The translations under genes were made by a program, and so were the position numbers. Below, piece after piece: positions 1-64,000 of a stretch of DNA of 64,000 nucleotides; the first letter of the stretch is position 1; every line of letters starts with the position of its first letter. Source of the DNA: Halorussus salinus (lineage in GTDB: Archaea > Halobacteriota > Halobacteria > Halobacteriales > Haladaptataceae); the NCBI RefSeq assembly GCF_004765815.2, contig NZ_ML974127.1:381310-445309 (forward strand). Direction: 5' to 3'. The notes under the pieces are model-generated. The model did no database searches. It saw nothing but the letters and a program-made list of their open reading frames with translations, and was not told where the DNA came from.

Positions 1-75
<75 letters not shown>

Positions 76-120
76 GCGACCGATAGAAGATATATCAGGA
101 ACGTCCCCGTATCGCCGGGC

Positions 121-1203
121 GTGTCACCGAGCGACGAGTCTCCGAGCGCCGACCTATCGAGCGTCGCGGGACCGCTGGCGGCCGACCGACTCCGCGAGGA
201 GGTCGGGGCCGCGCTCCCGGACGCCGACCTGCGCGAGGCGACGCCCATCGAGGAGGGCAAGAACGACGCGTATCTCGTCGTCGTCGAGCAGGAGGGCGAC
301 GAGCGTGAACTCGTCCTGAAGGTCGGGGACGGCGATTTCGCTGACGGCTATCGCGCCGAAGCGCGCGTGCTGTCGGCGGTCGGCGAGCGCACCGCGATTC
401 CGGTACCCGAGGTCGTCGGAACCGGCGCGTTCGGCGACGACCCGTCCCTCCTCGCCGAGCGCGTGCCGGGCGCGAACCCGGCCTGTGACCCCGAATCGCT
501 CGCGCCCGAGGCGTTCGAGCGCGTCTGCGCCGACGCGGGGCGCAACCTCGCTCTCCTCCACGAGACCTTTCCGGCGGGCGACTGCGACCTCCTCCCCGAC
601 GATGGGTGGGGCATGCTCGCGCTCGATTCCGGGGCCGACGCGCTCCACTTCGCCCGCGAGTTCCCCGACTGGCCGACCTACTTCGAGGCGTGGCTGACCC
701 ACAACGTCGAGCGATTGGCGGACACGCGCTTCGAGGACCTGCGCCCCGCGCTGGCCGACCGCGCCGAGGAGTTCACCGACCAGTTACGCTCGCTCGGTCC
801 CTTCGAGTCCGTCCTCACTCATGGCGACTACCGACTCGGCAATCTGCTGGTGGACCCCGAGACCGGCGCGACGCGGGGCGTCGTGGACTGGGCGACCCCG
901 ACCGCCGCGCCGCCGACGTGGGAACTGGCCGTCACCGAGGCGATTCTGATAGACTGGCCCGCGCTGGGCGATTCCCGGCAGGACGAGCTTCGGGACCGCC
1001 TCTACGAGGAGTACCGAGACGAGAGTCCGGGTCTCCTCGGCGGCGAGGAGTTCGAGACCCACCGCCTCCTCTGTCGGTTCGGCGCGCGCCTCAGACTGAT
1101 GGTCAACCTCGGCGAGGAGATGGCCGGACGCTCCGAGTCGGCGGTTGAGGCCCGCGCCCGCGAGCATCGGGAGGCCCTGCGCGAGTTCGGCGTGGAGGCG
1201 TAG
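121..1203 (+). CDS. APH-family phosphotransferase
   Basis: A 360-residue member of the aminoglycoside phosphotransferase / choline kinase-like (APH) superfamily, which phosphorylates small hydroxylated molecules with ATP. The catalytic loop is visible as H234-G-D236-Y-R-L-G-N241. The metal-binding aspartate of the DFG-equivalent is D256, in VVDWA. An N-lobe with ELVLKVGDG supplies the ATP-contacting lysine. The GTG at 121 gives an acidic N-terminus typical of haloarchaea. The gene stands alone, and the next gene (pdxT) is separated by a large palindrome. The substrate cannot be told from sequence. Homologs in haloarchaea are numerous and mostly uncharacterised, so a resistance role should not be assumed. 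Confidence 0.85.
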   Translation: MSPSDESPSADLSSVAGPLAADRLREEVGAALPDADLREATPIEEGKNDAYLVVVEQEGDERELVLKVGDGDFADGYRAEARVLSAVGERTAIPVPEVVGTGAFGDDPSLLAERVPGANPACDPESLAPEAFERVCADAGRNLALLHETFPAGDCDLLPDDGWGMLALDSGADALHFAREFPDWPTYFEAWLTHNVERLADTRFEDLRPALADRAEEFTDQLRSLGPFESVLTHGDYRLGNLLVDPETGATRGVVDWATPTAAPPTWELAVTEAILIDWPALGDSRQDELRDRLYEEYRDESPGLLGGEEFETHRLLCRFGARLRLMVNLGEEMAGRSESAVEARAREHREALREFGVEA

Positions 1204-1268
1204 GTCGGAGCGACGACCCGTTCCACCGGGGCGAGAGCGGGCCGACCACCGCCCGCGTCTGGGTGGAC

Positions 1269-1390
1269 CGAAAGGGGCCGGTCGCTGGCGGCCGCAGGCC
1301 GTGGTCGTCTGTGCAGGCCCTATTCGCGGCAGGCGGTGCGGAGAGCCGCGAATATCCTGCACAGCGACCGCCAGCGACCGGGGGCTTTCG
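1269..1390. repeat. 122-bp imperfect palindrome (long hairpin)
   Basis: Outer arms 1269-1291 and 1368-1390 are reverse complements with about two mismatches. Inner arms follow: 1309-1317 pairs exactly with 1356-1364, and 1322-1330 pairs exactly with 1345-1353. The loop is 1331-1344. The structure lies about 66 nt after the kinase gene and 100 nt before pdxT. As RNA it would fold into a very stable long hairpin. It could be a terminator-like structure, a non-autonomous element or a structured RNA. It encodes no protein. Confidence 0.75.
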
Positions 1391-1489
1391 AGGCGTTCTC
1401 CTACTTCTACGTCCGTTTCGGCAACCGGTACGTCCAACGCTGACCACCGAGACGCACAACTTTTGACGACCGACTTCCTACGACTCGAT

Positions 1490-2104
1490 ATGACTCTCAG
1501 AGCGGGCGTCGTCGCGGTGCAGGGCGACGTGAGCGAACACGCCGAGGCGGTCCGGCGCGCTGGCGAGGCCCACGACCGCGAGACCGAAGTCGTGGAAATC
1601 CGGGACCGCGGCGTCGTGCCAGAGTGCGACCTCCTCCTGCTTCCCGGCGGAGAATCGACCACCATCTCACGGCTCCTGCACGACGAGGGCATTGCCGAGG
1701 AGATAGTCGCCCACGTCGAGGCTGGCAAGCCGGTGTTGGCCACCTGCGCGGGCCTCATCGTGGCTTCGACCGACGCGGGCGACGACCGCGTGGAGACGCT
1801 GGACCTCGTGGACGCGACCGTCGAGCGCAACGCCTTCGGCCGCCAGAAGGACAGCTTCGAGGCTCCCATCGAGGTCGAAGGACTGGACGAGCCGTTTCCC
1901 GCGGTGTTCATCCGCGCGCCGGTCATCGCCGACGTGGGCGAGGAGGTCGAGGTGCTGGCCGAGTGGGACGGCCGCCCGGTGGCGATTCGGGACGGTCCGG
2001 TGGTCTCCTCGTCGTTCCACCCCGAACTGACCCCCGACTCGCGGATGCACGGACTGAGCCTGTTCGAGACCGACGCGCTCGCTGAGGGCGCGATGGCGGA
2101 GTAA
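1490..2104 (+). CDS. pdxT: Pyridoxal 5'-phosphate synthase glutaminase subunit PdxT
   Basis: A 204-residue class-I-like glutaminase. It releases ammonia from glutamine and passes it to PdxS, which builds pyridoxal 5'-phosphate from ribose 5-phosphate and glyceraldehyde 3-phosphate. The nucleophile is C86 in LATCAGLI. The His/Glu pair is H177 and E179 in SFHPE. The oxyanion strand is GGES at 53-56. The ATG at 1490 starts exactly at the conserved RAGVVAVQGD, so longer upstream frames are rejected. Length is normal for PdxT. The synthase pdxS is not in this window, so the pair is unlinked here. Confidence 0.96.
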   Translation: MTLRAGVVAVQGDVSEHAEAVRRAGEAHDRETEVVEIRDRGVVPECDLLLLPGGESTTISRLLHDEGIAEEIVAHVEAGKPVLATCAGLIVASTDAGDDRVETLDLVDATVERNAFGRQKDSFEAPIEVEGLDEPFPAVFIRAPVIADVGEEVEVLAEWDGRPVAIRDGPVVSSSFHPELTPDSRMHGLSLFETDALAEGAMAE

Positions 2105-2154
2105 CCGCCGCCCCGAGGAGAACGACTTTCCCACTCCGGTCCGAACACCCGAGC

Positions 2155-2472
2155 ATGGCAGACATCGATGCCGACACCCTGCTTCCGAACGAGCGAATGC
2201 GAAGCGGCGCACAGGACGGCGACGTGACCCAGATTCACCGCGGCCAGCGGTACGCCGACGAGGGCGACCGCTTCGAGGTAGACGGCGACGCGTTCGAGGT
2301 CGTGGAAATCCGCGAGCGAACCCTCGGCGACCTGACCGACGAGGACGCCCGCGCGGAGGGGATGCGGGACTTGGAGCAGTACCGCGAGATACTGGACCGC
2401 GCCCACGACAACTTCGAGTGGGACGACGACAGCGACATCGTTCTGCACCGGTTCGAGAAAGTGGACGCGTAG
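2155..2472 (+). CDS. ASCH domain protein
   Basis: A 105-residue acidic protein with the ASCH fold signature: HRGQRYADEGDRFEVDGDAFEVVEI, followed by a helix-rich tail. ASCH domains resemble PUA RNA-binding domains and are proposed to act in RNA metabolism or coactivation. It follows pdxT by 50 nt on the same strand and may be cotranscribed with it. Full-length haloarchaeal members are about this size, so nothing appears missing. The molecular target is unknown. Confidence 0.75.
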   Translation: MADIDADTLLPNERMRSGAQDGDVTQIHRGQRYADEGDRFEVDGDAFEVVEIRERTLGDLTDEDARAEGMRDLEQYREILDRAHDNFEWDDDSDIVLHRFEKVDA

Positions 2473-2556
2473 ATTCGGGCCGTATTTTCGAGACGACTCG
2501 TTTCCCGAGGAGAACCCTTAGTCGCGGTACTCCTCGACGGCGACGACTCGTTTCGT

Positions 2557-2748
2557 CTACTCGTGGCGCTCCCGAACGCGGTCGGCGTGGTCCTCGGACC
2601 AGCGACCGAACCCGGCGAGGAGGTCGCGGTCTCCGTCGCCGAAGACGCGTTCGAGAACGTCGTTGTACGACTCGCCGTCGCGGCGACGACGTTCGAGTTC
2701 CCGCTTGACGGTATCGCTGACACGAACCTGCTCGTTCGCAGTCCCCAT
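2557..2748 (-). CDS. Antitoxin-like ribbon-helix-helix small protein (VapB/DUF7557 type)
   Basis: A 63-residue protein opening MGTANEQVRVSDTVKRELE. This has the pattern of a short beta strand followed by a charged helix, as in ribbon-helix-helix antitoxins, and then SYNDVLERVFG. Such proteins normally precede a VapC/PIN toxin. Here no toxin follows: the next 12 in-frame codons after the TAG end at a TAA (2518-2520), and the ASCH gene converges from the other side. I read it as an orphan antitoxin or stand-alone regulator. The exact family name is from memory. Confidence 0.65.
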   Translation of the reverse strand: MGTANEQVRVSDTVKRELERRRRDGESYNDVLERVFGDGDRDLLAGFGRWSEDHADRVRERHE

Positions 2749-2905
2749 GTGCTACGTTGAACATGGCGTTCACGTCACTTTAGCGTTTGTCCGGGAACGA
2801 ATCCGAACCGGACGAGACAGGCTGATTGACACGAAAACGAGATGGATTGCTGTCTCGCTGTCGGAGGAACGCGGTCCAACACTGTCGATAGAAGACGCAG
2901 TGAGC

Positions 2906-3059
2906 TAGCTTCAGGCTTGAGCGATGGAGTCAACCGCCCTGCACAGCAACCGCGACGCACCTCGTCCTCCCCAACCGATTGCGGTCCTCGGCCACGGGCC
3001 TGCGGTCCTCACCCTCGCGCGGTTGGCGCGTCGTCACCGACGACGCGCCAGCACGCGCC
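2906..3059 (+). repeat. Dispersed intergenic repeat, copy A
   Basis: This stretch begins with TAGCTTCAGGCTTGA, then GGAGTCA, runs through a C-rich CTCCCCAACC segment, and ends in GCACGCGCC. Copy B at 49042 shares the same 15-nt opening, and copies B and C share the same ordered landmarks and ending. It contains no convincing ORF. It fills most of the 395-nt gap (2749-3143) between the antitoxin-like gene and hisE. Low identity between copies suggests an old, degenerate element. Confidence 0.65.
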
Positions 3060-3143
3060 TCCTACGTGACGACAATTGAGCGTCGAGAAGCCGGAAACTG
3101 AAGCGTCGAATAGAGAACTCGGGAAATCGATAAATCGGTCGGC

Positions 3144-3506
3144 TCACCGACGCTCGCGCAGTTCCGCGCGCAGGTCGGCGAGGTCCATCTCCTTCATCGA
3201 CAGCAGCACGAGGAGGTGGTACACGATGTCGGCGCTCTCGTGAGCTATCTCGTCGCGGTCGTCGTCTTTCGCGGCCAGCAGGAGTTCGGTGGTCTCCTCG
3301 CCCAACTTCTCCAAGACCGCGTTCTCGCCCTTCTCGTGGGTGAACAGCGAGGCGGTGTAGGAGTCGTCCGGAAGCGTCTGCTTGCGCTCCTCCACGACCG
3401 CGAACAGTTCGTCCAAGATGGCCGCGGTCTCCTCGGGGTCGGCGTCCGCCGAGTGGGCCTCCTCTGGCGGGGTCCCCTCCGCGGGAGTCGATTGCTCGCC
3501 GGTCAT
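3144..3506 (-). CDS. hisE: Phosphoribosyl-ATP pyrophosphohydrolase HisE
   Basis: A 120-residue MazG-like all-helical enzyme that hydrolyses phosphoribosyl-ATP to phosphoribosyl-AMP, step two of histidine synthesis. Diagnostic segments are SYTASLFTHEKGENAVLEKLGEE, with metal-binding glutamates, and IAHESADIVYHLLVLL. The acidic N-terminal 25 residues are a halophilic extension. The ATG at 3506 overlaps the stop of the upstream bifunctional-nuclease gene by 4 nt, which indicates translational coupling. No other his gene is nearby. Confidence 0.93.
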   Translation of the reverse strand: MTGEQSTPAEGTPPEEAHSADADPEETAAILDELFAVVEERKQTLPDDSYTASLFTHEKGENAVLEKLGEETTELLLAAKDDDRDEIAHESADIVYHLLVLLSMKEMDLADLRAELRERR

Positions 3507-3955
3507 GCTCCCAACTCCGCGACCTCGCGGATGTCCTGCAACTCGTCGAACTCGTCGCGGTCGCGCCGCCCCGAGGCAAACACCTCGTCGGTCACTTCGA
3601 TGGGCGCGTTCGTCCGGGCCGCGAGCGCCAGCGAGTCGCTGGGTCGGGCGTCCACCTCGGCCTCGCCCCGCGGCGTGTCGATGTGGAGGTCCGCGATGTA
3701 GGTGTTGTCCTCCAGCGCCGAGACCACGACCCGCGTGACTCGCCCGCCCAACTCCTCCACGAGGTCGAGCGTGAGGTCGTGGGTCAGCGGGCGGCCGATG
3801 TCCTCGGCCTCCATGCCGCGAGCGATACTGACGGCCTCCTCGAATCCGATGAAGATGGGCAGTACGCCCTCGCCGTCGTCCGGCGCGAGGACGACGACCG
3901 GTACCGGCCCCTCGTCGGTCATCGCGACTCGCACTGCGTCGATGTCGGCGTCCAT
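3503..3955 (-). CDS. Bifunctional nuclease (BFN/DUF151) family protein
   Basis: A 150-residue protein of the BFN domain family, named after a plant nuclease with RNase and DNase activity. The conserved core is visible as LPIFIGFEEAVSIARGMEA, TRVVVSALEDNTYIADLHI and DARPSDSLALAART. The PSDSLALA motif is characteristic. The ATG at 3955 is preferred over an upstream one at 3976, since it starts just before the first conserved strand. It overlaps hisE by 4 nt. Nuclease activity in archaeal members is not established to my knowledge. Confidence 0.88.
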   Translation of the reverse strand: MDADIDAVRVAMTDEGPVPVVVLAPDDGEGVLPIFIGFEEAVSIARGMEAEDIGRPLTHDLTLDLVEELGGRVTRVVVSALEDNTYIADLHIDTPRGEAEVDARPSDSLALAARTNAPIEVTDEVFASGRRDRDEFDELQDIREVAELGA

Positions 3956-4045
3956 GCACACACCGACGGGAGCCACAAAGAAAAGTCTGCCCTACTGGAA
4001 ATCGGGAGTAGACAGCGCGCCTCCCGGTCCACGTCGAAGCGAGTC

Positions 4046-5758
4046 TTACACCACGAAGACCACGGCCAGCGCGACCAACAGCGCGACGACGACCCACAGC
4101 ACGCTCGCGCCCACCGAGTCCAGACGGTTCGCGTCCGGAGACGCGTCGAGCCATCGCTCTATCGTGAGTACCGGCCGGGTCGCCAGCGCGTCGAGACCGC
4201 GGGCGGCCGTGGTCGTCGCCGCGACCGCGGCGTCCAACGCGCGCCGCCCGACGGGGTGGTACACCGAATCGAGGTCCGGGACCGCGGCGACCCGCGAGAG
4301 CGGGGCCTTCAGGAGCGCGAACGCCGCGCCCCCGGCGACCAGAACCGCCCCGGCCTTGACGTACTGGGCGGTGACGTAGACCTTGGCCTCCTCGGTTCCC
4401 GCGGGCAGGACCGAGAACAGCAGGTCCGGAGAGAGACCGAGGAGGACGCAGGCGACGGCGACGGCGACCAGCGGCGCGGCCTCGACCGGAGAGAGCCGCC
4501 GAACCGAGGCCGTCTCCGAGTCGCCGTGACGCTCGCCGAGGAAAGCGTAGTAGCCGAACTTCGAGAACGAGATTACGGTGCCGACGCCGCCGACGACCAG
4601 CGCCCACCAGAGCAGGCGGAACTCGGCGGTGTCCGCGCTGTCGATGACCATCCCCTTGCTCACGAAGCCGTTGAACCCCGGCACGCCCGCGATGGCGAAC
4701 GCCGCGACGAGGTAGGTGGCGAACAGCACCGGCGTCCGGCGGGCGAGTCCGCCCATCTTCTTCAGGCTCTCGGTGCCGGTCCGGACGAGGAGCAAGCCCC
4801 CGACCATGAACAGCAGGCTCTTGTAGAGGACGTTGTTCAGCAGGTGGGCCATCGCGCCCGACCGCCCGAGTTGGGTGCCGACCCCGACGCCAGCGACCAT
4901 GTAGCCGACCTGCGAGACGATGTGGTAGGTCAACAGGCGGCGGACCTCCGTCTGGAGGATGGCGAGCGTGACGCCGACGAGGACCATCGCGCCGCCCGTC
5001 GCGGCGATTGCGACGTGGCCGCCGGGGAAGGCTCTGGCGAGCGCGTAGACGCCGACCTTGGTCGTACACCCGCAGAGGACGACGGTCGCCGCGACGTGCG
5101 GTTTCGGGTACGAGTCCACCAGCCACGGGTGGAGACCGAGGAACCCGACGTTCAGCCCGATGCCGATGGCCGCCAGCATCGCGGGGAGGCCCGCCGAGAA
5201 TCCAGTTACTCCGCCCGCCCCGCCCGCGCCGAAGAGGAAGCTCCCGACGCGGAGGTAGTGGAGCAGGACCCCGGCGATGAGGAACGCGCCGCCGATTTCG
5301 TGATACACGGCGTAGCGGAACCCCGCCCGGCGGGACTCCTCGTCGTGGTTCCAGAGCAGGAGCGTGGCCCCGATTGCCATCAGCTCCCAGAAGACGACCA
5401 AGGTGAGCCAGTCGCCCGCGAAGACGGCACCGAGACAGACCCCGGTGTAGGCCAGCGCGTAGGCCGTCGTCGTCGGATTCGCGTCGGTCGCGTAGGCGTA
5501 GACGACGTTCGCCGCCGCGATGAACCCGAGCGCGACCCCGACGGTCCGCGAAATCGGGGCGACCGCGACCAACGCGGCGTCGAAGCCGAACAACTGGGTG
5601 GGGAAGTGGACCCCGACCGGGGCCGCGAGGCTCCACGCGAACGCCAGCAAGCCCGCCACCGCGCCGACCGCGTGGCCGACTCGCCGGGAGGCCAGATACG
5701 CGACCGGCGCGGCCGCCAACGGGAACGCGGCCGGGGGAATCGACCAGAGCCAGTTCAC
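4046..5758 (-). CDS. Mrp/Mnh antiporter, third NuoL/M/N-type membrane subunit
   Basis: A 570-residue polytopic protein of the proton-conducting transporter family, the last gene of the antiporter operon. It has the conserved TM core FWELMAIGATLLLWN, HYLRVGSFLFG, and LLTYHIVSQVGYMVAGVGVG followed by MAHLLNNVLYKSLLFM. The C-terminus carries extra helices ending in a long hydrophobic segment. The GTG at 5758 overlaps the upstream stop by 3 nt. Together with the two preceding paralogs it would form the ion-translocating part of the complex. It may supply the large domain that sits at the N-terminus of MnhA in bacteria. Assignment to a specific letter is uncertain. Confidence 0.85.
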   Translation of the reverse strand: MNWLWSIPPAAFPLAAAPVAYLASRRVGHAVGAVAGLLAFAWSLAAPVGVHFPTQLFGFDAALVAVAPISRTVGVALGFIAAANVVYAYATDANPTTTAYALAYTGVCLGAVFAGDWLTLVVFWELMAIGATLLLWNHDEESRRAGFRYAVYHEIGGAFLIAGVLLHYLRVGSFLFGAGGAGGVTGFSAGLPAMLAAIGIGLNVGFLGLHPWLVDSYPKPHVAATVVLCGCTTKVGVYALARAFPGGHVAIAATGGAMVLVGVTLAILQTEVRRLLTYHIVSQVGYMVAGVGVGTQLGRSGAMAHLLNNVLYKSLLFMVGGLLLVRTGTESLKKMGGLARRTPVLFATYLVAAFAIAGVPGFNGFVSKGMVIDSADTAEFRLLWWALVVGGVGTVISFSKFGYYAFLGERHGDSETASVRRLSPVEAAPLVAVAVACVLLGLSPDLLFSVLPAGTEEAKVYVTAQYVKAGAVLVAGGAAFALLKAPLSRVAAVPDLDSVYHPVGRRALDAAVAATTTAARGLDALATRPVLTIERWLDASPDANRLDSVGASVLWVVVALLVALAVVFVV

Positions 5759-7254
5759 GGGCCGAACACCTCCGCGACGACCTCCTCGGCGAGGTCGAAG
5801 AAGGGCGTCGCGGTCGGTACGATACCCAGCAAAACCGCGACGAGTGCGGTGAACAGTAGGGGACCGAGGAGGGTCGGCGCGGCCTCCGAGAGGGCGCTGT
5901 CGGGGGCGGACCACCGCGATTCGAGCGGCGAGTCGAACGCCGCGGTCGAGACGATGGGCCAGAAGAAGAGCAACTTCACGAACGCGGCGGCCCAGAACGC
6001 GGCGGCCAGCGCGGGCACCGGTCCGTCGAGCGTCCCCAACGCGAGATACCACTCGCTGACGAACCCGCCGACCAGCGGGAGACCGACGAGTCCCGCCGCC
6101 GCGACGGCGAACGTCCCTACCGTGACCGGGTGCCTGCGGGCGATGCCCGCCATCCGGGAGACGTACTCGACCTTCGACTCGACGTAGAGCGTCCCGGCGC
6201 AGAAGAACGCGGTAATCTTCATGAACGCGTGAGTCACGAGGTGGAAGAGCGCGCCGAACACCGCGGTCGGCGTGAGCATCGTGAGTCCGAGAACGATGAA
6301 CGAGAGTTGCGAGACCGTCGAGTAGGCCAACACGCGCTTGAGTTTGTCCTGCCTGAGCGCCAGAAAACCCATCAGAATCATCGTCGCCGCGGCCGCGCCA
6401 GCGAGCGGCCAGCGGAGCGCCGACTCCCTGACCGCCTCCGGGCCGAAGACGAACAGGACGACACGGGCGATGCCGAAGACGCCGCTCTTGACGACCGCGA
6501 CCGCGTGCAGGAGCGCCGAGACCGGCGTCGGCGCGACCATCGCGTCGGGAAGCCAGCCGTGGAGGGGCACGATGGCGGCCTTGACGCCGAAACCGACCGC
6601 GAGGAGTCCGAACGCGGCGTTCGCCAGTAGCGGGTCGGCGCTCGTGAGCGCCGCCAGTCCGCCGGGGACGAACGAGACCGACCCGGCGAGGACGTACACC
6701 AGCACCGTGCCGCCGAGGACCGCGACCCCGCCAGCGAAGGCGTAGCGGGCGTACTTCCGGCCCGAGCGTCGCGCCTCGTCGGTGCCAGCGTGCGCGACCA
6801 GCGGGTACGTGGCGACCGTCAGCAGTTCGTAGGCGACGAACAGCGTCAGCAGGTTCGCGGCGAACGCGACGCCCATCGTGGCCGCGATGCTGGCCGCGAA
6901 CGCCGCGAAGAAGCGCGTCTGGTCGTGTTCGTCGAGGCCGCGCATGTAGCCGACGCTGTAGACGCTGGCCGCGCCCCACAGCACCGCCGCGACCGAGGCG
7001 AACAGCACGGCGAGCGCGTCGGCCCGGACCGCGAGCGGGACGCCCGTGACGAAGGTGCCCGCCGAGAACTGGGGCGTCCGGCCCGCGAGCGCGTCGGGCA
7101 CGAGGCTGGCGACGACGACCAACTCGACGCCGACCGCGAGCAACGTCCACGACTCGCGAAGGTTCGGCCGACTGCCCGACGCGAGGACCGCGAGGGCCGC
7201 CAGCGCCGGGACGAGGACCGCGAGCGCGGCCCGGAGCGAAAGTAAATCGGTCAC
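5755..7254 (-). CDS. Mrp/Mnh antiporter, second NuoL/M/N-type membrane subunit
   Basis: A 499-residue polytopic transporter subunit with about 14 hydrophobic helices. Typical family segments are LFVAYELLTVATYPLVAHAGTDEARRSG, PLHGWLPDAMVAPTPVSALLHAVAVVKSG and KRVLAYSTVSQLSFIVLG, with the lysine and glutamate expected on the proton path. The GTG start at 7254 overlaps the upstream stop by 4 nt and its own stop runs into the next gene. This is one of three adjacent paralogs. Confidence 0.88.
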   Translation of the reverse strand: MTDLLSLRAALAVLVPALAALAVLASGSRPNLRESWTLLAVGVELVVVASLVPDALAGRTPQFSAGTFVTGVPLAVRADALAVLFASVAAVLWGAASVYSVGYMRGLDEHDQTRFFAAFAASIAATMGVAFAANLLTLFVAYELLTVATYPLVAHAGTDEARRSGRKYARYAFAGGVAVLGGTVLVYVLAGSVSFVPGGLAALTSADPLLANAAFGLLAVGFGVKAAIVPLHGWLPDAMVAPTPVSALLHAVAVVKSGVFGIARVVLFVFGPEAVRESALRWPLAGAAAATMILMGFLALRQDKLKRVLAYSTVSQLSFIVLGLTMLTPTAVFGALFHLVTHAFMKITAFFCAGTLYVESKVEYVSRMAGIARRHPVTVGTFAVAAAGLVGLPLVGGFVSEWYLALGTLDGPVPALAAAFWAAAFVKLLFFWPIVSTAAFDSPLESRWSAPDSALSEAAPTLLGPLLFTALVAVLLGIVPTATPFFDLAEEVVAEVFGP

Positions 7255-8762
7255 GCTAACAACCCCCGAATCGCCGGTTCGAGGAACTGCGCGAGCGTCG
7301 CGGCCCCGAGACCGAGCGCGACCGTAGCGAGCGCCGCGAGGGCGGGCAGGGCGGAGAGGCCGGACGAACCGTCCGAACCGTCGCCCGGAGTACGAGGAGC
7401 CACGTCGTCCGCCCCGCCGTCTTCGGCGAAGTACATTCGGACGAGAATCCGGCCGAAGTACGCCACCGAGAGGAGACTGCTCGCCAGCACCGCGGCGACG
7501 AGGAGCCACGCCTCCGCTCGCGCCGCGGCCACGAGGACGTACCACTTGCCCGCGAACCCGACGGTGGGCGGGACGCCGACCATCCCGAACGCGAGGACGG
7601 CGAACGCGGCGCTGGCGACCGGCGCGCGGTACCCGACGCCCGCGTACTCCTCGACGGTCTTCGCGCCGGTCGAGAGCGCGAGGAGTCCCGCGGCGAAGAA
7701 CAGTCCCGCCTTGGTGACGGCGTGACCGAGCAGGTGAACCGCCGCGCCGGTCAGGCCGGTCGAGGTCCCGAGGCCGACGCCGACCACGACGATACCCAGT
7801 TGGGAGACCGTCGAGTACGCCAGCACGCGCTTGACCGTCTCCTCGCGGAGCGCGCCGACGCCGCCGACGAGGAGGCTGACCGCGCCGACCCCCGAGACGA
7901 GCGAGCCGACCGCCGGGTTCGCGTCGAGGAATCCGACGCCGAACGCGCCGTAGAGGACCGTCACGAAGGCGTAAGTTCCCGCGGTCGTCACCAGCGCCGA
8001 GAGGTCCACGCTCGCCGGGACCGAGGCCTTCGCGTGGGCGTCGGGCAACCACGTGTGGACCGGCACGAGCGGAATCTTGACCGCGAGGCCGACGAACGCG
8101 AGCGCGAACGCCGCGAGGACCAGCGGCGCGTCCAGCCCGATTTGGGAAATGTATTTGTTGCTCTCGGCAATGTTTAGATTCCCAGTCCCGATGTAGAGGT
8201 AGCCGACGGCCAGCAGATAGAGCGTCGCGCCGACGGTCCCGACCAGCAGGTAGCGGAACGCCGCCCGCGCCGACCCCTCCTCGCCGACCGAGACGAGCGC
8301 GTAGGCCGCCAGTCCCGCGATTTCGAGGAAGACGTAGAGGTTGAACAGGTCGGCGGTCACGGCGATGCCCGACAGGCCGCCCGCCAGCAGGACGAACAGC
8401 GCGTCCGACCGGGCGTCGCCGACGCCGACCGCGAGGGCGTACCAGACCGCTCCGGTCGAGACGACCGCGACGACCGCGACCACCAGCGCCGCGAACGGGT
8501 CCGCCGCGAGCGCGATGCCGACCCGCGGCGGCAGGTCGGCCACGACGGTCCGGACTCGCCCCTCGTCGGCGACCCGTGCGACCAGCGCGACCGCCAGCGC
8601 GGCGTGGACCGCGAGCGTCGCGAGCGCGGTCCGGCGAGCGAGCCGCGATGAGTCGAAGTCAGGCGCATCCACGCGACCGTTCCGGCCCGCGAGAAGGTCC
8701 AGCAGAACCGCCAGCGCCGCGCCGACGACCGGCACGCCGACCAGCGCGACCAGCAGGCTCAC
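7251..8762 (-). CDS. mnhD: Mrp/Mnh antiporter subunit D-like (NuoM/N type)
   Basis: A 503-residue membrane protein. Conserved family features are LFNLYVFLEIAGLAAYALVS, PVHTWLPDAHAKASVPASVDLSALVT, KRVLAYSTVSQLGIVVVG and LLGHAVTKAGLFFAAG. Being directly downstream of mnhC, it best matches MnhD by position. GTG start at 8762, with a 4-nt overlap on both sides. The family translocates protons, and in Mrp complexes exchanges them for sodium, helping keep cytoplasmic Na+ low and pH stable in brine. Confidence 0.9.
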   Translation of the reverse strand: MSLLVALVGVPVVGAALAVLLDLLAGRNGRVDAPDFDSSRLARRTALATLAVHAALAVALVARVADEGRVRTVVADLPPRVGIALAADPFAALVVAVVAVVSTGAVWYALAVGVGDARSDALFVLLAGGLSGIAVTADLFNLYVFLEIAGLAAYALVSVGEEGSARAAFRYLLVGTVGATLYLLAVGYLYIGTGNLNIAESNKYISQIGLDAPLVLAAFALAFVGLAVKIPLVPVHTWLPDAHAKASVPASVDLSALVTTAGTYAFVTVLYGAFGVGFLDANPAVGSLVSGVGAVSLLVGGVGALREETVKRVLAYSTVSQLGIVVVGVGLGTSTGLTGAAVHLLGHAVTKAGLFFAAGLLALSTGAKTVEEYAGVGYRAPVASAAFAVLAFGMVGVPPTVGFAGKWYVLVAAARAEAWLLVAAVLASSLLSVAYFGRILVRMYFAEDGGADDVAPRTPGDGSDGSSGLSALPALAALATVALGLGAATLAQFLEPAIRGLLA

Positions 8763-9109
8763 GCGCCACCTCCCGACTCCGAGGGAGAGCCGTCTCCGGC
8801 CTCCTCGCGCCGAATCCGGACGACCAGCGCGAGCGCGACCGCGGTCAGGCTCACGCCGACGACGATGGCGGTCAGCACGAGGACGTGCGGGAGCGGATTC
8901 ACCGGCGGTCCAGTCCCGCCAGCCAGCACCGCCCGCCCGCCGGTCCGGTAGGCTGCCGCGACCAGCACCAGCAGGACGCCGGTCTGAAAGAGGTTGAGTC
9001 CGACGACCTTCTTGAGCCGGTTCGGCTCGCCGACCAGCGTTCCCAGTCCGAGCGAGACCAGCGCGACCGCGACCAGATACGGCAGGCGGTCGAGGTACGC
9101 CTCAAGCAT
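8759..9109 (-). CDS. mnhC: Mrp/Mnh antiporter subunit C (NuoK-like)
   Basis: A 116-residue protein with three predicted TM helices. The NuoK/MnhC signature is VVGLNLFQTGVLLVLVAAAY followed by PLPHVLVLTAIVVGVSLTAVALAL. The C-terminal tail is short and acidic. The ATG at 9109 overlaps the stop of mnhB by 8 nt. Length and hydrophobic pattern match bacterial MnhC. Confidence 0.93.
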   Translation of the reverse strand: MLEAYLDRLPYLVAVALVSLGLGTLVGEPNRLKKVVGLNLFQTGVLLVLVAAAYRTGGRAVLAGGTGPPVNPLPHVLVLTAIVVGVSLTAVALALVVRIRREEAGDGSPSESGGGA

Positions 9110-9683
9110 CGTCGCCCTCCTCGGCGGGGTCGCGGTCCGTGCCTGCGGCGCGGGTCGCGCCGTCTCGCGGCGTCTCGCCGCTCGGCGTCTTCGAGGCGCG
9201 TCGTGCCTCGCTATCGCCGACCAGCGCGAAGAACAGGCCGACGAGCGCCGCGGCCACGGTCGCCGCGATGGCGACTTCGATGACTTCGGTGGCGTACACC
9301 GCTGGCTTCGGAATCGGGTACGCCGCGAGTTCGAGGAGTCTCCCCCCGAACGCCAGCGGGCCGACCCCGACCGCGGCGAACCCCACCACGCCCGCGGCCG
9401 CGAGCGCCGGGAGGCGGGCGACCGCGAACTCCTCGCGGACGACGCCCGGACCGAGCGCGAACCCGAGGAGAACCACGGTCGCCGCGACGACGACGCCGCC
9501 CTGAAAGCCGCCGCCGACCGACGACGTGCCGTGGAGCGTCGTGAAGACGCCGAACGTGGCGGCGAACGGCGCGACGAGTCGGACCGTCGTGGCGGCGACC
9601 GCGCCGACGGCCTCCTCGTCGGCGTCCGCATCGGGCGACCCGCTCTCTCCGTCGCCGCTCGCGCGACCCTCGTCGCCGCTCAC
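9102..9683 (-). CDS. mnhB: Mrp/Mnh antiporter subunit B (MnhB domain)
   Basis: A 193-residue protein. After an acidic cytosolic N-terminus of about 25 residues come four TM helices with the MnhB hallmark TTLHGTSSVGGGFQGGVVVA. A family feature, GxxLELAAYPIPKPAVYATEVIEV, follows. The C-terminal 40 residues are hydrophilic. The GTG at 9683 is chosen because it overlaps the upstream stop by 4 nt. A longer frame to 10088 is a shadow of the neighbour. Confidence 0.9.
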   Translation of the reverse strand: MSGDEGRASGDGESGSPDADADEEAVGAVAATTVRLVAPFAATFGVFTTLHGTSSVGGGFQGGVVVAATVVLLGFALGPGVVREEFAVARLPALAAAGVVGFAAVGVGPLAFGGRLLELAAYPIPKPAVYATEVIEVAIAATVAAALVGLFFALVGDSEARRASKTPSGETPRDGATRAAGTDRDPAEEGDDA

Positions 9684-10216
9684 GCCACCACCTCCCGGAG
9701 GACCACCGCGGCCGCGACCCCGGCCGCGAAGACGACCACGATTTCGCCGAAGGTGTCGAAGCCCCGATACACGACCAGAATCGCCGTCACCACGTTGTCG
9801 ATGCCGAGTCGCGGCGCGTCCGCGAGGTAGAACGGCACCACCCGCCGGAACGGCGGCGTCTCGGGGTCGCCGAACGCCGGGAGCGCGGGCACCGTCGCGC
9901 CGAGCGCGAGCGCGGTCCCGGCCGCCGTGAGCGCCGTCGCGGGTCGAACCCGCAAGCCGGTCCGCGTCTCGGTGACTGTCGCCAGCGCGCCCGTCCGACG
10001 CAGGACCGCCAGCAGGAGCGCGGTCGTGACGCCAGCGCCGACCGCGGCCTCGGTCAGCGCCACATCGGGCGCGCGTAGGACCGCCCACGTGGTCGCCAGC
10101 GCCAGCCCGTACGCCCCGAACGCGACCGCGAACGCGGGCGGGTCCTCCAGCGCGACCACCGTCACTGCCCCGAGGAGGGCCAGCGCGAGCGTCGCCCCGA
10201 GGAGCGCGTCAACCAT
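9680..10216 (-). CDS. MnhA C-terminal-like subunit (DUF4040/MbhD plus MbhE-like)
   Basis: A 178-residue membrane protein with two halves. The first half resembles MbhD/DUF4040: AYGLALATTWAVLRAPDVALTEAAVGAGVTTALLL. The second ends with NVVTAILVVYRGFDTFGEIVVVFAAGVAAAVVL, matching MbhE and the C-terminus of MnhA. In bacteria these regions are fused to a NuoL-like domain. Here they form a separate protein, as in Mbh/Mrp-type archaeal complexes. The ATG at 10216 is preferred, with a GTG two codons upstream possible. Confidence 0.87.
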   Translation of the reverse strand: MVDALLGATLALALLGAVTVVALEDPPAFAVAFGAYGLALATTWAVLRAPDVALTEAAVGAGVTTALLLAVLRRTGALATVTETRTGLRVRPATALTAAGTALALGATVPALPAFGDPETPPFRRVVPFYLADAPRLGIDNVVTAILVVYRGFDTFGEIVVVFAAGVAAAVVLREVVA

Positions 10217-10562
10217 GCTCACGTCCCCCTACCGAGTCGGCTTCGCCCCCCGACTCGTCCTCGTCGCCGGTCCGGAGCGGAACCCCGGACAGGTAGGCCG
10301 TCCGGACGACGGCGTGGGTCGCCGCGGGCGTCGTCGCCAGCACGAAGAGAGCGAGGAGCGCGACCTTCAGCGCGGCCGCGTCGAGACCGAAGGCGACGCC
10401 GACCGCCGCGAACGCCGAGAGCGCGCCGAGCGTGTCGGCCTTCGAGGCGGCGTGGGCGCGCGAGTAGCAGTCGGGCAGGCGCACGAGACCGACGACGGCG
10501 AGACCGGTGAACGCGACGCTCCCGACCGCCAGCAGGGCCACGACGAGTTCGCGCGGGGTCAC
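10209..10562 (-). CDS. mnhG: Mrp/Mnh antiporter subunit G
   Basis: A 117-residue three-helix protein with the MnhG/MbhC signature VGLVRLPDCYSRAHAASKADTLGALSAF. The third helix is followed by ATTPAATHAVVRTAYLSGVPL, also typical. A short acidic tail of about 18 residues follows. GTG start at 10562, overlapping the mnhF stop by 4 nt. Confidence 0.94.
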   Translation of the reverse strand: MTPRELVVALLAVGSVAFTGLAVVGLVRLPDCYSRAHAASKADTLGALSAFAAVGVAFGLDAAALKVALLALFVLATTPAATHAVVRTAYLSGVPLRTGDEDESGGEADSVGGREHG

Positions 10563-10861
10563 GGCGCTCCTCCCTCCGAGTCGATTTCCGGACTCGCGCG
10601 CTCGCCGAGAATCCGGGCGAGACCGACGCTCAACAGGAAGTTGAGCAGGCCGTACGCCAGCGCCACGTCGAGCAGGCCGGTGTCGTCGAACGCCGCCCCG
10701 AGGAGCGCCAGCACCACCACGGCGGTCGTCCCGAGAGCGTTGACCGCGACCACGCGGTCCTGCACCGTCGGCCCGACGACGACGCGGTAGCCCACCGCGA
10801 TGGCCAACCCGACCAGCACCGCCGCGACGCCGAGCAGGAAGTCGGTCGGCGCGACGGTCAT
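10559..10861 (-). CDS. mnhF: Mrp/Mnh antiporter subunit F
   Basis: A 100-residue three-helix protein. The MnhF/MbhB motif YRVVVGPTVQDRVVAVNALGT is present, followed by FDDTGLLDVALAYGLLNFLLSVGLARIL. The ATG at 10861 overlaps the mnhE stop by 4 nt. The gene is normal in length for the family. Confidence 0.94.
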   Translation of the reverse strand: MTVAPTDFLLGVAAVLVGLAIAVGYRVVVGPTVQDRVVAVNALGTTAVVVLALLGAAFDDTGLLDVALAYGLLNFLLSVGLARILGERASPEIDSEGGAP

Positions 10862-11445
10862 CCGCGGTCTCCGCGGTCCCGGTCTCGGTTCGACTCGCTC
10901 CGCGCGCGCTCGGCGGTCCGGTCCGCTCCCCGGCCGAAGATTCCGGCGACCGACCGCTGGAGGCGTCCGCCTCGCAACGACTCGCGGGACGCCGCGGTGA
11001 GCGCGTGGACGCGGAACTCGTCGTCGCGCACGTCGAGGACGACCGTGCCGGGCGTGAGCGTGATGGCGCTGGCCAGCACGGTGCGCTCTACGTCCGAGCG
11101 CCCAGTCACGTCCACGCGGACGACCGCGGGTTCGACCGGGAGCCGCGGGTCGAGGACCACCGCCGCGAGCGAGACGTTGGCCTTCAGAATCTCCCAGAGG
11201 AGGCCCGGCAGGAACGCGGCTCCTCGGACGAGGCGACCGGCGGTCCGGCCCGCGGCGGGCGATTCGCGGAACGCGACCCCGGCGAACGCGACGGCCACGA
11301 CCCCGGCGGTGAGCGCGCCGGTCACGAGGTCGAAGGGGTCGGTCGGGTCCCCCAACGCGAGGTAGAAGGCGTACGAGACGACGAACGTGGCCAGCAGGCG
11401 GGCGATGGCACTGTCGGCGGGCGACGATGGCTCGCTTCCCCTCAT
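10858..11445 (-). CDS. mnhE: Mrp/Mnh antiporter subunit E, first gene of operon
   Basis: A 195-residue protein. Two N-terminal hydrophobic segments are followed by the MnhE domain: LPGLLWEILKANVSLAAVVLDPRLPVEPAVVRV and LASAITLTPGTVVLDVRDDEFRVHALT. A basic, Arg-rich tail of about 35 residues is unusual for the family. It opens a nine-gene minus-strand operon (E-F-G-A'-B-C-D-D-D) down to 4046, with overlapping starts and stops throughout. The promoter should lie in 11446-11500, but I see no strong TATA box there. Confidence 0.93.
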   Translation of the reverse strand: MRGSEPSSPADSAIARLLATFVVSYAFYLALGDPTDPFDLVTGALTAGVVAVAFAGVAFRESPAAGRTAGRLVRGAAFLPGLLWEILKANVSLAAVVLDPRLPVEPAVVRVDVTGRSDVERTVLASAITLTPGTVVLDVRDDEFRVHALTAASRESLRGGRLQRSVAGIFGRGADRTAERARSESNRDRDRGDRG

Positions 11446-11673
11446 CCCTTGGAGCTACGAACACGTCTACCGCCATTACGCTTTGGCCGGGTGGATTCGG
11501 CATGTTATCTCGTTGTGACGAGCGGGACCGCTACTACCGGGGTAACGACTGCCTCGAAAGCCCCCACCCGACGGTGGAACGACCGGTCGAGTGTCACCCG
11601 GTGGAACTTTCGACGTACCCGACTCTCGAAGTGAATCAGCACCGATTAGTCGCCACCGGTCCAATCGCCGCCA

Positions 11674-12693
11674 ATGACCGACCTCGGCAAGGTAGACCGC
11701 GCGTTCTTCGACCGGTACATCTACCCCAACCTCGGGGCCGACCGCGCCGACGTGGCGCTCGGACCGCAACACGGCGTAGACTTCGGCGTCGTGGAGGTCG
11801 GCGGACGGGCGGTCGTGCTGGCCAGCGACCCCCTCTCGGTCGTCCCGGCGCTGGGCTTCGAGGAGGCCGGGTGGTTCGCGGTCCACGTCGCGCTCTCGGA
11901 CGCCGCGGTGTCGGGCATCCCGCCCTCGCACCTCTCGGTCACGTTCACGCTCCCGCCGGAGATGACCGACGAGGAGTTCGGCGCGGTCTGGGAGGCGTTC
12001 GACCGGGAGGCCAGCGAGCTGGGCGTCAGCATCGTCACGGGCCACACCGCGCGGTACGGCGGCTGTTCGTACCCGTGGGTCGGCGGCGCGACCACGCTGG
12101 CGGTCGGCGACCCCGACGAGGTGGTCCGGCCCGACGGCGCGACGCCGGGCGACAGGCTCCTCGTGACGAAGGGACCGGGCGTCGAGGTCGCGGGCTTCCT
12201 CGTGCGGCTGTTCGAGGAGGCCGTGGACCTCCCCGACGCCACGATTGCCGAGGCCAAAGAGCGGTTCTGGGACATGAGTCCGGTCCGGGACGCGCTGACC
12301 GCCGCGGCCGCCGGACCCGTCACCGCGATGCACGACGCGACCGAGGGCGGCCTCCGGGGCGCGCTGGTCGAACTGGCCGAGGCGGGCGGCGTCCGCCTCG
12401 ACGTGGACTCGGACGCGGTGCCGATGCTCCCCGGCGTCGCCGAGTCCTGCGAGTTCTTCGGCATCGACCCGTGGGCCGCGACCAGCGAGGGGACGCTCCT
12501 GCTGACGGTCGAATCGGGCGGCGTCGAGTCGGTCCTCGCGGCGCTCGACGCCGAGGGCATCCCGGCCGCCGAAATCGGCGCAGTCCGGACGGGCGAGGGC
12601 GTCTTCGTGGACGGCGAGCGCACCGAGAAGCCCGACTCCGACCCCTCGTGGGAAGTCTTCGACGAGTACGCCGCGGAGGTCGGGTTGGAGTGA
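11674..12693 (+). CDS. AIR synthase family protein (HypE/ThiL/SelD-like fold)
   Basis: A 339-residue ATP-using enzyme of the AIR synthase superfamily. Visible elements are an N-terminal GPQHGVDFGVVEVGGRAVVLASDPLS, a metal/ATP aspartate in SDAAVSGIPPSHLSVTF, GHTARYGGCSYPWVGGATTLAVG, and the C-terminal domain with MHDATEGGLRGALVELAEAGG. It resembles HypE, but it lacks the C-terminal cysteine that HypE carbamoylates and there are no hyp genes nearby. The substrate is therefore unknown. Its stop overlaps the next gene by 3 nt. Confidence 0.8.
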   Translation: MTDLGKVDRAFFDRYIYPNLGADRADVALGPQHGVDFGVVEVGGRAVVLASDPLSVVPALGFEEAGWFAVHVALSDAAVSGIPPSHLSVTFTLPPEMTDEEFGAVWEAFDREASELGVSIVTGHTARYGGCSYPWVGGATTLAVGDPDEVVRPDGATPGDRLLVTKGPGVEVAGFLVRLFEEAVDLPDATIAEAKERFWDMSPVRDALTAAAAGPVTAMHDATEGGLRGALVELAEAGGVRLDVDSDAVPMLPGVAESCEFFGIDPWAATSEGTLLLTVESGGVESVLAALDAEGIPAAEIGAVRTGEGVFVDGERTEKPDSDPSWEVFDEYAAEVGLE

Positions 12694-13127
12694 GCGAAGC
12701 CAGACGCTCGTGGTTCGTCGTTTTCGGGGGCCTCCTCGGTCTCCTCGTTCTCCTCGTCCTCCCCGCGGCGTTCCGGGGCGACGTGCCCGCCGACCCGACC
12801 GCTATCACGACGTTCGGACTCCTGTTCGGCGCGTCGATACTGTATCTCCTCGGGGGTCTCGGTCGCTCGGTCGGGGGCTTCGAGTGGAACAAACACGTCG
12901 GTCTCGGCAACGTCTGTATGGGTCTCCAGATGGTCGTCCGCGCGCTCGCTGAGTTCGTCGGAGCGAGCGGCGACATCGCCCTCGTCGCCGCGCTCGGGAG
13001 TGGACTCGGTGGTCTGACACTGGCGTACATGGGTCTCGACTGGTTCCGCGGCGGTCGCTACTTCGACCTCTCGGCCTTCGAGGAGTCGCCGACGCCGGAC
13101 GAATCGCGGCCGACCGAAGTCAAGTAA
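12690..13127 (+). CDS. Small four-helix membrane protein
   Basis: A 145-residue protein with about four hydrophobic helices (roughly residues 8-25, 37-56, 68-87 and 95-115) and an acidic tail ending DESRPTEVK. I do not recognise a family. GTG start at 12690 overlaps the stop of the AIR-synthase-like gene (GTGA arrangement), so the two are probably translationally coupled. This is the main hint to its role. Confidence 0.7.
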   Translation: MSEARRSWFVVFGGLLGLLVLLVLPAAFRGDVPADPTAITTFGLLFGASILYLLGGLGRSVGGFEWNKHVGLGNVCMGLQMVVRALAEFVGASGDIALVAALGSGLGGLTLAYMGLDWFRGGRYFDLSAFEESPTPDESRPTEVK

Positions 13128-13191
13128 CTCGGTCTCGCCCGCGGCGCGGCCGACCAAGCTTAACCTCTCGGAGCGCCTACGCGTAACCGAT

Positions 13192-13557
13192 ATGACCAAC
13201 TGGTACGCGGTCGGAGTCGGATTCGTCGTCATGACAGTCGTCGGCGTCGTCGGCCTCGCGATTCCGGGTCTCGGTCAACTCACCGCAGGACTGGTCGGCG
13301 GGTTCGTCGCTGGCTATCTGGCGGCTGGCGGGGCCGGACGCGGCGCGTGGCACGGCCTGCTGGCGGGGTCGCTCGGCGGCATTGTCGTCGCAGTCGTCTT
13401 CGGCGCGGCGGTCGGTCTCCTCGGAACTATCGGTCTCGGTCCGTTCGGCCCGTTGCTCGGCGGGAGCGTCTTCTTCGTCGTTCTCCTCGTCGCGCTCGTG
13501 ATGGGGTTGGAGAGCGCGCTCGCCGGTGCGCTCGGCGGGTGGATAGCCGAGGAGTGA
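13192..13557 (+). CDS. Gly/Val-rich small membrane protein (DUF5518-like)
   Basis: A 121-residue protein made almost entirely of hydrophobic helices rich in glycine and valine: GLVGGFVAGYLAAGGAGRGAWHGLLAGSLGG and ALAGALGGWIAEE. This arrangement is common in haloarchaeal DUF5518 proteins. Function is unknown. It stands between two unrelated genes with 64- and 54-nt spacers. The family label is from recall. Confidence 0.7.
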   Translation: MTNWYAVGVGFVVMTVVGVVGLAIPGLGQLTAGLVGGFVAGYLAAGGAGRGAWHGLLAGSLGGIVVAVVFGAAVGLLGTIGLGPFGPLLGGSVFFVVLLVALVMGLESALAGALGGWIAEE

Positions 13558-13611
13558 GACCCGATAGCGACGTAGCACGGTTTTATTTCGAGGGCGTGCG
13601 GACGGCGAGGT

Positions 13612-14781
13612 ATGCACTGGAAGACCGACTGGGAGCTTCGCGCTCGGATGGCCGCCGTGTTGACCTTGTTGGGCGGTCTCCTCGTCGGGTTCGCGCTCGC
13701 GCTCCACTGGGTGCTGACCGACGTGCTGTCGGCGGTGCTGACCCTGATTCTGACCGACGGCGAGGTCCGCGCCGGCGGCGAGACCGTGACGCGACTCCCC
13801 GACGGGAGCGTCGTGGTCGGCGATTGGCTCGGTCTCGGCCTGCTGGTCGCTCTCTTCGCGGTCGCGGTCGTCTCGGAACTGGTCTTGAGCGAGAAGTTCA
13901 CCGGCGAGGAGGGCGCGGTCCGGTCGGCCGAGGACGCGCCCGCCGACCTCCGGAAGCGACTCGCTCGCCTCGCCCAGACCGCCGACGTGCCCGAACCGAC
14001 GCTGGTCGTCGCCGAGACCGAGACACCCAAGGCGTACACGACCGGCGTCCTGCCGGGCAACGCGACCGTCGTCGTCTCGACGGGACTCCTCGATGCGGTC
14101 TCGGACGACGAACTCGACGCGGTGCTGGCCCACGAACTCGCGCACGTCAAGAACCGCGACGCCAGCGTGATGACCGCGGCCTCGCTGGTCGAAATCGTCG
14201 GCCGGTGGCTCCTGACGTGGTTCGAGCGCGACCCCGACGAGATACCGACCGACCGCCACGGGAACCCGCGCGAGGAGACCGAGCGCGCGCCACTCGGCGG
14301 GTTCGCGCGCGTCTTCCACTTCTTCGCCGTCCGGCCAATCGCGTGGACGTTCTGGTGGGTCGGCCGCGGGTTGACGCGCCTCCTCTCGCAGTACCGGGAG
14401 TTCGCGGCCGACCGGGGCGCGGCCGCCATCACGGGGTCGCCCGCCGCGGTCGCCTCGGCGCTGGCCACCCTCGACCGCGCGGCCAGCGAGGCCCCCGAGA
14501 CCGACCGGCGAGCGCGCGCGACCGTCCAGTCGGCGTTCTACGTCGTCCCCGTTCCGGAGGCCGACCCGGACGCCGAGGAGGCCTTCGACTCGTCGGAGTA
14601 CACCGGGTTCGCGGTCGAGGGCCGCGAGCGGACCGCCGTCGAAAAGCTGGACGAGGCCGCCACCGACGCGACCGCCGGGGCCGTCGAGACGGCCAACTCC
14701 GCGACCGACTTCCCGACCCACCCCGCGACCGACGAGCGAATCGCCCGACTCCGGCGACTGGAGCGGGAACGCGAGTTCTGA
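13612..14781 (+). CDS. htpX: HtpX-like M48 family metalloprotease
   Basis: A 389-residue membrane zinc protease that degrades misfolded membrane proteins from the cytoplasmic side. Two N-terminal TM segments (about 12-45 and 73-92) precede the catalytic H174-E-L-A-H178 motif in LAHELAHVKNRD. A further hydrophobic stretch, FFAVRPIAWTFWWVGRG, follows. The third zinc ligand is expected in REFAADRGAAAITG. A C-terminal acidic region ends with THPATDERIARL, typical of M48B proteins. Length is somewhat above bacterial HtpX (about 290) because of the acidic insert. Confidence 0.92.
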   Translation: MHWKTDWELRARMAAVLTLLGGLLVGFALALHWVLTDVLSAVLTLILTDGEVRAGGETVTRLPDGSVVVGDWLGLGLLVALFAVAVVSELVLSEKFTGEEGAVRSAEDAPADLRKRLARLAQTADVPEPTLVVAETETPKAYTTGVLPGNATVVVSTGLLDAVSDDELDAVLAHELAHVKNRDASVMTAASLVEIVGRWLLTWFERDPDEIPTDRHGNPREETERAPLGGFARVFHFFAVRPIAWTFWWVGRGLTRLLSQYREFAADRGAAAITGSPAAVASALATLDRAASEAPETDRRARATVQSAFYVVPVPEADPDAEEAFDSSEYTGFAVEGRERTAVEKLDEAATDATAGAVETANSATDFPTHPATDERIARLRRLEREREF

Positions 14782-14909
14782 CTGCCGACCGCTCGGCCGT
14801 CGCCTCCGTCACGACCGACCTCGGCAATCGCCCGCCGGAAGAGACGGGCCCCGACGGATTGGCCCGCGCGAGGGTCAACGCTTTTCCTCCGGTACGTCGT
14901 GGACACGGT

Positions 14910-15293
14910 ATGCCGAAACCCCGCTACGACAGCCTCGTGACGTATCTCCGCGACGAACTCGGCGACGGCCTGCGGTGGGTCGCCTCGTTCGACAGCGACG
15001 ACTACAGCTACGACGTGCGCTACATCCGCGAGGACCTGAAGGCCGACCTCTCGGGGTTGGACCTCGACACCATCATCCACCGGTCCATCGCCGTGTTCAA
15101 CCGCGACCACGTCGAAGACGTGTACTTCCACCTCGGGGACGCGAAGGCGCTCCTCGTTCGCCACGAGAAGGCCACCGCGGTTCACCTCTACCTCTCGCGG
15201 AACCGCGGCGTCGTCGTCAAACTCGAACCGGACGTGAGCTTCCAGTACCCCGACTTTCTGGACGAGTGTCTGACGACGCTCCGCGGGGAGTAG
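14910..15293 (+). CDS. Conserved haloarchaeal protein (DUF7522-like)
   Basis: A 127-residue soluble protein. The pattern LVTYLRDELGDGLRWVASFDSDDYSYDVRYIREDLK recurs in haloarchaeal proteins I associate with DUF7522, whose function is unknown. The ATG at 14910 starts the conserved segment. The much longer upstream frame is a shadow of htpX. It is isolated by 128 nt from htpX and by 73 nt from the HxlR regulator. Confidence 0.7.
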   Translation: MPKPRYDSLVTYLRDELGDGLRWVASFDSDDYSYDVRYIREDLKADLSGLDLDTIIHRSIAVFNRDHVEDVYFHLGDAKALLVRHEKATAVHLYLSRNRGVVVKLEPDVSFQYPDFLDECLTTLRGE

Positions 15294-15309
15294 TTCGAAC
15301 TCGATTACC

Positions 15310-15337
15310 CTAGGTAACTAGATTGGTACAGGTAACT
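15310..15337 (+). promoter_or_regulatory. Candidate operator upstream of HxlR gene
   Basis: AGGTAACT occurs twice, at 15312-15319 and 15330-15337, 18 bp apart. The first copy lies inside the near-palindrome CTAGGTAACTAG (15310-15321). It sits 30-57 nt before the regulator start, where self-repression by a dimeric winged-helix protein would be expected. Autoregulation is inferred. Confidence 0.5.
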
Positions 15338-15366
15338 TTTAGACGGCGGGCACCATACCCCGGCCC

Positions 15367-15741
15367 ATGAGCGAGGCCGACGAACCACTCGCAGTCTGGT
15401 GTGCCGGGAAGGACTGGTGTCCGATCACTTCGACCGCGACGCTTATCGGCAAGAAGTGGCACCCCGTGGTGGTCCACCGACTGCTTCAGGGCGGACCGAT
15501 GGGGTTCAACGAACTGAAAGACGACGTGGACGGCATCTCCAGCAAGGTCCTCTCGGACAGCCTCGACGACCTCGAGGAGAAGGGACTCGTGAACCGCGAC
15601 ATCGTGAGCGAGAAACCGGTTCGGGTTCAGTACTCGCTGACCGAGCGCGGCGCATCGCTCGAATCGCTCATCGAGGAGATGCGCGACTGGGGTGCCGAAC
15701 ACCTCACCGGGGCCGACCAGAAGGAAGACGCGATTTCGTGA
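15367..15741 (+). CDS. HxlR-family winged-helix regulator
   Basis: A 124-residue DNA-binding protein of the HxlR/DUF24 group. Features are the winged helix in WHPVVVHRLLQGGPMGFNELKDDVDGISSKVLSDSLDDLEEKGLV and the family wing VRVQYSLTERGASLE. Two cysteines near the N-terminus (C12 and C18) may sense thiol-reactive compounds, as in several bacterial HxlR proteins. That is an inference. A direct repeat just upstream is a candidate operator. No obvious target enzyme is adjacent, since nadE is convergent. Confidence 0.9.
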   Translation: MSEADEPLAVWCAGKDWCPITSTATLIGKKWHPVVVHRLLQGGPMGFNELKDDVDGISSKVLSDSLDDLEEKGLVNRDIVSEKPVRVQYSLTERGASLESLIEEMRDWGAEHLTGADQKEDAIS

Positions 15742-15843
15742 GCGAGCGTCGTCGCGCCATCTCGCGGGCATGTCGGCGCGAGTAGCGGATTTCGTCCCGT
15801 AGCTCTTCCAGACGATTGTACTGCCACCGCTCGACCGAATTCC

Positions 15844-17538
15844 CTATCGCGGTATTTGATTTATAACTCTCTCGTACGTCGCGGCGAGAGGGTAGCGCCA
15901 CCCGACCCCGAACGCTTTCCGCGTGACCTTGAGGACCGGCGCGGCCTGCCACCGCTTGAACTCCGAGCCGTGGACCAGCGCGAGGATTTCGCGGACGACG
16001 CTCGGGTCGTGGCCCGAGGAGACTATCTCCTCGGCCGTCGCGCCCTCGCCGACGTACTGACGAAGCACGTCGTCCAGCACCTCGTAGGGCGGGAGCGCGT
16101 CTTGGTCGGTCTGGTCGGGCGCGAGTTCCGCGGAGGGCGGGCGTTCGAGGACGCGCCGGGGAATCGGGCCGCCGCCCTCCAACTCGTCGTTCACCCGGCG
16201 CGCGAGGTCGTAGACGATTTCCTTCGGGCAGTCGGCGAGCGGAGCCAGCGCGCCGCACATGTCCCCGTAGAGCGTGCAGTAGCCAGTAGCGAGTTCGCTC
16301 TTGTTGCTGGTCGCCAGCACGAGGAGACCCAGTTCGTTCGACAGCGCCATCAGCGTCGTCCCGCGGACGCGGGCCTGCACGTTCTCGTCGGTGACGCTCC
16401 GTTCGCGCTCGCCCACCGCGGCGTCGAGCAGTTCCTCGAACGCCCCGAAGGCGTCCTCGATGGGGGCGTCCAGAAACTCGATGCCGAGGGCCTCGGCGAG
16501 CGCGGCGGCGTCCTCCTCGCTGGCGTCGCTGGTGTAGCGGGTCGCCATCGCCACGCCGAGGACGTTCTCCGGGCCGAGGGCCTCGGTGGCGAGCGCGGCC
16601 GCCACCGACGAGTCCACGCCGCCCGAGAGGCCGACGAGGACGCCCTCGAAGCCGGTCTTCCGGACGTAGTCCCGGATGCCCAACTCGACTGCGCGACGGA
16701 CCTCCTCGGTCCCGTCGCGGGCCACCGGCGCGAGCGTCTGCTCGTCGGACGGCCCGTCGAGCGCGACCTCGCAAACTGCGAAGTCCGCCTCGAACTCGGC
16801 GAGTCGGCGGGCCTCCTCGCCCTCCGGCCCGACGACGAACGACCGCCCGTCGAACACTAACTCGTCGTTCGCGCCGACCTGATTCACGAAGACGAAGGGC
16901 AAGTCGTGGTCGGTCGCGTGACTCGCCATCAGGGCGGTGCGCTCGTCGCCCTTCCCGGCGTAGAACGGACTCGCCGAGAGGTTGACCAGCAGGTCCGCGC
17001 CCGCGTCGGCGAGGTCCGCCACGGGGTCGGCGGCGTAGCGCGGGCGCTCCCACACGTCGGGTTCGTTCCACGCGTCCTCGCAGACGTGAACCCCGAGGCC
17101 CACGCCGCGGAAGTCGTGGACGACGGTGCGCTCGCTCCGCTCGAAGTAGCGGTCCTCCTCGAACACGTCGTAGGTCGGCAGGAGGCGCTTGCGGGTCGTG
17201 CCCGCGAGTTCGCCCCCGTGACAGAACGCCGCGGCGTTGTAGAGCGGTCGCCCGGTCTCGGCGGGGTTGCGTTCGGCGAACCCCACCAGCAGGGCGAACT
17301 CCTCGTCGGTCAGTTCCGCGAGTCGAGCGAGAGCGTCGTCCTGCGCGTCGAGGAGTCCCTCGCGCTCCACGAGGTCCCGCGGCGGGTAGCCGAGCAGGGC
17401 GAGTTCCGAGCAGACCAGCAGGTCGGCGTCCGCGTCCGTGGCGCGGCCGACTGCGCGCTCGATTTTGGCGGCGTTCCCTTCAACGTCGCCGACGAGGTAG
17501 TTCCCCTGTGCGAGTGCGACCGAGAGTGTGTCAGGCAT
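15844..17538 (-). CDS. nadE: Glutamine-hydrolysing NAD+ synthetase
   Basis: A 564-residue two-domain enzyme converting deamido-NAD+ to NAD+ with ATP and glutamine. The N-terminal nitrilase-type amidase domain has the triad E45 (SELALLGYPP), K117 (TTRKRLLP) and C153 (HVCEDAWN). The C-terminal synthetase domain starts near 280 and has the PP-loop SGGVDSS at 305-311. It also has LATSNKSELATGYCTLYGDMCG, which lines the NAD site. Length fits two-domain NadE. It is a single gene with no operon partner. Confidence 0.96.
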   Translation of the reverse strand: MPDTLSVALAQGNYLVGDVEGNAAKIERAVGRATDADADLLVCSELALLGYPPRDLVEREGLLDAQDDALARLAELTDEEFALLVGFAERNPAETGRPLYNAAAFCHGGELAGTTRKRLLPTYDVFEEDRYFERSERTVVHDFRGVGLGVHVCEDAWNEPDVWERPRYAADPVADLADAGADLLVNLSASPFYAGKGDERTALMASHATDHDLPFVFVNQVGANDELVFDGRSFVVGPEGEEARRLAEFEADFAVCEVALDGPSDEQTLAPVARDGTEEVRRAVELGIRDYVRKTGFEGVLVGLSGGVDSSVAAALATEALGPENVLGVAMATRYTSDASEEDAAALAEALGIEFLDAPIEDAFGAFEELLDAAVGERERSVTDENVQARVRGTTLMALSNELGLLVLATSNKSELATGYCTLYGDMCGALAPLADCPKEIVYDLARRVNDELEGGGPIPRRVLERPPSAELAPDQTDQDALPPYEVLDDVLRQYVGEGATAEEIVSSGHDPSVVREILALVHGSEFKRWQAAPVLKVTRKAFGVGWRYPLAATYERVINQIPR

Positions 17539-17689
17539 GGCTCCTCCGAACGACGGGAGTACGCGAGCGACGAGAATAGAAGTTCGGGGCGCGGCTTTCG
17601 ACGGGCACGCCGACTTCTCAAAATAGCGGTGAAAACCCCTGCTCGGGACAGATATAGCGCGTCGCCGTCTGCCAGCGCCACCGTCTCTC

Positions 17690-18250
17690 TCAGGAGTAGA
17701 GACGCCGCGTTCGCAGAAGTTCGACGTACTCGCGGTCCCAGTTTTTCGTCTCCACGTAATAAGTCAGTGCGGCATCGACGTAGCCTGCGTCGAGAAGGTC
17801 GTGAGTCGCCAATTCACAGAGAACGTGGGGCGTCGTGAACAGGACGTTGCGGTCGTCCAACGCCATCCCGACGAGGAGGTAGTTGGTCGTGTTGAACTCG
17901 TCGGTGACGAACAGGTCGGCGTCCAGTTCGTTCGTCAACCAGATGGCACGTGATTCGCCCGCGTCGAGTCCGTAGTCCAGCGACTCGTCGAGTGCGTCGG
18001 CTACGTCGTGGGTAGTCAGATGATGGGACGCCTTCATGACGGTCTCGGCCGCTGCCGAGAGGAGGTCGTCGCTTCCCATCGCGTCGCTCACCTCGCCGAG
18101 GACGCACTCGGGGGCGTGTACGTCGTACGCCGAGAGCAACGCGAGCAGCGGGTCTTCACCCGAGGGAGCCTTCGACCGGCCGTCGGCGACGGGCGTCGCC
18201 AGATTCAGCAGTACGTTCGCATCGACTACCGTCGTCGCTCGCCCCGCCAT
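17690..18250 (-). CDS. PIN domain protein, probable VapC-like toxin
   Basis: A 186-residue protein with PIN-domain acidic residues in the right order: D10 (VVDANVLLN), E53 (LGEVSDA), D96 (YGLDAGESRAIWL) and D117 (ADLFVTDEFN). PIN proteins are metal-dependent RNases. Its ATG directly abuts the TAG of the upstream antitoxin-like gene with no spacer, so the pair is almost certainly one operon. It is longer than classic VapC (about 130). The extra C-terminal 60 residues have no recognised motif. Confidence 0.82.
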   Translation of the reverse strand: MAGRATTVVDANVLLNLATPVADGRSKAPSGEDPLLALLSAYDVHAPECVLGEVSDAMGSDDLLSAAAETVMKASHHLTTHDVADALDESLDYGLDAGESRAIWLTNELDADLFVTDEFNTTNYLLVGMALDDRNVLFTTPHVLCELATHDLLDAGYVDAALTYYVETKNWDREYVELLRTRRLYS

Positions 18251-18685
18251 CTATCGAGTCGCCGAATCGTTCGGGTCTTCGTTCGTCTCGCTTCCGTCTG
18301 CTGCCCGTTCGTCGTCTCCACCCTCACCGTCGGGCGTCCACTCGGCGACGGGTTCGGCGTAGAACTCGTCGGCGGATGGGAGTTCGCCCTCGACCTGCGG
18401 TGCGGGCGGCGCGCGGTCCAGCGACTCGCGGAGTCGTCGCGCTCGCATCGCCTCCTCGGTTCCCAACACCGACCGCACGGTGTCGAAGTCCACCCGCCCG
18501 TCGTAGTACGCTTCGCGGAACTTCCGACGAAACTGCTCGTCGCTGGTGAGTCGGTCGATTTCGTCCTCCAAGGCCTCCACGAGGAGGCGGGTCCGAGAGA
18601 TGTCGAGCAGGTCGCTAACGAGGTCGGCGCGCTCGACCAAGGAACTCGGCGCGTTGAAATCGACGCGCGTCTTCCCCTCTGGCAT
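18251..18685 (-). CDS. Antitoxin-like ribbon-helix-helix protein, partner of PIN gene
   Basis: A 144-residue protein. The N-terminus TRVDFNAPSSLVERADLVSDLLDISRTRLLVEALEDEID fits an RHH DNA-binding fold (strand, then two helices). A charged middle and a disordered acidic C-terminus (about 110-144) follow, where a toxin-binding segment would lie. The ATG at 18685 is chosen over an upstream one at 18775, because the operator and TATA-like box lie between them. It overlaps nothing and is followed immediately by the PIN gene. Confidence 0.78.
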   Translation of the reverse strand: MPEGKTRVDFNAPSSLVERADLVSDLLDISRTRLLVEALEDEIDRLTSDEQFRRKFREAYYDGRVDFDTVRSVLGTEEAMRARRLRESLDRAPPAPQVEGELPSADEFYAEPVAEWTPDGEGGDDERAADGSETNEDPNDSATR

Positions 18686-18689
18686 ACGC

Positions 18690-18710
18690 GATGTGTAGGT
18701 TCTACACATC
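18690..18710 (-). promoter_or_regulatory. Perfect palindromic operator of the PIN/antitoxin operon
   Basis: GATGTGTAG (18690-18698) and CTACACATC (18702-18710) are exact reverse complements around GTT. The site lies 4 nt before the antitoxin ATG and just downstream of an AT-rich TATA-like stretch at 18709-18716. It would cover the transcription start of a leaderless mRNA. Binding by the RHH antitoxin is inferred from the family's usual autoregulation. Confidence 0.75.
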
Positions 18711-18766
18711 AATAAAGCCAGTGGAGCGCATACGTTTAAACCGGAGAACGGGACGAACCCTGCTCG

Positions 18767-19348
18767 ATGGGACACCGCGCACTCCTCGCCTATCGACGCG
18801 ACGACGTACGCTCTGACTCCACCGACGACGCCGACCGCTCGCCCGACGAGACCGACTGTTCACCCGACGAAACGTCCACCTACGACCTCCATCGGTCCCA
18901 CTGGGGCGGCGCGGAGTTCGCCCTCCTCGACCGCATCTCGCCGGACTCGCCGTACGCCACGGACACGCAGTTCTCCGTGGACCCCGAGCCGATAGCGACC
19001 GACCTCGCGCTCGCCGACATCGCCGCGGACCACCTGAACTACCTCCACCACGAGGCGTTCTACCGAGTCGCCGCCGACTACGAGACCACCGCGTACCACC
19101 CGGTCTGGTTTGGCCTCGAAATCGACAGCGAGCGCGTCGAGCGAAGCGAGACGGTCGGCCACGGCGCGCTGGTCGAGGTGGTCCCCGAGGAGGCCAACTA
19201 CTTTCGCGGCTGGCTCCGGGGCACGAAGGCCGTCGTCGGCGAGATGGCCGACCGCGAGGCGCTGTCCCCCGACGAGGCCCGCGACCTCCTCGGCGAGCGC
19301 GTCCGCTCGTGGGCCGACGACCGGGAGGTGATACTCCCGGAGCGGTGA
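18767..19348 (+). CDS. DUF6735-like haloarchaeal protein
   Basis: A 193-residue soluble protein starting MGHRALLAYRR. It has a variable Asp/Thr/Ser-rich segment (15-40), then SHWGGAEFALLDRI, which I associate with DUF6735, and a conserved second half with FRGWLRGTKAVVGEM. Function is unknown. It is divergent from the PIN/antitoxin operon, with an AT-rich TTTAAA at 18734-18739 as a likely TATA element about 30 nt before its ATG. Confidence 0.75.
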   Translation: MGHRALLAYRRDDVRSDSTDDADRSPDETDCSPDETSTYDLHRSHWGGAEFALLDRISPDSPYATDTQFSVDPEPIATDLALADIAADHLNYLHHEAFYRVAADYETTAYHPVWFGLEIDSERVERSETVGHGALVEVVPEEANYFRGWLRGTKAVVGEMADREALSPDEARDLLGERVRSWADDREVILPER

Positions 19349-19433
19349 CGGGACCACCCGACCGACACCGCCCGGTCGATACCGTTCGACCGACGCGCGC
19401 CGCTTTAGTGCGCTCGCCGCGTACCCGGAGGCA

Positions 19434-20174
19434 GTGACAACTGCAGACGGCGACGCCGCGGCCGACGCGGTGGTCAGTCCCGACCCGGCGACCGCGCGCG
19501 ACCGAATCGCCGCCGCCATCGACCGCGGCGAGATGCTGACCGTCTTCGGGCGCTGTACGGTCGAGTACGAGGGCCGGGCCGCCAGCCACCTCGGGCCGGG
19601 CGACCGACTGGTCGTCCTCAAACCCGACGGGACCGCGCTGGTCCACACCGACGACGGGCAGAAACCGGTCAACTGGCAACCGCCGGGGTGTACCCACGAG
19701 GTCCGCCTCGCCGACGGCCAACTCCGCATCGAGAGCCGCCGAACAAGCCCGAACGAGGAGCTAACGGTCGCCTTCGAGACGGTCGAACAGCTCTCGGCCT
19801 ACGACGTGACCGACGGGAAGGACCTCTCGCTACGGGGGACCGAGGAGGACCTGCGCCAGCGACTCCTCGAAAACCCCGACCTCGTGGAAGAAGGCTTCAA
19901 ACCCCTCGCTACCGAGCGCGAGACACCCGCCGGGGCGGTGGACATCTACGGCAAGGACCGCGAGGGCCGCACCGTCGTCGTGGAACTCAAGCGCAAGCGC
20001 GTCGGCCCGGACGCGGTGGGGCAGTTGGACCGCTACGTCGCCGCGCTGGAGCGGGACCTCCACGCGAACGCCGAGATTCGCGGGATTTTGGTCTCGCCGT
20101 CCGTGACCGAGCGTGCCCGGACGCTGTTGGCCGAGAAGGGCTTGGAGTTCGTGTCGCTCGGACCCCCAGAGTGA
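19434..20174 (+). CDS. nucS: Endonuclease NucS (EndoMS)
   Basis: A 246-residue mismatch- and branch-specific endonuclease. The N-terminal beta domain (about 1-110) forms the DNA-binding dimer interface. The C-terminal RecB-like nuclease domain shows GAVDIYGKD, with its catalytic Asp, followed by VVVELKRKRV, with the catalytic Glu and Lys, and AVGQLDRYVAALE. In archaea and actinobacteria it cuts both strands at mismatches and is stimulated by the sliding clamp. The clamp gene pcn is 715 nt downstream here. The C-terminus ends FVSLGPPE and shows no clear PCNA-binding box. Confidence 0.94.
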   Translation: MTTADGDAAADAVVSPDPATARDRIAAAIDRGEMLTVFGRCTVEYEGRAASHLGPGDRLVVLKPDGTALVHTDDGQKPVNWQPPGCTHEVRLADGQLRIESRRTSPNEELTVAFETVEQLSAYDVTDGKDLSLRGTEEDLRQRLLENPDLVEEGFKPLATERETPAGAVDIYGKDREGRTVVVELKRKRVGPDAVGQLDRYVAALERDLHANAEIRGILVSPSVTERARTLLAEKGLEFVSLGPPE

Positions 20175-20198
20175 GCGTCAGGCCGAACGCTCGGAAGG

Positions 20199-20768
20199 TT
20201 AGAAGTTCGTCACCTTCGACTGAATCCGACCGTCGTCTACCTCCGGCGTGGAGTCGTCGGCGTCTCTGAAGTAGCGGGCCAACTCGTCCATCCGCACGTC
20301 GTCGCTCTGGTGGAGAAACGCGATTTCGGTGAGCGACAGGTCCTCGCCCCGCTCTAACTTGTGTCGCAACTGTTCGGCGGTGAGCGACTGGAACGTCAGG
20401 TCGAGTTGGACCGTCGCGGCCCGGTCGTCGCTCGCCTCCGCGAGGTTGACGGCTTCGGTCAACACCGTCTCGAAGTCGAGGTCGGCGTCCGCGGTCACTC
20501 GGTACAGGAAGGCGACGGCCGAAACGAGGGCGTCGAACGCTTCGGTACCGTCGATGCTTTCGAGCTGATTGTCCACGACGAGTCGGCGGTCTCGCTCCGA
20601 GAGACACTCCACGAGGACCTCGAAGTCCAGCACCGCGTCGAAGACCCGCTCTCGAATCCGCGCTCTCGCGTTCCGTTCGGATTGGACGCTCGCGAACTCC
20701 GTCTCTCCGCGAAGGTACGCTCGGTCCGCTTCGCTCAGTATTCCGCGGCCGCGCTCGTTCCCAGACAT
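20199..20768 (-). CDS. Unknown helical protein between nucS and pcn
   Basis: A 189-residue acidic protein. It opens with RGILSEADRAYLRGE, a motif I have seen at the N-terminus of various haloarchaeal proteins of unknown function. Two helical regions follow (about 35-110 and 118-165). No catalytic motif or membrane segment is visible. It is divergent from pcn and convergent with nucS. An inverted repeat, TACAG-N8-CTGTA at 20776-20793, sits 8 nt before its start and could be an operator. Confidence 0.7.
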   Translation of the reverse strand: MSGNERGRGILSEADRAYLRGETEFASVQSERNARARIRERVFDAVLDFEVLVECLSERDRRLVVDNQLESIDGTEAFDALVSAVAFLYRVTADADLDFETVLTEAVNLAEASDDRAATVQLDLTFQSLTAEQLRHKLERGEDLSLTEIAFLHQSDDVRMDELARYFRDADDSTPEVDDGRIQSKVTNF

Positions 20769-20850
20769 AATCTATTACAGGTTATGAACTGTATGCCACG
20801 GATATAAAGATAATGGGTTTTGGATTATGCATCGGTTTCTCGGCAAAACG

Positions 20851-20858
20851 CTTATATC
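20851..20858 (+). promoter_or_regulatory. TATA-box promoter of pcn
   Basis: CTTATATC at 20851-20858, preceded by the purine-rich AAAACG where a BRE would sit, lies about 31-38 nt before the pcn ATG. The spacing predicts a nearly leaderless transcript. The surrounding 60 nt are AT-rich compared with flanking DNA. Confidence 0.65.
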
Positions 20859-20888
20859 TCCGGTCGCTGACGGTACTGACGCGAAACC

Positions 20889-21683
20889 ATGAGCGAATCA
20901 GTTCCAAACGCCGGTTCCGACGCGCCGACCCGACCGTTTCACGCGGTCGTGGACGCCGACGCGATACGGACGGCCGTCACGTTGGTCGACGCGCTGTTCG
21001 ACGAATGCCACCTCTATTTCGAGGAGAACGAAATCCGGTTGTCGGGCATCGACCCGGCGACGGTCGCCTCGGTCGAACTCACCCTCGGACGCGGCGCGTT
21101 CGACGCTTACGAAGCGACCGGCGTCCACACCGGCGTCGGCCTCTCGCGGCTAAAAGACGTGGTGGGGATGGCCGACAGCGGTCAGTCGGTGGAGTTCGAC
21201 CTCGCGCCCGAGACCCGCACGCTCGAAATCCGCATCGGCGGATTGGAGTACACCCTCGCACTCCTCGACCCGGACACGATTCGGAAACCGCCGGACCGCC
21301 CCGACGGCGGCTTCGACTTCGCCGGTGAGGTCGTCGCGCGAGCCGACGACTTCGACCGGGCGGTTCGGGCCGCGGACATGGTCTCGAACCACCTCGCGCT
21401 CGGCATCGACGCCGACGAGGAGACCTTCTACGTCGAGGCGGAGGGCGACACCGACGACGTGTCGCTCGCGCTCGCGGACGACGACCTCGTGGATTTCACG
21501 CCGGACGAGGCCCACTCGCTGTTCTCGCTGGACTATCTGACGGCTATCGACCGCGCGATGCCCGCCGACCGCGACATCGAACTCCAACTCGGCACCGAAC
21601 AGCCCGCGACTATCGCCTACGAGTTCGCAGACGGCGCGGGGTCGGTCGAGTACATCGTCGCGCCGCGCATCTCGTCCAGCTAG
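20889..21683 (+). CDS. pcn: DNA polymerase sliding clamp (PCNA)
   Basis: A 264-residue clamp subunit that trimerises around DNA and tethers polymerases, ligase and nucleases. Typical features are FHAVVDADAIRTAVTLVDALFDECHLYF, the positively placed SRLKDVVGMADSG, the interdomain connecting loop near LLDPDTIRKPPDRPD, and the C-terminal YEFADGAGSVEYIVAPRI. The acidic N-terminal 15 residues extend it beyond the usual 247. Preceded by a clear TATA box. Neighbours nucS and mutS point to a repair/replication locus. Confidence 0.97.
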   Translation: MSESVPNAGSDAPTRPFHAVVDADAIRTAVTLVDALFDECHLYFEENEIRLSGIDPATVASVELTLGRGAFDAYEATGVHTGVGLSRLKDVVGMADSGQSVEFDLAPETRTLEIRIGGLEYTLALLDPDTIRKPPDRPDGGFDFAGEVVARADDFDRAVRAADMVSNHLALGIDADEETFYVEAEGDTDDVSLALADDDLVDFTPDEAHSLFSLDYLTAIDRAMPADRDIELQLGTEQPATIAYEFADGAGSVEYIVAPRISSS

Positions 21684-21702
21684 TTCTCGCGGCAAAACGC
21701 GA

Positions 21703-24402
21703 CTACTCGACTTCGCGCTTCAGTGCCGCCAACTCGTTCATCGCCTCCAGCGGCGTCATCGTCGCCACGTCCACCTCGCGGAGTCGCGCGGCGAGTTCGT
21801 CCTCCGGGCCGTCGGCGACGGCCTTCGGGGCTGGCTCGGAGGCTTCGCTTTCAGGGGCTTCTATCCCGTTCGTCGCTTCGGCTTCCACGTCCGCCGACTC
21901 CGCCTCGGCCAGCAGTTCGCGCGCCCGTCCGACCACCTCGTCGGGCACTCCGGCCTCGCGGGCGACCTGCACGCCGTAGGAGGCCGTGGCCGCGCCGCGC
22001 CGGACCTCGTGGTCGAAGACGACCTCCTCGTCGGTGCCCTCCGCGGCGAAGTGGAGGTTGAAGGCTCGCGGGAGGTCGTCGGCGGTCTCGGTCAGTTCGT
22101 GGTGGTGGGTCGCGAAGAGGGTGAGCGCGCCCACCTCGTCGTGGACGTGTTCGGTGACGGCGCGGGCGATGGCCAGTCCGTCGGTCGTGCTGGTGCCCCG
22201 GCCCACCTCGTCCAACAGGACCAGCGACTCGTCCGTGGCGCTCTCTAAAATCGCCGCGAGTTCGGTCATCTCGACCATGAACGTCGAGCGACCGCCCGCG
22301 ATGTCGTCGCTCGCGCCGACGCGGGTGAAGATGCGGTCCACCGGCGCGATGCGGGCGCTGGCGGCCGGGACGAAGCTCCCGGTCTGCGCGAGGAGGGTTA
22401 TCAGCGCGACCTGCCGCATGTACGTCGATTTCCCCGACATGTTCGGGCCGGTGACGACCGCGAAGGAGTCGGCGGCGGTCGCGTCGTCGCGCTCGCCCTC
22501 GGCGGGCGACCCCGCCCGTTCGAGGTGCGCGTCGTTGGGCACGAACGACGCTTGGGTGCGCTCGACGACGGGGTGGCGGCCCTCCTCGATTCGGATGCCG
22601 TCGCCGCCGATTTCCGGCCGGGCGTAGTCGCGGGTGGCCGCGACCTCGCCCAGCGCGGCCAACACGTCGAGTTGCGCGAGCGCGTCGGCGACCGCCTGCA
22701 CGCGCTCAGACTCGGCGGCGACCGTCGAGCGCACGTCGCGGAACAACTCGTGTTCGAGGTCGTCGGCGCGGTTCTCGGCGCGCAGAATCTCGTCCTCGCG
22801 CTCCTTGAGTTCCGGCGTGTAGAACCGCTCGGAGTTCTTCAGCGTCTGGCGGCGGTTGTAATCGTCGGGCACCGAGTCGAGGTTCGGGTTCGTCACCTCG
22901 ATGTAGTAGCCGTGGACCGAGTTGTGCCCGACCTTGAGCGAGTCGATGCCGGTCCGCTCGCGCTCCTGCTGTTCGAGGTCGTCTATCCACGCCTTCCCCT
23001 CGCGTTCGGTCTCTCGCAACTCGTCCAGTTCGTCGTCGTAGCTCTCCCGAATCACGTCGCCCTCCGTGATTTCGCGGGCGGGGTCCTCCTGAATCGCACG
23101 AGCTATCAGGTCCCGCACGTCGGCGAGTTCGTCCAGTTGGTCGCGGAGTTCGACCGACTTCTCCGACTCGAAATCGGCCATCGCGGCCTTCAGTTCGGGC
23201 ACCACGTCGAGGGTCGCCTTCAGCGACCGCAGGTCGCGGGCGTTGGCCCGACCGCGCGAGATGCGCGCGACGAGACGCTCGATGTCGTACACGTCTCTGA
23301 GAAGGTCCCTCGCCTCCTCGCGGGTCCGGACATCGTGGGTCCACTCCTCGACCGCGTCGAGGCGGGCCTCGATGCGGTCGGGGTCCAACAGGGGACGCCG
23401 GAGCCAGTCCTTCAACTTGCGACTCCCGAGCGGGCAGGCGGTCTCGTCCAGCACGCCCAACAGAGTCACGTCGGCGTCGCCGTGGACCGTCCGGCGCTCG
23501 AACAGTTCGAGGCTGGACAGCGCCACCCGGTCCAACAGCATGTACTCGCGGGGTTCGTAGCGCGTCAGGTGGTTGAGGTAGTCCAACTGGCCGTCGTCGC
23601 CCGCCGTCTCGTCGGCCTCGCCGCCGACTCCCGCGCCGCCGCGGGTGTACTCCGCGTAGGCCAGCAGGGCACCGCAGGCCCGGACTTCCGCGTCGGCCGC
23701 CAGCAGAGCGTCGGGCGACCCGAAGTACGACTCGACGCGCTCGCGGGCCGTCGCCGAGTCGAAGGCGGCCGAATCGTAGGGCGTGACCATGCAGTCCGAA
23801 TCGAAACACTCGCTGGCGGTCTCGTCGGCCGCGCCGGGTTCCACGACGGCCTCCGCGGGCGCGAACCGACTCACCTCGTCGGCGATGGCCGCGGTCCGGC
23901 GGGCGCTGGTCGCGTAGAAGTCGCCGGTCGAAACGTCCAGCACGGCGAGTCCGTACCGCTCGTAGTCCTCGGTCAGGCACGCGACGAAGTTGTTGTCATC
24001 GGTGTCGAGCAGTTCGTCCTCGGTCAGCGTACCCGGCGTCACGATGCGGGTCACCGCCCGGTCCACGACCGTCGTGGTCTCCTCGGGGTCCTGCACTTGG
24101 TCGGCGACCGCGACCCGGTAGCCCGCGTCCAGCAGGGTCTCGATGTACGACTCGGCGTTGTCGATGGGGATGCCCGCCATCGGGTAGGTGCCCGTCGAGT
24201 CCTCGCGTTGAGTCAGCGCGATTTCGAGGAGTCGGGCCGTCTTCTCGGCGGCCTCGCAGAACGTCTCGTAGAAGTCGCCGACCTGAAACAACACGAGCGA
24301 GTCGTCGTACTCCCGACAGAGTTCGAAGTACTGACTCATCATCGGGGTCAACTCGTCCTCGTTTTCGGCCATCTTCTCGGGTGCCCCCAGCGCCGCGTCC
24401 AT
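21703..24402 (-). CDS. mutS: DNA mismatch repair protein MutS
   Basis: An 899-residue MutS1-type ATPase. The mismatch-reading Phe-X-Glu is F44-Y-E46 in VGDFYETF. Core, lever and clamp regions follow. The ATPase domain has Walker [14 protein letters not shown], Walker [17 protein letters not shown] and the LFATHHHEL switch. An acidic, variable linker near 830-870 precedes the C-terminal helix-turn-helix dimerisation part. The ATG at 24402 is preferred, since a longer frame to 24591 adds only non-conserved residues. Convergent with pcn, 19 nt apart. No mutL is in this window. Confidence 0.95.
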
Positions 24403-24568
24403 GCGTAGAGTACACGAACCGCGGCCCGAAATACCTCTCGGAACCGAGCGACGGCACGGGGCTGTCTGCCGACTCGGCCTCCGCCGGTGGTCACTGTCGG
24501 CCGATTCGAAGCCCACCAAGCGCGCCGCGGGCGGAAGGGCTAACCGCCACGGACGGCTACGAACTGAC

Positions 24569-24922
24569 ATGGCCGACACCGATTCCATCACGCCCGAGAA
24601 GCCGGTTCACCTCGCCGACGCCGACGAACTGGACGCCTTCGTCGCCGAGAACGACCTCGCGCTGGTCGATTTCTACACGAAGGGCTGTTCGCTCTGTCAG
24701 GCCATCGAACCCGTGGTCGGCAACGTCGCCCGCGTCACCGACGCCGCGGTCGCGCTCTGCAACCCCCGCGATGACCCGCAACTCATCGACCGATTCGAGG
24801 TGCGGAGCGTGCCGACGCTCCTGCTGTTCGAGGAGGGCGACCTCGTCGGGCGGATGGCCAAGGGCTTCCAAGGCACCGAGGCGGTCGTGGCGTTCGTGGA
24901 GTCGCGCGGACAGTCGGAGTGA
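24569..24922 (+). CDS. Thioredoxin-like protein with CSLC site
   Basis: A 117-residue thioredoxin fold. The redox motif is C40-S-L-C43, in place of the standard WCGPC, with VDFYTKG before it and the cis-proline in RSVPTLLLF. The altered dipeptide and the missing Trp suggest a different redox potential or partner. An acidic N-terminus of about 14 residues is halophilic. It is followed 76 nt later by a DsbA-family gene on the same strand, so both may serve thiol-disulfide exchange. Confidence 0.88.
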
Positions 24923-24998
24923 CCTGCCCCGACGCGCGAGTACCGGAAATCGCGGCCGTCGGTGGGTCGCTTTTGAGTCTTCGATACCAAACGAGGCC

Positions 24999-25637
24999 AT
25001 GAGCCAGCACGCCACCGACGCGTTGGTCGTCTACTCCGACTACGTCTGTCCGTTCTGCTACCTCGGGAAAGCCGCGATGGAGCGGTACCGCGAGGAGACC
25101 GCCGACCCGCCCGAGGTCGAGTGGCGATTCTACGACCTGCGGGGGTACAAGCGCGACGAGTCGGGCGAGATACGCGACGACGTAGACGACGGGAAGGACG
25201 ACGACTACTTCGCGCAGGTCCGCGAGAACGTCGAACGCCTCAAAGAGCAGTACGACGTGGACATGACACTCGACTTCTCGAAGGACGTGGACTCGTGGAA
25301 CGCCCAGCAGGCCGCGCTGTACGTCCGCCAGACCGAGGGCGAGGAGACCTTCCTCGCCTTCCACGAGGCGCTGTTCGAGGCGCTTTGGCAGGAGGGTCGG
25401 GACATCGGCGACCCAGACGTGCTGGCCGAGATTGCCGAGGAGATCGAAGCGGGTCTCGCTCCAGACGAGATTCGGAACGCGACGGAAGACGAGACCCTCG
25501 AAGCCGAACTCCGCGAGCGGTTCGAGCAGGCCCAGCAGGCCGGGGTCTCGGGCATCCCGACGTTCGTCTACGAGGGCCACGCGGCGCGCGGCGCGATTCC
25601 GCCCGAGCAGTTCGAGCGGCTGGTGAACGGGGCGTAG
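24999..25637 (+). CDS. DsbA-family (FrnE-like) oxidoreductase
   Basis: A 212-residue thioredoxin-fold protein with the C17-P-F-C20 motif in YSDYVCPFCYLGKAAMER. A helical insert of the 2-hydroxychromene isomerase / FrnE type (about 70-165) follows, and then the cis-Pro loop VSGIPTFVYEGH. No signal peptide is seen, so it acts in the cytosol. FrnE homologs are linked to oxidative-stress tolerance. The substrate here is unknown. Confidence 0.88.
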   Translation: MSQHATDALVVYSDYVCPFCYLGKAAMERYREETADPPEVEWRFYDLRGYKRDESGEIRDDVDDGKDDDYFAQVRENVERLKEQYDVDMTLDFSKDVDSWNAQQAALYVRQTEGEETFLAFHEALFEALWQEGRDIGDPDVLAEIAEEIEAGLAPDEIRNATEDETLEAELRERFEQAQQAGVSGIPTFVYEGHAARGAIPPEQFERLVNGA

Positions 25638-25656
25638 CGAGTTCCGGGCGGCCGAT

Positions 25657-26685
25657 TCACTCGTAGCACTCCTGTACTCGCTTTTTCGCCTCGTCTATCG
25701 CCGTCTCGACGTTCTCTCCTTGCTCGTATCTGTGCTGGAAGACGTAGACGAAATGTTTCGTCAGGCGTCGCAGTTTTTCGTACTCCGACCCGGAAACTAT
25801 CGGCACCGCTCGATGACGCCCCTCGGACTTGAGACTCGCTTCCAGTTCGATACCGTAACTGTCGCTGCTCCCTCTCGTTTTCAATGCGAGTTCCATATCG
25901 ACGCGGTCGTCGGCGTACGTGTATTCGACCAACGGTGTCGAAGTCACCGACTCGTCAGTCGGCTCGGCGGCGTTCTCCTCGCTCTTCCACCCGGCAGGAA
26001 CGTCCCGGTCGTCGTACTCGGGCAACGCATCCGTCGGACCTGCCGTCGGCATTCGATCGGACTCGTCGTTTCGACCGCCCCCTTCCGAGCGCGTTTCGGC
26101 CCCGACTCGGCGGACCCCGCGGGCGAACGACTGGGCGTCGGTCCACTCGAAGAGATGGCCTCGACGACCCATCACGTCGAAGAGCTTCCCCATCATGGCG
26201 TCGTACTTCTCGTATTCGAGGTCGTGGCGGATGGAGAGCGGTTCGTAGTCTCGTTTCACGACGTAGGTGTCGGACAGCGAAACCTCGCCTAGTTCGAGTT
26301 CGTGACCGCCGTCGTTGTCTTCGGCGACCAAGACAGGGTAGTCTACGAGCGAGAGCGTGTATCGAAACTTGATGTAGAAGTTCTCCCAGTCGTCGTTCTC
26401 CGCGTCCAAATCCGACAGCAGGAACGCAACGCCCTCCTCGACGTAGTGTTCGAGGAGGTCACGCGCCTGTTCGAGCCACTGTTTTCGCCCCTCGTCGTAG
26501 TTACCCAAGACGAAGTACCGAATCGGTTCTTCGGGGCCCCTCTCTCGGAGTTCCGACGAGAGGTTGGTGACGGCGGCGTGAACGTCGGTCACCTCCTCGG
26601 CCGAGAAACCGCCCAACACGAAGTCAGCGTCGTCGATGGTCGGCTCCTCGGCGAGGTGGTCCGGAATGCGGTTGTCCCCTGCCAT
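25657..26685 (-). CDS. Unknown two-domain protein, N-terminal Rossmann-like domain
   Basis: A 342-residue acidic protein. The N-terminal half runs RYFVLGNYDEGRK, then VAFLLSDLDAENDD, then VDYPVLVAEDNDGGHELELGEV. This spaced pattern resembles nucleoside deoxyribosyltransferase-like or TIR-like Rossmann domains of the haloarchaeal DUF7509 type. I infer kinship only by pattern. Residues about 195-245 are a low-complexity linker. The C-terminal domain (250-342) has alternating strands and an amphipathic helix. The ATG at 26685 lies about 25 nt from a TATATAT box (26706-26719). Divergent from a winged-helix regulator. Confidence 0.65.
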   Translation of the reverse strand: MAGDNRIPDHLAEEPTIDDADFVLGGFSAEEVTDVHAAVTNLSSELRERGPEEPIRYFVLGNYDEGRKQWLEQARDLLEHYVEEGVAFLLSDLDAENDDWENFYIKFRYTLSLVDYPVLVAEDNDGGHELELGEVSLSDTYVVKRDYEPLSIRHDLEYEKYDAMMGKLFDVMGRRGHLFEWTDAQSFARGVRRVGAETRSEGGGRNDESDRMPTAGPTDALPEYDDRDVPAGWKSEENAAEPTDESVTSTPLVEYTYADDRVDMELALKTRGSSDSYGIELEASLKSEGRHRAVPIVSGSEYEKLRRLTKHFVYVFQHRYEQGENVETAIDEAKKRVQECYE

Positions 26686-26798
26686 TCGTCCGCTATCATT
26701 CGGGGCGACGATATATATTTCTTGAAACGACGCCCAGACCGAGAAGGATTGCGACAGCCGTCGCAACCCTTATCACCGGTGCTGGAGTAAGAGGTACC

Positions 26799-27275
26799 AT
26801 GACCGACAACCGCGGCGGTGGGGGCGTTCACGAGACCGAACCGGGCGAGAGTCTACCGGATACGGAACCGCAGGTCTTCGACACCGACCGCGTTGAGGAC
26901 AAGCGAGCGATTCTCGAACCGACCCGTCTCCGACTCCTCCAGCAGATACTCGCCACCGAGTGGGGGTCGCTGAGCGCACCTGAACTCGCGTACCGCAACA
27001 CGGACCTCTCGGAGAGTACCGTCCGGGACCACCTCCGCGATATGGCCAATCGCCCGAGGCCGTTCGTCGAGAAATTGAAAGTCGAAGACGGAAAGCGCGC
27101 GAAAGGGATTCCGTGGACGTACTACGCCGTCTCGGAGTACGGCATCGAACTCTTGAAAGAGGTCGGCGCGTACGAGGGAATCACCGTTCTGTACCAGATG
27201 TACGACCGGATGGAGCGCGAACCGATAGCGGACATCGAAGCGTTCGACCACCGACCGACTCCCGACTGGTTATAA
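26799..27275 (+). CDS. Winged-helix transcriptional regulator
   Basis: A 158-residue protein. After an acidic 30-residue arm comes a winged helix: ILEPTRLRLLQQILATEWGSLSAPELAYRNTDLSESTVRDHLRDMAN, with the recognition helix around SESTVRDHL. A wing, PWTYYAVSEYGIELL, follows, then a short dimerisation tail. The 113-nt intergenic region shared with the divergent Rossmann-like gene suggests it controls that gene. Its 3' end overlaps the convergent membrane-protein gene by 6 nt. Confidence 0.82.
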   Translation: MTDNRGGGGVHETEPGESLPDTEPQVFDTDRVEDKRAILEPTRLRLLQQILATEWGSLSAPELAYRNTDLSESTVRDHLRDMANRPRPFVEKLKVEDGKRAKGIPWTYYAVSEYGIELLKEVGAYEGITVLYQMYDRMEREPIADIEAFDHRPTPDWL

Positions 27276-28379
27276 GTTCGCTCTTCCCGCTCGCGCCAGA
27301 TTCCCGGCCAGCAGGGCCACGCTCGTGACGAAGAACAGCGCGCCGAGAGGAGATGCCAAGTCCACGAACAGCCAGTAGAGCGGCGCGGCCGCGGCGGGGC
27401 CGACCGAGACGACCGCCAACTCCGCGACGACCGGGCCACAGCAACAGCAGGCGTTCGGGGCGGCGACGGCCGCGGTACCGGTCGTGACTTCGGCGCTTCC
27501 GGTCGCGTCGTTCGCGCGCCACTGGTAGCCCAGCAGGGCGGCGTTCAACCCGACCAGCGCGGCGACCAACCCCACCATGCCGACCATGCCGACCGAGAGG
27601 ACGCCGCTGACGGGCGTCGTCCCGACGAAATCGTGGACGTGGAACTCGACGCCGGGCCAGTAGACCAGCGGGTTGGCGACTCGCGCGGTCGTGACGAAGC
27701 TCTCGGTGAGGTCCACGTTGCCGCCGGGTTCGGGCACGAAGGTCAGCATCCCCATCGAGAACGCGAAAAAGAGGCCCGCGACGACGCCGGTGCCCGCGCC
27801 GAACCATCGACTCGGGCGGTCGGCGAGCGCGCGCCCGACCAATCCGCTGGCGTCGCGCCAGACGACGTAGCAGACCGCGACGAGCGCCGCGACCGCCAGC
27901 AGGTACCCGACCGGATTCGTCAGCGACCCCGGAACGATGACGGGGTAGGCGACCCAAAGGCCCAGCAACATCCCGAGCGCGGCGTACCGCGGTCGGTTCG
28001 GCCAGCGCATCCGACCGATGGCGAGGCTCCCGACGACGACCGCGAGACCGATGCCGAGCGTCAGCGGGCCGAACCACGCCCGCGCAATCGCGGGCTGGCT
28101 GGCCGCCAACGACTCGACCGGCGACAGTTGAACGAGGCCGATGGCTCCGGTCGCGGCGACGACCAACCCGGCGAACGCGCCGCCGAGCGCGACGGTCGCG
28201 GCGGTTCGGTCGCGGACGAGCGCGCTCCCGACCGTGACGACGACGCCGACCAGTAGGACCGCCAGCGCGAGCCACTGGGGCATCGGCGGGGCCGCCTCGC
28301 CGCCGTGGGCCGACGCGACCGGGACCGCCCCGAGCGCGGCGACCGCCGCTCCGCCGCGCGCTATCGAACGAGTGTGCAT
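27270..28379 (-). CDS. Polytopic membrane protein with four-cysteine cluster
   Basis: A 369-residue protein. A Sec-type signal or first TM segment (about 7-24, ending VASAHGG) is followed by roughly eight further hydrophobic helices. Unusual features are four adjacent cysteines, C311-C314, in PNACCCCGPVVAE just before the last TM pair, and histidines in VEFHVHDF (245-251). Together they look like a metal-handling site. I do not recognise a family. It neighbours a VIT1/CCC1-type gene on the same strand, which also hints at metal transport, but that is inference. Confidence 0.72.
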   Translation of the reverse strand: MHTRSIARGGAAVAALGAVPVASAHGGEAAPPMPQWLALAVLLVGVVVTVGSALVRDRTAATVALGGAFAGLVVAATGAIGLVQLSPVESLAASQPAIARAWFGPLTLGIGLAVVVGSLAIGRMRWPNRPRYAALGMLLGLWVAYPVIVPGSLTNPVGYLLAVAALVAVCYVVWRDASGLVGRALADRPSRWFGAGTGVVAGLFFAFSMGMLTFVPEPGGNVDLTESFVTTARVANPLVYWPGVEFHVHDFVGTTPVSGVLSVGMVGMVGLVAALVGLNAALLGYQWRANDATGSAEVTTGTAAVAAPNACCCCGPVVAELAVVSVGPAAAAPLYWLFVDLASPLGALFFVTSVALLAGNLARAGRANL

Positions 28380-28479
28380 GCTCCACGCTCGGGTTTCCGG
28401 CGCTATGTATTCGTTGCATCCGCGAGATTCGGCCATCGTTGCCGGAGCATCCCGACGACTCCGCGGAACGCAAACCGAG

Positions 28480-29043
28480 TTACGCCACGCCAGCCAGCAC
28501 GTCGCCGACGACGAACGCGACCAGCGCCGCGAGCATCCCGATGGCGAACATCTCCGCGCCGCTCCGGAGCCACCCGCGGTCGGTCACCAGACTCCTGCTC
28601 GCGCCGACGAGGAAGAAGGTGACGCCCGTGACCGCGACCGCGGCCGGAAACACCGGCTCGACGACCAAAACGTACGGAACCAGCGGCATCACGCCCGCGA
28701 CGACGAACGCGACGAACGTAGCGAACGCAGTTCTGGCGGGCGTCTTGCCGTCGGATTCGTCCGCGTCGCCGCCGCGGCTCTCCCGATACGCCATCTCTGA
28801 CTGGCGACTCAGGTAGTTGCTCATGCCCATCGAGAAGCCGTCGGCGAGGAGGTTCGCCGCGCCCAACACGAGGACGATGGAGGGCGACAGCGACGCGCCA
28901 GCGACCCCGGCCACGACCGCGAAGGTCGTCACGATACCGTCGTTCGCGCCGTAGACGAACTCTGCGATGTACGCGCCAGCCCCGCCGAACTCGCCGCCGG
29001 GGGCGTCCCCGCGAGCGTCGTCGCCGAGGAGGGATGTGAGCAT
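28480..29043 (-). CDS. VIT1/CCC1-family transporter
   Basis: A 187-residue membrane protein. The family core is [26 protein letters not shown] in TM1, then [25 protein letters not shown] with the expected metal-binding region, and three further TM helices. Relatives in plants and yeast export Fe2+/Mn2+ from the cytosol, and archaeal members probably do the same. The ATG at 29043 gives a 21-residue acidic lead before TM1. Confidence 0.87.
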
Positions 29044-29112
29044 GGTCAGCGGTACGACGCCCAACCCGAAAGCCTCCCGGCGTGTGGTCTCCTCGGGGAG
29101 CCGAAATCCGCC

Positions 29113-29877
29113 CTACTCGTCGTCGCCGACGCTCGGGTGTTGCTCCGGTCGGTCGGCGCGCGGTTCGGCGAAGTACCCGCGCATAACGTCGAGGGAGTCG
29201 GCCTCGCGGCGCTCGCGCTCGGCGTCGTCTATCTCCTCGCATCCCGGCGGGACCTCTCGCCCGCGGCCGGTGAAGTACCGCTCGGGCGCGACCCAGTCGT
29301 GGTAGAACGGCCGGTCGTCGTCTTCAAGTAGCGTCACCCCGACCTCGGCCCCGTGGCCCGCGGCGACGATAGCTTGGTGGGGTTTCCCGGCGAGTCGCCC
29401 GGCCGCGTAGAGACCCGGCACGCTACTGCGGCCCTTCTCGTCGGTGGAGACGAACGTCTTGCCGCGCTCGACCAACTCTAACGCCCCGAGCGGTTCGAGG
29501 TAGTCGGTCGCGTTCTTCGTCGCCGCGACGACGTAGCGCGACTCGTAACTGTCGCCGTCCGCGGTCTCGATGACGAAGCCGGGATTCTCGTCTGCGTCCC
29601 GACCGGCGTCGTCCGGCCGCCGGACCGCCGTGACCTCGGTTTCGCGGGACTCACAGCCAGCGCGCTCGGCTTGGTCGGCCATCGCGTCGAGGAGTAGACG
29701 CGCGTCCACGCCCGCCGGGAACCCCGGATAGTTCTCCAGTCGAGCGTTCCGCCGGAGGATAGAGCCGCCAGCGTCCAGCAGCAGCGTTTCGAGGCCGTTG
29801 CGCGCCGTGTAGATGCCCGCCGAGCGGCCCGCGACGCCGCCGCCGACGATAACTACGTCGTAGGTGTCGTGTGCCAT
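29113..29877 (-). CDS. Short thioredoxin-reductase-like flavoprotein without CxxC
   Basis: A 254-residue FAD-dependent oxidoreductase. The Rossmann motif VIVGGGVAGRSAGIYTARNGLETLLLD, the NYPGFP loop and the terminal FAD segment VPGLYAAGRLAG are present. The NADPH-binding domain and the redox-active CxxC of thioredoxin reductase (normally about 310 residues) are absent. The extra 50 C-terminal residues are charged. Similar minimal flavoproteins are common in haloarchaea, but their substrates are unknown. Same strand as the VIT1-like gene, 69 nt upstream of it. Confidence 0.83.
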   Translation of the reverse strand: MAHDTYDVVIVGGGVAGRSAGIYTARNGLETLLLDAGGSILRRNARLENYPGFPAGVDARLLLDAMADQAERAGCESRETEVTAVRRPDDAGRDADENPGFVIETADGDSYESRYVVAATKNATDYLEPLGALELVERGKTFVSTDEKGRSSVPGLYAAGRLAGKPHQAIVAAGHGAEVGVTLLEDDDRPFYHDWVAPERYFTGRGREVPPGCEEIDDAERERREADSLDVMRGYFAEPRADRPEQHPSVGDDE

Positions 29878-29958
29878 CGTTCTCGTGGACTCCTCGGTGG
29901 GGCAGGAAAATAGCGTATTCGATAGCGAATCCCCGACGAGGGTCCCGGAGGCTCCTCG

Positions 29959-31269
29959 CTACGGTGCGAGCGCGACGTAGCCTTCCGGCGGGATGGAGAT
30001 ATCGACGTAGCCGTTCCCGTCGGCGCGACTGTTCTGGTCGCCCGTGTAGTCGTTGAGGTCGCGGTTGCGCCAACTGGTGTAGGCGGTCCGAGACTGCCAA
30101 CTGGTCGAGTTGTTGATGGCGACGAGGAGGTTGTTGTATCGCTCGAAGGCGTACACGTCCGCGTCGGTCACGCGGTCGTAGGCCGCGCCGCTGGCGAGTT
30201 CGTTCCGAATCCAGAGTAAGTTCCGGATGGCGTCGTCGCCGACGCCGTAGTCCTCGCTGTAGACCCGCGGGTAGCCCTCGTAGGTGAGGATGTAGGCGTG
30301 TGCGAGGAGCGACTGGGCCGGGTCGGGGCTGTCGTGGTTGCCCGCGAAGGTCAGCGCCCGGTAGGCGTCGCGGTTGACGAAGCCAGCGCCCGAGAGCCTG
30401 CTCATGTCGCCGCCGGGGCCGGTGAACACCTCGTACTTCATGACGTTGTACAATCGGTAGTCGGTGACGGACATCCCGGTGTCGGCGTACCCTTGCAGGT
30501 AGTCGAGTTCGGACTTCCCGCCGTACGATTCGGGGATGACCTCGCCGACCGTGTAGAGGTCGCTGGCCCACTGGTTGGCGTAGTCAGCGAAAAAGGACTC
30601 CGGAACGTGCTTGGCGGCGTCCCACCGGATGCCGTCCACGCCGAGACTCCGGTACTTATCGACGTACTTCTTCAACTCGCCGCGGACGTACGACGATTCC
30701 TGTTTCAGGTCGCGGAGACCGACGAGCCAGCACCCCTCGACCGAGTAGTCGCTGGAGTAGTCGATGTTACACTCGGGGTGGAAGTCGTCGCTCCCGAACT
30801 GCGGGAGGTCGGCGAGACTCACTTTCCGGTCGAAGGTGTCCCCGCCCGCGGCCATGTGGTTGATGACGGCGTCGGCGATGACCTCCAAACCCTGATTGTG
30901 GGCCTCCTGTATCATCGACTCGTACTCGGCTTCGGTCCCGAACTCGCTGTCGAAGTCCAGCAGGTCGATTGGCTGGTAGCCCAGCGGCGGGTCGTACTTC
31001 TCGCCGGTGTACTCGCGCTCGTACTTGTAGACGCGACTGAACTGGGCTGGCGGGACCTGAATCGCGTCGTACCCCTGAGCGGCCAGCGTCGAGAGGTCGG
31101 ACTCGATGGTCGTCCAGTCGGTGTGGTAGTACTGGTACACCGCGCCCGAACCGAGGGCGGCCGCGTTACCGGTGGCGAACCCCGCGCCCGCGGCGGCCGC
31201 ACCGAGTGCGCCGATTCCTTTCAGCACGTTTCTCCGAGAGTGACTATTTCCCGTGGTTCTCTCTGACAT
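29959..31269 (-). CDS. Secreted alpha-amylase, GH13 family
   Basis: A 436-residue starch-hydrolysing enzyme. The Tat signal peptide contains SRRNVLKG and a hydrophobic stretch to about residue 38. The TIM barrel shows DAVINH (133-138), the nucleophile D217 (GIRWDAAKH), the acid/base E243 (YTVGEVI) and the stabiliser D313 (FAGNHDSPD). A C-terminal beta domain follows from about 350. No lipobox cysteine is visible, so release to the medium is likely. It has its own leaderless promoter. Confidence 0.95.
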   Translation of the reverse strand: MSERTTGNSHSRRNVLKGIGALGAAAAGAGFATGNAAALGSGAVYQYYHTDWTTIESDLSTLAAQGYDAIQVPPAQFSRVYKYEREYTGEKYDPPLGYQPIDLLDFDSEFGTEAEYESMIQEAHNQGLEVIADAVINHMAAGGDTFDRKVSLADLPQFGSDDFHPECNIDYSSDYSVEGCWLVGLRDLKQESSYVRGELKKYVDKYRSLGVDGIRWDAAKHVPESFFADYANQWASDLYTVGEVIPESYGGKSELDYLQGYADTGMSVTDYRLYNVMKYEVFTGPGGDMSRLSGAGFVNRDAYRALTFAGNHDSPDPAQSLLAHAYILTYEGYPRVYSEDYGVGDDAIRNLLWIRNELASGAAYDRVTDADVYAFERYNNLLVAINNSTSWQSRTAYTSWRNRDLNDYTGDQNSRADGNGYVDISIPPEGYVALAP

Positions 31270-31291
31270 CCATCTGTGAATGTATGAGGAA

Positions 31292-31300
31292 ATAGTATAA
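31292..31300 (-). promoter_or_regulatory. TATA-like box of the amylase gene
   Basis: On the minus strand GTTATACTA (31292-31300) lies about 24-31 nt before the amylase ATG, as expected for a leaderless haloarchaeal transcript. The intergenic region 31270-31365 is strikingly AT-rich, and a second AT-rich block at 31330-31351 could serve the divergent dehydrogenase gene. Confidence 0.6.
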
Positions 31301-31441
31301 CATTATCTTAGGACAGATTCAATTTTCAGAATATAATAGTTTTAATTTATATGCTTACGGGGAGTTCGGCCGCGACGCGCCGCTCCCGTCGGCGTCGTCT
31401 CACGCCGAAAGCTACGTCAGAGTGGACCCCGACCGTCCGCT

Positions 31442-32527
31442 ATGGACGCACGCGCCCTCTCGGAGTTCGGCCGCCGCGACTGGGAGACCGACACCGACCT
31501 CGAACCGGTCCGGTTCGCCATGATCGGACTGGGCTGGTGGACCCGCGAGGAGGCCATCCCGGCGACCGAACAGAGCGACAGATGCGAGACGACCGTGGTC
31601 GTCAGCGGCGACCACGACAAGGCCGAGAACGTGGCCGAGGCGTCCGAAAACGCCGAGGTCGCCATCACCTACGACGAGTTCCACGACGGCGCGGCGACCG
31701 ACGAGTACGACGCCGTGTATATCGCCACGCCGAACGCCAAGCACCTCGAATTCGTGGCGTCGGCCGCGGCGTTCGGCAAGGCGGTCCTCTGCGAGAAGCC
31801 GATGGAAGCCACGCCCGAGCGCGCTCGCCGAATCGTCGAGGCCTGCGAGGGCGAGGTGCCGCTGATGGTCGCCTACCGGATGCACACCGAACCCGCCGTG
31901 CGTCGGGCGCGCGAACTCGTCGCCGAGGGAGCCATCGGCGACCCGATGCTCGTCCACGGGAGCATGTCCCAAGACCTGCTGGAGATATTCTCGAACCCCG
32001 ACCAGTGGCGGCTCGACCCCGACCTCTCGGGTCCCGGCGCGTCGGTCATGGACCTCGGTATCTACCCGCTGAACACCGCGCGGTTCGTCCTCGACGCCGA
32101 CCCGGTCGAGGTCTCGGCGCTCGCGCGCTCGGAGGGCGAGGAGTTCGCGGACGTACCCGACGAGGTGGCCACCTTCGAGGTCCGATTCGACGACGGCACG
32201 CTCGCGGCCTGCTCGGCCAGCCAGCACGCCAACCGGTCGAGTCACCTCAAGGTCGTCGGCACCGACGGCGAGGTCAGCATCGAACCCGCGTTCTTCGACC
32301 GTCAAGCCCGCCAGTTCGAACTCGAAGTGAACGGGACCCGCGCCACCGTCGAACCCGAACAGGTCGATCAGATGCTCGAAGAGTTCGACTACTTCGCCCA
32401 TCAGGTCCGGACCCGAAGCGACCTCTACGCCGACGGCCGCCACGGCCTCGTGGACATCGAGACGATGCACGCTATCTACGAGAGCGCGGAACGGGGGTCG
32501 GTCGTGTCGGTCTCGGGCGACGACTGA
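31442..32527 (+). CDS. gfo6: D-xylose 1-dehydrogenase (Gfo6-type Gfo/Idh/MocA)
   Basis: A 361-residue NAD(P)-dependent sugar dehydrogenase. The Rossmann domain starts [17 protein letters not shown], an unusual GxGxW-type variant. The conserved CEKPMEA and [15 protein letters not shown] segments belong to the Gfo/Idh/MocA family, and [19 protein letters not shown] forms the substrate domain. The overall pattern matches haloarchaeal xylose dehydrogenases of the oxidative pentose route. No other xylose-pathway gene is in the window, and the divergent amylase is the only carbohydrate neighbour. Substrate assigned by resemblance. Confidence 0.82.
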
Positions 32528-32641
32528 CGGCAGGCGACAAAAGAGCGGCAGACGACGAAATAGCGGGCCGGACCGACGCGCGACCGCAGACGCCCGACAT
32601 CGCCAACGTTTATTATAGGGTGTGGCAGAGATTGTGTAAGA

Positions 32642-33367
32642 ATGAGCAGTCAGTTGTTCGAAGCGTATCCGGACGTGTACGATGCCCTGTACGGCGCGAA
32701 GGACTACCGCGGTGAGAGCGAGTTCTACGCCGAGACGTTCGCCGAGCGCGCCGCCGCGACCGGCGAGGAGTGCCTGATTCTGGGCTGTGGCACCGGTCGC
32801 CACGCGAAGCACCTCACCGAGCGGGGCTTCGACGTGACCGGCATCGACAGGAGCGAAGCGATGGTCGAGAGCGCGAAGACGCGGTCGGACGCCGACTTTC
32901 GCGTCGGGGAACTCCCGAACGTCGAACTCGCGTCGAACGCCTACGACCTCGTTCTCCTGCCGTTCAACATCGTCAACTATCTGGAGTACGGCGACCTCGA
33001 ACCGACCCTCGCGACCGTCGCGGACGCGATAAAGCCCGGCGGTCTCCTCGTGTTCGACACCGCGGCGGTCCCCGACGACGGGACGATGTACCTCCAGTCC
33101 CAGTCCACGGGCGAGGGCGACCACGCGCGACTCGTCCAGATGCAACCCGCGGGCGAGAACCGCGCGCAGTGGAGTTCCATCGTCTTCTCGGAGGCCGCGC
33201 CCTCGGGCTTCTTCGTGGACAACGTGGGCCTCGCGCTCTACGACGACGACGAGATCGGCGAACTCCTCGAGGAGTACGGCTTCGAGTTCACCCACCGGAC
33301 CGACTACGGCGAGGCGACGAGGACCCAAGAACAGTTCTCCATCTTCGTCGCGGAGTACGTCGAGTAA
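32642..33367 (+). CDS. Class I SAM-dependent methyltransferase
   Basis: A 241-residue enzyme with motif I LILGCGTGRHAKHLTERGFDVTGIDRS and motif IV YDLVLLPFNIVNYL. The C-terminal half has the YGFEFTHRTDYGEAT strand typical of small-molecule methyltransferases. A TATA-like TTTATTATA (32609-32617) lies about 30 nt before its ATG. Substrate unknown. It is not obviously part of an operon. Confidence 0.85.
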   Translation: MSSQLFEAYPDVYDALYGAKDYRGESEFYAETFAERAAATGEECLILGCGTGRHAKHLTERGFDVTGIDRSEAMVESAKTRSDADFRVGELPNVELASNAYDLVLLPFNIVNYLEYGDLEPTLATVADAIKPGGLLVFDTAAVPDDGTMYLQSQSTGEGDHARLVQMQPAGENRAQWSSIVFSEAAPSGFFVDNVGLALYDDDEIGELLEEYGFEFTHRTDYGEATRTQEQFSIFVAEYVE

Positions 33368-33415
33368 GACGCGACACTGGTCCGTCGGTAGTGACGTTCG
33401 GTCGAAAAAATGTGG

Positions 33416-33985
33416 TCAGCCGAGGAGGTAGCCGAGCCTCGGGTACTTCTCGACCAGCGCCTCGCCGTCGAGTTCGTACTGCTCGATGACGGCGTCCAGC
33501 CCGAGGATGCGGCCCGCGCCGAACGCCGCGACCGCGAGGAAGACGAGCATGTACGCGAAGTCGCCGTTGATGAACCCGTGGGCGATGTCCCAGTTGCCGA
33601 AGTAGAACATCAGCATCATGAACGCGCCGAAGAACGCCGCGAGGCGGGTCAGCGCGCCCACCAGCAGGCCGAGGCCGATGAGGAGTTCGCCCCACGGCAC
33701 GGCGATGCTGAGGAAGTCGGCGAACCACGGCGTCGAACCCATCCAGTGGAACAGTCCGACCAGCGGACTCTCGGCCGGGACCGCGTTCGTGAGATAGCCC
33801 GTCGCACTGAACGGCTCGGCCGCCGTAATCTTCGTGAAGCCGGAGTACGCGAAGGCGTACCCCATCATGAGACGCAACGCGAGGACGAACCACGCGCTCA
33901 GACTGTGCGCTTTCCCGTTGACCGTGAGGCTGCCGATCGTACTCTCGAACTCGTTGACTCGGGTGTTGATTTCGTTAGTGGTCAT
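33416..33985 (-). CDS. DoxX-family membrane protein
   Basis: A 189-residue four-helix protein of the DoxX/TQO small subunit type. Typical segments are LALRLMMGYAFAYSGFTKI, FLSIAVPWGELLIGLGLLVGALTRLAAFFGAFMMLMFYFGNWD and INGDFAYMLVFL. DoxX relatives include the thiosulfate:quinone oxidoreductase subunit and many of unknown role. The window also has a sulfur cluster, but 16 kb away, so a link is only speculative. Confidence 0.87.
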   Translation of the reverse strand: MTTNEINTRVNEFESTIGSLTVNGKAHSLSAWFVLALRLMMGYAFAYSGFTKITAAEPFSATGYLTNAVPAESPLVGLFHWMGSTPWFADFLSIAVPWGELLIGLGLLVGALTRLAAFFGAFMMLMFYFGNWDIAHGFINGDFAYMLVFLAVAAFGAGRILGLDAVIEQYELDGEALVEKYPRLGYLLG

Positions 33986-34119
33986 CGTCGTTCACCTTAC
34001 AGTTGAACAGACGACCGGCGGGAGCATATAAACCGAGAGTGGTTCTCACGTTCCGGGAACGAAGGTCTGGCGGCGAACACGTTCGGTCCGGGGCGACCGT
34101 TCTCGCGGCGTCCTCGCCG

Positions 34120-34935
34120 TCAGTCGGCGTTCACCGGACACGACTCGTCGGCGTACTCGACCTGCGCGAGCGTCTCGATGGGGTCGTCGCCACAGACCGG
34201 ACACTCGGGGTTCCGCCGGAACTCGACCTCCTCGAAGGACATCGCCATCGCGTCGTAGAATATCATCCGACCGTCGAGGAGGTCGCCCGCCCCCAACAGG
34301 TACTTCACTGTCTCGGTGGCCTGAATACAGCCGAGCGTACCGGGGAGGACGCCCAACACGCCGGTACTCGCGCAGTCGGCGACCATCCCCTCCGGCGGCG
34401 CTTCGGGGAACAGACACCGGTAACAGGGTCCCTCGGTCGTGAACGTCGTGACCTGCCCCTCGAACTTGTAGATGGCACCGTGGGAGAACGGCGTCCCCGA
34501 GAGCGTACAGGCGTCGTTGACGAGGTAGCGGGTCCGGAAGTTGTCGGTGGCGTCCACCACGAAGTCGTAGTCGGCGATTAGCTCCTCGGCGTTGCCGGGT
34601 TCGACCCGGACCTCGTGCGTCTCCACGTCCACGTCGGGGTTCAGGTCGCCCACGAAGTCGGCCGCCGACTCGACTTTCGGCCGCCCCACGTCGCCGTCGC
34701 CGTGGATTATCTGGCGCTGGAGGTTGCTCAGTTCTACCTCGTCGTCGTCGGCGACGCCGAGGGTGCCCACGCCCGCGGCCGCGAGGTACTGGATGGCTGG
34801 CGCGCCGAGTCCGCCCGCGCCGATTACCAGCACGGCGGCGTCGAGGAGCGCCTGCTGTCCGTCGGGACCCACCTCGTCCATGATGATGTGCCGCGAGTAG
34901 CGGTCGAGTTGAGTCGAGTCGAGCGAGAGGCTCAT
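34120..34935 (-). CDS. ubaA: E1-like SAMP-activating enzyme UbaA (MoeB/ThiF family)
   Basis: A 271-residue adenylyltransferase that activates ubiquitin-like SAMP proteins for protein conjugation, and for sulfur transfer to tRNA and molybdopterin. The nucleotide loop is VIGAGGLGAPAIQYLAAAG. The catalytic cysteine is C188 in VADCASTGVLG. A zinc site is formed by C171/C174 (CYRC) and C245/C248 (CPVC). Length and Cys188 match haloarchaeal UbaA. There is no rhodanese domain, unlike eukaryotic Uba4. Single gene. Confidence 0.93.
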   Translation of the reverse strand: MSLSLDSTQLDRYSRHIIMDEVGPDGQQALLDAAVLVIGAGGLGAPAIQYLAAAGVGTLGVADDDEVELSNLQRQIIHGDGDVGRPKVESAADFVGDLNPDVDVETHEVRVEPGNAEELIADYDFVVDATDNFRTRYLVNDACTLSGTPFSHGAIYKFEGQVTTFTTEGPCYRCLFPEAPPEGMVADCASTGVLGVLPGTLGCIQATETVKYLLGAGDLLDGRMIFYDAMAMSFEEVEFRRNPECPVCGDDPIETLAQVEYADESCPVNAD

Positions 34936-35099
34936 ATCGGGGCTTGGGTGCTTGCGGGCTTAAATCCGCGGTCGGGAGACTCCTCGGCGTGGCACTCTCG
35001 GGGACTCCTTGACGTGGTAGGGACTCCTCGGTGCGGTCGATTCGTCGTCGAACAAAAAGCGAGTTTTCGTGGGTGCGAAGCGTCCGGCCGATGTCGGCG

Positions 35100-35690
35100 C
35101 TACTTCGCGCGACCCTGACCGCTGTTGTTGCTCGGGCGGTTGTGTTCCGTGCCCTTGCCACGCTGCTGGAGACCACGGTTGCTCTGGCCCGCACTGGTCA
35201 GGCCGCGGAAAGCCCGACCCTTGTGGGAGTCGTCGCAGATCCAGTTGAGGTCGTCGTCGTTCTCGATGGCCGGATGCTCGGGGTCCAGCAGAATCACTTC
35301 GAACCACTTCTGGCTGCCGTCCTCGCCGACCCAGTAGGAGTTCAGCACGCGCAGGTTCTTGAACTTCCGACTGGAACGCTCCTCGCCGATGCGCTGGAGG
35401 TTCTTGCGTCGGTAGATGCGGTTGACACCCTGTCGCTTCGTGCGTCGGCCAGCCTTGAACCGCTCCTTGCGGGCCGACCCTTTGCGCACGCTGACGCGAG
35501 CGACGACGACGCCCTGCTTGGCCTTGTAGCCCAGTTCGCGGGCCTTGTCGAGGCGAGTCGGTCGCTCGATGCGCTCGATAGCGCCCTGTTCGCGCCATTC
35601 CTGCTTTCGCTGCCACTGGAGTTCGGCGAGGTCGCCGTCGCCGGGGTCCTTCCACGCGTCCTTGATGTGTGAGTAGAAGCTCTTTGCCAT
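35100..35690 (-). CDS. rpl15e: 50S ribosomal protein L15e
   Basis: A 196-residue archaeal/eukaryotic-type ribosomal protein of the large subunit. The sequence [54 protein letters not shown] and [19 protein letters not shown] is diagnostic. The ATG at 35690 is the conserved start. The upstream 400 nt contain two hairpins at 35767-35810 that may lie in its leader. Confidence 0.97.
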
Positions 35691-36097
35691 GGTTATCACC
35701 ACGGGCGTTGCGTGGTTCAGCACGCGAACCGAGACGATTCGCGGGCCACATCCCGTCCTGCGGCCGCGTGCGAACGAAAACCGCTCGCACGACGCGGCGC
35801 GAAGCGCCGCGCACGGCCCACAGGTGCCCGCTGGTGCCCGTCTCCCAGCGAGTTACCTCGGGTTTCTCGTCGTCGGCGTTTAAGGGCTTCGTCTTCGCCC
35901 GAGTTCCGGTCCGTTGCACGGGCGGCGGGTCCATTGCAGACCGTTCCATCCGTCCCGTTTTCGCTGTATCCGACGGCCGACTCGTTAGCTGGCGGATAAC
36001 AAAGGACCGTGACCCCAAAGGTGGATTATGGCACGAATCAGCACAGCCGAGGAGTTCGCACTCGACAACCGCGCCCGTCGTCTCGGAGGCCGATAGC
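35691..36097. other. 407-nt intergenic region with two hairpins
   Basis: It holds the divergent promoters of rpl15e and the DUF1328 gene. Two perfect hairpins are visible: CGTGCGA (35767-35773) with TCGCACG (35785-35791), and GCGGCGC-GAA-GCGCCGC (35794-35810). If rpl15e starts from the TTAAAC-like element near 35879, both hairpins would be in its leader. The 36000-36090 stretch has no recognisable gene. Confidence 0.5.
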
Positions 36098-36250
36098 ATG
36101 GCGATTCTCGAACTTGCAATCGGGTTCGCCGTCCTCGCCATCATCGCCGCCGCGCTCGGCGCGGGCGGCGTCGCGGGGTTGTCGATGGACATCGCCAAGT
36201 GGCTGGTCATCGTCTTCCTCGTCCTCGCGGTGGTCTCGTTGGTGCTGTGA
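36098..36250 (+). CDS. DUF1328 small membrane protein
   Basis: A 50-residue protein of two hydrophobic helices: [47 protein letters not shown]. The GxGxxxGxSxxIAKxLxxxFLVL pattern is the DUF1328/YtjA signature, widespread in bacteria and haloarchaea. Function unknown. Convergent with rio2, 46 nt apart. Confidence 0.85.
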
Positions 36251-36296
36251 CCCGGCAACAGCGAATCGGACGAAGCCGGAGAATCGAACGGGGTCG

Positions 36297-37214
36297 TTAC
36301 GCGGACGCGCCGTAGTCGCGGACCGTCTCGAACTCGCCGTCGGCGAGGGTGTCCGCGAGCGTCGCGGCGTCCACGTCGTCCGGCACGAGCCGAGGGTACT
36401 TCCGCCGGAAGTAGCCGACGACGTTCTCCACGTCGCGCTCCAAGAACTCGTCGGCGTTCTCGTGGTCGGTCGGCGTGGCCTGTGGCCAGTCGAAGATGGT
36501 GATGCCCTCGGTGTTGACGAAGACGTTGTACTCGCTCATGTCGGCGTGGACGTAGCCCTCGGCGTAAGCGTCGGCCATCTCCGAGAGAATCAGGTCGAGA
36601 ATCGGCACCACCTGCTCGTCTTCGAGTTTCGTGCGGGACAGCTCCACGCCGTCTATTTTCTCCATCACGATGGCGTGGCGGTTGTGGTCCACCGGTCGGG
36701 GGACCTTCACGTCGGGATAGAGGGCTTCGAGCGCCTCGTACTCGCGCTCGGCGGCCTTCCGGGCGGTGTAGAACCACGAGACGTGTTCGCGGTCGGAGGT
36801 GTAATCGCGCTCTTTCATGACCTCCCGGAAGTTGGTGTAGCCCTCGCGGTGGTACTTCAGCGCGAGCGGCTTGTACGACTGGACCTCGTACACGTCGCTC
36901 TCCTTGCCGACGCCCAGCGGCGACCCGAACCCTTCGACGCTCTCGCGCTCGGCGAAGGTGTGGAGCGCCAGCGCGTCGTACCCCTCGAACTTGAGTCGGT
37001 AGCCCTCGTACTGAATCGTGTTTCGCTCGACGAGTTCCCGGTCGAGACACCTGTCGATTCGGTAGTCGACCTCCTCGGCGGTCAACCGCGAGAACTCGGG
37101 AATCTTCTCGCGGGCGACCCACTCGGAGAACCGCATCCCTTGTTCGATGCCCGACAGCAGGTGGAAGTCCTCCGGTTCCAACTCTGTCAGCATGCCCGCG
37201 ACGTTCTGAACCAT
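36297..37214 (-). CDS. rio2: RIO2 serine/threonine protein kinase
   Basis: A 305-residue atypical kinase needed for small ribosomal subunit maturation in eukaryotes and conserved in archaea. The N-terminal winged helix (about 1-85) is followed by the ATP loop GVGKESDVYEV, the catalytic VHADMSEYNVFV and the metal-binding IFDWPQ. The RIO2 flexible loop segment is KYHREGYTNFREVMKERDY. ATG at 37214. A longer frame to 39044 is a shadow of the binding-protein gene. Confidence 0.96.
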   Translation of the reverse strand: MVQNVAGMLTELEPEDFHLLSGIEQGMRFSEWVAREKIPEFSRLTAEEVDYRIDRCLDRELVERNTIQYEGYRLKFEGYDALALHTFAERESVEGFGSPLGVGKESDVYEVQSYKPLALKYHREGYTNFREVMKERDYTSDREHVSWFYTARKAAEREYEALEALYPDVKVPRPVDHNRHAIVMEKIDGVELSRTKLEDEQVVPILDLILSEMADAYAEGYVHADMSEYNVFVNTEGITIFDWPQATPTDHENADEFLERDVENVVGYFRRKYPRLVPDDVDAATLADTLADGEFETVRDYGASA

Positions 37215-37538
37215 CACCGACTCGTACTCGCCGGGCGGATAAAAGCCCCGCGCAACCCGAGGAGGCCCGCGGAAGTCGTCTCGCGGGTCGGCGTCGCCGA
37301 GCGTCGAACCGGCCGTGCGACCGAGTTCGGCCGCGATACCGTCGGTTCCCGGACAAAAACGGACCTGCCACCAGATATAAACCAATAGAAGCGATACAAA
37401 ATGTAGTTCTTCGGGCAGTTTGGAGTTTGCGCCGGTGGTCTCCCGAAAAACTGTGCGGCCAGTCGGTTTTACCAACGGCTTCGTATTCACTCGCCGATAC
37501 TGGGATAAATAGGCGAGCATACATTGAGATAGATTGCT
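37215..37538. other. 324-nt intergenic region with binding-protein promoter
   Basis: It separates divergent rio2 and the Tat-exported binding protein. A GATAAATAG element (37504-37512) lies about 27-35 nt before the ATG at 37539 and is the likely TATA box. ATAAACCAATAG near 37377 could serve rio2, but would leave a long leader. I see no gene or RNA. Confidence 0.5.
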
Positions 37539-39347
37539 ATGTCGGAACAAGACACGACTCGTCGCTCGTTCTTGGCGGCGACCGGGAGCGCGGCGTCGGC
37601 CGTCGCATTGGGGAGCGGATTCGCCGAGGAGAGCGCCGCACAGGAGACGACGAGTGGCGGGCAAGACGGCGGTCAGGGTGGCGGAACGCTGAATCTCATC
37701 AACTCCACGTTGAGTACGCTCGACCCCATCAAGGCGACCGACACCGCGTCCGGGGAGGTCATCCAGCAGGTGTTCGACGCCCTGATGAACTACCCGAACG
37801 GCCAGACCAACGTCGAGACGTTGCTGGCGAAGGGGTATCAGGTGTCGGACGACTTCAAGACGTACACGTTCAATCTGAAGCAGGGCGTCACGTACCACAA
37901 CGGCGACGAACTCACCGCACAAGACTTCGTCTACTCCTTCGAGCGGCTCGCGGCCTCGGACGAGTCCCGGCGGGCGTACTTCATCTTGGACTCCATCGGG
38001 GTGAAACACTCCACGGACGACGCGGGCAACTACGTCCCCGAGTCGATGGGCGTCTCGGCTCCCGACGATTACACCTTGAAGTTGGAACTCGCCGAGCCGT
38101 TCCACGCCACGCTCCCGATGCTGGCGTACACCTCCTTCGCGGCGGTTCCCGAGGGACTGGTCGGCGACATCCAAGGCTACGACGGCCAACTCACCTATCA
38201 GGAGTTCTCGACCAGCGACCCCGTGGGCTGTGGCCCGTTCAGCTTCGACCAGTGGAGTTCGAATACGGACGTGTCGGTGTCGCGGTTCGGCGACTACCAC
38301 GGCGACGTGCCGAACGTCGAGGGCGTCCACTGGCAGATCATGTCGGACGCGAACGCCCGGTACACCTACGCGATGAACCAGAACGCCGACGCGTTCTCCA
38401 TCCCGACCCAGTTCTACAACCCCAACAAGGTCAACGTCCAGAACACCGACGACCGCGGGCGACAGGTCGGGACCTACGGCCCGGTCCGGAACGGCGAGAC
38501 GCTGAACTACGTCGGCGTCTCGACTATCGACGCCTACTACATGGGGTTCAACACGAACCAAGTGCCGAAACCCGTCCGGAAGGCCGCCGCCTACGCGATG
38601 AACCAACAGCAACTCGTCCAACAGGTGTTCAAAGGTCGCGGGGAACCGGCCTACCACCTCACGCCGCCCGCGATATACCCCGGCGGAACCGAAGCCTACA
38701 CCCAGCACGCCGAGCAGAACTACCCCTACGGCTACGGCCAAACCAACCTCCAGAAAGCCCGGCAGGTGATGGAGGAGGCGGGCTACGGTCCGAACAACAA
38801 GGCGAGTTTCACCTTCACCGTCTACCAGAGTTCGAACACGTGGCCGCAGGTCGGCCAACTCCTGCGGGACAAACTCGCCAGCGCCCACATCCAGATGAAC
38901 ATCGAGAGCGCGCCGTTCTCGACGCTCCTCAAGCGCGGTCGGCAGGGGAACTTGCAGGCGTACTCGCTGGGGTGGGTCATGGACTGGCCCGCGCCGGACA
39001 ACTTCCTGCAACTGCTGAATCCGCCACAGACCGACACGTCTCAAGACGCCCCCATCTCGTACTTCAACTGGTCGGGGACGAACGCCTCCCAGCGGGCCAA
39101 GCAGGCGTGGAACACGGTCCAGCAGAACACCGCGCCAACCGACGCCGCCGAGAAACAGCGCAATCAGGCGTACGTCCAGATGGAGACGGCCAACTGGCAG
39201 GACGTGGCGCTACTCCCGGTCTACCACGAACTCGAACAGCGGTTCTGGTACGACGGCGTCGATATCCAGAAGTTCGGCGCGGCCGGAACCAGCCGCCAGA
39301 TGTTCAATCAGGCCTCGGTGGACCAGTCGGGCGGCGGGTCGAACTGA
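37539..39347 (+). CDS. Tat-exported ABC-type peptide/solute binding protein (SBP family 5)
   Basis: A 602-residue extracellular binding protein. The N-terminus TTRRSFLAATGSAASAVALGSG is a twin-arginine signal, with no lipobox cysteine. The mature part shows the family-5 pattern: LSTLDPIKATDTASGEVIQQVFDAL, KTYTFNLKQGVTYHNGDELTAQDFVYSFERL, and MGFNTNQVPKPVRKAAAYAMN. It binds oligopeptides or related solutes for import. No permease or ATPase genes are adjacent, so it must work with a transporter encoded elsewhere. Confidence 0.92.
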   Translation: MSEQDTTRRSFLAATGSAASAVALGSGFAEESAAQETTSGGQDGGQGGGTLNLINSTLSTLDPIKATDTASGEVIQQVFDALMNYPNGQTNVETLLAKGYQVSDDFKTYTFNLKQGVTYHNGDELTAQDFVYSFERLAASDESRRAYFILDSIGVKHSTDDAGNYVPESMGVSAPDDYTLKLELAEPFHATLPMLAYTSFAAVPEGLVGDIQGYDGQLTYQEFSTSDPVGCGPFSFDQWSSNTDVSVSRFGDYHGDVPNVEGVHWQIMSDANARYTYAMNQNADAFSIPTQFYNPNKVNVQNTDDRGRQVGTYGPVRNGETLNYVGVSTIDAYYMGFNTNQVPKPVRKAAAYAMNQQQLVQQVFKGRGEPAYHLTPPAIYPGGTEAYTQHAEQNYPYGYGQTNLQKARQVMEEAGYGPNNKASFTFTVYQSSNTWPQVGQLLRDKLASAHIQMNIESAPFSTLLKRGRQGNLQAYSLGWVMDWPAPDNFLQLLNPPQTDTSQDAPISYFNWSGTNASQRAKQAWNTVQQNTAPTDAAEKQRNQAYVQMETANWQDVALLPVYHELEQRFWYDGVDIQKFGAAGTSRQMFNQASVDQSGGGSN

Positions 39348-39732
39348 GGCTCCTCGGGACCTCACGGGGACAAATCGGCTCGCCCGATTCGATTCGACCG
39401 GAGGCGTCGCCCCGTCCGGTCGAGCCCCGCGCCGACCCGCGTCGGGCGTGGCGTAAACGATAGAAATCTATTTGTACTAGCTTGCATCGGTTGGCGGGAA
39501 GCGCACGTTGTGAGCGGGTAGTCGTGCGATGGGTGTGCATAACCGGGCTCCGAGCGATTTCTGCTATCGGTGGGTTTATATAGGGCATGGCGGTTGCTAT
39601 CGAGGAGCATCGCCGAACGCGAGTGATTCCGTAAAAGAGCTGTAGGACGGTGTTATTGCGTCTCTCTGCCGGACCGCGCTATCGTCGTTCGAAAGCAGAT
39701 ACCCGCTCGAAAAATGAAATCAGGGGACGCGG
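39348..39732. other. 385-nt intergenic region
   Basis: It lies between the binding-protein gene and the convergent Tat paralogs. It contains an AT-rich stretch (39455-39480) and TTTATATAG at 39576-39584, followed closely by a 15-codon ATG frame. The spacing is too short for a normal promoter-gene pair. I see no gene, tRNA or repeat. Confidence 0.4.
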
Positions 39733-40308
39733 CTACCGTTGCATCCAGTGGTAGACGGTGAACGGAACACTGGTGCAGTCCATCTGACACCGGCTCTCGG
39801 ACGCTTTCAGCGATAGTCCCGAGTAGTCCACCACCGTTAGCACGAGCCAGTAGTGATTCGGCTGTTCGAGTGGGCTCTCCGGGCCTAATCCCTGCACGTC
39901 GAACCGTTCGCGCTGTATCGCGTAGCCAGCCGAGTCGCTCTTGACGATGCCGCCGAACGCCCGCGAACTGCCCTCCTCGAACGTCCCCGGAACGACGTTG
40001 TTGTCGCTTCGGTCTACGATGCTGATCTGGTAGCCGAGCGGGACGCTCCGTTCGACGCCGAGTTGGAGACTGAACACCAAGTCGCCGGTGTAGTCTCCCT
40101 CGAACCCGTCGGTGAACGTGTTCGTACTGTCGTCCTCCACGTCCTCGCCGGGCGGTGTGAGAGCCGCGAAACCTATCATCCCGTCCTGTGCCGCGACTCT
40201 ATCTGCCACCGCACTCGTGCCGGTGAGACCGAGTGCGCCGAGGCCGAGACCCCTTAGTACGTCTCGGCGCTCGAAACCGCCGTCGTCGTCCGGACGTTCG
40301 TCGGGCAT
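39733..40308 (-). CDS. Tat-signal exported protein, paralog 2
   Basis: A 191-residue protein. The N-terminus FERRDVLRGLGLGALGLTG is a Tat signal with cleavage likely near residue 40. The mature domain is rich in strands (GFAALTPPGEDVEDDSTNTFTDGFEGDY, ERSVPLGYQISIVD, WLVLTVVDYSGLSLKASE) and ends with a C-x3-C in SRCQMDCTSV. The preceding gene encodes a paralog with the same signal and the same TPP.ED.EDD and VDYSGL/IDYSGL landmarks. No family is recognised. Extracellular beta-sandwich role inferred. Confidence 0.75.
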   Translation of the reverse strand: MPDERPDDDGGFERRDVLRGLGLGALGLTGTSAVADRVAAQDGMIGFAALTPPGEDVEDDSTNTFTDGFEGDYTGDLVFSLQLGVERSVPLGYQISIVDRSDNNVVPGTFEEGSSRAFGGIVKSDSAGYAIQRERFDVQGLGPESPLEQPNHYWLVLTVVDYSGLSLKASESRCQMDCTSVPFTVYHWMQR

Positions 40309-40309
40309 C

Positions 40310-40912
40310 TTACGGAACTTGGAATCCGTGTGCGACGGTCGTTATCGCTCCGGACTCACAGGCGTCGAAATCGTAGGCTCCTCGCATCGGGTCGCCTTCC
40401 GAGGTCACCATGCTCGCGCCCTGTAGCCCCGAGTAGTCGATACCCGAGAGGAACAGGACGTACTCGCCGGAACTCAGGTCCTCGACGCTGATGTTTTCAC
40501 GAATCTCCATCATCCCGTCGGTGTCCGCTTTCACCTCCTCTGCCGACGATTTCACGGTCCCTTCCTCGAAAACTTCTTTCGTAACCCGCATCCGGTCGGA
40601 CCCTTTCGGGAGAACGGTCCACGATTTTCCGACTACCGTCTCCACGTCCGGGGTCCCCATGTTCGTCTTCAGCACGATGTCGTACGTGCTGTCGGTCTGA
40701 GCGGGGTCCAACGTCGGGGGACTGCCGGTAATCTCGTCGTCCTCTAAGTCTTCGTCCGGAGGAGTGAACCCCGCGTTGACCACCGGTGCGGCCGCTGCGC
40801 TACCACTCATCGCTCCCACGCCCGCGAGGCTCATCGCCCCGAGGCCGAGTCCTTTCAGCACGTCTCGCCGTTCGATACTACTCGCGTCGGTATCTGGTGT
40901 CTTTTCTCCCAT
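40310..40912 (-). CDS. Tat-signal exported protein, paralog 1
   Basis: A 200-residue protein, first of a tandem pair. The Tat signal IERRDVLKGLGLGAMSLAG is followed by AAAAPVVNAGFTPPDEDLEDD. A strand-rich domain contains SGEYVLFLSGIDYSGLQGAS and ends DFDACESGAITTVAHGFQVP. Its stop is one nucleotide from the start of paralog 2, so the pair is an operon created by duplication and divergence. A start at 40912 is chosen because it gives the ideal Tat spacing. Function unknown. Confidence 0.75.
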   Translation of the reverse strand: MGEKTPDTDASSIERRDVLKGLGLGAMSLAGVGAMSGSAAAAPVVNAGFTPPDEDLEDDEITGSPPTLDPAQTDSTYDIVLKTNMGTPDVETVVGKSWTVLPKGSDRMRVTKEVFEEGTVKSSAEEVKADTDGMMEIRENISVEDLSSGEYVLFLSGIDYSGLQGASMVTSEGDPMRGAYDFDACESGAITTVAHGFQVP

Positions 40913-41376
40913 GGCACCATCGTAAACACTCGCCGGAGGAGATATTATAAAGGCCCAATCGTTCACGGCTGAAAGAAATCGTTTGCGGCCAGTAATCGCT
41001 GTTCCGGAAGCGTAACGCCGCAAAAAGTCGTCCGACGAGCGTTAACACTTCTTTTCTCCTGCAGTCCCGTAATCTCTCCGCGGACTTCCGAGCAATCTAC
41101 CGTTTCCCGATTCCACATCAATGTAACGGCCGCCCCTTCGTTCGTAGGCGTACGCTAAGTAGAATTGTAGAAAATGCACAATACGAACGATTCGGTCTCG
41201 GCGCTCGCCTCCGTCGTCACGAGCGCGCGACTGTGCCGGTTACCACTGTGACGGTTCCGGCGGGCGCGTCGGGGTCGTCCGCGACCACCGCTAACGCGGT
41301 GGGTGAACGCCGAGGAGTGGACGGAGACGGGCATCGTCTTCCGCGAGTTCGACGCCCGACCGCAAAGCGATGACGG
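40913..41376. other. 464-nt intergenic region
   Basis: The left part (40913-41180) is unusually AT-rich for this genome and includes GATATTATAAAGG (40940-40952), the probable TATA region of the Tat paralog operon. The remaining part has short frames such as VNAEEWTETGIVFREFDARP (from 41303) that could be eroded coding DNA. None is convincing. No RNA gene recognised. Confidence 0.4.
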
Positions 41377-41484
41377 CTATGAGTCGTCCGGGTCGTCGGC
41401 CGCGCCGCCGAACAGTCCGGCGCACACCGCCGCCCACGTCCGGGTTCGCTTCGTCCGCTTGCCGCCGAGTCGGTCCAAGTCCAT
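41377..41484 (-). CDS. Putative 35-residue small protein behind a DtxR-like operator
   Basis: The frame begins MDLDRLGGKRTKRTRTW and continues AAVCAGLFGGAADDPDDS: a basic N-terminal part, a short hydrophobic stretch and an acidic end. The ATG is 6 nt from a perfect TTTAGG/CCTAAA palindrome. A TTAAGT element lies just beyond it, the arrangement of a regulated leaderless gene. Coding status rests on this context only. It could instead be a leader of a non-coding RNA. Confidence 0.5.
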   Translation of the reverse strand: MDLDRLGGKRTKRTRTWAAVCAGLFGGAADDPDDS

Positions 41485-41490
41485 ACGTGA

Positions 41491-41506
41491 TTTAGGTCGC
41501 CCTAAA
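41491..41506 (-). promoter_or_regulatory. Palindromic operator resembling a DtxR/IdeR iron box
   Basis: TTTAGG-TCGC-CCTAAA: perfect 6-bp arms around 4 nt. The TTAGG...CCTAA form resembles binding sites of metal-dependent DtxR/IdeR/SirR repressors, which haloarchaea possess. It lies between a TATA-like TTAAGT and the small ORF start, where bound repressor would block transcription. Metal regulation is inferred from the motif. Confidence 0.55.
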
Positions 41507-41622
41507 CTACTTAACAGTTCTGCTCGACGCCGAATCGTCGGGCCGACGCTCGGTTCCTCGCCCCGCTCCGCGCTCCTCGGCGCTTCGCAATCCACTTGGT
41601 CTCCTCGTGCGAACTCCTCGGT

Positions 41623-42441
41623 ATGGCGCTGTCCGACCGGGAATGGCGGCTGATTCGCGAGGAGTCCCGACGCGGTCCCCGCAACATGGCTCTGGACGAA
41701 ATCGCCGCGGCGACCGCGGCCGAGGAGGGCATTCGGACCGTTCGGGTCTACCAGTGGGACCCCAGCACGCTCTCGCTGGGCTACCGGCAGGACCCCGACA
41801 CCGTGGCGTGGGACTACTGCGAGCGGGAAGGTATCACCGTCACCCGCAGGCCCACCGGCGGCGGCGGTATCTACCACGACCGCCACGGCGACATCTCCTA
41901 CTCCATCGTCGCGCCCGCCGACGAACTGCCGGGCGACCTGATGGAGACCTACGAGATGCTGTGCGAACCGGTCTTCGACGCCTTCGAGCGACTGGGCATC
42001 GACGCGCGATTCACCGACGAGAAACTGCCCGAAATCCACCAACCGGCCTGCTACCTGCGGGAACTCCACCCCGCCCACGACATCGTGGCCGGAGCGGAGG
42101 GGCGAAAAATCTCGGGCAACGCCCAGTACCGCCGGAAGGACGCCGTCATCCAGCACGGTTCGCTGAAGTTCGACTGCGACGCCGAGCGTCACTTGGCGAC
42201 GTTCGCACACCCCGAGACCACGCCCGAGGAGTTCCGCGAGCGCGTGACGACGATGAACGAGCAGGCGGAGGTGACGCGGACCGAGGCCGTCGAAGCCGTC
42301 GAGGAGGCCCTGCGCGAGTGGGCCGACGCCGACGAGGACGGGTGGACCGACGAGGAACTGGCCCGCGCGGAGGAGCGCGCCCAAGCAAAGTTCGAGGCCG
42401 ACGCGTGGGTCCGGGACCGCGAGGACCCGACGGAGAGCTAG
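41623..42441 (+). CDS. Lipoate-protein ligase A family protein
   Basis: A 272-residue biotin/lipoyl ligase fold protein. Visible motifs are GPRNMALDEIAAATA, TLSLGYRQDPDTVAWDYC, VTRRPTGGGGIYHDRHGDISYSIV, which is the lipoyl-AMP loop, and GRKISGNAQYRRKDAVIQHGSL with the catalytic lysine. It probably attaches lipoate or a precursor to 2-oxoacid dehydrogenase or GcvH proteins, although related archaeal octanoyl/amidotransferase activities cannot be excluded. Its TAG stop overlaps the convergent redoxin stop in one CTAG. Confidence 0.88.
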   Translation: MALSDREWRLIREESRRGPRNMALDEIAAATAAEEGIRTVRVYQWDPSTLSLGYRQDPDTVAWDYCEREGITVTRRPTGGGGIYHDRHGDISYSIVAPADELPGDLMETYEMLCEPVFDAFERLGIDARFTDEKLPEIHQPACYLRELHPAHDIVAGAEGRKISGNAQYRRKDAVIQHGSLKFDCDAERHLATFAHPETTPEEFRERVTTMNEQAEVTRTEAVEAVEEALREWADADEDGWTDEELARAEERAQAKFEADAWVRDREDPTES

Positions 42442-42971
42442 AACCCGAACGTCTCCGGCCCCTCGTCGTCGAACTCGTCGGCGATGGCCTCGTGAATGTC
42501 CGAAATCGGGGGCTGGTCGCGGGTCGGGTCGAGCGGATGCTCGGAGATCCACTTGTACCGGACGACGCCGTCCGAGTCCAGCAGAAAACACGACCGACGC
42601 GACCGAGGAGCGACCTTGAACACGCGATACGCCACGCCGAACGCCGACGAGATGTCGAGGTCGGTGTCGGCGTAGAGGGGAAACTGGAGTCCAAGGTGGT
42701 CGATGAACTTCCGGTGGGTGAACGCGCGGGACTTGCTGACGCCGACGACCTGCACCGCGTCGTTGCTGGTGAACCAGTCGTAGTCGCGGAACGAACACCA
42801 CTCCTCGATGCAGTCGGGACTGAAGTCGTTCGTGTAGAACGTCAATAGGACGGGAGCCTCGGTAAGCAGGTCCGAAAGTGCCGTCTCGGTCGTCTCTCCG
42901 TCGGGGTAGACCAGCGTCTCGGCCACGTCTTCGACCGACTCGCCGACGGCCACGCCGGTAGAATCGCTCAT
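42438..42971 (-). CDS. Redoxin / peroxiredoxin-like protein
   Basis: A 177-residue AhpC/TSA-fold protein. The active-site region is [25 protein letters not shown]54 occupies the peroxidatic position and C59 is five residues on, as in atypical two-Cys peroxiredoxins. The canonical P-x3-T/S-x2-C is altered to NDFSPDC. A second half with [36 protein letters not shown] is typical of the fold. It likely reduces peroxides or acts as a thiol oxidoreductase. Confidence 0.83.
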
Positions 42972-43094
42972 AACCGTGTCTGTCGCGCCGCCGACTTAAA
43001 TTTCACTTCCTCGCCAAGCCGAACGCCGCCACCGACCGAGTGCCAGTGTTCGCGGGCGGATGCGAGTGTTCTCGCGGAGCGAGCGGCAACGTCG

Positions 43095-43409
43095 CTACAC
43101 CGCCCGCGTGCGGTAGTAACTCCGCTCGCCCGTCCCGGTGTCCACGACGCGGCGTTCCAACGCACCGTTGTCCACGAGTCGGTCCAGAATCGAACTCACG
43201 GTCGCCACGTCCAACACCCAGCCGACGTGCTCCTCGTCCTCGAACGGTTGCTCGACGTTCGACTCCGACCACCCCGTCTCCATCACCGCCTCGGCGATTT
43301 CGCGGACGTTGTACGCCTGCTGGTCGTGTTCTTCGAGGAACGTCAGGATACGCTCCTCGATGGAGTATCGCTCCCCTCCTCGTTCGAACCTGTCGCGGCT
43401 GATTGGCAC
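43095..43409 (-). CDS. Winged-helix DNA-binding protein
   Basis: A 104-residue protein. [35 protein letters not shown] and [38 protein letters not shown] form a winged helix with a clear wing strand pair. GTG start at 43409. It is divergent from nfo, with 120 nt between the starts, so control of nfo or of itself is possible. Regulator of unknown target. Confidence 0.75.
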
Positions 43410-43529
43410 ACCGCGAGTACGCCTCGAAGTCCAATAAGACTGTGGTTCGGTAGAACACCACACGCGTCGTTCCGGCAGTTCGCCCCCGGTTCCGAAGCGC
43501 CTTTCACCCCTCCATGCCTGTCGGAAGAC

Positions 43530-44360
43530 ATGAGAGTTGGCGCGCACGAATCCATCGCTGGCGGCGTCTACAACGCCGTAGACGCCCAGATAGACGACGG
43601 CGGAAACTGCGGACAGATTTTCACCCACTCCCCGCAGGTCTGGCAGGACCCGAACATCGGCGACGACGAGGCCGAGCAGTTCCGCACCGTCTCGGCCGAC
43701 AACGACGTGGGACCGTGGGTCATCCACTCGTCGTACCTCGTGAACCTCTGTACGCCGAAAGACGACCTCCGCGAGAAGTCCATCGACTCGATGCAGAAGG
43801 AGGTCGACGCCGCCGAGAAATTGGACATCCCGTACGTCAACGTCCACCTCGGCGCGCACACCGGCGCGGGCGTCGAGGGTGGCCTCGACAACGCCGCGAG
43901 CGCGCTGGACGAGTTGGATATTCCGGAGGGCGTGACCGTCCTCATCGAGAGCGACGCCGGGTCGGGCACGAAGTTGGGCGGGGACTTCGAACACCTCGCG
44001 GAAGTCCTCGACCGCTCCGAGCAGGACCTCGACGTGTGTATCGACACCGCCCACGCCTTCGCGGCGGGCTACGACCTCTCGACCGAGGAGGCCGTCCGCG
44101 ACACTATCGCCGAGTTCGACGAGGTGGTGGGTCTCGAACACCTCGAATGCGTCCACCTCAACGACTCGAAACACGAGTGCGGGACGAACAAGGACGAACA
44201 CGCCCACATCGGCGAAGGTCTCATCGGCGAGGAGGGCATGCGCGCCTTTATCAACCACCCGGACCTCGCGGACGTGCCGCTGGTCCTCGAAACGCCCCAC
44301 GAGGACGGCAAGGGCTTCGCGTGGAACATCGAGCGCGTGAGAGAACTGCGCGAGGACTGA
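43530..44360 (+). CDS. nfo: Endonuclease IV (AP endonuclease)
   Basis: A 276-residue zinc-dependent enzyme that cuts DNA at abasic sites in base excision repair. Metal-ligand segments appear in order: [80 protein letters not shown], and VLETPHEDG. The ATG at 43530 begins at the conserved MRVGAHES. Length is normal. Preceded by a divergent winged-helix gene. Confidence 0.96.
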
Positions 44361-44367
44361 GGCCGTT

Positions 44368-44808
44368 TCAGATTTCGAGACCGACCTTCTCCTTTTGTCG
44401 GGCGAACCTATCCGGATAGACGAGACGATAGGACCAGACGAAGGCGAACGCTCCGATTACGAACAGGACTCCTCCGGCCAGTAGGGAACTGACCGACAGC
44501 AGCGAGTCCAACAGCCCCGCCGTTCCGAGAACGAAGACGCCGCCGTAGAACAGCGCCCACACCGAGACGGTGTAACCGAACAGACGCGGTATCGAGTACT
44601 CCTCGACGAGGACCCACGCGCCAAGGAGGACCGCGACCAGCAGCGCGAACTCGAAGGCCGGTTCGACCGCTTCGGGGACGGGATAGAGTCCGACCGCTCC
44701 TCGGACCGGGAACGCGAGAACCAGCAACGCCAGCGCGACGAGAAAGTACAGCGCCGTTACCGCCGCGACGAACCGGAGAATCGTTCGGGGGGCGTTCCGA
44801 ACTCCCAT
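44368..44808 (-). CDS. Four-helix membrane protein of unknown function
   Basis: A 146-residue protein with four hydrophobic helices (about 12-33, 47-67, 76-94 and 103-125) and a short basic C-terminus FARQKEKVGLEI. No motif is recognised. It lies downstream of azlD on the same strand with a 49-nt gap, so cotranscription is possible but not needed. Confidence 0.65.
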   Translation of the reverse strand: MGVRNAPRTILRFVAAVTALYFLVALALLVLAFPVRGAVGLYPVPEAVEPAFEFALLVAVLLGAWVLVEEYSIPRLFGYTVSVWALFYGGVFVLGTAGLLDSLLSVSSLLAGGVLFVIGAFAFVWSYRLVYPDRFARQKEKVGLEI

Positions 44809-44857
44809 ATCAGACGAGCAACGTGTCGGCTATTCAATGCTGTGGCGACCGGGAGTC

Positions 44858-45199
44858 TCACCCGAGGAGGAACGTCAGAACCCACAGCCCCGCCATCCCG
44901 GCGACGAGCGTCGCGAGGATGTCCTCGGTCTTCCACGCCACCGCGGCCGCGAGGACGCCCGCGAGCAGTTCCGGGTTGGCGGGCGAGAGCGCGAGCGCGC
45001 CGTCCGAATAGACGAACTCCGGGAGGACCAGCGCCGAGAGGACCGCCGCGGGGACGAACCGGAGCGCGCGCTCGACGCCCTCGGGAACGTCGTCGAGTCT
45101 GCCGAACAGCGCGACGAACGAGAGCCTGAGCGCGTAGGTGCCGACGCCGCCCGCGAGGATAATCAGCCAGAGCGTCGTCGTCCCGTAGCCGGTCGCCAT
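44858..45199 (-). CDS. azlD: AzlD-family branched-chain amino acid exporter subunit
   Basis: A 113-residue four-helix protein. TTLWLIILAGGVGTYALRLSFVALFG and ALRFVPAAVLSALVLPEF match the AzlD small subunit, which pairs with AzlC to export branched-chain amino acids. Its ATG directly follows the AzlC TAG with no spacer, so the genes are translationally coupled. Confidence 0.9.
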   Translation of the reverse strand: MATGYGTTTLWLIILAGGVGTYALRLSFVALFGRLDDVPEGVERALRFVPAAVLSALVLPEFVYSDGALALSPANPELLAGVLAAAVAWKTEDILATLVAGMAGLWVLTFLLG

Positions 45200-45916
45200 C
45201 TACGCTCCCTCCTCGTCGTTAGTATCTGTCGAGGTTGCGGAGACGGACTCGACGGCTACTCCGGCCCCGATGCCGACGACCGCCGCGAGTATCAGTCCGA
45301 GGTTGTACGGCAGTCCGTTCGCGACGACCGCGGTGGTCCCGCCGACGACCGCGGCCGCGCCGGTCGCCCGGTCGGTGACCGCCGGGACCAGTACCGCGAG
45401 GAAGACCAGCGGGACCGCGAATTCGAGGTGCCAGCCCGAGGGGAGGCGCGCACCCAGCAGGACGCCGACTACCGTGGCGGCCTGCCACGTGACCCACAGC
45501 GGGACCGCGACGCCGAGGTAGTACCACCGACGGCTCGTCTCCTCGTCGTTCTCGAACTCCAACAGCGAGACGGCGTAGGCTTGGTCGGTCAGGAGATAGG
45601 AGAGCGCCGCCTTCCACTTGGCCGACTGGCGCTGGAAGTACGGCGCGATAGAGGCGCTGTACATCACGAGTCGGAGGTTCACCACGAGGACGGTCGCCAC
45701 GACGACCGCGGCGGGAGCGTTGCGACCGATCAACTCTATCGCGGCGAGTTGCGAGGCCCCGGCGAAGACGACGACCGACATGCCGACCGCCTGTAACGCG
45801 GACATGCCGACGCCGACCGCCGCGACGCCAGCGACCATGCCGAAGGGCAAGACGCCGAGGGTAATCGGCGCGGCGACTCGAACGCCCGAGAGAAAGTCTG
45901 CGCGTGGAGATGACAC
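45200..45916 (-). CDS. azlC: AzlC-family branched-chain amino acid exporter
   Basis: A 238-residue membrane protein with the AzlC pattern: ADFLSGVRVAAPITLGVLPFGMVAGVAAV, SVVVFAGASQLAAIELIGRNAP, NLRLVMYSASIAPYF and LLTDQAYAVSLLEFE. The GTG at 45916 starts just before the first conserved segment. Longer frames run into the divergent methyltransferase region and are not supported. Forms an operon with azlD. Confidence 0.88.
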   Translation of the reverse strand: MSSPRADFLSGVRVAAPITLGVLPFGMVAGVAAVGVGMSALQAVGMSVVVFAGASQLAAIELIGRNAPAAVVVATVLVVNLRLVMYSASIAPYFQRQSAKWKAALSYLLTDQAYAVSLLEFENDEETSRRWYYLGVAVPLWVTWQAATVVGVLLGARLPSGWHLEFAVPLVFLAVLVPAVTDRATGAAAVVGGTTAVVANGLPYNLGLILAAVVGIGAGVAVESVSATSTDTNDEEGA

Positions 45917-45998
45917 TGATGAGTGGTAGGCGGTCCGAGTGGTATCACACTTGTTTTTCCGGCGAAGCGCTCGCTGGCGAGCGGCCGCCGACATCGCC

Positions 45999-46028
45999 CC
46001 AGACCACCCCAGACCACTCCAGACCACC
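45999..46028. repeat. Three 10-bp tandem repeats
   Basis: CCAGACCACC, CCAGACCACT and CCAGACCACC follow each other at 45999, 46009 and 46019, between azlC and the divergent methyltransferase gene. They are short and local. They could be slippage products or stacked binding sites on one helix face (10-bp phasing). Confidence 0.6.
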
Positions 46029-46071
46029 CCGCTTTTCACTCCCCGCCGCCAACCCCGACCCAGAATCAGCC

Positions 46072-46887
46072 GTGCGAGAGTTCTCCGCCGACTACCTCGA
46101 AGACACGCGCCGCGGGATGTGGGACGACCGCGCGGCGCTCGCCGACCTCGAACTCGACTCCCGAGAGCGCGTCCTCGACGTGGGATGCGGGACGGGCGAG
46201 TTGTCGCGGGTCCTCGCCGAGGAGTCCGCCGCCGACGGGACGCCCGCGGAAGTCGTCGGGGTGGACGCCGACCCGGACTTGCTGGCGGTGGCCCGCGAGG
46301 AGGCCGGTATCGAGACCGTCGCGGGCGACGCGCTCCGCCTGCCGTTCCCCGACGACGCGTTCGACCTCGTGGTCTGTCAGGCCCTCCTCATCAACCTCCC
46401 CGACCCCGCGGCCGCGGTGGCCGAGTTCCGGCGGGTCTCGACCGACCTCGTGGCCGCGGTCGAACCCGACAACGCCGCGGTGGCGGTCGAATCGACCGTC
46501 GAAACGGAGAGCGACCTCGCGGCCCGCGCCCGGCGGGCCTACCTGTCGGGCGTCGAGACCGACGTGACTTTGGGCGGGTCGGGCACCCGCGAGGCGTTCG
46601 ACGCCGCCGGACTCGCCGAGGTGTCCACGCGCCGCCACGTCCATGCCCGGACAGTCGAACCGCCCTACGCCGACCGGGACCTGCGCGCGGCCCGCCGGAA
46701 GGCCAGCGGCGAGGGACTGGCCGACGACCGGGCGACCCTGCTGGCGGGGGACCTCTCGGCAGACGAGTACGACGACCTCCGGACCGACTGGCGCGAGATG
46801 GGCCGGAGCGTCATCGAGCAGATGCGCGCGGGCGAGTACCGGCGCGCCGAGGTCGTTCCGTTCTACGTGACCGTCGGGTCGGTCTGA
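46072..46887 (+). CDS. Class I SAM-dependent methyltransferase
   Basis: A 271-residue enzyme. Motif I is VLDVGCGTGELSRVLAEES, motif II VVGVDADPDLLAVAREE, and the motif IV region FDLVVCQALLINLPDP. The C-terminal half has helices that could close over the substrate (HARTVEPPYADRDLRAARRKASGEGL). GTG at 46072 gives VREFSADYLEDTRRGMW, a usual N-terminal helix. An earlier ATG would run through the tandem repeats and is rejected. Substrate unknown. Confidence 0.83.
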   Translation: MREFSADYLEDTRRGMWDDRAALADLELDSRERVLDVGCGTGELSRVLAEESAADGTPAEVVGVDADPDLLAVAREEAGIETVAGDALRLPFPDDAFDLVVCQALLINLPDPAAAVAEFRRVSTDLVAAVEPDNAAVAVESTVETESDLAARARRAYLSGVETDVTLGGSGTREAFDAAGLAEVSTRRHVHARTVEPPYADRDLRAARRKASGEGLADDRATLLAGDLSADEYDDLRTDWREMGRSVIEQMRAGEYRRAEVVPFYVTVGSV

Positions 46888-46958
46888 GGGGCCGACGGAT
46901 TCCGGTATCGCCGCCGGACTCGAAAAGGCATATCGGACTCCTCTCCGTTGTCCCCGGT

Positions 46959-48050
46959 ATGGACCCACGAGTCCGAGACCACGCCGAGATTCTCGTCGAT
47001 CACTGCACGAGCGTCGAACCGAGCGACGACGTACTCGTCCAAGTGCCGCCCGCGGCCGAAGACCTCGCGGTCGCCGTCGCCGAGGAGGTCGGCGAGGTCG
47101 GCGCGAACCCGTCGATATCGCTCCGGAGTTCCCGCGCGACGCGAGCGTACCTGCGGGCCAGCGACCCCGAGGACTTCGAGTGCCCCGACCACGAGCTGGC
47201 CGAGATGGAGAGCGCCGACGTAATCATCATCGTGAAGGGCGACCGCAACACCGCGACGATGAGCGACGTGCCCTCCGACGCGCTCTCGGCGTACACGCAG
47301 GCCCGCCGCCCGATTCAGGAAGCGCGCATGGGCAAACGCTGGGTCGGCACCCAGTTCCCCGCGACCGGCAACGCCCAGAAGGCCGAGATGAGTACCGAGG
47401 AGTACGAGGAGTTCGTCTACGAGGCGGTCAACAAAGACTGGGCGGCCCAGCGCGAACACCAAGCCCAGATGGTCGAGATTCTGGACCCCGCCGACGAGGT
47501 GCGAATCGTCTCGGGCGACTCCACGGACCTCCGGATGAGCGTCGCGGGCATGAAGACGGTCAACGACGACGGGAAGAAGAACCTCCCCGGCGGCGAGGTG
47601 TTCACCGCGCCGGTCCCCGATTCGGTCGAGGGCGAGGTGCTGTTCGACAAACCGCTCCTCCGCCACGGCCGCGAGATTCAGGACGCCTACCTCCGATTCG
47701 AGGCGGGCGAAGTCGTCGCCCACGACGCCTCGAAGAACGCCGACCTGCTGGCCAGCATCCTCGACACCGACGAGGGCGCGCGCCGCCTCGGCGAACTCGG
47801 CATCGGGATGAACCGCGACATCGACCGGTTCACCTACAACATGCTCTTCGACGAGAAGATGGGCGACACGGTTCACATGGCCGTCGGCAAGGCCATCGAG
47901 GAGACGGTACCCGAGGGACAACCGCTCAACGAGAGTTCGGTCCACATGGACATGATAGTGGACATGAGCGAGGATTCGTACATCGAAGTGGACGGGGAAG
48001 TCGTCCAACGCGACGGAACCTTCCGGTTCGAGGACGGCTTCGAGAAGTAG
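46959..48050 (+). CDS. M29-family metallo-aminopeptidase
   Basis: A 363-residue peptidase of the thermophilic aminopeptidase (AmpS/AmpT) family, removing N-terminal residues from peptides with two metal ions. The ligand regions are NLPGGEVFTAPV, ELGIGMNRDIDRFTYNMLFDEKMGDTVHMAVG and NESSVHMDMIVDM. The N-terminal domain (about 1-120) holds the DADVIIIVKGDRNT-like strand. Length fits the family (about 370-410). It has its own start 71 nt after the methyltransferase gene, on the same strand. Confidence 0.9.
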   Translation: MDPRVRDHAEILVDHCTSVEPSDDVLVQVPPAAEDLAVAVAEEVGEVGANPSISLRSSRATRAYLRASDPEDFECPDHELAEMESADVIIIVKGDRNTATMSDVPSDALSAYTQARRPIQEARMGKRWVGTQFPATGNAQKAEMSTEEYEEFVYEAVNKDWAAQREHQAQMVEILDPADEVRIVSGDSTDLRMSVAGMKTVNDDGKKNLPGGEVFTAPVPDSVEGEVLFDKPLLRHGREIQDAYLRFEAGEVVAHDASKNADLLASILDTDEGARRLGELGIGMNRDIDRFTYNMLFDEKMGDTVHMAVGKAIEETVPEGQPLNESSVHMDMIVDMSEDSYIEVDGEVVQRDGTFRFEDGFEK

Positions 48051-48068
48051 GGCGATTTTCGCGTGCAG

Positions 48069-48292
48069 TTTTCACCGACGTTTCTGCGAGGAGAGTCGCC
48101 GAAGGCGACTCGACGGGAAAACGGTCGGCCTAATTCCGCTCCGAGCATACGGCGCGAAGCGCCGTTTCGCCGCGAGCGAAGCGAGCGGGGCTTTTTCATC
48201 GACGTTTTTGCGACGAGTGGTACCCGCAGGGCGCGAACGCAGTTCGCGCCCGAGGATACCTGAGGAGGAAAACGGTCGGAGGAAAACGGTCG
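48069..48292 (+). repeat. Duplicated intergenic hairpin cassette
   Basis: Two related units follow the aminopeptidase gene. Each opens with a box like TTTTCAYCGACGTTTYTGCGA (48069 and 48193), holds hairpins and closes with GGAAAACGGTCGG (48116-48128 and 48267-48279, the latter repeated at 48280-48292). Perfect hairpins are 48093-48111 (8-bp arms, GAA loop), 48149-48165 (7-bp arms, GAA loop) and 48229-48251 (10-bp arms, GCA loop). Flanks are conserved while stems differ, the pattern of a REP-like element. It also separates the convergent genes and may terminate transcription. Confidence 0.65.
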
Positions 48293-48294
48293 GG

Positions 48295-48942
48295 TTACAC
48301 CACGTCGCCGCGGACCGTCGCGCCCTCTTGGCGCTTCCGGTAGGACTCGACCGCCTCGGCGGCCTCGTCGGTCTGCCCGGCGTCCATGCCCAGCATCTCC
48401 AAGGCGTCGGGGAGCGTCGGAAAGGCGAGTTCGCTCTCCCGGAGCTTGCGCAGGGCCTCGTCGCTCCGCTGGCCCTCCGCCCACAGACAGACTCCTCGGG
48501 GGTCCAGAATCTGCTCGTAGCTCTCGCGCTGAATCGCGCCCTGTAGGCGCTGGGTCACGTTGTCCTCGAAACTGGAGTTGCAGACTTCGAGGTGAACCGG
48601 TTCGTCGTCGGGCAGGAGGTGGGCGGCCAGACACTGCTCCGGCGCGGCGTGCCCGCTGTCGTTGGCGCGGATGTACTCGGGGAACTGTTCGGCCCACTCA
48701 GCGCGGACGGTCTTGCCGACGCCCTCGACGCCGTGGGACTTCCGGAACTCCTCGGCGGCGTTCCCGTCGTCTCCTCGGAGGAGGATGTCCTTCGTGACGT
48801 ACACGTCCAGTCGCTCCACGGGGTCGAGTCCGAGCGCCGCGTCGCCGTAGACCCACAGCTCGCGGACCGGCACGGGCATCGTCTCGTTCTCGACGGTATC
48901 GAGGACCTCCTCGACCCGCTCGATGGCCTCGTCTCGGTTCAT
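48295..48942 (-). CDS. DUF7095-like haloarchaeal protein
   Basis: A 215-residue soluble acidic protein. The start MNRDEAIERVEEVLDTVENETMPVPVRELWVYGDAALGLDPVERLDVYVTKDI recalls the nucleotidyltransferase-like DUF7095 family. WVYGDAALG is followed by a D-x-D-like LDVYV, which could be a polymerase-beta fold remnant. EVCNSSFEDNVTQRLQGA follows. Function unknown. The family name is from memory and the nucleotidyltransferase kinship is my inference. Confidence 0.7.
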   Translation of the reverse strand: MNRDEAIERVEEVLDTVENETMPVPVRELWVYGDAALGLDPVERLDVYVTKDILLRGDDGNAAEEFRKSHGVEGVGKTVRAEWAEQFPEYIRANDSGHAAPEQCLAAHLLPDDEPVHLEVCNSSFEDNVTQRLQGAIQRESYEQILDPRGVCLWAEGQRSDEALRKLRESELAFPTLPDALEMLGMDAGQTDEAAEAVESYRKRQEGATVRGDVV

Positions 48943-49041
48943 TATCCTCGTGTTGGTGGTCGGGCGGGTTAACGGTGGCGTGTCGGGAATCGATGGGTCA
49001 TAGAGAGTCGATGTTTTGATGGGAGGGATAGGACAGGTGAT

Positions 49042-49328
49042 TAGCTTCAGGCTTGAACACAGGAGTTACCCCACAGCGCTGCGACCGCACCGCACAGCCC
49101 CTACCGCCCCGCACGGCTACCGCAGGCCTCACGCCTCCCCATCCTCGTCGGCCGCATCCGCGGGCGCCGTACCACACCCCCTGGGCGCGGCGCGGGAACG
49201 CCCCGCCCCCGCCCCCCCCGCCCGGCCCCCCCGGCCCCCCCCCCCCCCCCTCCTCGTCGGCCGCATCCGCGGCCGACTTCCCTCGCGCGATGGGCGCGGC
49301 GCGTGAACGCGCCGCGCCCGCACGCGCC
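49042..49328 (+). repeat. Dispersed intergenic repeat, copy B, with internal 109-bp duplication
   Basis: It opens with TAGCTTCAGGCTTGA (49042-49056), then GGAGTTAC, runs of CCGCAC, then CTCCCC, and ends in GCACGCGCC (49320-49328), as in copies A and C. Internally a segment is repeated at 109-bp spacing: 49143-49163 equals 49252-49272, and the stretch at 49182 matches that at 49291. The first unit ends in an extreme C-rich run (49200-49250) that looks like unreliable base calls. It fills most of the 443-nt gap between two minus-strand genes. Confidence 0.65.
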
Positions 49329-49385
49329 GGTGTGGAGAGGCGAGATGGGCGTGCTACGTCGAAAACGAGATTCGAATCGTCCGCG

Positions 49386-49784
49386 TCAGTTCTCGGCCGC
49401 GACCGCCTGCTGGTCGTCGTACTTGTCCCGAAACTCCTGCAACAGTTGGCCCATCTTGGCGTACCAGTCGTTGAGCATCCGCTGCATGTCGTCGGCCACC
49501 TCGTCGGGGTCGGTCGGCCGGTAGACGTGGTAGTAACCGCCCTGTTCGTAGTTGACCTGCTCCTTCTGGACGAAACCGGACTGGAGGAGTCGCTGAATCG
49601 ACCGGTAGGCGGTCGAGCGTTCCCGGTCCACTCGGTCGGCCACCTCGTCGATGGTCAGTGGCTCCTCGGTCTCGACGAGGACTTGAAAACACTCCCGGTC
49701 GAGTTCTTTCAGACCGTGGATGCACTCCAGCAGGCCCTCACACTCCATATCCTTCTGCAGGTATTCGGCCATCGAATCTGCCAT
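49386..49784 (-). CDS. HTH regulator (TrmB/MarR-like) of the sulfur cluster
   Basis: A 132-residue DNA-binding protein. LKELDRECFQVLVETEEPLTIDEVADRVDRERSTAYRSIQRLLQSGFVQKEQVNYEQGGYYHVYRP is a TrmB-type winged helix, followed by a C-terminal coiled-coil-like helix DDMQRMLNDWYAKMGQLLQEF for dimerisation. It lies at the end of the sulfur gene cluster, beside the TauE/SafE gene. Its own promoter holds a perfect palindrome and a TTGTGCAA word shared with other cluster promoters. I infer that it senses a sulfur species. The sole cysteines, in MECEGLLECIHG and DRECFQ, could be sensors. Confidence 0.85.
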   Translation of the reverse strand: MADSMAEYLQKDMECEGLLECIHGLKELDRECFQVLVETEEPLTIDEVADRVDRERSTAYRSIQRLLQSGFVQKEQVNYEQGGYYHVYRPTDPDEVADDMQRMLNDWYAKMGQLLQEFRDKYDDQQAVAAEN

Positions 49785-49800
49785 CTTAGCCGTAGCTAAG
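49785..49800 (-). promoter_or_regulatory. Palindrome directly before the HTH gene
   Basis: CTTAGC-CGTA-GCTAAG: perfect 6-bp arms, ending one nucleotide before the start codon. This position would cover the start of a leaderless transcript, so it suits negative autoregulation. Confidence 0.55.
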
Positions 49801-49816
49801 AACCAAGGACGTAAAA

Positions 49817-49840
49817 GGATTTGCATAGTTTGCACAAAAC
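49817..49840 (-). promoter_or_regulatory. TTGTGCAA promoter motif, copy 1 (HTH gene)
   Basis: On the minus strand TTGTGCAAACTATGCAAA lies 34-56 nt before the HTH gene start. Copy 3, upstream of the rhodanese-MBL gene, reads TTGTGCAATACTATCCAAA, identical but for one inserted base and one substitution. The ACTAT part may be the TATA element and TTGTGC a regulator site. Confidence 0.55.
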
Positions 49841-49858
49841 CGTCCGCGAGTCGGGTCG

Positions 49859-50905
49859 TCAGTCCCCGACCGACGCGGTGGCGTTGGCCGACTCGGTGCG
49901 GAGTTCCCGGACGGAACTGACCACGACGGCCCCGCTGACCAACAGCGCCGCGCCGAGGATGATGGCGAGGCTCACGGTGTCCAGCACGGGCATCTCGACG
50001 ATGCCTCCGACCTTCCGAACCGCGACCGCGATAGCGCCCAACAACAGCATCACGCCGAAGTACACCTTGATGTCGCTCTCGTCCACGAGGCTCGTCGCCG
50101 CGGCCCCGAGACGCGCGCCGAGCGCGCTCCCGGCCAGTAGCGGCACGACGATTGCCAAATCGACCGCGCCGTCCATCGCGTAGAGGAAGCTCCCGATGCC
50201 GCCCGAGAAGACGATCTCGAACAGGTCGGTCCCGACCGCGATGGGCACGGGCACCCCGATGAGGTAGAAGAGGGCGGGCATCCGGATGAACCCACCCCCG
50301 ACGCCGAGGAACCCGGACAGCAGTCCCGTGGCGAACGCGACGACGAGTATCATCCACAGCGAGACCGTCACGCCGCCCCGGAGCGTCATCATGGGCGGGA
50401 CGCGGTAGGACTGAATCTTCTTCGCCACGTCAGGGATGTCCTCGGCGTCGATTTCGCCCGCCGCCTCCTCGTCGTGGCTGATACCGCCGCCCTCGTCGTC
50501 GCCGTCGTTCCCGACCGCTCGGTACGTGATGAACACGCCGATACCGCCGAGGAGTGCCACGTACGCGACGCTGACCACGGTGTCGGCCAGTCCGATGTCC
50601 TGCAACCTGTGGAGGCCGAACTTTCCGACCTCGATACCAGCGGTCGTTCCGGCTATCATCAGGCCGCCGAGTTTGTAGTCTACTTGCCCGAGGTCGCGGT
50701 GCTTGAGCGTGGCGATGACCGAGGTCCCGAACACGAAGGCGAGTCCTGACGCGACCGCCACGTCGGGTTCGTACCCCATCACCAACAGCGCGGGCGTGAC
50801 GAGGAACGACCCGCCCATCCCGAAGAACCCGAACAGGAGGCCGATGAGGAGACCGAACCCGGCGAACATCCCCAGTAGCGACGCCGCGACGCCGAATAGC
50901 TCCAT
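49859..50905 (-). CDS. TauE/SafE (TSUP) family sulfite/sulfoacetate-type exporter
   Basis: A 348-residue membrane protein with two repeats of the TSUP fold: GLLIGLLFGFFGMGGSFLVTPALLVMGY in the first and ATGLLSGFLGVGGGFIRMPALFYLIGVP in the second. Between them is a hydrophilic loop rich in Asp, Glu and Gly (about 130-165), longer than in bacterial TauE. Family members export sulfite or other organosulfonates. It is followed by the HTH regulator and preceded by a tiny DUF7512-like gene on the same strand. Confidence 0.9.
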   Translation of the reverse strand: MELFGVAASLLGMFAGFGLLIGLLFGFFGMGGSFLVTPALLVMGYEPDVAVASGLAFVFGTSVIATLKHRDLGQVDYKLGGLMIAGTTAGIEVGKFGLHRLQDIGLADTVVSVAYVALLGGIGVFITYRAVGNDGDDEGGGISHDEEAAGEIDAEDIPDVAKKIQSYRVPPMMTLRGGVTVSLWMILVVAFATGLLSGFLGVGGGFIRMPALFYLIGVPVPIAVGTDLFEIVFSGGIGSFLYAMDGAVDLAIVVPLLAGSALGARLGAAATSLVDESDIKVYFGVMLLLGAIAVAVRKVGGIVEMPVLDTVSLAIILGAALLVSGAVVVSSVRELRTESANATASVGD

Positions 50906-50907
50906 CG

Positions 50908-51057
50908 TCAGTCACCTCGGATGGCGTCGGTGATAGCTGGCCCGAACACCCGTTCGAGGGCACCGTAACCGACGTACAGTACGACGGCCTCGACCAGTAC
51001 GACGCCGATGAGTAGCGCGGCCCCCGTCGGACCGCTCGCGGTTTCAATTCCGAACAC
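50908..51057 (-). CDS. DUF7512-like one-helix small membrane protein
   Basis: A 49-residue protein starting at GTG 51057: MFGIETASGPTGAALL, then IGVVLVEAVVLYVGYGALERVFG and PAITDAIRGD. It has one TM helix followed by a short amphipathic segment. Its stop is 3 nt from the TauE/SafE start, so it belongs to that operon. I associate this pattern with haloarchaeal DUF7512, often next to TSUP genes. It may be an accessory subunit of the exporter. It is below common ORF-length cut-offs. Confidence 0.75.
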   Translation of the reverse strand: MFGIETASGPTGAALLIGVVLVEAVVLYVGYGALERVFGPAITDAIRGD

Positions 51058-51475
51058 GATTCGTCACCCGGTACAGTCTTGTGTGGTTCATAGGTTTCTG
51101 TACAGTAGACCGTAACCGGCAATCCCACTTAACGGTTTTGAACAACTCGCACAATACTATATCTCGATATCCCACACATGGTGAGACGTAACTTATGGGT
51201 GGCTACGGCGGTCGCGGAACGCGACGACTCGACGCGTGTGACGAGGCGGACCGGGCGTGCGCGTCGTTCGGTTTACTTTCGCTCACTCGACCAGCGATTA
51301 TTGTGGAGTATGCGGATTCCTACTCGTCGGCCCGTGTAGCCCGAGCGAAAACAGTACGCCAGACCGAGGCCGAGCGACGACACTTCGAGCAAGCTACTGA
51401 TGCGACGAGAACGAGTCGAGAGGAAACGAGTCCACGGAGAACGAGTCGGAGAGGGTCGGAGTTCGATGCAGTCGG
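51058..51475. other. 418-nt intergenic region with sulfur-cluster promoter motif
   Basis: It contains CGCACAATACTATATC (51148-51163), whose CAATACTAT word recurs inverted upstream of the rhodanese-MBL gene. On the minus strand the same segment reads ATAGTATTGTGCGAG, about 90 nt before the small DUF7512-like gene. The right half (51190-51475) includes AACGAGTC repeated near 51410-51450. I see no gene in it. Confidence 0.5.
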
Positions 51476-51985
51476 TCAGTCGCTGGCGGTCGGCGCGCTG
51501 GCGTCGTCGCCCGTCCGTGAACGCCAGAGTCCTTGGGCGTACGCGCCGAGGAACATCCCGCCGATGGCCAGTAGGATGGGGTAGTTACCGACGCCGAGGC
51601 TGGCGTAGGCCGCGCCGGGACAGATGCCCGAAATACCCCACCCGACGCCGAAGATGACGCCGCCCGTGAGGACGTTCCTGTCGAACGACTTCAGCCGTCG
51701 AGCGTAGGGTCGTCCGGTCAGGGGCGCGCGGTCGAGGAACCGAACCCCGATGGCGAACGCGGTGCCCGCGACGACCGAGCCGACGCCCAGCACGAACAGC
51801 AGGCCGAAGTCCCGAAACTGGAGGAAGTCCAGCACGACTTCGGGTCTGGCCATGTGGCTCAGTCCTAACCCGAAGCCGAACAGCAGGCCGCCGACCACGA
51901 CGAGCGGCACGAACAGGGGATGTCGGTCCCGTTCCGGGTTCGCCCCGTCGCGCTCACCCCCGGCGGTTCCGGTCGGACCGCTCAC
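51476..51985 (-). CDS. YeeE/YedE-type sulfur transporter, C-terminal-half protein (DUF6691-like)
   Basis: A 169-residue membrane protein with four helices. HMARPEVVLDFLQFRDFGLLFVLG and VGWGISGICPGAAYASLGVGNYPILLAIGGMFLGAYAQG match the second half of YeeE/YedE (TsuA-like) transporters, with the cysteine of SGICPG that handles thiosulfate in TsuA. The GTG at 51985 overlaps the preceding gene stop by 4 nt. The two halves together equal one full transporter. Confidence 0.87.
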   Translation of the reverse strand: MSGPTGTAGGERDGANPERDRHPLFVPLVVVGGLLFGFGLGLSHMARPEVVLDFLQFRDFGLLFVLGVGSVVAGTAFAIGVRFLDRAPLTGRPYARRLKSFDRNVLTGGVIFGVGWGISGICPGAAYASLGVGNYPILLAIGGMFLGAYAQGLWRSRTGDDASAPTASD

Positions 51986-52467
51986 GGCGTCACCCCCGCG
52001 GCCTGCATGAGTTGGGCGGTCAGGATGGCGACGCCGAGGAACGTGAGGACGTTGACCAGCGAGGTCGGAGCGACCGACCCGACGCCACAGATGCCGTGGC
52101 CGGAGGTACACCCCTTCCCGACGCGGGTGCCGACGCCGACGAGGAGGCCCCCGCCGAGGAGTCGCCACCACGAGACGCGGGTCGTCCACCCGAAGTCACC
52201 GAACGCCAGCGCGTAGATGGCCGCACCGGCGACGATGCTCAGCGTGAACGCGACGCGCCAGTCGCGCGAGGCGACGTACTTCGCGCGGTTGAACCGCGGA
52301 ACGGTCGAGACGTACGACAGCGTGGATTCGAGGAACGTACTCGCACCTGCGGGAATCGCGGTGCCGAGGTAGATGACGGCGGTGCCCAGTCCGATGAGCG
52401 CCCCGCCCACGGCGTACCGCCAGACCCCGTTTGGAAACAGGTCCGTGAACGTGACAAGTGGCTCCAT
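51982..52467 (-). CDS. YeeE/YedE-type sulfur transporter, N-terminal-half protein
   Basis: A 161-residue protein with about four TM helices. The key segment is GVGTRVGKGCTSGHGICGVGSVAPTSLVNVLTFLGVAIL; GCTSGHGICG carries the cysteines that relay thiosulfate in TsuA. It precedes the C-terminal half with a 4-nt overlap and follows the rhodanese-MBL gene after 24 nt, all minus strand. Import of thiosulfate or a related anion is inferred from the family. Confidence 0.9.
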   Translation of the reverse strand: MEPLVTFTDLFPNGVWRYAVGGALIGLGTAVIYLGTAIPAGASTFLESTLSYVSTVPRFNRAKYVASRDWRVAFTLSIVAGAAIYALAFGDFGWTTRVSWWRLLGGGLLVGVGTRVGKGCTSGHGICGVGSVAPTSLVNVLTFLGVAILTAQLMQAAGVTP

Positions 52468-52491
52468 GATGTGTGTTCAGTTTTCGCCGGA

Positions 52492-53682
52492 TTAGTCGCT
52501 GGTCATCGCGTCGGAACTCGCCGCGCAGTTGTTCGGGCCGAGTTCCAACTCGAAGGCCTCCTCGTCGCTCCGGTCTTCCTGCCCGAGGTTGGTCGCGATG
52601 ACCTCCTCGTAGTTGGCGGGCCGGGGTGGCATGTCCGAGAGGACCAACTCCACGAACGCGTCTTCGTCCATCGTCAGCGCGTCCATCTTCTCTTTGAGGT
52701 TGCCGATGGTCTCGGTGTAGGTGCCGTCCGCGCGGGTGTCGGCCGCGTCGCCGAAGTGCGCGCCGCCCACGACTACGTCGTCGTCCAGCGTCAGGATGCG
52801 CTCCTGTAGCGACTCGTAGAGCTGTCGGGCCGCGTCGGGCGCGCCCTCGTCGCCACCTTCCAAGTCGGGTCGAGCGACGCTCTCGGCGAACAGGCCGTCA
52901 CCGGTCAGCAGAACCGCGTCGTCCACGAGGTAGGAAGTCATGCCCGAGGTGTGGCCGGGCGTGAAGACGGTCTCTATCTCCGCGTCGCCGACCGCGAACG
53001 CGTCGCCGTCCTCGGCGTGGGTCACGGCGTCGTCGTAGGTGACTCCTCGGTCTATCGCGGCCGCCGGGAGGACGCCTTCGATGCCCTCGTCTACGAGCGC
53101 GCGAACGCCCGAGACGTGGTCGGCGTGGACGTGCGTGTCGATTGCGTATTTCAGGTCCGCACCGAGCGCGCGGGCGTCCTGTCGGTAGGTGTCGGTGAAC
53201 GCTCGCAGGGGGTCGATGACCGCGGCCTCGTCGCCGGAGACGACGAGGTAGCTCATGCAACCGCTGGACGGGCGCTGGTACTGGGCGACCGTCGCGTCCG
53301 TGTCGGCGTCGATTTCCACGTACTCGAAGATGCGCGCCCAGCCTTTCATGCCGTCAGCGAGGTTCTTGGCGTCGTAGCCCTCCTCGACGAGTTCGCCAGC
53401 GACGTACTCGCTGGAACCGCCCTTCGCACAGACGACCACGATTTCGCGGTCGTCGGGCAACTGCTCGAAGACCTCGTCGTCGGGTTCGCCCGCGAGGAAC
53501 TCGAAGTAGGGGACGTTCAGACTCTCGACGTTCTCGCCGTCGATGGACCACTCCGCCACGTCGTCGGGGACGCGGGTGTCGAGAAGAAACACCTCCTCGC
53601 CGCTCTCGATGCGGTCTTTCAGCGCTTCGGGGTCGATGCTCTCGACGTTCACGTCCGGCGTCGGGAACTCTGGTTCGCTCAT
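52492..53682 (-). CDS. Rhodanese plus metallo-beta-lactamase fusion (persulfide dioxygenase-like), copy 1
   Basis: A 396-residue fusion with the rhodanese first. Residues 15-115 form the rhodanese domain with active-site C85 in VVCAKGGSSEYVA. Residues about 130-340 are an ETHE1-like MBL domain with THVHADHVSG and FTPGHTSGM as iron ligands, and VVGGAHFGD. Such proteins oxidise glutathione- or protein-bound persulfide to sulfite, and the rhodanese moves the sulfane sulfur. The C-terminus FELELGPNNCAASS is shared with the paralog at 54903. Preceded by a TTGTGCAA motif. Confidence 0.9.
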   Translation of the reverse strand: MSEPEFPTPDVNVESIDPEALKDRIESGEEVFLLDTRVPDDVAEWSIDGENVESLNVPYFEFLAGEPDDEVFEQLPDDREIVVVCAKGGSSEYVAGELVEEGYDAKNLADGMKGWARIFEYVEIDADTDATVAQYQRPSSGCMSYLVVSGDEAAVIDPLRAFTDTYRQDARALGADLKYAIDTHVHADHVSGVRALVDEGIEGVLPAAAIDRGVTYDDAVTHAEDGDAFAVGDAEIETVFTPGHTSGMTSYLVDDAVLLTGDGLFAESVARPDLEGGDEGAPDAARQLYESLQERILTLDDDVVVGGAHFGDAADTRADGTYTETIGNLKEKMDALTMDEDAFVELVLSDMPPRPANYEEVIATNLGQEDRSDEEAFELELGPNNCAASSDAMTSD

Positions 53683-53716
53683 TACGAGTTACCCTATCGG
53701 GCGCTCACTCATAAGG

Positions 53717-53744
53717 GTTTGGATAGTATTGCACAACACAAACA
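53717..53744 (-). promoter_or_regulatory. TTGTGCAA promoter motif, copy 3 (rhodanese-MBL gene)
   Basis: The minus strand reads TTGTGCAATACTATCCAAA, 35-57 nt before the start of the rhodanese-MBL gene. It matches the motif before the HTH gene (49817-49840) over about 17 of 19 positions with one gap, and shares CAATACTAT with the site at 51148. The repetition in three promoters of one cluster suggests a common regulator. Confidence 0.55.
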
Positions 53745-53957
53745 ACATCAATTCCCGCCATATTCGACTCGACTGGTATGGGAATTGGGTTTAGAAGGTC
53801 TTTGATACGCTATTTCGGGCAATTGGACGATTCAGACGCGTAACGAAGGCACGGTGAATACGGGTTTGGACGTGTCCGTAAAACCCAAGGACCAACAAGC
53901 TTTTATCCCCGCACCCGGTATTGCTCAGTACACACAAGATAGAACACTGGTGTTACC

Positions 53958-54215
53958 ATGAGTGAAGCATACGACATTACCGAGACGCTCGACGTGAAAG
54001 GACAGTCCTGCCCGATGCCCGTCGTCAAGTCCAAGCAGGCGACAGACGGACTCTCCGAGGGCGAGGTGCTAGAAGTGATCGCGACCGACTCCGGGAGCAT
54101 GAGCGACATCGAGGGGTGGGCGAACACGACCGACGGCGTCGAACTCCTCGACCAAGACGAGACCGAGGAGGGCGGCGAGTCGGTCTTCAAGCACTACGTG
54201 CGCAAGACCCAGTAA
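53958..54215 (+). CDS. tusA: TusA/SirA-family sulfur carrier protein
   Basis: An 85-residue sulfur carrier. The active cysteine is C18 in VKGQSCPMPVVKSKQA, the classic CPxP. It accepts sulfane sulfur as persulfide and hands it on. A TTTTATCC element (53901-53908) is its likely TATA box, giving a short leader. The stop is one nucleotide before the start of the DsrE-like gene, so the two are an operon. Confidence 0.94.
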   Translation: MSEAYDITETLDVKGQSCPMPVVKSKQATDGLSEGEVLEVIATDSGSMSDIEGWANTTDGVELLDQDETEEGGESVFKHYVRKTQ

Positions 54216-54216
54216 G

Positions 54217-54801
54217 ATGAGTACGGACACTCCACAGGGTCCCGACCCCGCGGCGAACGCCGAGGAGGTCGCGGACCTGCAAGCCCGAATCGACGAGTTG
54301 GAGGACGAGCTGTCGGCGGTCAAGTCCGACGTGGGCGACGACCAGAAAAAGATGACCATCATCGCCACGAAGGGCACCTTCGACATGGCGTACCCGCCGC
54401 TCATCCTCGCCAGCACCGCGGCCGCGTTCGGCTGGGACGTGGTGGTCTTCCACACGTTCTGGGGACTGGACATCCTCCACGAGGAGAAGTCCAAGAACCT
54501 CAAGATGAGCGCGGTCGGCAACCCCAGCATGCCGATGCCCAACGCGGTCGCCTCGCTCCCGTTCATGGACTCGATGGCGACCAAGATGATGGAGAAGAAG
54601 ATAGACGAGCAGGGCACCGCGACCATCGAGGAACTCATCGAGATGTCGCTGGACACGGGCGTAGACTTGCAGGCGTGCCAGATGACGATGGAGTTGATGG
54701 AGTACGAGGAAGCCGAGATGTACGACGACGTGACCACCGGCGTCGGGGCGGCCACCGCGCTCGAACACATGGCCGACGCCGACATCCAGTTGCTCATCTG
54801 A
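54217..54801 (+). CDS. DsrE/DrsH-like protein
   Basis: A 194-residue protein. An N-terminal coiled coil (about 15-45, VADLQARIDELEDELSAVKSD) is joined to a DsrE-fold domain: MTIIATKGTFDMAYPPLILASTAAAFGWDVVVFHTFWGLDIL, and DLQACQMTMELM with the possible redox cysteine. DsrE-like proteins bind persulfide and work with TusA in sulfur oxidation. The adjacent tusA makes that role likely here. Confidence 0.88.
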   Translation: MSTDTPQGPDPAANAEEVADLQARIDELEDELSAVKSDVGDDQKKMTIIATKGTFDMAYPPLILASTAAAFGWDVVVFHTFWGLDILHEEKSKNLKMSAVGNPSMPMPNAVASLPFMDSMATKMMEKKIDEQGTATIEELIEMSLDTGVDLQACQMTMELMEYEEAEMYDDVTTGVGAATALEHMADADIQLLI

Positions 54802-54859
54802 GCTTGCGGCACGTCTTTTCTCCGGCGACGATGGCGGCGTAGTCTTGCACTGTATTTAC

Positions 54860-54878
54860 ACTGGCAACCAGTATTAAG
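54860..54878 (+). promoter_or_regulatory. Inverted repeat and TATA-like box of second rhodanese-MBL gene
   Basis: ACTGG-CAA-CCAGT (54860-54872) overlaps the TATA-like GTATTAAG (54871-54878), which lies 25-32 nt before the ATG at 54903. An operator overlapping the TATA box would permit repression. CTTGCACTG just upstream (54844-54852) partly resembles the cluster motif. Confidence 0.5.
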
Positions 54879-54902
54879 GGCGCGGCGACCCGAGTCAGAG
54901 CC

Positions 54903-56048
54903 ATGCCAGCGAACGTGACTCCGCGACGGTTGGCGGACATGCTCGATTCCCGCGAGAAATTCGTTCTCCTCGACACGCGCGGCGAGGAGAGCTACGAGTC
55001 GTGGCACGTCCGAGGAGCGAAACACTTCCCCTTCGACGCCGACGAGGAGTTGACCGACGACCGGAAGGCGGACCTCGACGCTATGCTCGACGGCCAGCGC
55101 CGGATTCTGACCATCTGCGCGAAGGGCATCACCTCCGACCACTTCGCCGACGAGTTGGCCGACGCGGGCTACGACGACGTGGCGGTCGTCACCGGCGGGA
55201 TGGAAGCGTGGAGCCAAGTCTACGACGCGGTCCCCGTACCGACCGACGGTGATGCGGAAATCGTCCAAGTCCAGCGTCGCGCGAAGGGGTGTCTGGGGTA
55301 CGTCGTCGCCGACCCCGCGACCGGGGAGGCCGCGGTCGTGGACCCGACGCGCCACACCTCGGAGTTCCGCGCGGTGGCCGACGACCACGACTGGGACATT
55401 ACCCGAGTCTTCGATACGCACGTCCACGCCGACCACGTCTCGGGCGGCCGGGACCTCGCCGACGAGGTAGACGCGCCCTACCACCTGAGCGAGGCCGCCG
55501 ACGAGCGCGACGTGGCCGACGAGTTCACGCCCTTGGCCCGGAACGAAGTAGTCGAGGTCGGCGACGTGCAACTCAAGGCGATTCGCGTGCCGGGCCACAC
55601 CACCGAGATGGTCAATATTCTGGTGAACGACGAAGCCGTGCTGACCGCCGACACCCTCCACGTCGGCTCCGTCGGTCGGACGGAACTGGAGTTCGGCGAC
55701 GACGAGGCCGGGAAGGGCGCGACGATGCAGTACGAGTCGCTCCACCGGACCTTGCTGGCGGAACCCGACGACGTGACCGTCCTGCCGGGCCACGTCGATG
55801 TCACCAGCGAGGGCGAGTTCGAGCGCGGCGACCCCGGCGAACCGATCTCCTCGACTATCGGCGAGGCGCGAACGCGCTACGAGTTGTTGCAACTGGACGA
55901 AGACGCGTTCGTGGACCGACTGACCTCCGGCGACCGCGAGAAACCGCCGAACTTCGAGGAGGTCATCGCCATCAACCGCGGCGCGGACGAGGCGTCGATG
56001 GAGGAGGCGACTCGGCTGGAGCTGGGTCCGAACAACTGCTCGGCCTGA
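54903..56048 (+). CDS. Rhodanese plus metallo-beta-lactamase fusion, copy 2
   Basis: A 381-residue paralog of the gene at 52492. The rhodanese domain (1-105) has C72 in TICAKGITSDH. The MBL domain has THVHADHVSGG, VPGHTTEMV, TADTLHVGS and LPGHVDV. The common C-terminal LELGPNNCSA is kept. Loop residues after the rhodanese cysteine differ from copy 1 (KGITSD versus KGGSSE), so substrates may differ. Same strand as tusA and the DsrE-like gene, 101 nt downstream, with its own promoter. Confidence 0.9.
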   Translation: MPANVTPRRLADMLDSREKFVLLDTRGEESYESWHVRGAKHFPFDADEELTDDRKADLDAMLDGQRRILTICAKGITSDHFADELADAGYDDVAVVTGGMEAWSQVYDAVPVPTDGDAEIVQVQRRAKGCLGYVVADPATGEAAVVDPTRHTSEFRAVADDHDWDITRVFDTHVHADHVSGGRDLADEVDAPYHLSEAADERDVADEFTPLARNEVVEVGDVQLKAIRVPGHTTEMVNILVNDEAVLTADTLHVGSVGRTELEFGDDEAGKGATMQYESLHRTLLAEPDDVTVLPGHVDVTSEGEFERGDPGEPISSTIGEARTRYELLQLDEDAFVDRLTSGDREKPPNFEEVIAINRGADEASMEEATRLELGPNNCSA

Positions 56049-56212
56049 GTCGGGACGAGAAGGACGCTCGCTGTTTTCGCGGGTTCGACAGTGCCCGGTA
56101 CGCCCTCATAAATCTATTATCGCTATACAGAATTTCTTCGCTTCCGTTCTCCGTCGTACTCATCGAACCGCGGATAGAGCGCCCGAGACGGCGGAGAACC
56201 GCTTCGGGACGG

Positions 56213-57124
56213 CTATCGAACTAGCAAATCGAGTTGGTGGGCGCAGTAGACCAGTTCCGCGTCGGCGATCTGCTCGCGCCGTCGGTCGGCCCACGCCGCG
56301 ACGCGCTCGGCGTCGAGGTTGCCTTCTTTTCGTACTGCTCCGGCGACCATCTCCACGATGCAATCGAGGAAGTACGCCTCGTCGGCGGGGTAGGTACCGT
56401 CTTCGGGGTGGACCACCCAGTCGGACCCCGCCGCCGCGAGGAGGTCGCCGGTCGCGCTCGCTTCCGCGAGGAGGTGGCGTCCGGCGCGGCTGTCGCCCCC
56501 GTCGTCCAGATGCCGGTGGAACGAGTCGAGCAGTCGCTCCTCGAACTCGGGGTCGGGTACCGGCTCGAAGCTCGTCGCGCCGTCGAAAGTGATGGGACAG
56601 TACGCTAGTCCGTCGGGCGCGAGGGCGCGCCGGAACGCCGCGAGCGCCTCGGCGAGGTCCACGAGGTCTACGAAGGCGTGGGCGACCACGAGGTCGAACT
56701 CGCGGTCGGTCGCCGCGAGGTAGTCGAAGGCGTCGGCGGTCCGGAATCGGACCTCGGCCCGGCGTTGCCCCCGCGAGAGGACGAACCGGCCGTCCGCGTC
56801 CGCGCCACCGGCTCGACTCGCTCGTCGGCTCGCGTCCGCGCGCCGGACTGCGAACCCGCGCGGGGCGGCCCACGCGGGCAGGCGCTCGCGCGCGGCCGCG
56901 ACGTTGCTCTCCTCGATGTCGAGTGCGGTGTACTCAACTCGGTCGGGGAACCACGGCCGGTCGAGGAGCCTCGTGACCGTCGAGCCGATTCCCGCGCCGA
57001 CCTCCACGACGCGCAGGGTTCCCTCGCGGTCGCGCAACTCCTCGGCGAGTCGGGCTTCGACGCGCCGGTCGAGCGCGCGGTCGTCCACGCTTCGCTTGGC
57101 CGAGAGGTACCGCTGGAAGTTCAC
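56213..57124 (-). CDS. SAM-dependent methyltransferase of the pterin-like cluster
   Basis: A 303-residue enzyme. Motif I is LRVVEVGAGIGSTVTRLL, motif II EYTALDIEESNVAAARERL and motif IV FDLVVAHAFVDLVDLAEAL. A charged insert (about 105-120) interrupts the core. The C-terminal third, ending VYCAHQLDLLVR, is probably the substrate cap. Its ATG overlaps the stop of the glycosyltransferase by 4 nt. It is thus the last gene of the PTPS-glycosyltransferase-methyltransferase operon. Substrate unknown. Confidence 0.85.
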   Translation of the reverse strand: MNFQRYLSAKRSVDDRALDRRVEARLAEELRDREGTLRVVEVGAGIGSTVTRLLDRPWFPDRVEYTALDIEESNVAAARERLPAWAAPRGFAVRRADASRRASRAGGADADGRFVLSRGQRRAEVRFRTADAFDYLAATDREFDLVVAHAFVDLVDLAEALAAFRRALAPDGLAYCPITFDGATSFEPVPDPEFEERLLDSFHRHLDDGGDSRAGRHLLAEASATGDLLAAAGSDWVVHPEDGTYPADEAYFLDCIVEMVAGAVRKEGNLDAERVAAWADRRREQIADAELVYCAHQLDLLVR

Positions 57125-58239
57125 GGCGCGACCTCCGTCTGCGGAGCGGACTGCTCGTCGGCGACCGCTTCGAGGAAGCGCCGGGCGGTCGCCATCGACT
57201 CGTCCCAGCCGGGGTGGCGCTCGAAGCGTCGGCGGGCGGCGAGGCTCATCGCTCGCAGGGTTGCGCGGTCGTCCCGGAGCGTCCGGACCGACTCGGCCAC
57301 GGCGGCGGCGTCGCCCGGCACGACGAGGAAGCCCTCCTCGCCGTCCGTGACGAGTTCCGGCGCACCCCCCGCACTGGACGCGAGCGCGGGCAGTCCGAAG
57401 CCCATCCCCTCCAAGTAGACGATGCCGTAGCCCTCGAACTGTGAGGGGACCGCGAGGAGGTGGCTCGCCGCGAGGCGGTCGGCGAGCGCGCTATCCGAGA
57501 GGCGGCCCTCGAACCGGATTCGGTCGGCGACGCCGCGGTTTCGGGCCTGCTCGCGGACGCGCTCGGCGTAGTCCCGGTCGGTCGCGCTCCCCACGACCGA
57601 GAGTCGCCAGTCGCCCGCGACGCGGGCCAGTCCCTCGACGAGGACGTGGAGCCCCTTCCGCGGAATCAGATTCCCGACGAAGACGACCTCGAAGGGGTCG
57701 CGCTCGGCGCGCGCGGCGATGGCGTCGTCGGTGAGGTCGGGGTCGAAGCGGTCGCCCGCGGGTCTGGCGACGGTCGCGGGGCGTTCTCCGGCGAGTCGTT
57801 CGGCCGCCCGGCGGGTCGCCGCGCTTGCGTAGACGGCGGCGTCGGTCGATTCGAGATAGCGCCGTTCTATCGCGCGGTAGATTCGGTTCTGCCACGCGGG
57901 CCACTCCTCGCTCGCGCGGAGGTGGTGGACGACCGCGACTATCGGCGTCTCGACTGCGCGGTTGTGCCCGACCAGCGAGGGGTGACAGAGTTCGTCCTGC
58001 ACGAGGAGGTCGAACTCGTCGCGGTCGCCGGGGCCGCCGCGGCCACGGTCGCCCCGGAGCGTTCGCCGGACGCGCGGGTCGAGAGCGTCGGCGAGCGCGC
58101 GCGGGTAGTCGCGCCACGGCAGGGAGACGACGCTGACGCGGTGGCCCTCCTCGCGGAGCGCGCTCGCCAACTTCCGGTCGTAGAGGAACCCGCCGGTTGT
58201 AGCGTCGAGGTCGCCGTACACGACCAGTCCGACGTGCAT
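57121..58239 (-). CDS. GT4-type glycosyltransferase
   Basis: A 372-residue GT-B enzyme. The N-terminal domain starts MHVGLVVYGDLDATTGGFLYDRKLASAL with the acceptor-side glycine loop. The C-terminal domain has FVGNLIPRKGLHVLVEGLA and the E-x7-E motif in SQFEGYGIVYLEGMGFGLPALAS, which contacts the nucleotide sugar. No TM segment is seen, so it works in the cytosol. It follows the PTPS-like gene after 2 nt and overlaps the methyltransferase by 4 nt. That tight packing argues for a shared small-molecule substrate. Confidence 0.9.
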   Translation of the reverse strand: MHVGLVVYGDLDATTGGFLYDRKLASALREEGHRVSVVSLPWRDYPRALADALDPRVRRTLRGDRGRGGPGDRDEFDLLVQDELCHPSLVGHNRAVETPIVAVVHHLRASEEWPAWQNRIYRAIERRYLESTDAAVYASAATRRAAERLAGERPATVARPAGDRFDPDLTDDAIAARAERDPFEVVFVGNLIPRKGLHVLVEGLARVAGDWRLSVVGSATDRDYAERVREQARNRGVADRIRFEGRLSDSALADRLAASHLLAVPSQFEGYGIVYLEGMGFGLPALASSAGGAPELVTDGEEGFLVVPGDAAAVAESVRTLRDDRATLRAMSLAARRRFERHPGWDESMATARRFLEAVADEQSAPQTEVAP

Positions 58240-58241
58240 CG

Positions 58242-58619
58242 TCAGACCTCGCGGCGGTGAGACGCCCACGCGATGTCGTCCTCCCGTAGCTTCACCGTCA
58301 CGGCGTCGATTTTGGGCGCGTCGAGGTCCCGCCGAAACCGCTCGCCGAAGATTCGAGCGAAGTGTTCGAGGCTCGGATTCAGTCCCTCGAACGCGGGCCG
58401 GTCGTTCAGCGTGGCGTCGCGAAACCGGGCGACCGTGGCGTCGATGCGCTCGTTCAGCGCGTCGATGTCCGCGAGGTAGCCGTGTTCGTTTAGCTCCTCG
58501 CCAGCCAACTCGACTTTCGCAGTGTAGTGGTGGGAGTGCAGGTCGCCCTCGGGTCCGGGGTCGGGGACCGTCAGGAAGTGCTGTGCCACGAACTCGCGCT
58601 GGACCGTGACGGTGTACAT
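58242..58619 (-). CDS. Cysteine-free 6-pyruvoyl-tetrahydropterin synthase (PTPS/QueD) homolog
   Basis: A 125-residue T-fold enzyme. Zinc ligands are expected at H14 (FVAQHF), H28 and H30 (GDLHSHHYTAKVEL). The catalytic cysteine of the C-x3-H-x-H motif is absent. There is no cysteine in the protein, and the equivalent place, four before H28, holds E24. The C-terminal NPSLEHFARIFGERF and AVTVKL are typical. PTPS-III-type enzymes with Glu in or near this spot convert dihydroneopterin triphosphate to 6-hydroxymethyl-dihydropterin. I infer a non-queuosine pterin role. Confidence 0.85.
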   Translation of the reverse strand: MYTVTVQREFVAQHFLTVPDPGPEGDLHSHHYTAKVELAGEELNEHGYLADIDALNERIDATVARFRDATLNDRPAFEGLNPSLEHFARIFGERFRRDLDAPKIDAVTVKLREDDIAWASHRREV

Positions 58620-58773
58620 CTACGTAGCGCACGACGGCGACGAGTATGAAAGTCGGGGGCCGGACGGCGGGACGGGGACTCGCTCGAAGAATGCTCTGGG
58701 TGTGTTTACATATGATATACAATTCTGTAACGTTGGCAGGGATTTCTCGCCAGCATTGTTCGACAGACCGCGT

Positions 58774-58987
58774 GGCGCGTGCGGGCGCGGTCGTCGTGAG
58801 CGGATGCGAACGACGGCTCGTCGGACGCGGGTTGTCCGACGGTGCCGCCGGGCCGCGCCCATCCGCGCGAGGGACGAGTATCGGAGCGGAACGCAGTGGA
58901 GCGAGAAACGCAGTCGGTTGGGGAGGGTGTGGCCTGCCGTCGCGGTGCGGAGCGGTGCGGTGCGAAGCGGTGCCGTGCAGTAACTCC
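58774..58987 (-). repeat. Dispersed intergenic repeat, copy C (reverse orientation)
   Basis: Read on the minus strand it starts GGAGTTACTGCACGGCACCG near 58987, continues through CCGCACCGC and CTCCCCAACCGA, then GCGCGGATGGGCGCGG, and ends GCACGCGCC (58774-58782). The order of landmarks is the same as in copies A and B. The 15-nt TAGCTTCAGGCTTGA opening is missing. It fills the 592-nt gap (58620-59211) between the PTPS-like gene and the MDR dehydrogenase; the rest of the gap holds GGTGCTG repeats (59011-59055) but no gene. Confidence 0.65.
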
Positions 58988-59211
58988 TTTTTATCGGCGA
59001 TAGTTCGCTGTGCGGTGCTGTCCGGGGGAGTCGGTGCTGTACGGAGTAGCTGGTGCTGGACTGGACACTCCGAAAGCCGTCCGGGACGGTTCCGGTGCCG
59101 AGCAGGCCGCCCGCGGTGACTTTCCCTCCTCGTCCCGGCTGGCACACGACTCCGCGAACTCCTCGATTCCCCCCATCGAAATTCTCGATTCCCTCCACCG
59201 AACTCCTCGCT

Positions 59212-60336
59212 TCAGTACTCGAACACCACGCCGAGCGCGTCGCCCGGATTCTCGTCCAGCAGGTCGTACGACTCGCTCGCCTCACCGATTCCGAACTCGT
59301 GGGTCACGAACCGCTCGGGGTCCACCTCGCGCAACCAGTCCCACGCCACGTCCATCCGGCGGTCTTTCGACCACCGACCCCGGAGGTCCGGCGCGATGGT
59401 GCTGACCTGACTGCTCTCGACGCTGACCCGACTCCGGTGGAACCGCCCGCCGAGGTCCAACTCGGCCGGTTTCGTCCCGTACCACGACCCGACCACGACG
59501 CGGCCGTCGTAGCCCGTCGCGGCGATGGCCGAGTCGAGCGCGTCGGGACAGCCCGAGAGTTCGTAGGTCAGGTCCGCGCCCGCGATGTCGTCGTACGGGT
59601 CGCTGTCGGTGGTCTCGTCGTTGTCGGTGGTCTCGTCGCTGGCGGCTTCCGTGGCTTCGCTATCGGCGTCCGTGACCTCGCTGTCGGCGTTCGCCCCTCC
59701 ACCCGCCAACTCGTCGCGGACGCGCTCGCCAGCGTCGCCCTCGGGGTCGAGGGCGGCGTCGGCTCCGAGTTCCCGCGACCGCTCGCGCCGGTCGGGGTAG
59801 TAGTCCAGCGTCACCAACTCCGCGAGCGGGAACCGCCCGAGGAGTGCCGTCGTCAGCAACCCGACCACGCCCTGTCCGAAGACGACCGCGCGCTCCCCGA
59901 GGCGGGGCGCGCCGTCCTGCACGAGGTTGACCGCCGTCTCGACGTTCGGCAGGAAGGTGGCCTCGGTGGCCGAGCAGTCGTCGGGCACGGCCAGTAGCTC
60001 CGCGACGGGCGCGCAGAAGTGGCTCTCGTGGGGGTTGAACCCGAACACGCGCCGGTCGAGCCACGCCGACTCGACGCCCGGCCCGACCGCCTCCACCCGG
60101 CCGACCGCGGCGTAGCCGTACTGGAGCGGGAACTCGAAGGTGCCAGCGAGCGCGTCGATGGTCGCGTCGGCGGCCATCCCGGTCGGGACCTCGCCCCGGT
60201 AGACCAGTAGCTCCGTGCCGGGGCTGACCGCCGACCGCTCGACCCGGACGCGGACCTCGCCCTCGTCGGGGTCGCGTCGCTCGCGCTCGCGCACCTCCAC
60301 CGCTCGCGGCTCCGTGAAGTAGAGTGACCGTGGCAT
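59212..60336 (-). CDS. Zinc-less medium-chain dehydrogenase/reductase (MDR) with acidic insert
   Basis: A 374-residue alcohol-dehydrogenase-like enzyme. The N-terminal SAVSPGTELLVYRGEVPTG stands where zinc MDRs have a Cys ligand, so the catalytic zinc is probably missing. This segment resembles BchC-type dehydrogenases. The Rossmann motif is AVVFGQGVVGLLTTALL (150-166). Residues about 212-248 are an Asp/Glu/Thr/Ser-rich insert, encoded partly by an 18-bp tandem repeat (59604-59639), in the nucleotide-binding domain. It lies upstream of the PTPS operon on the same strand. Confidence 0.82.
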   Translation of the reverse strand: MPRSLYFTEPRAVEVRERERRDPDEGEVRVRVERSAVSPGTELLVYRGEVPTGMAADATIDALAGTFEFPLQYGYAAVGRVEAVGPGVESAWLDRRVFGFNPHESHFCAPVAELLAVPDDCSATEATFLPNVETAVNLVQDGAPRLGERAVVFGQGVVGLLTTALLGRFPLAELVTLDYYPDRRERSRELGADAALDPEGDAGERVRDELAGGGANADSEVTDADSEATEAASDETTDNDETTDSDPYDDIAGADLTYELSGCPDALDSAIAATGYDGRVVVGSWYGTKPAELDLGGRFHRSRVSVESSQVSTIAPDLRGRWSKDRRMDVAWDWLREVDPERFVTHEFGIGEASESYDLLDENPGDALGVVFEY

Positions 60337-60489
60337 GTTCCCCCTGACGGCGCTCGGCCGCCCGACAGTCGTACGGCAGGGTGGATTATCGTTCTTTGGC
60401 CCCGCGTCGGCGTTAGGGTCGGGTAATCGGTATTACGACGCGCGGGCGGACGCGTCGTCATCGCAGATTGAACCGCGGTTCGAGTCCCG

Positions 60490-61086
60490 TTACCACTTTA
60501 AGTACTCGTCGCGGAGCCGCCGAAGCTCCCCGCAGAGTCGTTCAAGCAGTGGTTTCGCCACCGGATTCGCGCCGACGCCGAGGTACGCCCGCTGTGGCGA
60601 AAACGCCCCCGAGCGCATCCGGAGCGCCAGCGCCACCGCGCGGTGGTTCCCGTCGGCGACGTAGCGCGGGACACACCCCTCCCGCGTCGAGACGACCAGC
60701 GGTCCGGCTGGCATCTCATCTACGAAGTCGAGTACCTGTTGTACGTCCACGCCCGTCTCTGCGGCCAGTTCCTCGGGCTTCTCGTTGGCGATGCGGTCGG
60801 CCGCGCCGTGGACCGTGCCGTCGGGCGAGAGGTCGCGCCAGCGGAGGTTCGGTGGCCCCTCGACCAGTCTGAGGTCCGCGAACTCCGCCCGGTCGAGGGT
60901 CGTCTCGTACCACGTCACCGGCGCGTCGCGCCAGACGAACGCGGCCGCACCGGGTTTCCGGTCCAAGAGTTCGTCCAGCGCCGCCCGCTCGGACAGCGAG
61001 TCGATGGGGAACCACTCGACCTCGGGGTGGGTGCGCTCGACTCTGAGCCACTCCCGGAGGACTTCGACCTGCGAGACGCGATGCAC
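60490..61086 (-). CDS. ParB/sulfiredoxin-like domain protein
   Basis: A 198-residue protein. VSTREGCVPRYVADGNHRAVALALRM has the DGNHR signature of the ParB/sulfiredoxin nucleotide-binding fold. The N-terminal half, VEVLREWLRVERTHPEVEWFPIDSLSERAALDELL, is helical. The start is uncertain. The GTG at 61086 gives a sensible length, and upstream starts extend into the bop promoter region. Divergent from bop. Function unknown. A role in DNA segregation is not implied. Confidence 0.65.
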   Translation of the reverse strand: MHRVSQVEVLREWLRVERTHPEVEWFPIDSLSERAALDELLDRKPGAAAFVWRDAPVTWYETTLDRAEFADLRLVEGPPNLRWRDLSPDGTVHGAADRIANEKPEELAAETGVDVQQVLDFVDEMPAGPLVVSTREGCVPRYVADGNHRAVALALRMRSGAFSPQRAYLGVGANPVAKPLLERLCGELRRLRDEYLKW

Positions 61087-61295
61087 CGACGGAGCTACGT
61101 GCCGAACACACTCAGTTGTTCTCCTCGTTCGACCGGCGGTCGCGGGTAAGCCCCGATTGTCATCGCGGCAGACGCCGAGACGCACGTTCTCGCGTCACCG
61201 GTCGAATCCGATTCTCGACAGCTGGAATTAATAGCGAATTGACGAGAGGGCGCGACGCTCTGCCAACAGACTTTTAGGTCGTTTCGAGCCATGTA

Positions 61296-61334
61296 ACCCA
61301 CTCGACGGGTGTTAGACGGTCTCTGGGTATTAAG
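61296..61334 (+). promoter_or_regulatory. Candidate bop promoter with upstream inverted repeat
   Basis: ACCC (61296-61299) and GGGT (61307-61310) form an inverted repeat around ACTCGAC, upstream of TATTAAGT (61328-61335). This TATA-like box precedes the bop ATG by about 28-35 nt. The placement recalls the upstream activating site bound by Bat in Halobacterium, which has ACC/GG ends. No bat gene is in the window. Regulator identity is inferred. Confidence 0.4.
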
Positions 61335-61362
61335 TCGGGAAAATCCTAAGCCTCGCTCCGGT

Positions 61363-62115
61363 ATGGTTTCACCCGACCAATTCGACGCGCTGACGTACTG
61401 GACGCTCTGGATAACCGCCGCCGCGATGGCCGTCGGCACCATCATCCTCTACATCAAAGGCCGCGGGATGGACTCCGAGGAGGGCCGCGAACACGCGGTC
61501 GTCTCCATCTTCATCCCCGCGATAGCGGCCACGATGTACCTCGCGATGGCGCTGGGCTTCGGCGTCTCCCGAATCACGCTCGTGGACGGTGCGGACCAAC
61601 TCGTGTTCTGGGGCCGGTACGCCGACTGGATGATAACGACACCGTTGTTGTTGCTCGACCTCGCGCTGTTCGCGGGCGCGGACCGCGAGACAATCGGGAC
61701 CCTGTTGGGACTCGACGTGTTCATGATAGCGACCGGCTTCTTCGCCGCGAGTTCGGCCCAACCCGTCAACCGCTACGTCTGGTGGGCCGTGAGTTCGGGC
61801 GCGTTCGTCGTCATCCTGTACGTCATTTTCGCCAAACTCCCGTCGTTCGCCAACAGCTACGGCACCGACCGCGCGAGCAGTTTCGGCAACCTCCGGAACC
61901 TGCTGGCGGTGCTGTGGTTCGTCTACCCTCTGCTGTGGCTGGTCGGCACCGAGGGCGCGAGCGTCGTCCCGCTGGGGGTCGAGACCGTCGGCTACGCCGT
62001 CCTCGACATCACCGCGAAGGTCGTGTTCGGCTACGCCTTGCTGAGTAGCGTCGCCAGCCTCGCTCCTCGCCGAACCGAGGCCGAGGCGGGCGCTGGCGTC
62101 ACGGCGGACGACTGA
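61363..62115 (+). CDS. bop: Bacteriorhodopsin (light-driven proton pump)
   Basis: A 250-residue seven-helix retinal protein. Helix C carries the proton-pump set R85, D88 (counter-ion), T92 and D99 (cytoplasmic proton donor) in RYADWMITTPLLLLDLAL. These correspond to R82, D85, T89 and D96 of the Halobacterium protein. Helix G has D215 and the retinal Schiff-base lysine K219 in VLDITAKVVFGYALL. Release-group glutamates are E197 and E207. The D/T/D set separates it from halorhodopsin and sensory rhodopsins. The ATG at 61363 is preferred over one at 61309, which would precede the TATA box. Confidence 0.96.
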   Translation: MVSPDQFDALTYWTLWITAAAMAVGTIILYIKGRGMDSEEGREHAVVSIFIPAIAATMYLAMALGFGVSRITLVDGADQLVFWGRYADWMITTPLLLLDLALFAGADRETIGTLLGLDVFMIATGFFAASSAQPVNRYVWWAVSSGAFVVILYVIFAKLPSFANSYGTDRASSFGNLRNLLAVLWFVYPLLWLVGTEGASVVPLGVETVGYAVLDITAKVVFGYALLSSVASLAPRRTEAEAGAGVTADD

Positions 62116-62156
62116 ACTCACCGCGGACGACTGAACTCACCGCGGACGACCGAACT
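62104..62156 (+). repeat. 19-bp tandem repeat at the end of bop
   Basis: A 19-bp unit GCGGACGACTGAACTCACC occurs at 62104-62122 and again at 62123-62141, and a partial third copy with one change runs 62142-62156. The first copy contains the bop stop codon (62113-62115). It looks like recent slippage. The remaining intergenic DNA up to 62356 shows no gene. Confidence 0.8.
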
Positions 62157-62356
62157 GGGTGGTCACCCGACGAGTCGCGTCTCGCCGCCCGAGTCGTCTT
62201 CTGTCGAGCGAGTCGCCGATGGCCCGCCGCCCGTCGGTCGTCGGACCGCCGACCGATAGCTCGCCGCGACCGAACGGCCTTTGAACACCTATTACCAACT
62301 CCCGGAAACGAACACGGAACGGACAAGTCGAACTCCGGACCACCCCACCGACATCT

Positions 62357-63304
62357 ATGCCCGATTCGCTCACGTACGTCGAGTTCCTGTCGGTCTTCCT
62401 CGCGGTGCCAGTCGCGGCGTTGGCGGTCGCGGTAGCCCGGAAAACCGACGACCCCCGGCGCGTCCTCGCGGGTCTCGCCGCGCTGGTCTGTATCGCGGTC
62501 GGCTACACCGCGCCGTGGGACAGTTACCTCGTCGGCCGAGGAGTCTGGACGTACGGCGAGGGCGTCGTCGCGGTCCGGTTCGCCCGCGTCCCCCTCGGCG
62601 AGTGGCTCTTCTTCGTCCTCCAGACGACCGCGACCGGCCTGTGGTATCACTTACTCTCGTCGGGCATCGACCCCGCGCTCCCCGGTCGGGACGCGCTCGG
62701 CGACTCCGACGGGCAACCCGTGCGAGTGAACGCGACGGAAGTGAACGCGACGGGAGCGACCACCGCGGCGACGCGAACTGCGAGTGCGCGGACCGCGGGT
62801 GCGACCGCGTGGCTCGCGCTCGCCGCAGTCGGCGCGCTCCTCGTCGTCGGCCCGCCCCGGACCTACTACCTCGGGATGATTCTGGCGTGGGCCGCGCCGG
62901 TCCTCGCCTTTCTCTGGGCGGTCGGCGGGCCGGTCCTCTGGCGGGAGCGCCGCCTCGTCGCCGCCGCGGTCGCGGCCCCCTCGCTGTACCTCTGGGTCGC
63001 CGACTGGTACGCCATCCGGACCGGCCTGTGGGCCATCGCGCCGGAGTACAGCACGGGACTGCTCGCGTTCGGGTTGCCGATAGAGGAGGCCGCCTTCTTC
63101 CTGCTGACGAACCTCCTCGTCGTGCAGGGACTCGTCCTGTTCGACTGGGTGGTCGCCCGCGCGACAGAGCGCGACCCCCGCTACGCCGTCGCGGGACTCG
63201 TGCCGGGCGGCGTCTCCCGGCGCGTGCCCGATTCGGTCGTGCGAGTCGCGGGGTCGCTCGCGGGCAGACTGCCCGGTGTCGCGGAGGTACGCCGCCGATG
63301 GTAG
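62357..63304 (+). CDS. crtY: Lycopene beta-cyclase (CrtYcd-fusion type)
   Basis: A 315-residue membrane protein with two homologous halves. The first has GYTAPWDSYLVGRGVWTYGEG and the second GLWAIAPEYSTGLLAFGLPIEEAAFFLLTNLLVVQGLVLFDW. The PWDxxxxxxGxW and PxEE motifs are the catalytic hallmarks of the CrtYc/CrtYd-type cyclases. It converts lycopene to beta-carotene, the precursor of retinal. An Ala/Thr-rich, poorly conserved stretch (about 122-150) links the halves. Lies between bop and brp. Confidence 0.94.
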   Translation: MPDSLTYVEFLSVFLAVPVAALAVAVARKTDDPRRVLAGLAALVCIAVGYTAPWDSYLVGRGVWTYGEGVVAVRFARVPLGEWLFFVLQTTATGLWYHLLSSGIDPALPGRDALGDSDGQPVRVNATEVNATGATTAATRTASARTAGATAWLALAAVGALLVVGPPRTYYLGMILAWAAPVLAFLWAVGGPVLWRERRLVAAAVAAPSLYLWVADWYAIRTGLWAIAPEYSTGLLAFGLPIEEAAFFLLTNLLVVQGLVLFDWVVARATERDPRYAVAGLVPGGVSRRVPDSVVRVAGSLAGRLPGVAEVRRRW

Positions 63305-64000
63305 TGACCGACGACGGCGAGGCGGCCGGGTCCGAGTCTGCGAGTCCCGAGGCGATGGACTCCGAATCGGCGGATTCGCCCGTGACCGAATCCGCCTCGC
63401 CCGAGACGGAGGGAGGCGATACCGAGTTCGCCCGCGCGCTCGTGCGCGTCGCGGGCGCGCCAGCGTGGGCCGCGCTCGCGCTCGTCGCCGCGGTCTTCGG
63501 CGTCGGATTAGGGGCCGACCTCCCGGCGAGCGTGCGCTACCTCCCGTTTCTGGCCAGCCTCGTCGTCTTCGGCCTGCCCCACGGCGCGGCCGACCACCTC
63601 GCGGTCGCGCGACTGGGCGGGAACCGCCCGCTCGTCGCGGTCGGGGCGACCTACCTCGTCGGCGGCGCGCTCTATCTCGCGGTCTGGTTAGTCGCGCCCC
63701 TCCTCGGGTTCGCCTCCTTCGTCCTACTGACGTGGTACCACTGGGGACAGGGCGACTGCTACGTCCTGTTGGCGGTCGGCGACCACCTCCGGACGCGCGG
63801 TCAGCGCGCGCTGGCGATAGCGGTCCGCGGCGGGATTCCGATGGTGGTCCCGCTGGTCGCGTTCCCCGAGGTCTACCGGGCGGTCGCGGACGCGACGATT
63901 CGGCTGTTCGAGCCCGGTTTCGGACCGTCTCTCGGCATCTTTCGTCCGGAGGTTCGGCTCGCGGCCGGGGCCGGACTCGCGGCGCTCTCGCTCGCGGCGC
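63298..64000 (+). CDS. brp: Brp/Blh family beta-carotene 15,15'-dioxygenase (cut by window end)
   Basis: 234 codons of an open frame that continues past the window. An acidic, repetitive N-terminal tail (about 1-45) is followed by membrane helices with the iron-binding motifs FGLPHGAADHLAVARL and LTWYHWGQGDCYVLL. It cleaves beta-carotene into two retinal molecules, supplying the rhodopsin chromophore. Its ATG overlaps the crtY stop by 7 nt, so the two genes are translationally coupled. The 3' end is missing here only because the window stops. Confidence 0.93.
   Translation, partial: MVVTDDGEAAGSESASPEAMDSESADSPVTESASPETEGGDTEFARALVRVAGAPAWAALALVAAVFGVGLGADLPASVRYLPFLASLVVFGLPHGAADHLAVARLGGNRPLVAVGATYLVGGALYLAVWLVAPLLGFASFVLLTWYHWGQGDCYVLLAVGDHLRTRGQRALAIAVRGGIPMVVPLVAFPEVYRAVADATIRLFEPGFGPSLGIFRPEVRLAAGAGLAALSLAA

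Follow-up and report, generated by a model that had tools for sequence, protein, structure and literature searches.

We analysed a 64,000-nucleotide stretch of the Halorussus salinus genome (the window), in which a group of genes on one strand encodes an MDR dehydrogenase, a PTPS-like protein, a GT4 family glycosyltransferase and a methyltransferase (MT) (Table 1). The preliminary description of this DNA had proposed that the last three are packed on the minus strand with a 2-nt gap and a 4-nt overlap, and that the MDR gene lies upstream. All four ORFs were found. The PTPS-like stop codon ends at 58242 and the GT4 ATG occupies 58239-58237, leaving 2 nt between them, and the GT4 stop and MT start overlap by 4 nt (57121-57124). 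The MDR gene lies 592 nt upstream of the PTPS-like gene on the same strand, and is directly upstream of it in most relatives. The intervening gap holds a promoter-like match at 58739-58712, which in an archaeon is no more than suggestive. Searches with the neighbouring uncharacterised DGNHRA-motif protein (60490..61185) gave no Pfam match and assigned it to no family. Three further statements of the description were upheld: queuosine/archaeosine genes are absent nearby, a QueD-QueE-QueC operon lying elsewhere in the genome; the PTPS-like protein has no catalytic cysteine, and indeed no Cys anywhere, with Glu24 at the Cys position; and the MDR is zinc-less, its usual catalytic zinc ligands being missing.

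Table 1. Features of the Halorussus salinus locus (positions within the window).
Feature	Position	Strand	Remarks
Zinc-less MDR dehydrogenase (NAD-type Rossmann domain), first core gene	59212..60336	-	Pfam ADH_zinc_N 1.8e-9
MDR/PTPS gap, 592 nt	58620..59211	-	Candidate promoter position for PTPS-GT4-MT operon
PTPS-like tunnelling-fold protein	58242..58619	-	Pfam PTPS 1.3e-24
GT4 family glycosyltransferase	57121..58239	-	Pfam Glycos_transf_1 1.1e-32
Class I SAM-dependent methyltransferase (MT), GTG start	56213..57124	-	Pfam Methyltransf_12 4.5e-13; Methyltransf_25
DGNHRA-motif protein, occasional neighbour, true start uncertain	60490..61185	-	Adjoins cluster in 14/60 haloarchaeal loci

The PTPS-like protein carries the motif EGDLHSH. 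Among 60 haloarchaeal rows, 59 have Glu24 where the catalytic Cys would stand, and the one exception is a broken gene. Conservation was assessed in 59 orthologues from haloarchaea and 86 from bacteria. The three zinc His are kept and the Asp-His dyad is lost; the pterin-anchor Glu113 is kept and, together with Glu85, invariant across the haloarchaeal and bacterial orthologues. The predicted zinc site (H14/H28/H30) is conserved in haloarchaea (57-59 of 59), whereas the third zinc His is lost in bacteria, with Ala in 86/86. Bacterial members, having neither this zinc ligand nor the catalytic residues, may therefore use unrelated chemistry or be non-catalytic. The AF2 model (pLDDT 97) matched PTPS structures in Foldseek, the best PDB entry being 3D7J (SCO6650; TM 0.92, rmsd 1.6 Å), and SCO6650 is also the best sequence match (1.4e-8). 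Judged by its modelled T-fold and the aligned pterin-anchor Glu, the protein belongs to the PTPS superfamily. In a phylogenetic tree, the haloarchaeal and bacterial cluster proteins group together against QueD (support 95/77), on long branches.

With QueD/PTPS-I (6-carboxytetrahydropterin synthase) the PTPS-like protein shares the fold (TM about 0.81), the zinc His and the pterin-anchor Glu, but it has no CxxxHGH motif, both the catalytic Cys and the Asp-His dyad being replaced, and its gene is unlinked to queC/queE. PTPS-III (folate-type) likewise has Glu in place of the catalytic Cys. However, the published PTPS-III motif is ExxHGH (PMC5041015), whereas the Glu of the PTPS-like protein stands one residue earlier, at H-4 in an HSH context (ExxxHSH), and its gene has no folate context. 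Given the separate QueD-QueE-QueC operon, the window gene is a paralogue distinct from the archaeosine enzyme. In view of the residues, this operon and the MptA/FolE2 that the genome also encodes, we rejected a queuosine/archaeosine or folate role.

Among 48 relatives of the MDR, residues G40-T41-E42, G74-Y75, P102-H103 and E133 are invariant. Its fold is closest to RspB and to butanediol and sorbitol dehydrogenases; unlike zinc MDR alcohol/polyol dehydrogenases, the cluster enzymes lack the catalytic ligands Cys, His and Glu, and these positions hold Pro/Arg/Ala, Tyr75 and mostly Ala76 in the 48 relatives. The GT4 protein has a GT-B C-terminal domain with an intact EX7E motif (Pfam and motif search), and its PDB relatives include PimB-type mannosyltransferases and the tetrahydrobiopterin glucosyltransferase 5ZE7 (4.4e-15). 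The similarity to 5ZE7 was set aside as evidence for a pterin acceptor because it is restricted to the common nucleotide-sugar domain. The concept of a glycosylated pterin is shared with the cyanobacterial pterin glycosides (tetrahydrobiopterin glucosyltransferase, cyanopterin), and the GT4 catalytic domains are related, a family-wide similarity that is no proof of a pterin acceptor. Cyanobacterial pterin glycoside pathways begin with GTP cyclohydrolase I (GCH I) and a true PTPS. The MT, for which a PDB search returned no relative, is kept as the fourth gene in haloarchaeal and bacterial loci.

Conserved co-occurrence of the four families across haloarchaea, which the preliminary description had named as a check, was confirmed, and the genes proved to be co-located too. 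Of 117 genomes sampled from the order, 66 carry a PTPS-like gene and 51 do not. Every MDR-bearing genome also has it (64/64, unlinked cases included), and both genes are absent in 51 genomes. Of 58 haloarchaeal loci counted as independent, 32 have the complete four-gene set and the rest a partial one. The order MDR-PTPS-GT4-MT recurs in five bacterial phyla, so that the cluster is not specific to haloarchaea as had been suggested, and most of the 86 bacterial loci have the four-gene set. Chance adjacency of the four genes is ruled out by this conserved order and co-occurrence in haloarchaea and bacteria. Bacterial clusters often add a RibD-type reductase, a flippase-like protein, GTP cyclohydrolase II (GCH II) and a creatininase-family formamidase; the RibD relatives align to E. 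coli RibD over its reductase half alone (RibD_C, deaminase-free). A CDP-alcohol phosphatidyltransferase occurs in 72/86 of the bacterial loci and 34/61 of the haloarchaeal ones, its motif intact in 105/106, and bacterial loci further contain LPG_synthase_TM (flippase-like; 50/86), FkbM methyltransferase (23) and sulfatase-like (21) genes.

Streptomyces relatives have the same gene order, with GCH II five locus tags past the PTPS gene, matching SCO6650 to SCO6655, and the window genes are likewise co-linear on one strand as MDR-PTPS-GT4-MT. The haloarchaeal clusters differ in keeping the complete zinc site and in that ArfA substitutes for the bacterial GCH II. The best explanation is that the window cluster is the haloarchaeal form of an archaeal-bacterial biosynthetic cluster, of which SCO6650-SCO6655 in Streptomyces coelicolor is the type example. 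No description of the cluster as a unit turned up in literature searches, and the 3D7J paper reportedly gives the function of SCO6650 as unknown. A paper on drought-stressed Arthrobacter, considered as a lead, deals with an ordinary riboflavin operon.

The preliminary description had also called for a linked GTP cyclohydrolase. One is indeed linked to the cluster in 23/60 loci of haloarchaea and 40/86 of bacteria, but it is ArfA (GCH III) in the former and GCH II in the latter, not GCH I. A linked FAPy-type GTP cyclohydrolase is a frequent, not universal, feature of the cluster; in the window genome ArfA is unlinked (G000:C2:603403). Since both enzymes are of the formamidopyrimidine/riboflavin type, the substrate delivered would be a (formyl)diaminopyrimidine nucleotide, and the presence of unrelated but equivalent enzymes in the same gene context points to the compound that both of them produce. 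ArfA also serves riboflavin in haloarchaea. That it is a mere riboflavin neighbour here is made unlikely by haloarchaea with two ArfA copies, in which one copy adjoins the cluster PTPS gene in 11/11 (Fisher p = 0.002). Where bacteria whose cluster includes GCH II were examined, 8/8 encode a further GCH II elsewhere. The linked first enzymes are shared with the archaeal riboflavin/F420 head (ArfA, ArfB, ArfC) and with bacterial GCH II plus BrbF; unlike these, the cluster continues with MDR, PTPS-like, GT4, MT and CDP-alcohol phosphatidyltransferase genes, and its RibD_C has no deaminase domain.

We give an even chance to a pathway that leads from GTP through a formamidopyrimidine/diaminopyrimidine nucleotide and, via the MDR and PTPS-like proteins, to a pterin-type (or pyrimidine) core; this core would be glycosylated and methylated, and a lipid or phospho-polyol would probably be attached to it. 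Its first two steps are supported by the enzymology of relatives: ArfA (haloarchaea) or GCH II (bacteria) would open the GTP ring to a formamidopyrimidine nucleotide, and a formamidase would release the 2,5-diaminopyrimidine nucleotide. In bacteria the latter would be the creatininase-family enzyme; a member of this family is a proven formamidase for the intermediate (PMC9478397). What the analysis itself establishes is which genes are present, how they are ordered, how they co-occur and which residues they keep; steps three to seven are inferred. Where present, the deaminase-free RibD_C reductase would convert the ribosyl to a ribityl chain with the 2-amino group retained, after which the NAD-type zinc-less MDR would oxidise a side-chain hydroxyl. 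If this is the C2' hydroxyl, the 5-amino group could close the ring to a 7,8-dihydroneopterin-type pterin, which would be an extra, chemically reasonable step beyond the (formyl)diaminopyrimidine nucleotide. The anchor Glu of the PTPS-like protein may then bind the 2-amino-4-oxo face while the side chain is remodelled, GT4 and MT would decorate the core, and the CDP-alcohol phosphatidyltransferase and LPG_synthase_TM would probably attach a lipid or phospho-polyol and move the product across the membrane.

These last two proteins of the wider cluster point to a membrane-linked product, an element absent from the preliminary description. Its glycosylated, methylated pterin gains from the co-occurrence and the linked cyclohydrolase, but the latter is not the dihydroneopterin-forming GCH I, which leaves the pterin a possible product. 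Against the GTP-derived model count the 22/58 haloarchaeal loci in which GT4 or MT was undetected beside the PTPS gene, the position of creatininase (3/61) and RibD (0/61) outside the usual haloarchaeal neighbourhood, the unlinked location of ArfA and both CDP-alcohol phosphatidyltransferases in the window genome, the use of ArfA for riboflavin as well, and the residues lost from the bacterial PTPS-like proteins. In its most specific form, we regard the model as tentative and rather unlikely: an archaeal and bacterial pathway to a membrane-anchored, glycosylated, methylated pterin cofactor or pigment made without GCH I, in which the FAPy-type cyclohydrolase, formamidase and RibD_C would yield ribityl-diaminopyrimidine, C2' oxidation by the zinc-less, polyol-type MDR would let the ring close to dihydroneopterin phosphate, and a re-purposed PTPS would act before lipid transfer.

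The core might instead stay monocyclic, with the PTPS-like protein acting on a pyrimidine. The product would then be a diaminopyrimidine with a ribityl or ribosyl chain, or a lumazine/flavin-like compound, bearing sugar, methyl and lipid groups. The linked enzymes coincide exactly with the early riboflavin/F420 set (ArfA or GCH II, formamidase, RibD_C), GCH I is absent from the conserved set while FolE lies elsewhere in 11/12 examined bacteria, and the anchor Glu would suit a 2-amino-4-oxo-pyrimidine equally well. As other members of the tunnelling-fold PTPS family are specific for pterins, and lumazine synthase and deaminase were not seen in the cluster, we consider this possible but on balance unlikely. 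It is improbable that the genes chiefly serve a polar lipid or envelope glycan with the GTP-derived part as a minor headgroup: the frequencies of CDP-alcohol phosphatidyltransferase, LPG_synthase_TM, FkbM and sulfatase-like genes would fit, as would the good scores of GT4 against phosphatidylinositol mannosyltransferases, but the most constant pair, MDR and PTPS-like, are non-lipid enzymes, and cyclohydrolase duplication follows the cluster.

An ordinary PTPS-III or QueD placed by chance beside unrelated genes could account for the Pfam membership and for the Glu, which PTPS-III also has in place of Cys (Plasmodium E37 PDB entries are titled catalytic-residue mutants). Given the separate QueD-QueE-QueC operon and MptA/FolE2, the 51/117 haloarchaea without the gene, the deviating motif and a nearest relative in SCO6650 and not QueD, this is very improbable. 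We find it hardly credible, too, that the haloarchaeal pathway has a part in making riboflavin or F420 itself, as the 23 loci with adjacent ArfA and a review, itself citing unpublished work, that assigns the PTPS-IV subfamily to F420 synthesis (PMC5041015) might suggest. Among 97 good genomes ArfA is present in 96 but the PTPS-like gene in just 57, a second ArfA often belongs to the cluster, and neither pathway has any need of GT4, MT or a CDP-alcohol phosphatidyltransferase.

Found in more than half of the sampled haloarchaea and in many bacteria, the cluster exposes a widespread orphan pathway, whose apparent output is a sugar-decorated, probably membrane-associated small molecule made from GTP via the first steps of vitamin B2 synthesis. 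That five bacterial phyla and much of the haloarchaea retain the gene set, and that the two domains use non-homologous enzymes for one of its steps, argues for a useful product. The pathway would account for two orphans, namely the structure of the PTPS homologue SCO6650 and the FAPy-forming GTP cyclohydrolase SCO6655. A pterin product would imply a GCH I-independent pterin route, and a lipid-linked one would add a new class to the membrane cofactors or pigments. Genetic tools are available for both Haloferax and Streptomyces, which makes the pathway open to direct study.

Replacement of the GCH II residue equivalent to E. coli Tyr105 was considered as a general rule and holds in part (p = 0.03, uncorrected for shared ancestry): 18 clusters keep Tyr despite creatininase, while Met or His stands there in 15 actinobacterial clusters, with creatininase in 15/15, and Tyr is kept in 7/7 clusters without creatininase.

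The four minus-strand genes that the preliminary description read as a modified-pterin pathway are all present in the window, with exactly the 2-nt gap and 4-nt overlap that it gave. The PTPS-like protein contains no cysteine and the MDR dehydrogenase has lost its catalytic zinc ligands, as also claimed. The observation is sound. The pathway reading is plausible but unproven; the cyclohydrolase associated with the cluster belongs to the formamidopyrimidine class, and the product may be membrane-linked. The haloarchaeal host genome (4.75 Mb) encodes a second PTPS, a normal CxxxHGH QueD within a QueD-QueE-QueC operon, and carries MptA/FolE2 and its single ArfA (archaeal GTP cyclohydrolase) on a different contig from the cluster.

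Core genes of the cluster in the window
Gene	Position	Strand	Basis
MDR	59212-60336	-	ORF, Pfam
PTPS-like	58242-58619	-	ORF, Pfam
GT4	57121-58239	-	ORF, Pfam
Methyltransferase	56213-57124	-	ORF, Pfam

No substitution of the anchor Glu113 or of Glu85 occurs in 59 haloarchaeal and 86 bacterial PTPS orthologues. In the haloarchaeal proteins all three zinc histidines are retained and the Cys position is occupied by Glu24; the bacterial ones have Ala both at that position and at the third His. The AF2 model (pLDDT 97) is best matched by 3D7J, the structure of Streptomyces coelicolor SCO6650 (TM 0.92, rmsd 1.6 A), in agreement with sequence, whereas QueD is a weaker match (TM about 0.81). In the tree, the haloarchaeal and bacterial cluster PTPS group together against QueD (support 95/77), although the branches are long. 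The 3D7J protein reportedly lacks zinc, the catalytic triad and PTPS activity and has residues suited to a pterin-like ligand, a description that fits the conservation pattern of the cluster PTPS. On a Streptomyces fungicidicus plasmid, the bacterial cyclohydrolase GCH II follows PTPS by five locus tags, the same spacing as from SCO6650 to SCO6655, and SCO6655 is listed as a GTP cyclohydrolase II (PMC2853524). PTPS subfamilies IV-VI have been named; a role in F420 synthesis is claimed for IV on unpublished grounds and one in folate for VI, with V unclear (PMC5041015).

The cluster PTPS is present in 66/117 genomes of the order (57/97 among good genomes). Among 58 haloarchaeal loci fetched besides the window, 32 have all four families around PTPS, and most others have PTPS plus one or two of the other three; the co-occurrence for which the preliminary description proposed to search is thus found, and conservation is far wider than its author could have known. 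MDR occurs in 64 genomes, every one PTPS-positive, and both are absent from 51. Since the two lie tens of kilobases apart or on different contigs in several genomes, their co-retention is not explained by linkage alone. GT4 and the methyltransferase are each undetected in 12/58 loci and so resemble variable additions to a core formed by MDR and PTPS. In one haloarchaeal genus (relative loci L040, L041, L048, L050, L053, L054), ArfA-PTPS-GT4 sit together beside QueE, the methyltransferase is undetected nearby and MDR lies tens of kilobases off or on another contig. Plasmid pNG700 of Haloarcula marismortui also bears the cluster; its PTPS (L099:9001-9374) aligns as two pieces with no annotated CDS, suggesting a frameshift in that strain. 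On a Natrarchaeobaculum sulfurireducens plasmid (L100:7096-8870), ArfA adjoins MDR, and PTPS, GT4 and the methyltransferase are missing from the annotation; this may be a cluster that has decayed or been reduced.

Protein searches of plasmids revealed a shared MDR-PTPS-GT4 order on Streptomyces, Microbacterium, Arthrobacter, Methylosinus, Rhizobium and Thiodictyon replicons, followed, except in Arthrobacter, by a methyltransferase (for Methylosinus, a related protein that carries the label hypothetical). A species-genome scan with an alignment of bacterial PTPS gave at least 587 confirmed relatives. The best 80, a taxonomically uneven sample because it was ranked on similarity to one query, belong to Gamma-, Beta- and Alphaproteobacteria, Actinomycetota, Acidobacteriota, Gemmatimonadota and Myxococcota. 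Across 86 bacterial loci, MDR occurs in 86, GT4 in 83 and the methyltransferase in 79, alongside CDP-alcohol phosphatidyltransferase (72), RibD_C (61), LPG_synthase_TM (50), creatininase (37), FkbM methyltransferase (23) and sulfatase-like proteins (21), with family identities taken from Pfam and these counts being lower bounds where loci come close to contig ends.

The cluster cyclohydrolase is ArfA in haloarchaea and GCH II in bacteria, enzymes unrelated in sequence that nevertheless open the same ring of GTP. The link to a GTP cyclohydrolase that the preliminary description proposed to look for is found, with ArfA recurring at 23/60 haloarchaeal and GCH II (by Pfam) at 40/86 bacterial loci, but the enzyme is of the formamidopyrimidine type. 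ArfA is almost universal in haloarchaea because of riboflavin; all 11 genomes with two copies have one within ~5 kb of the cluster PTPS (p = 0.002), and each of the eight bacterial genomes examined that has GCH II in the cluster encodes one or more further copies elsewhere. The PTPS neighbouring arfA in Haloferax volcanii is presumably HVO_1282. In this species arfA is HVO_1284, and its deletion causes riboflavin auxotrophy (PMC8305020).

At the position of E. coli RibA Tyr105, GCH II has Met or His in Streptomyces-type and related actinobacterial clusters. Creatininase accompanies 15/15 of these, and Tyr is kept in 7/7 GCH II clusters without creatininase; the association is not clean, as 18 clusters combine Tyr with creatininase, and the counts ignore shared ancestry. 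SCO6655, with Met at this position, reportedly releases the formamido intermediate FAPy without deformylating it (Spoonamore and Bandarian, 2006). Deformylation of exactly FAPy has been demonstrated for a creatininase-family enzyme (PMC9478397). The cluster RibD relatives align with E. coli RibD over its reductase half only, so that the 2-amino group would remain, as a pterin-type, not a flavin-type, ring requires.

The MDR fold is nearest to RspB and to butanediol and sorbitol/idonate-type dehydrogenases. Its second Rossmann strand ends in an acidic residue (Asp178 in 43/48, Glu in the remainder), as is usual for enzymes that use NAD. On chemical grounds, if MDR oxidised C2' of a ribityl-diaminopyrimidine, the neighbouring amine could close a dihydropterin ring. 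The relatives of GT4 include phosphatidylinositol mannosyltransferases and a tetrahydrobiopterin glucosyltransferase, neither of which settles its acceptor. The CDP-alcohol phosphatidyltransferase, a neighbour in 31/60 haloarchaeal loci, has an intact motif in 71/72 bacterial and 34/34 haloarchaeal members, which together with LPG_synthase_TM suggests that the product is lipid-linked and crosses the membrane. Searches of open-access literature found no description of the combined gene set. Modified pterins are not unheard of in archaea, since Lin and White (1988) reportedly described charged pterins of Halobacterium marismortui and glycosylated solfapterin of Sulfolobus.

Other haloarchaeal neighbours are a DUF7475 membrane protein (25/60 loci) and, named by eye, a Gfo/Idh/MocA-like oxidoreductase (11/60) and an alkaline-phosphatase-superfamily-like protein (8/60), all three being possible further tail enzymes in some clusters (relative loci L046 and L077-L083). 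A DGNHRA-motif protein lies beside the cluster in 14/60 loci; its window copy (60490-61185, minus strand) has no match in Pfam or PHROG and, by eye, a ParB/sulfiredoxin-like signature. Adjacent to the cluster on the opposite strand (61309-63304, plus), a microbial-rhodopsin-like gene is followed by a carotenoid-cyclase-like membrane protein (by eye). A sulfur-metabolism gene group occupies 49859-56048, comprising a DsrE2-like protein, two rhodanese plus metallo-beta-lactamase proteins and, named by eye, YeeE/TauE-like membrane proteins.
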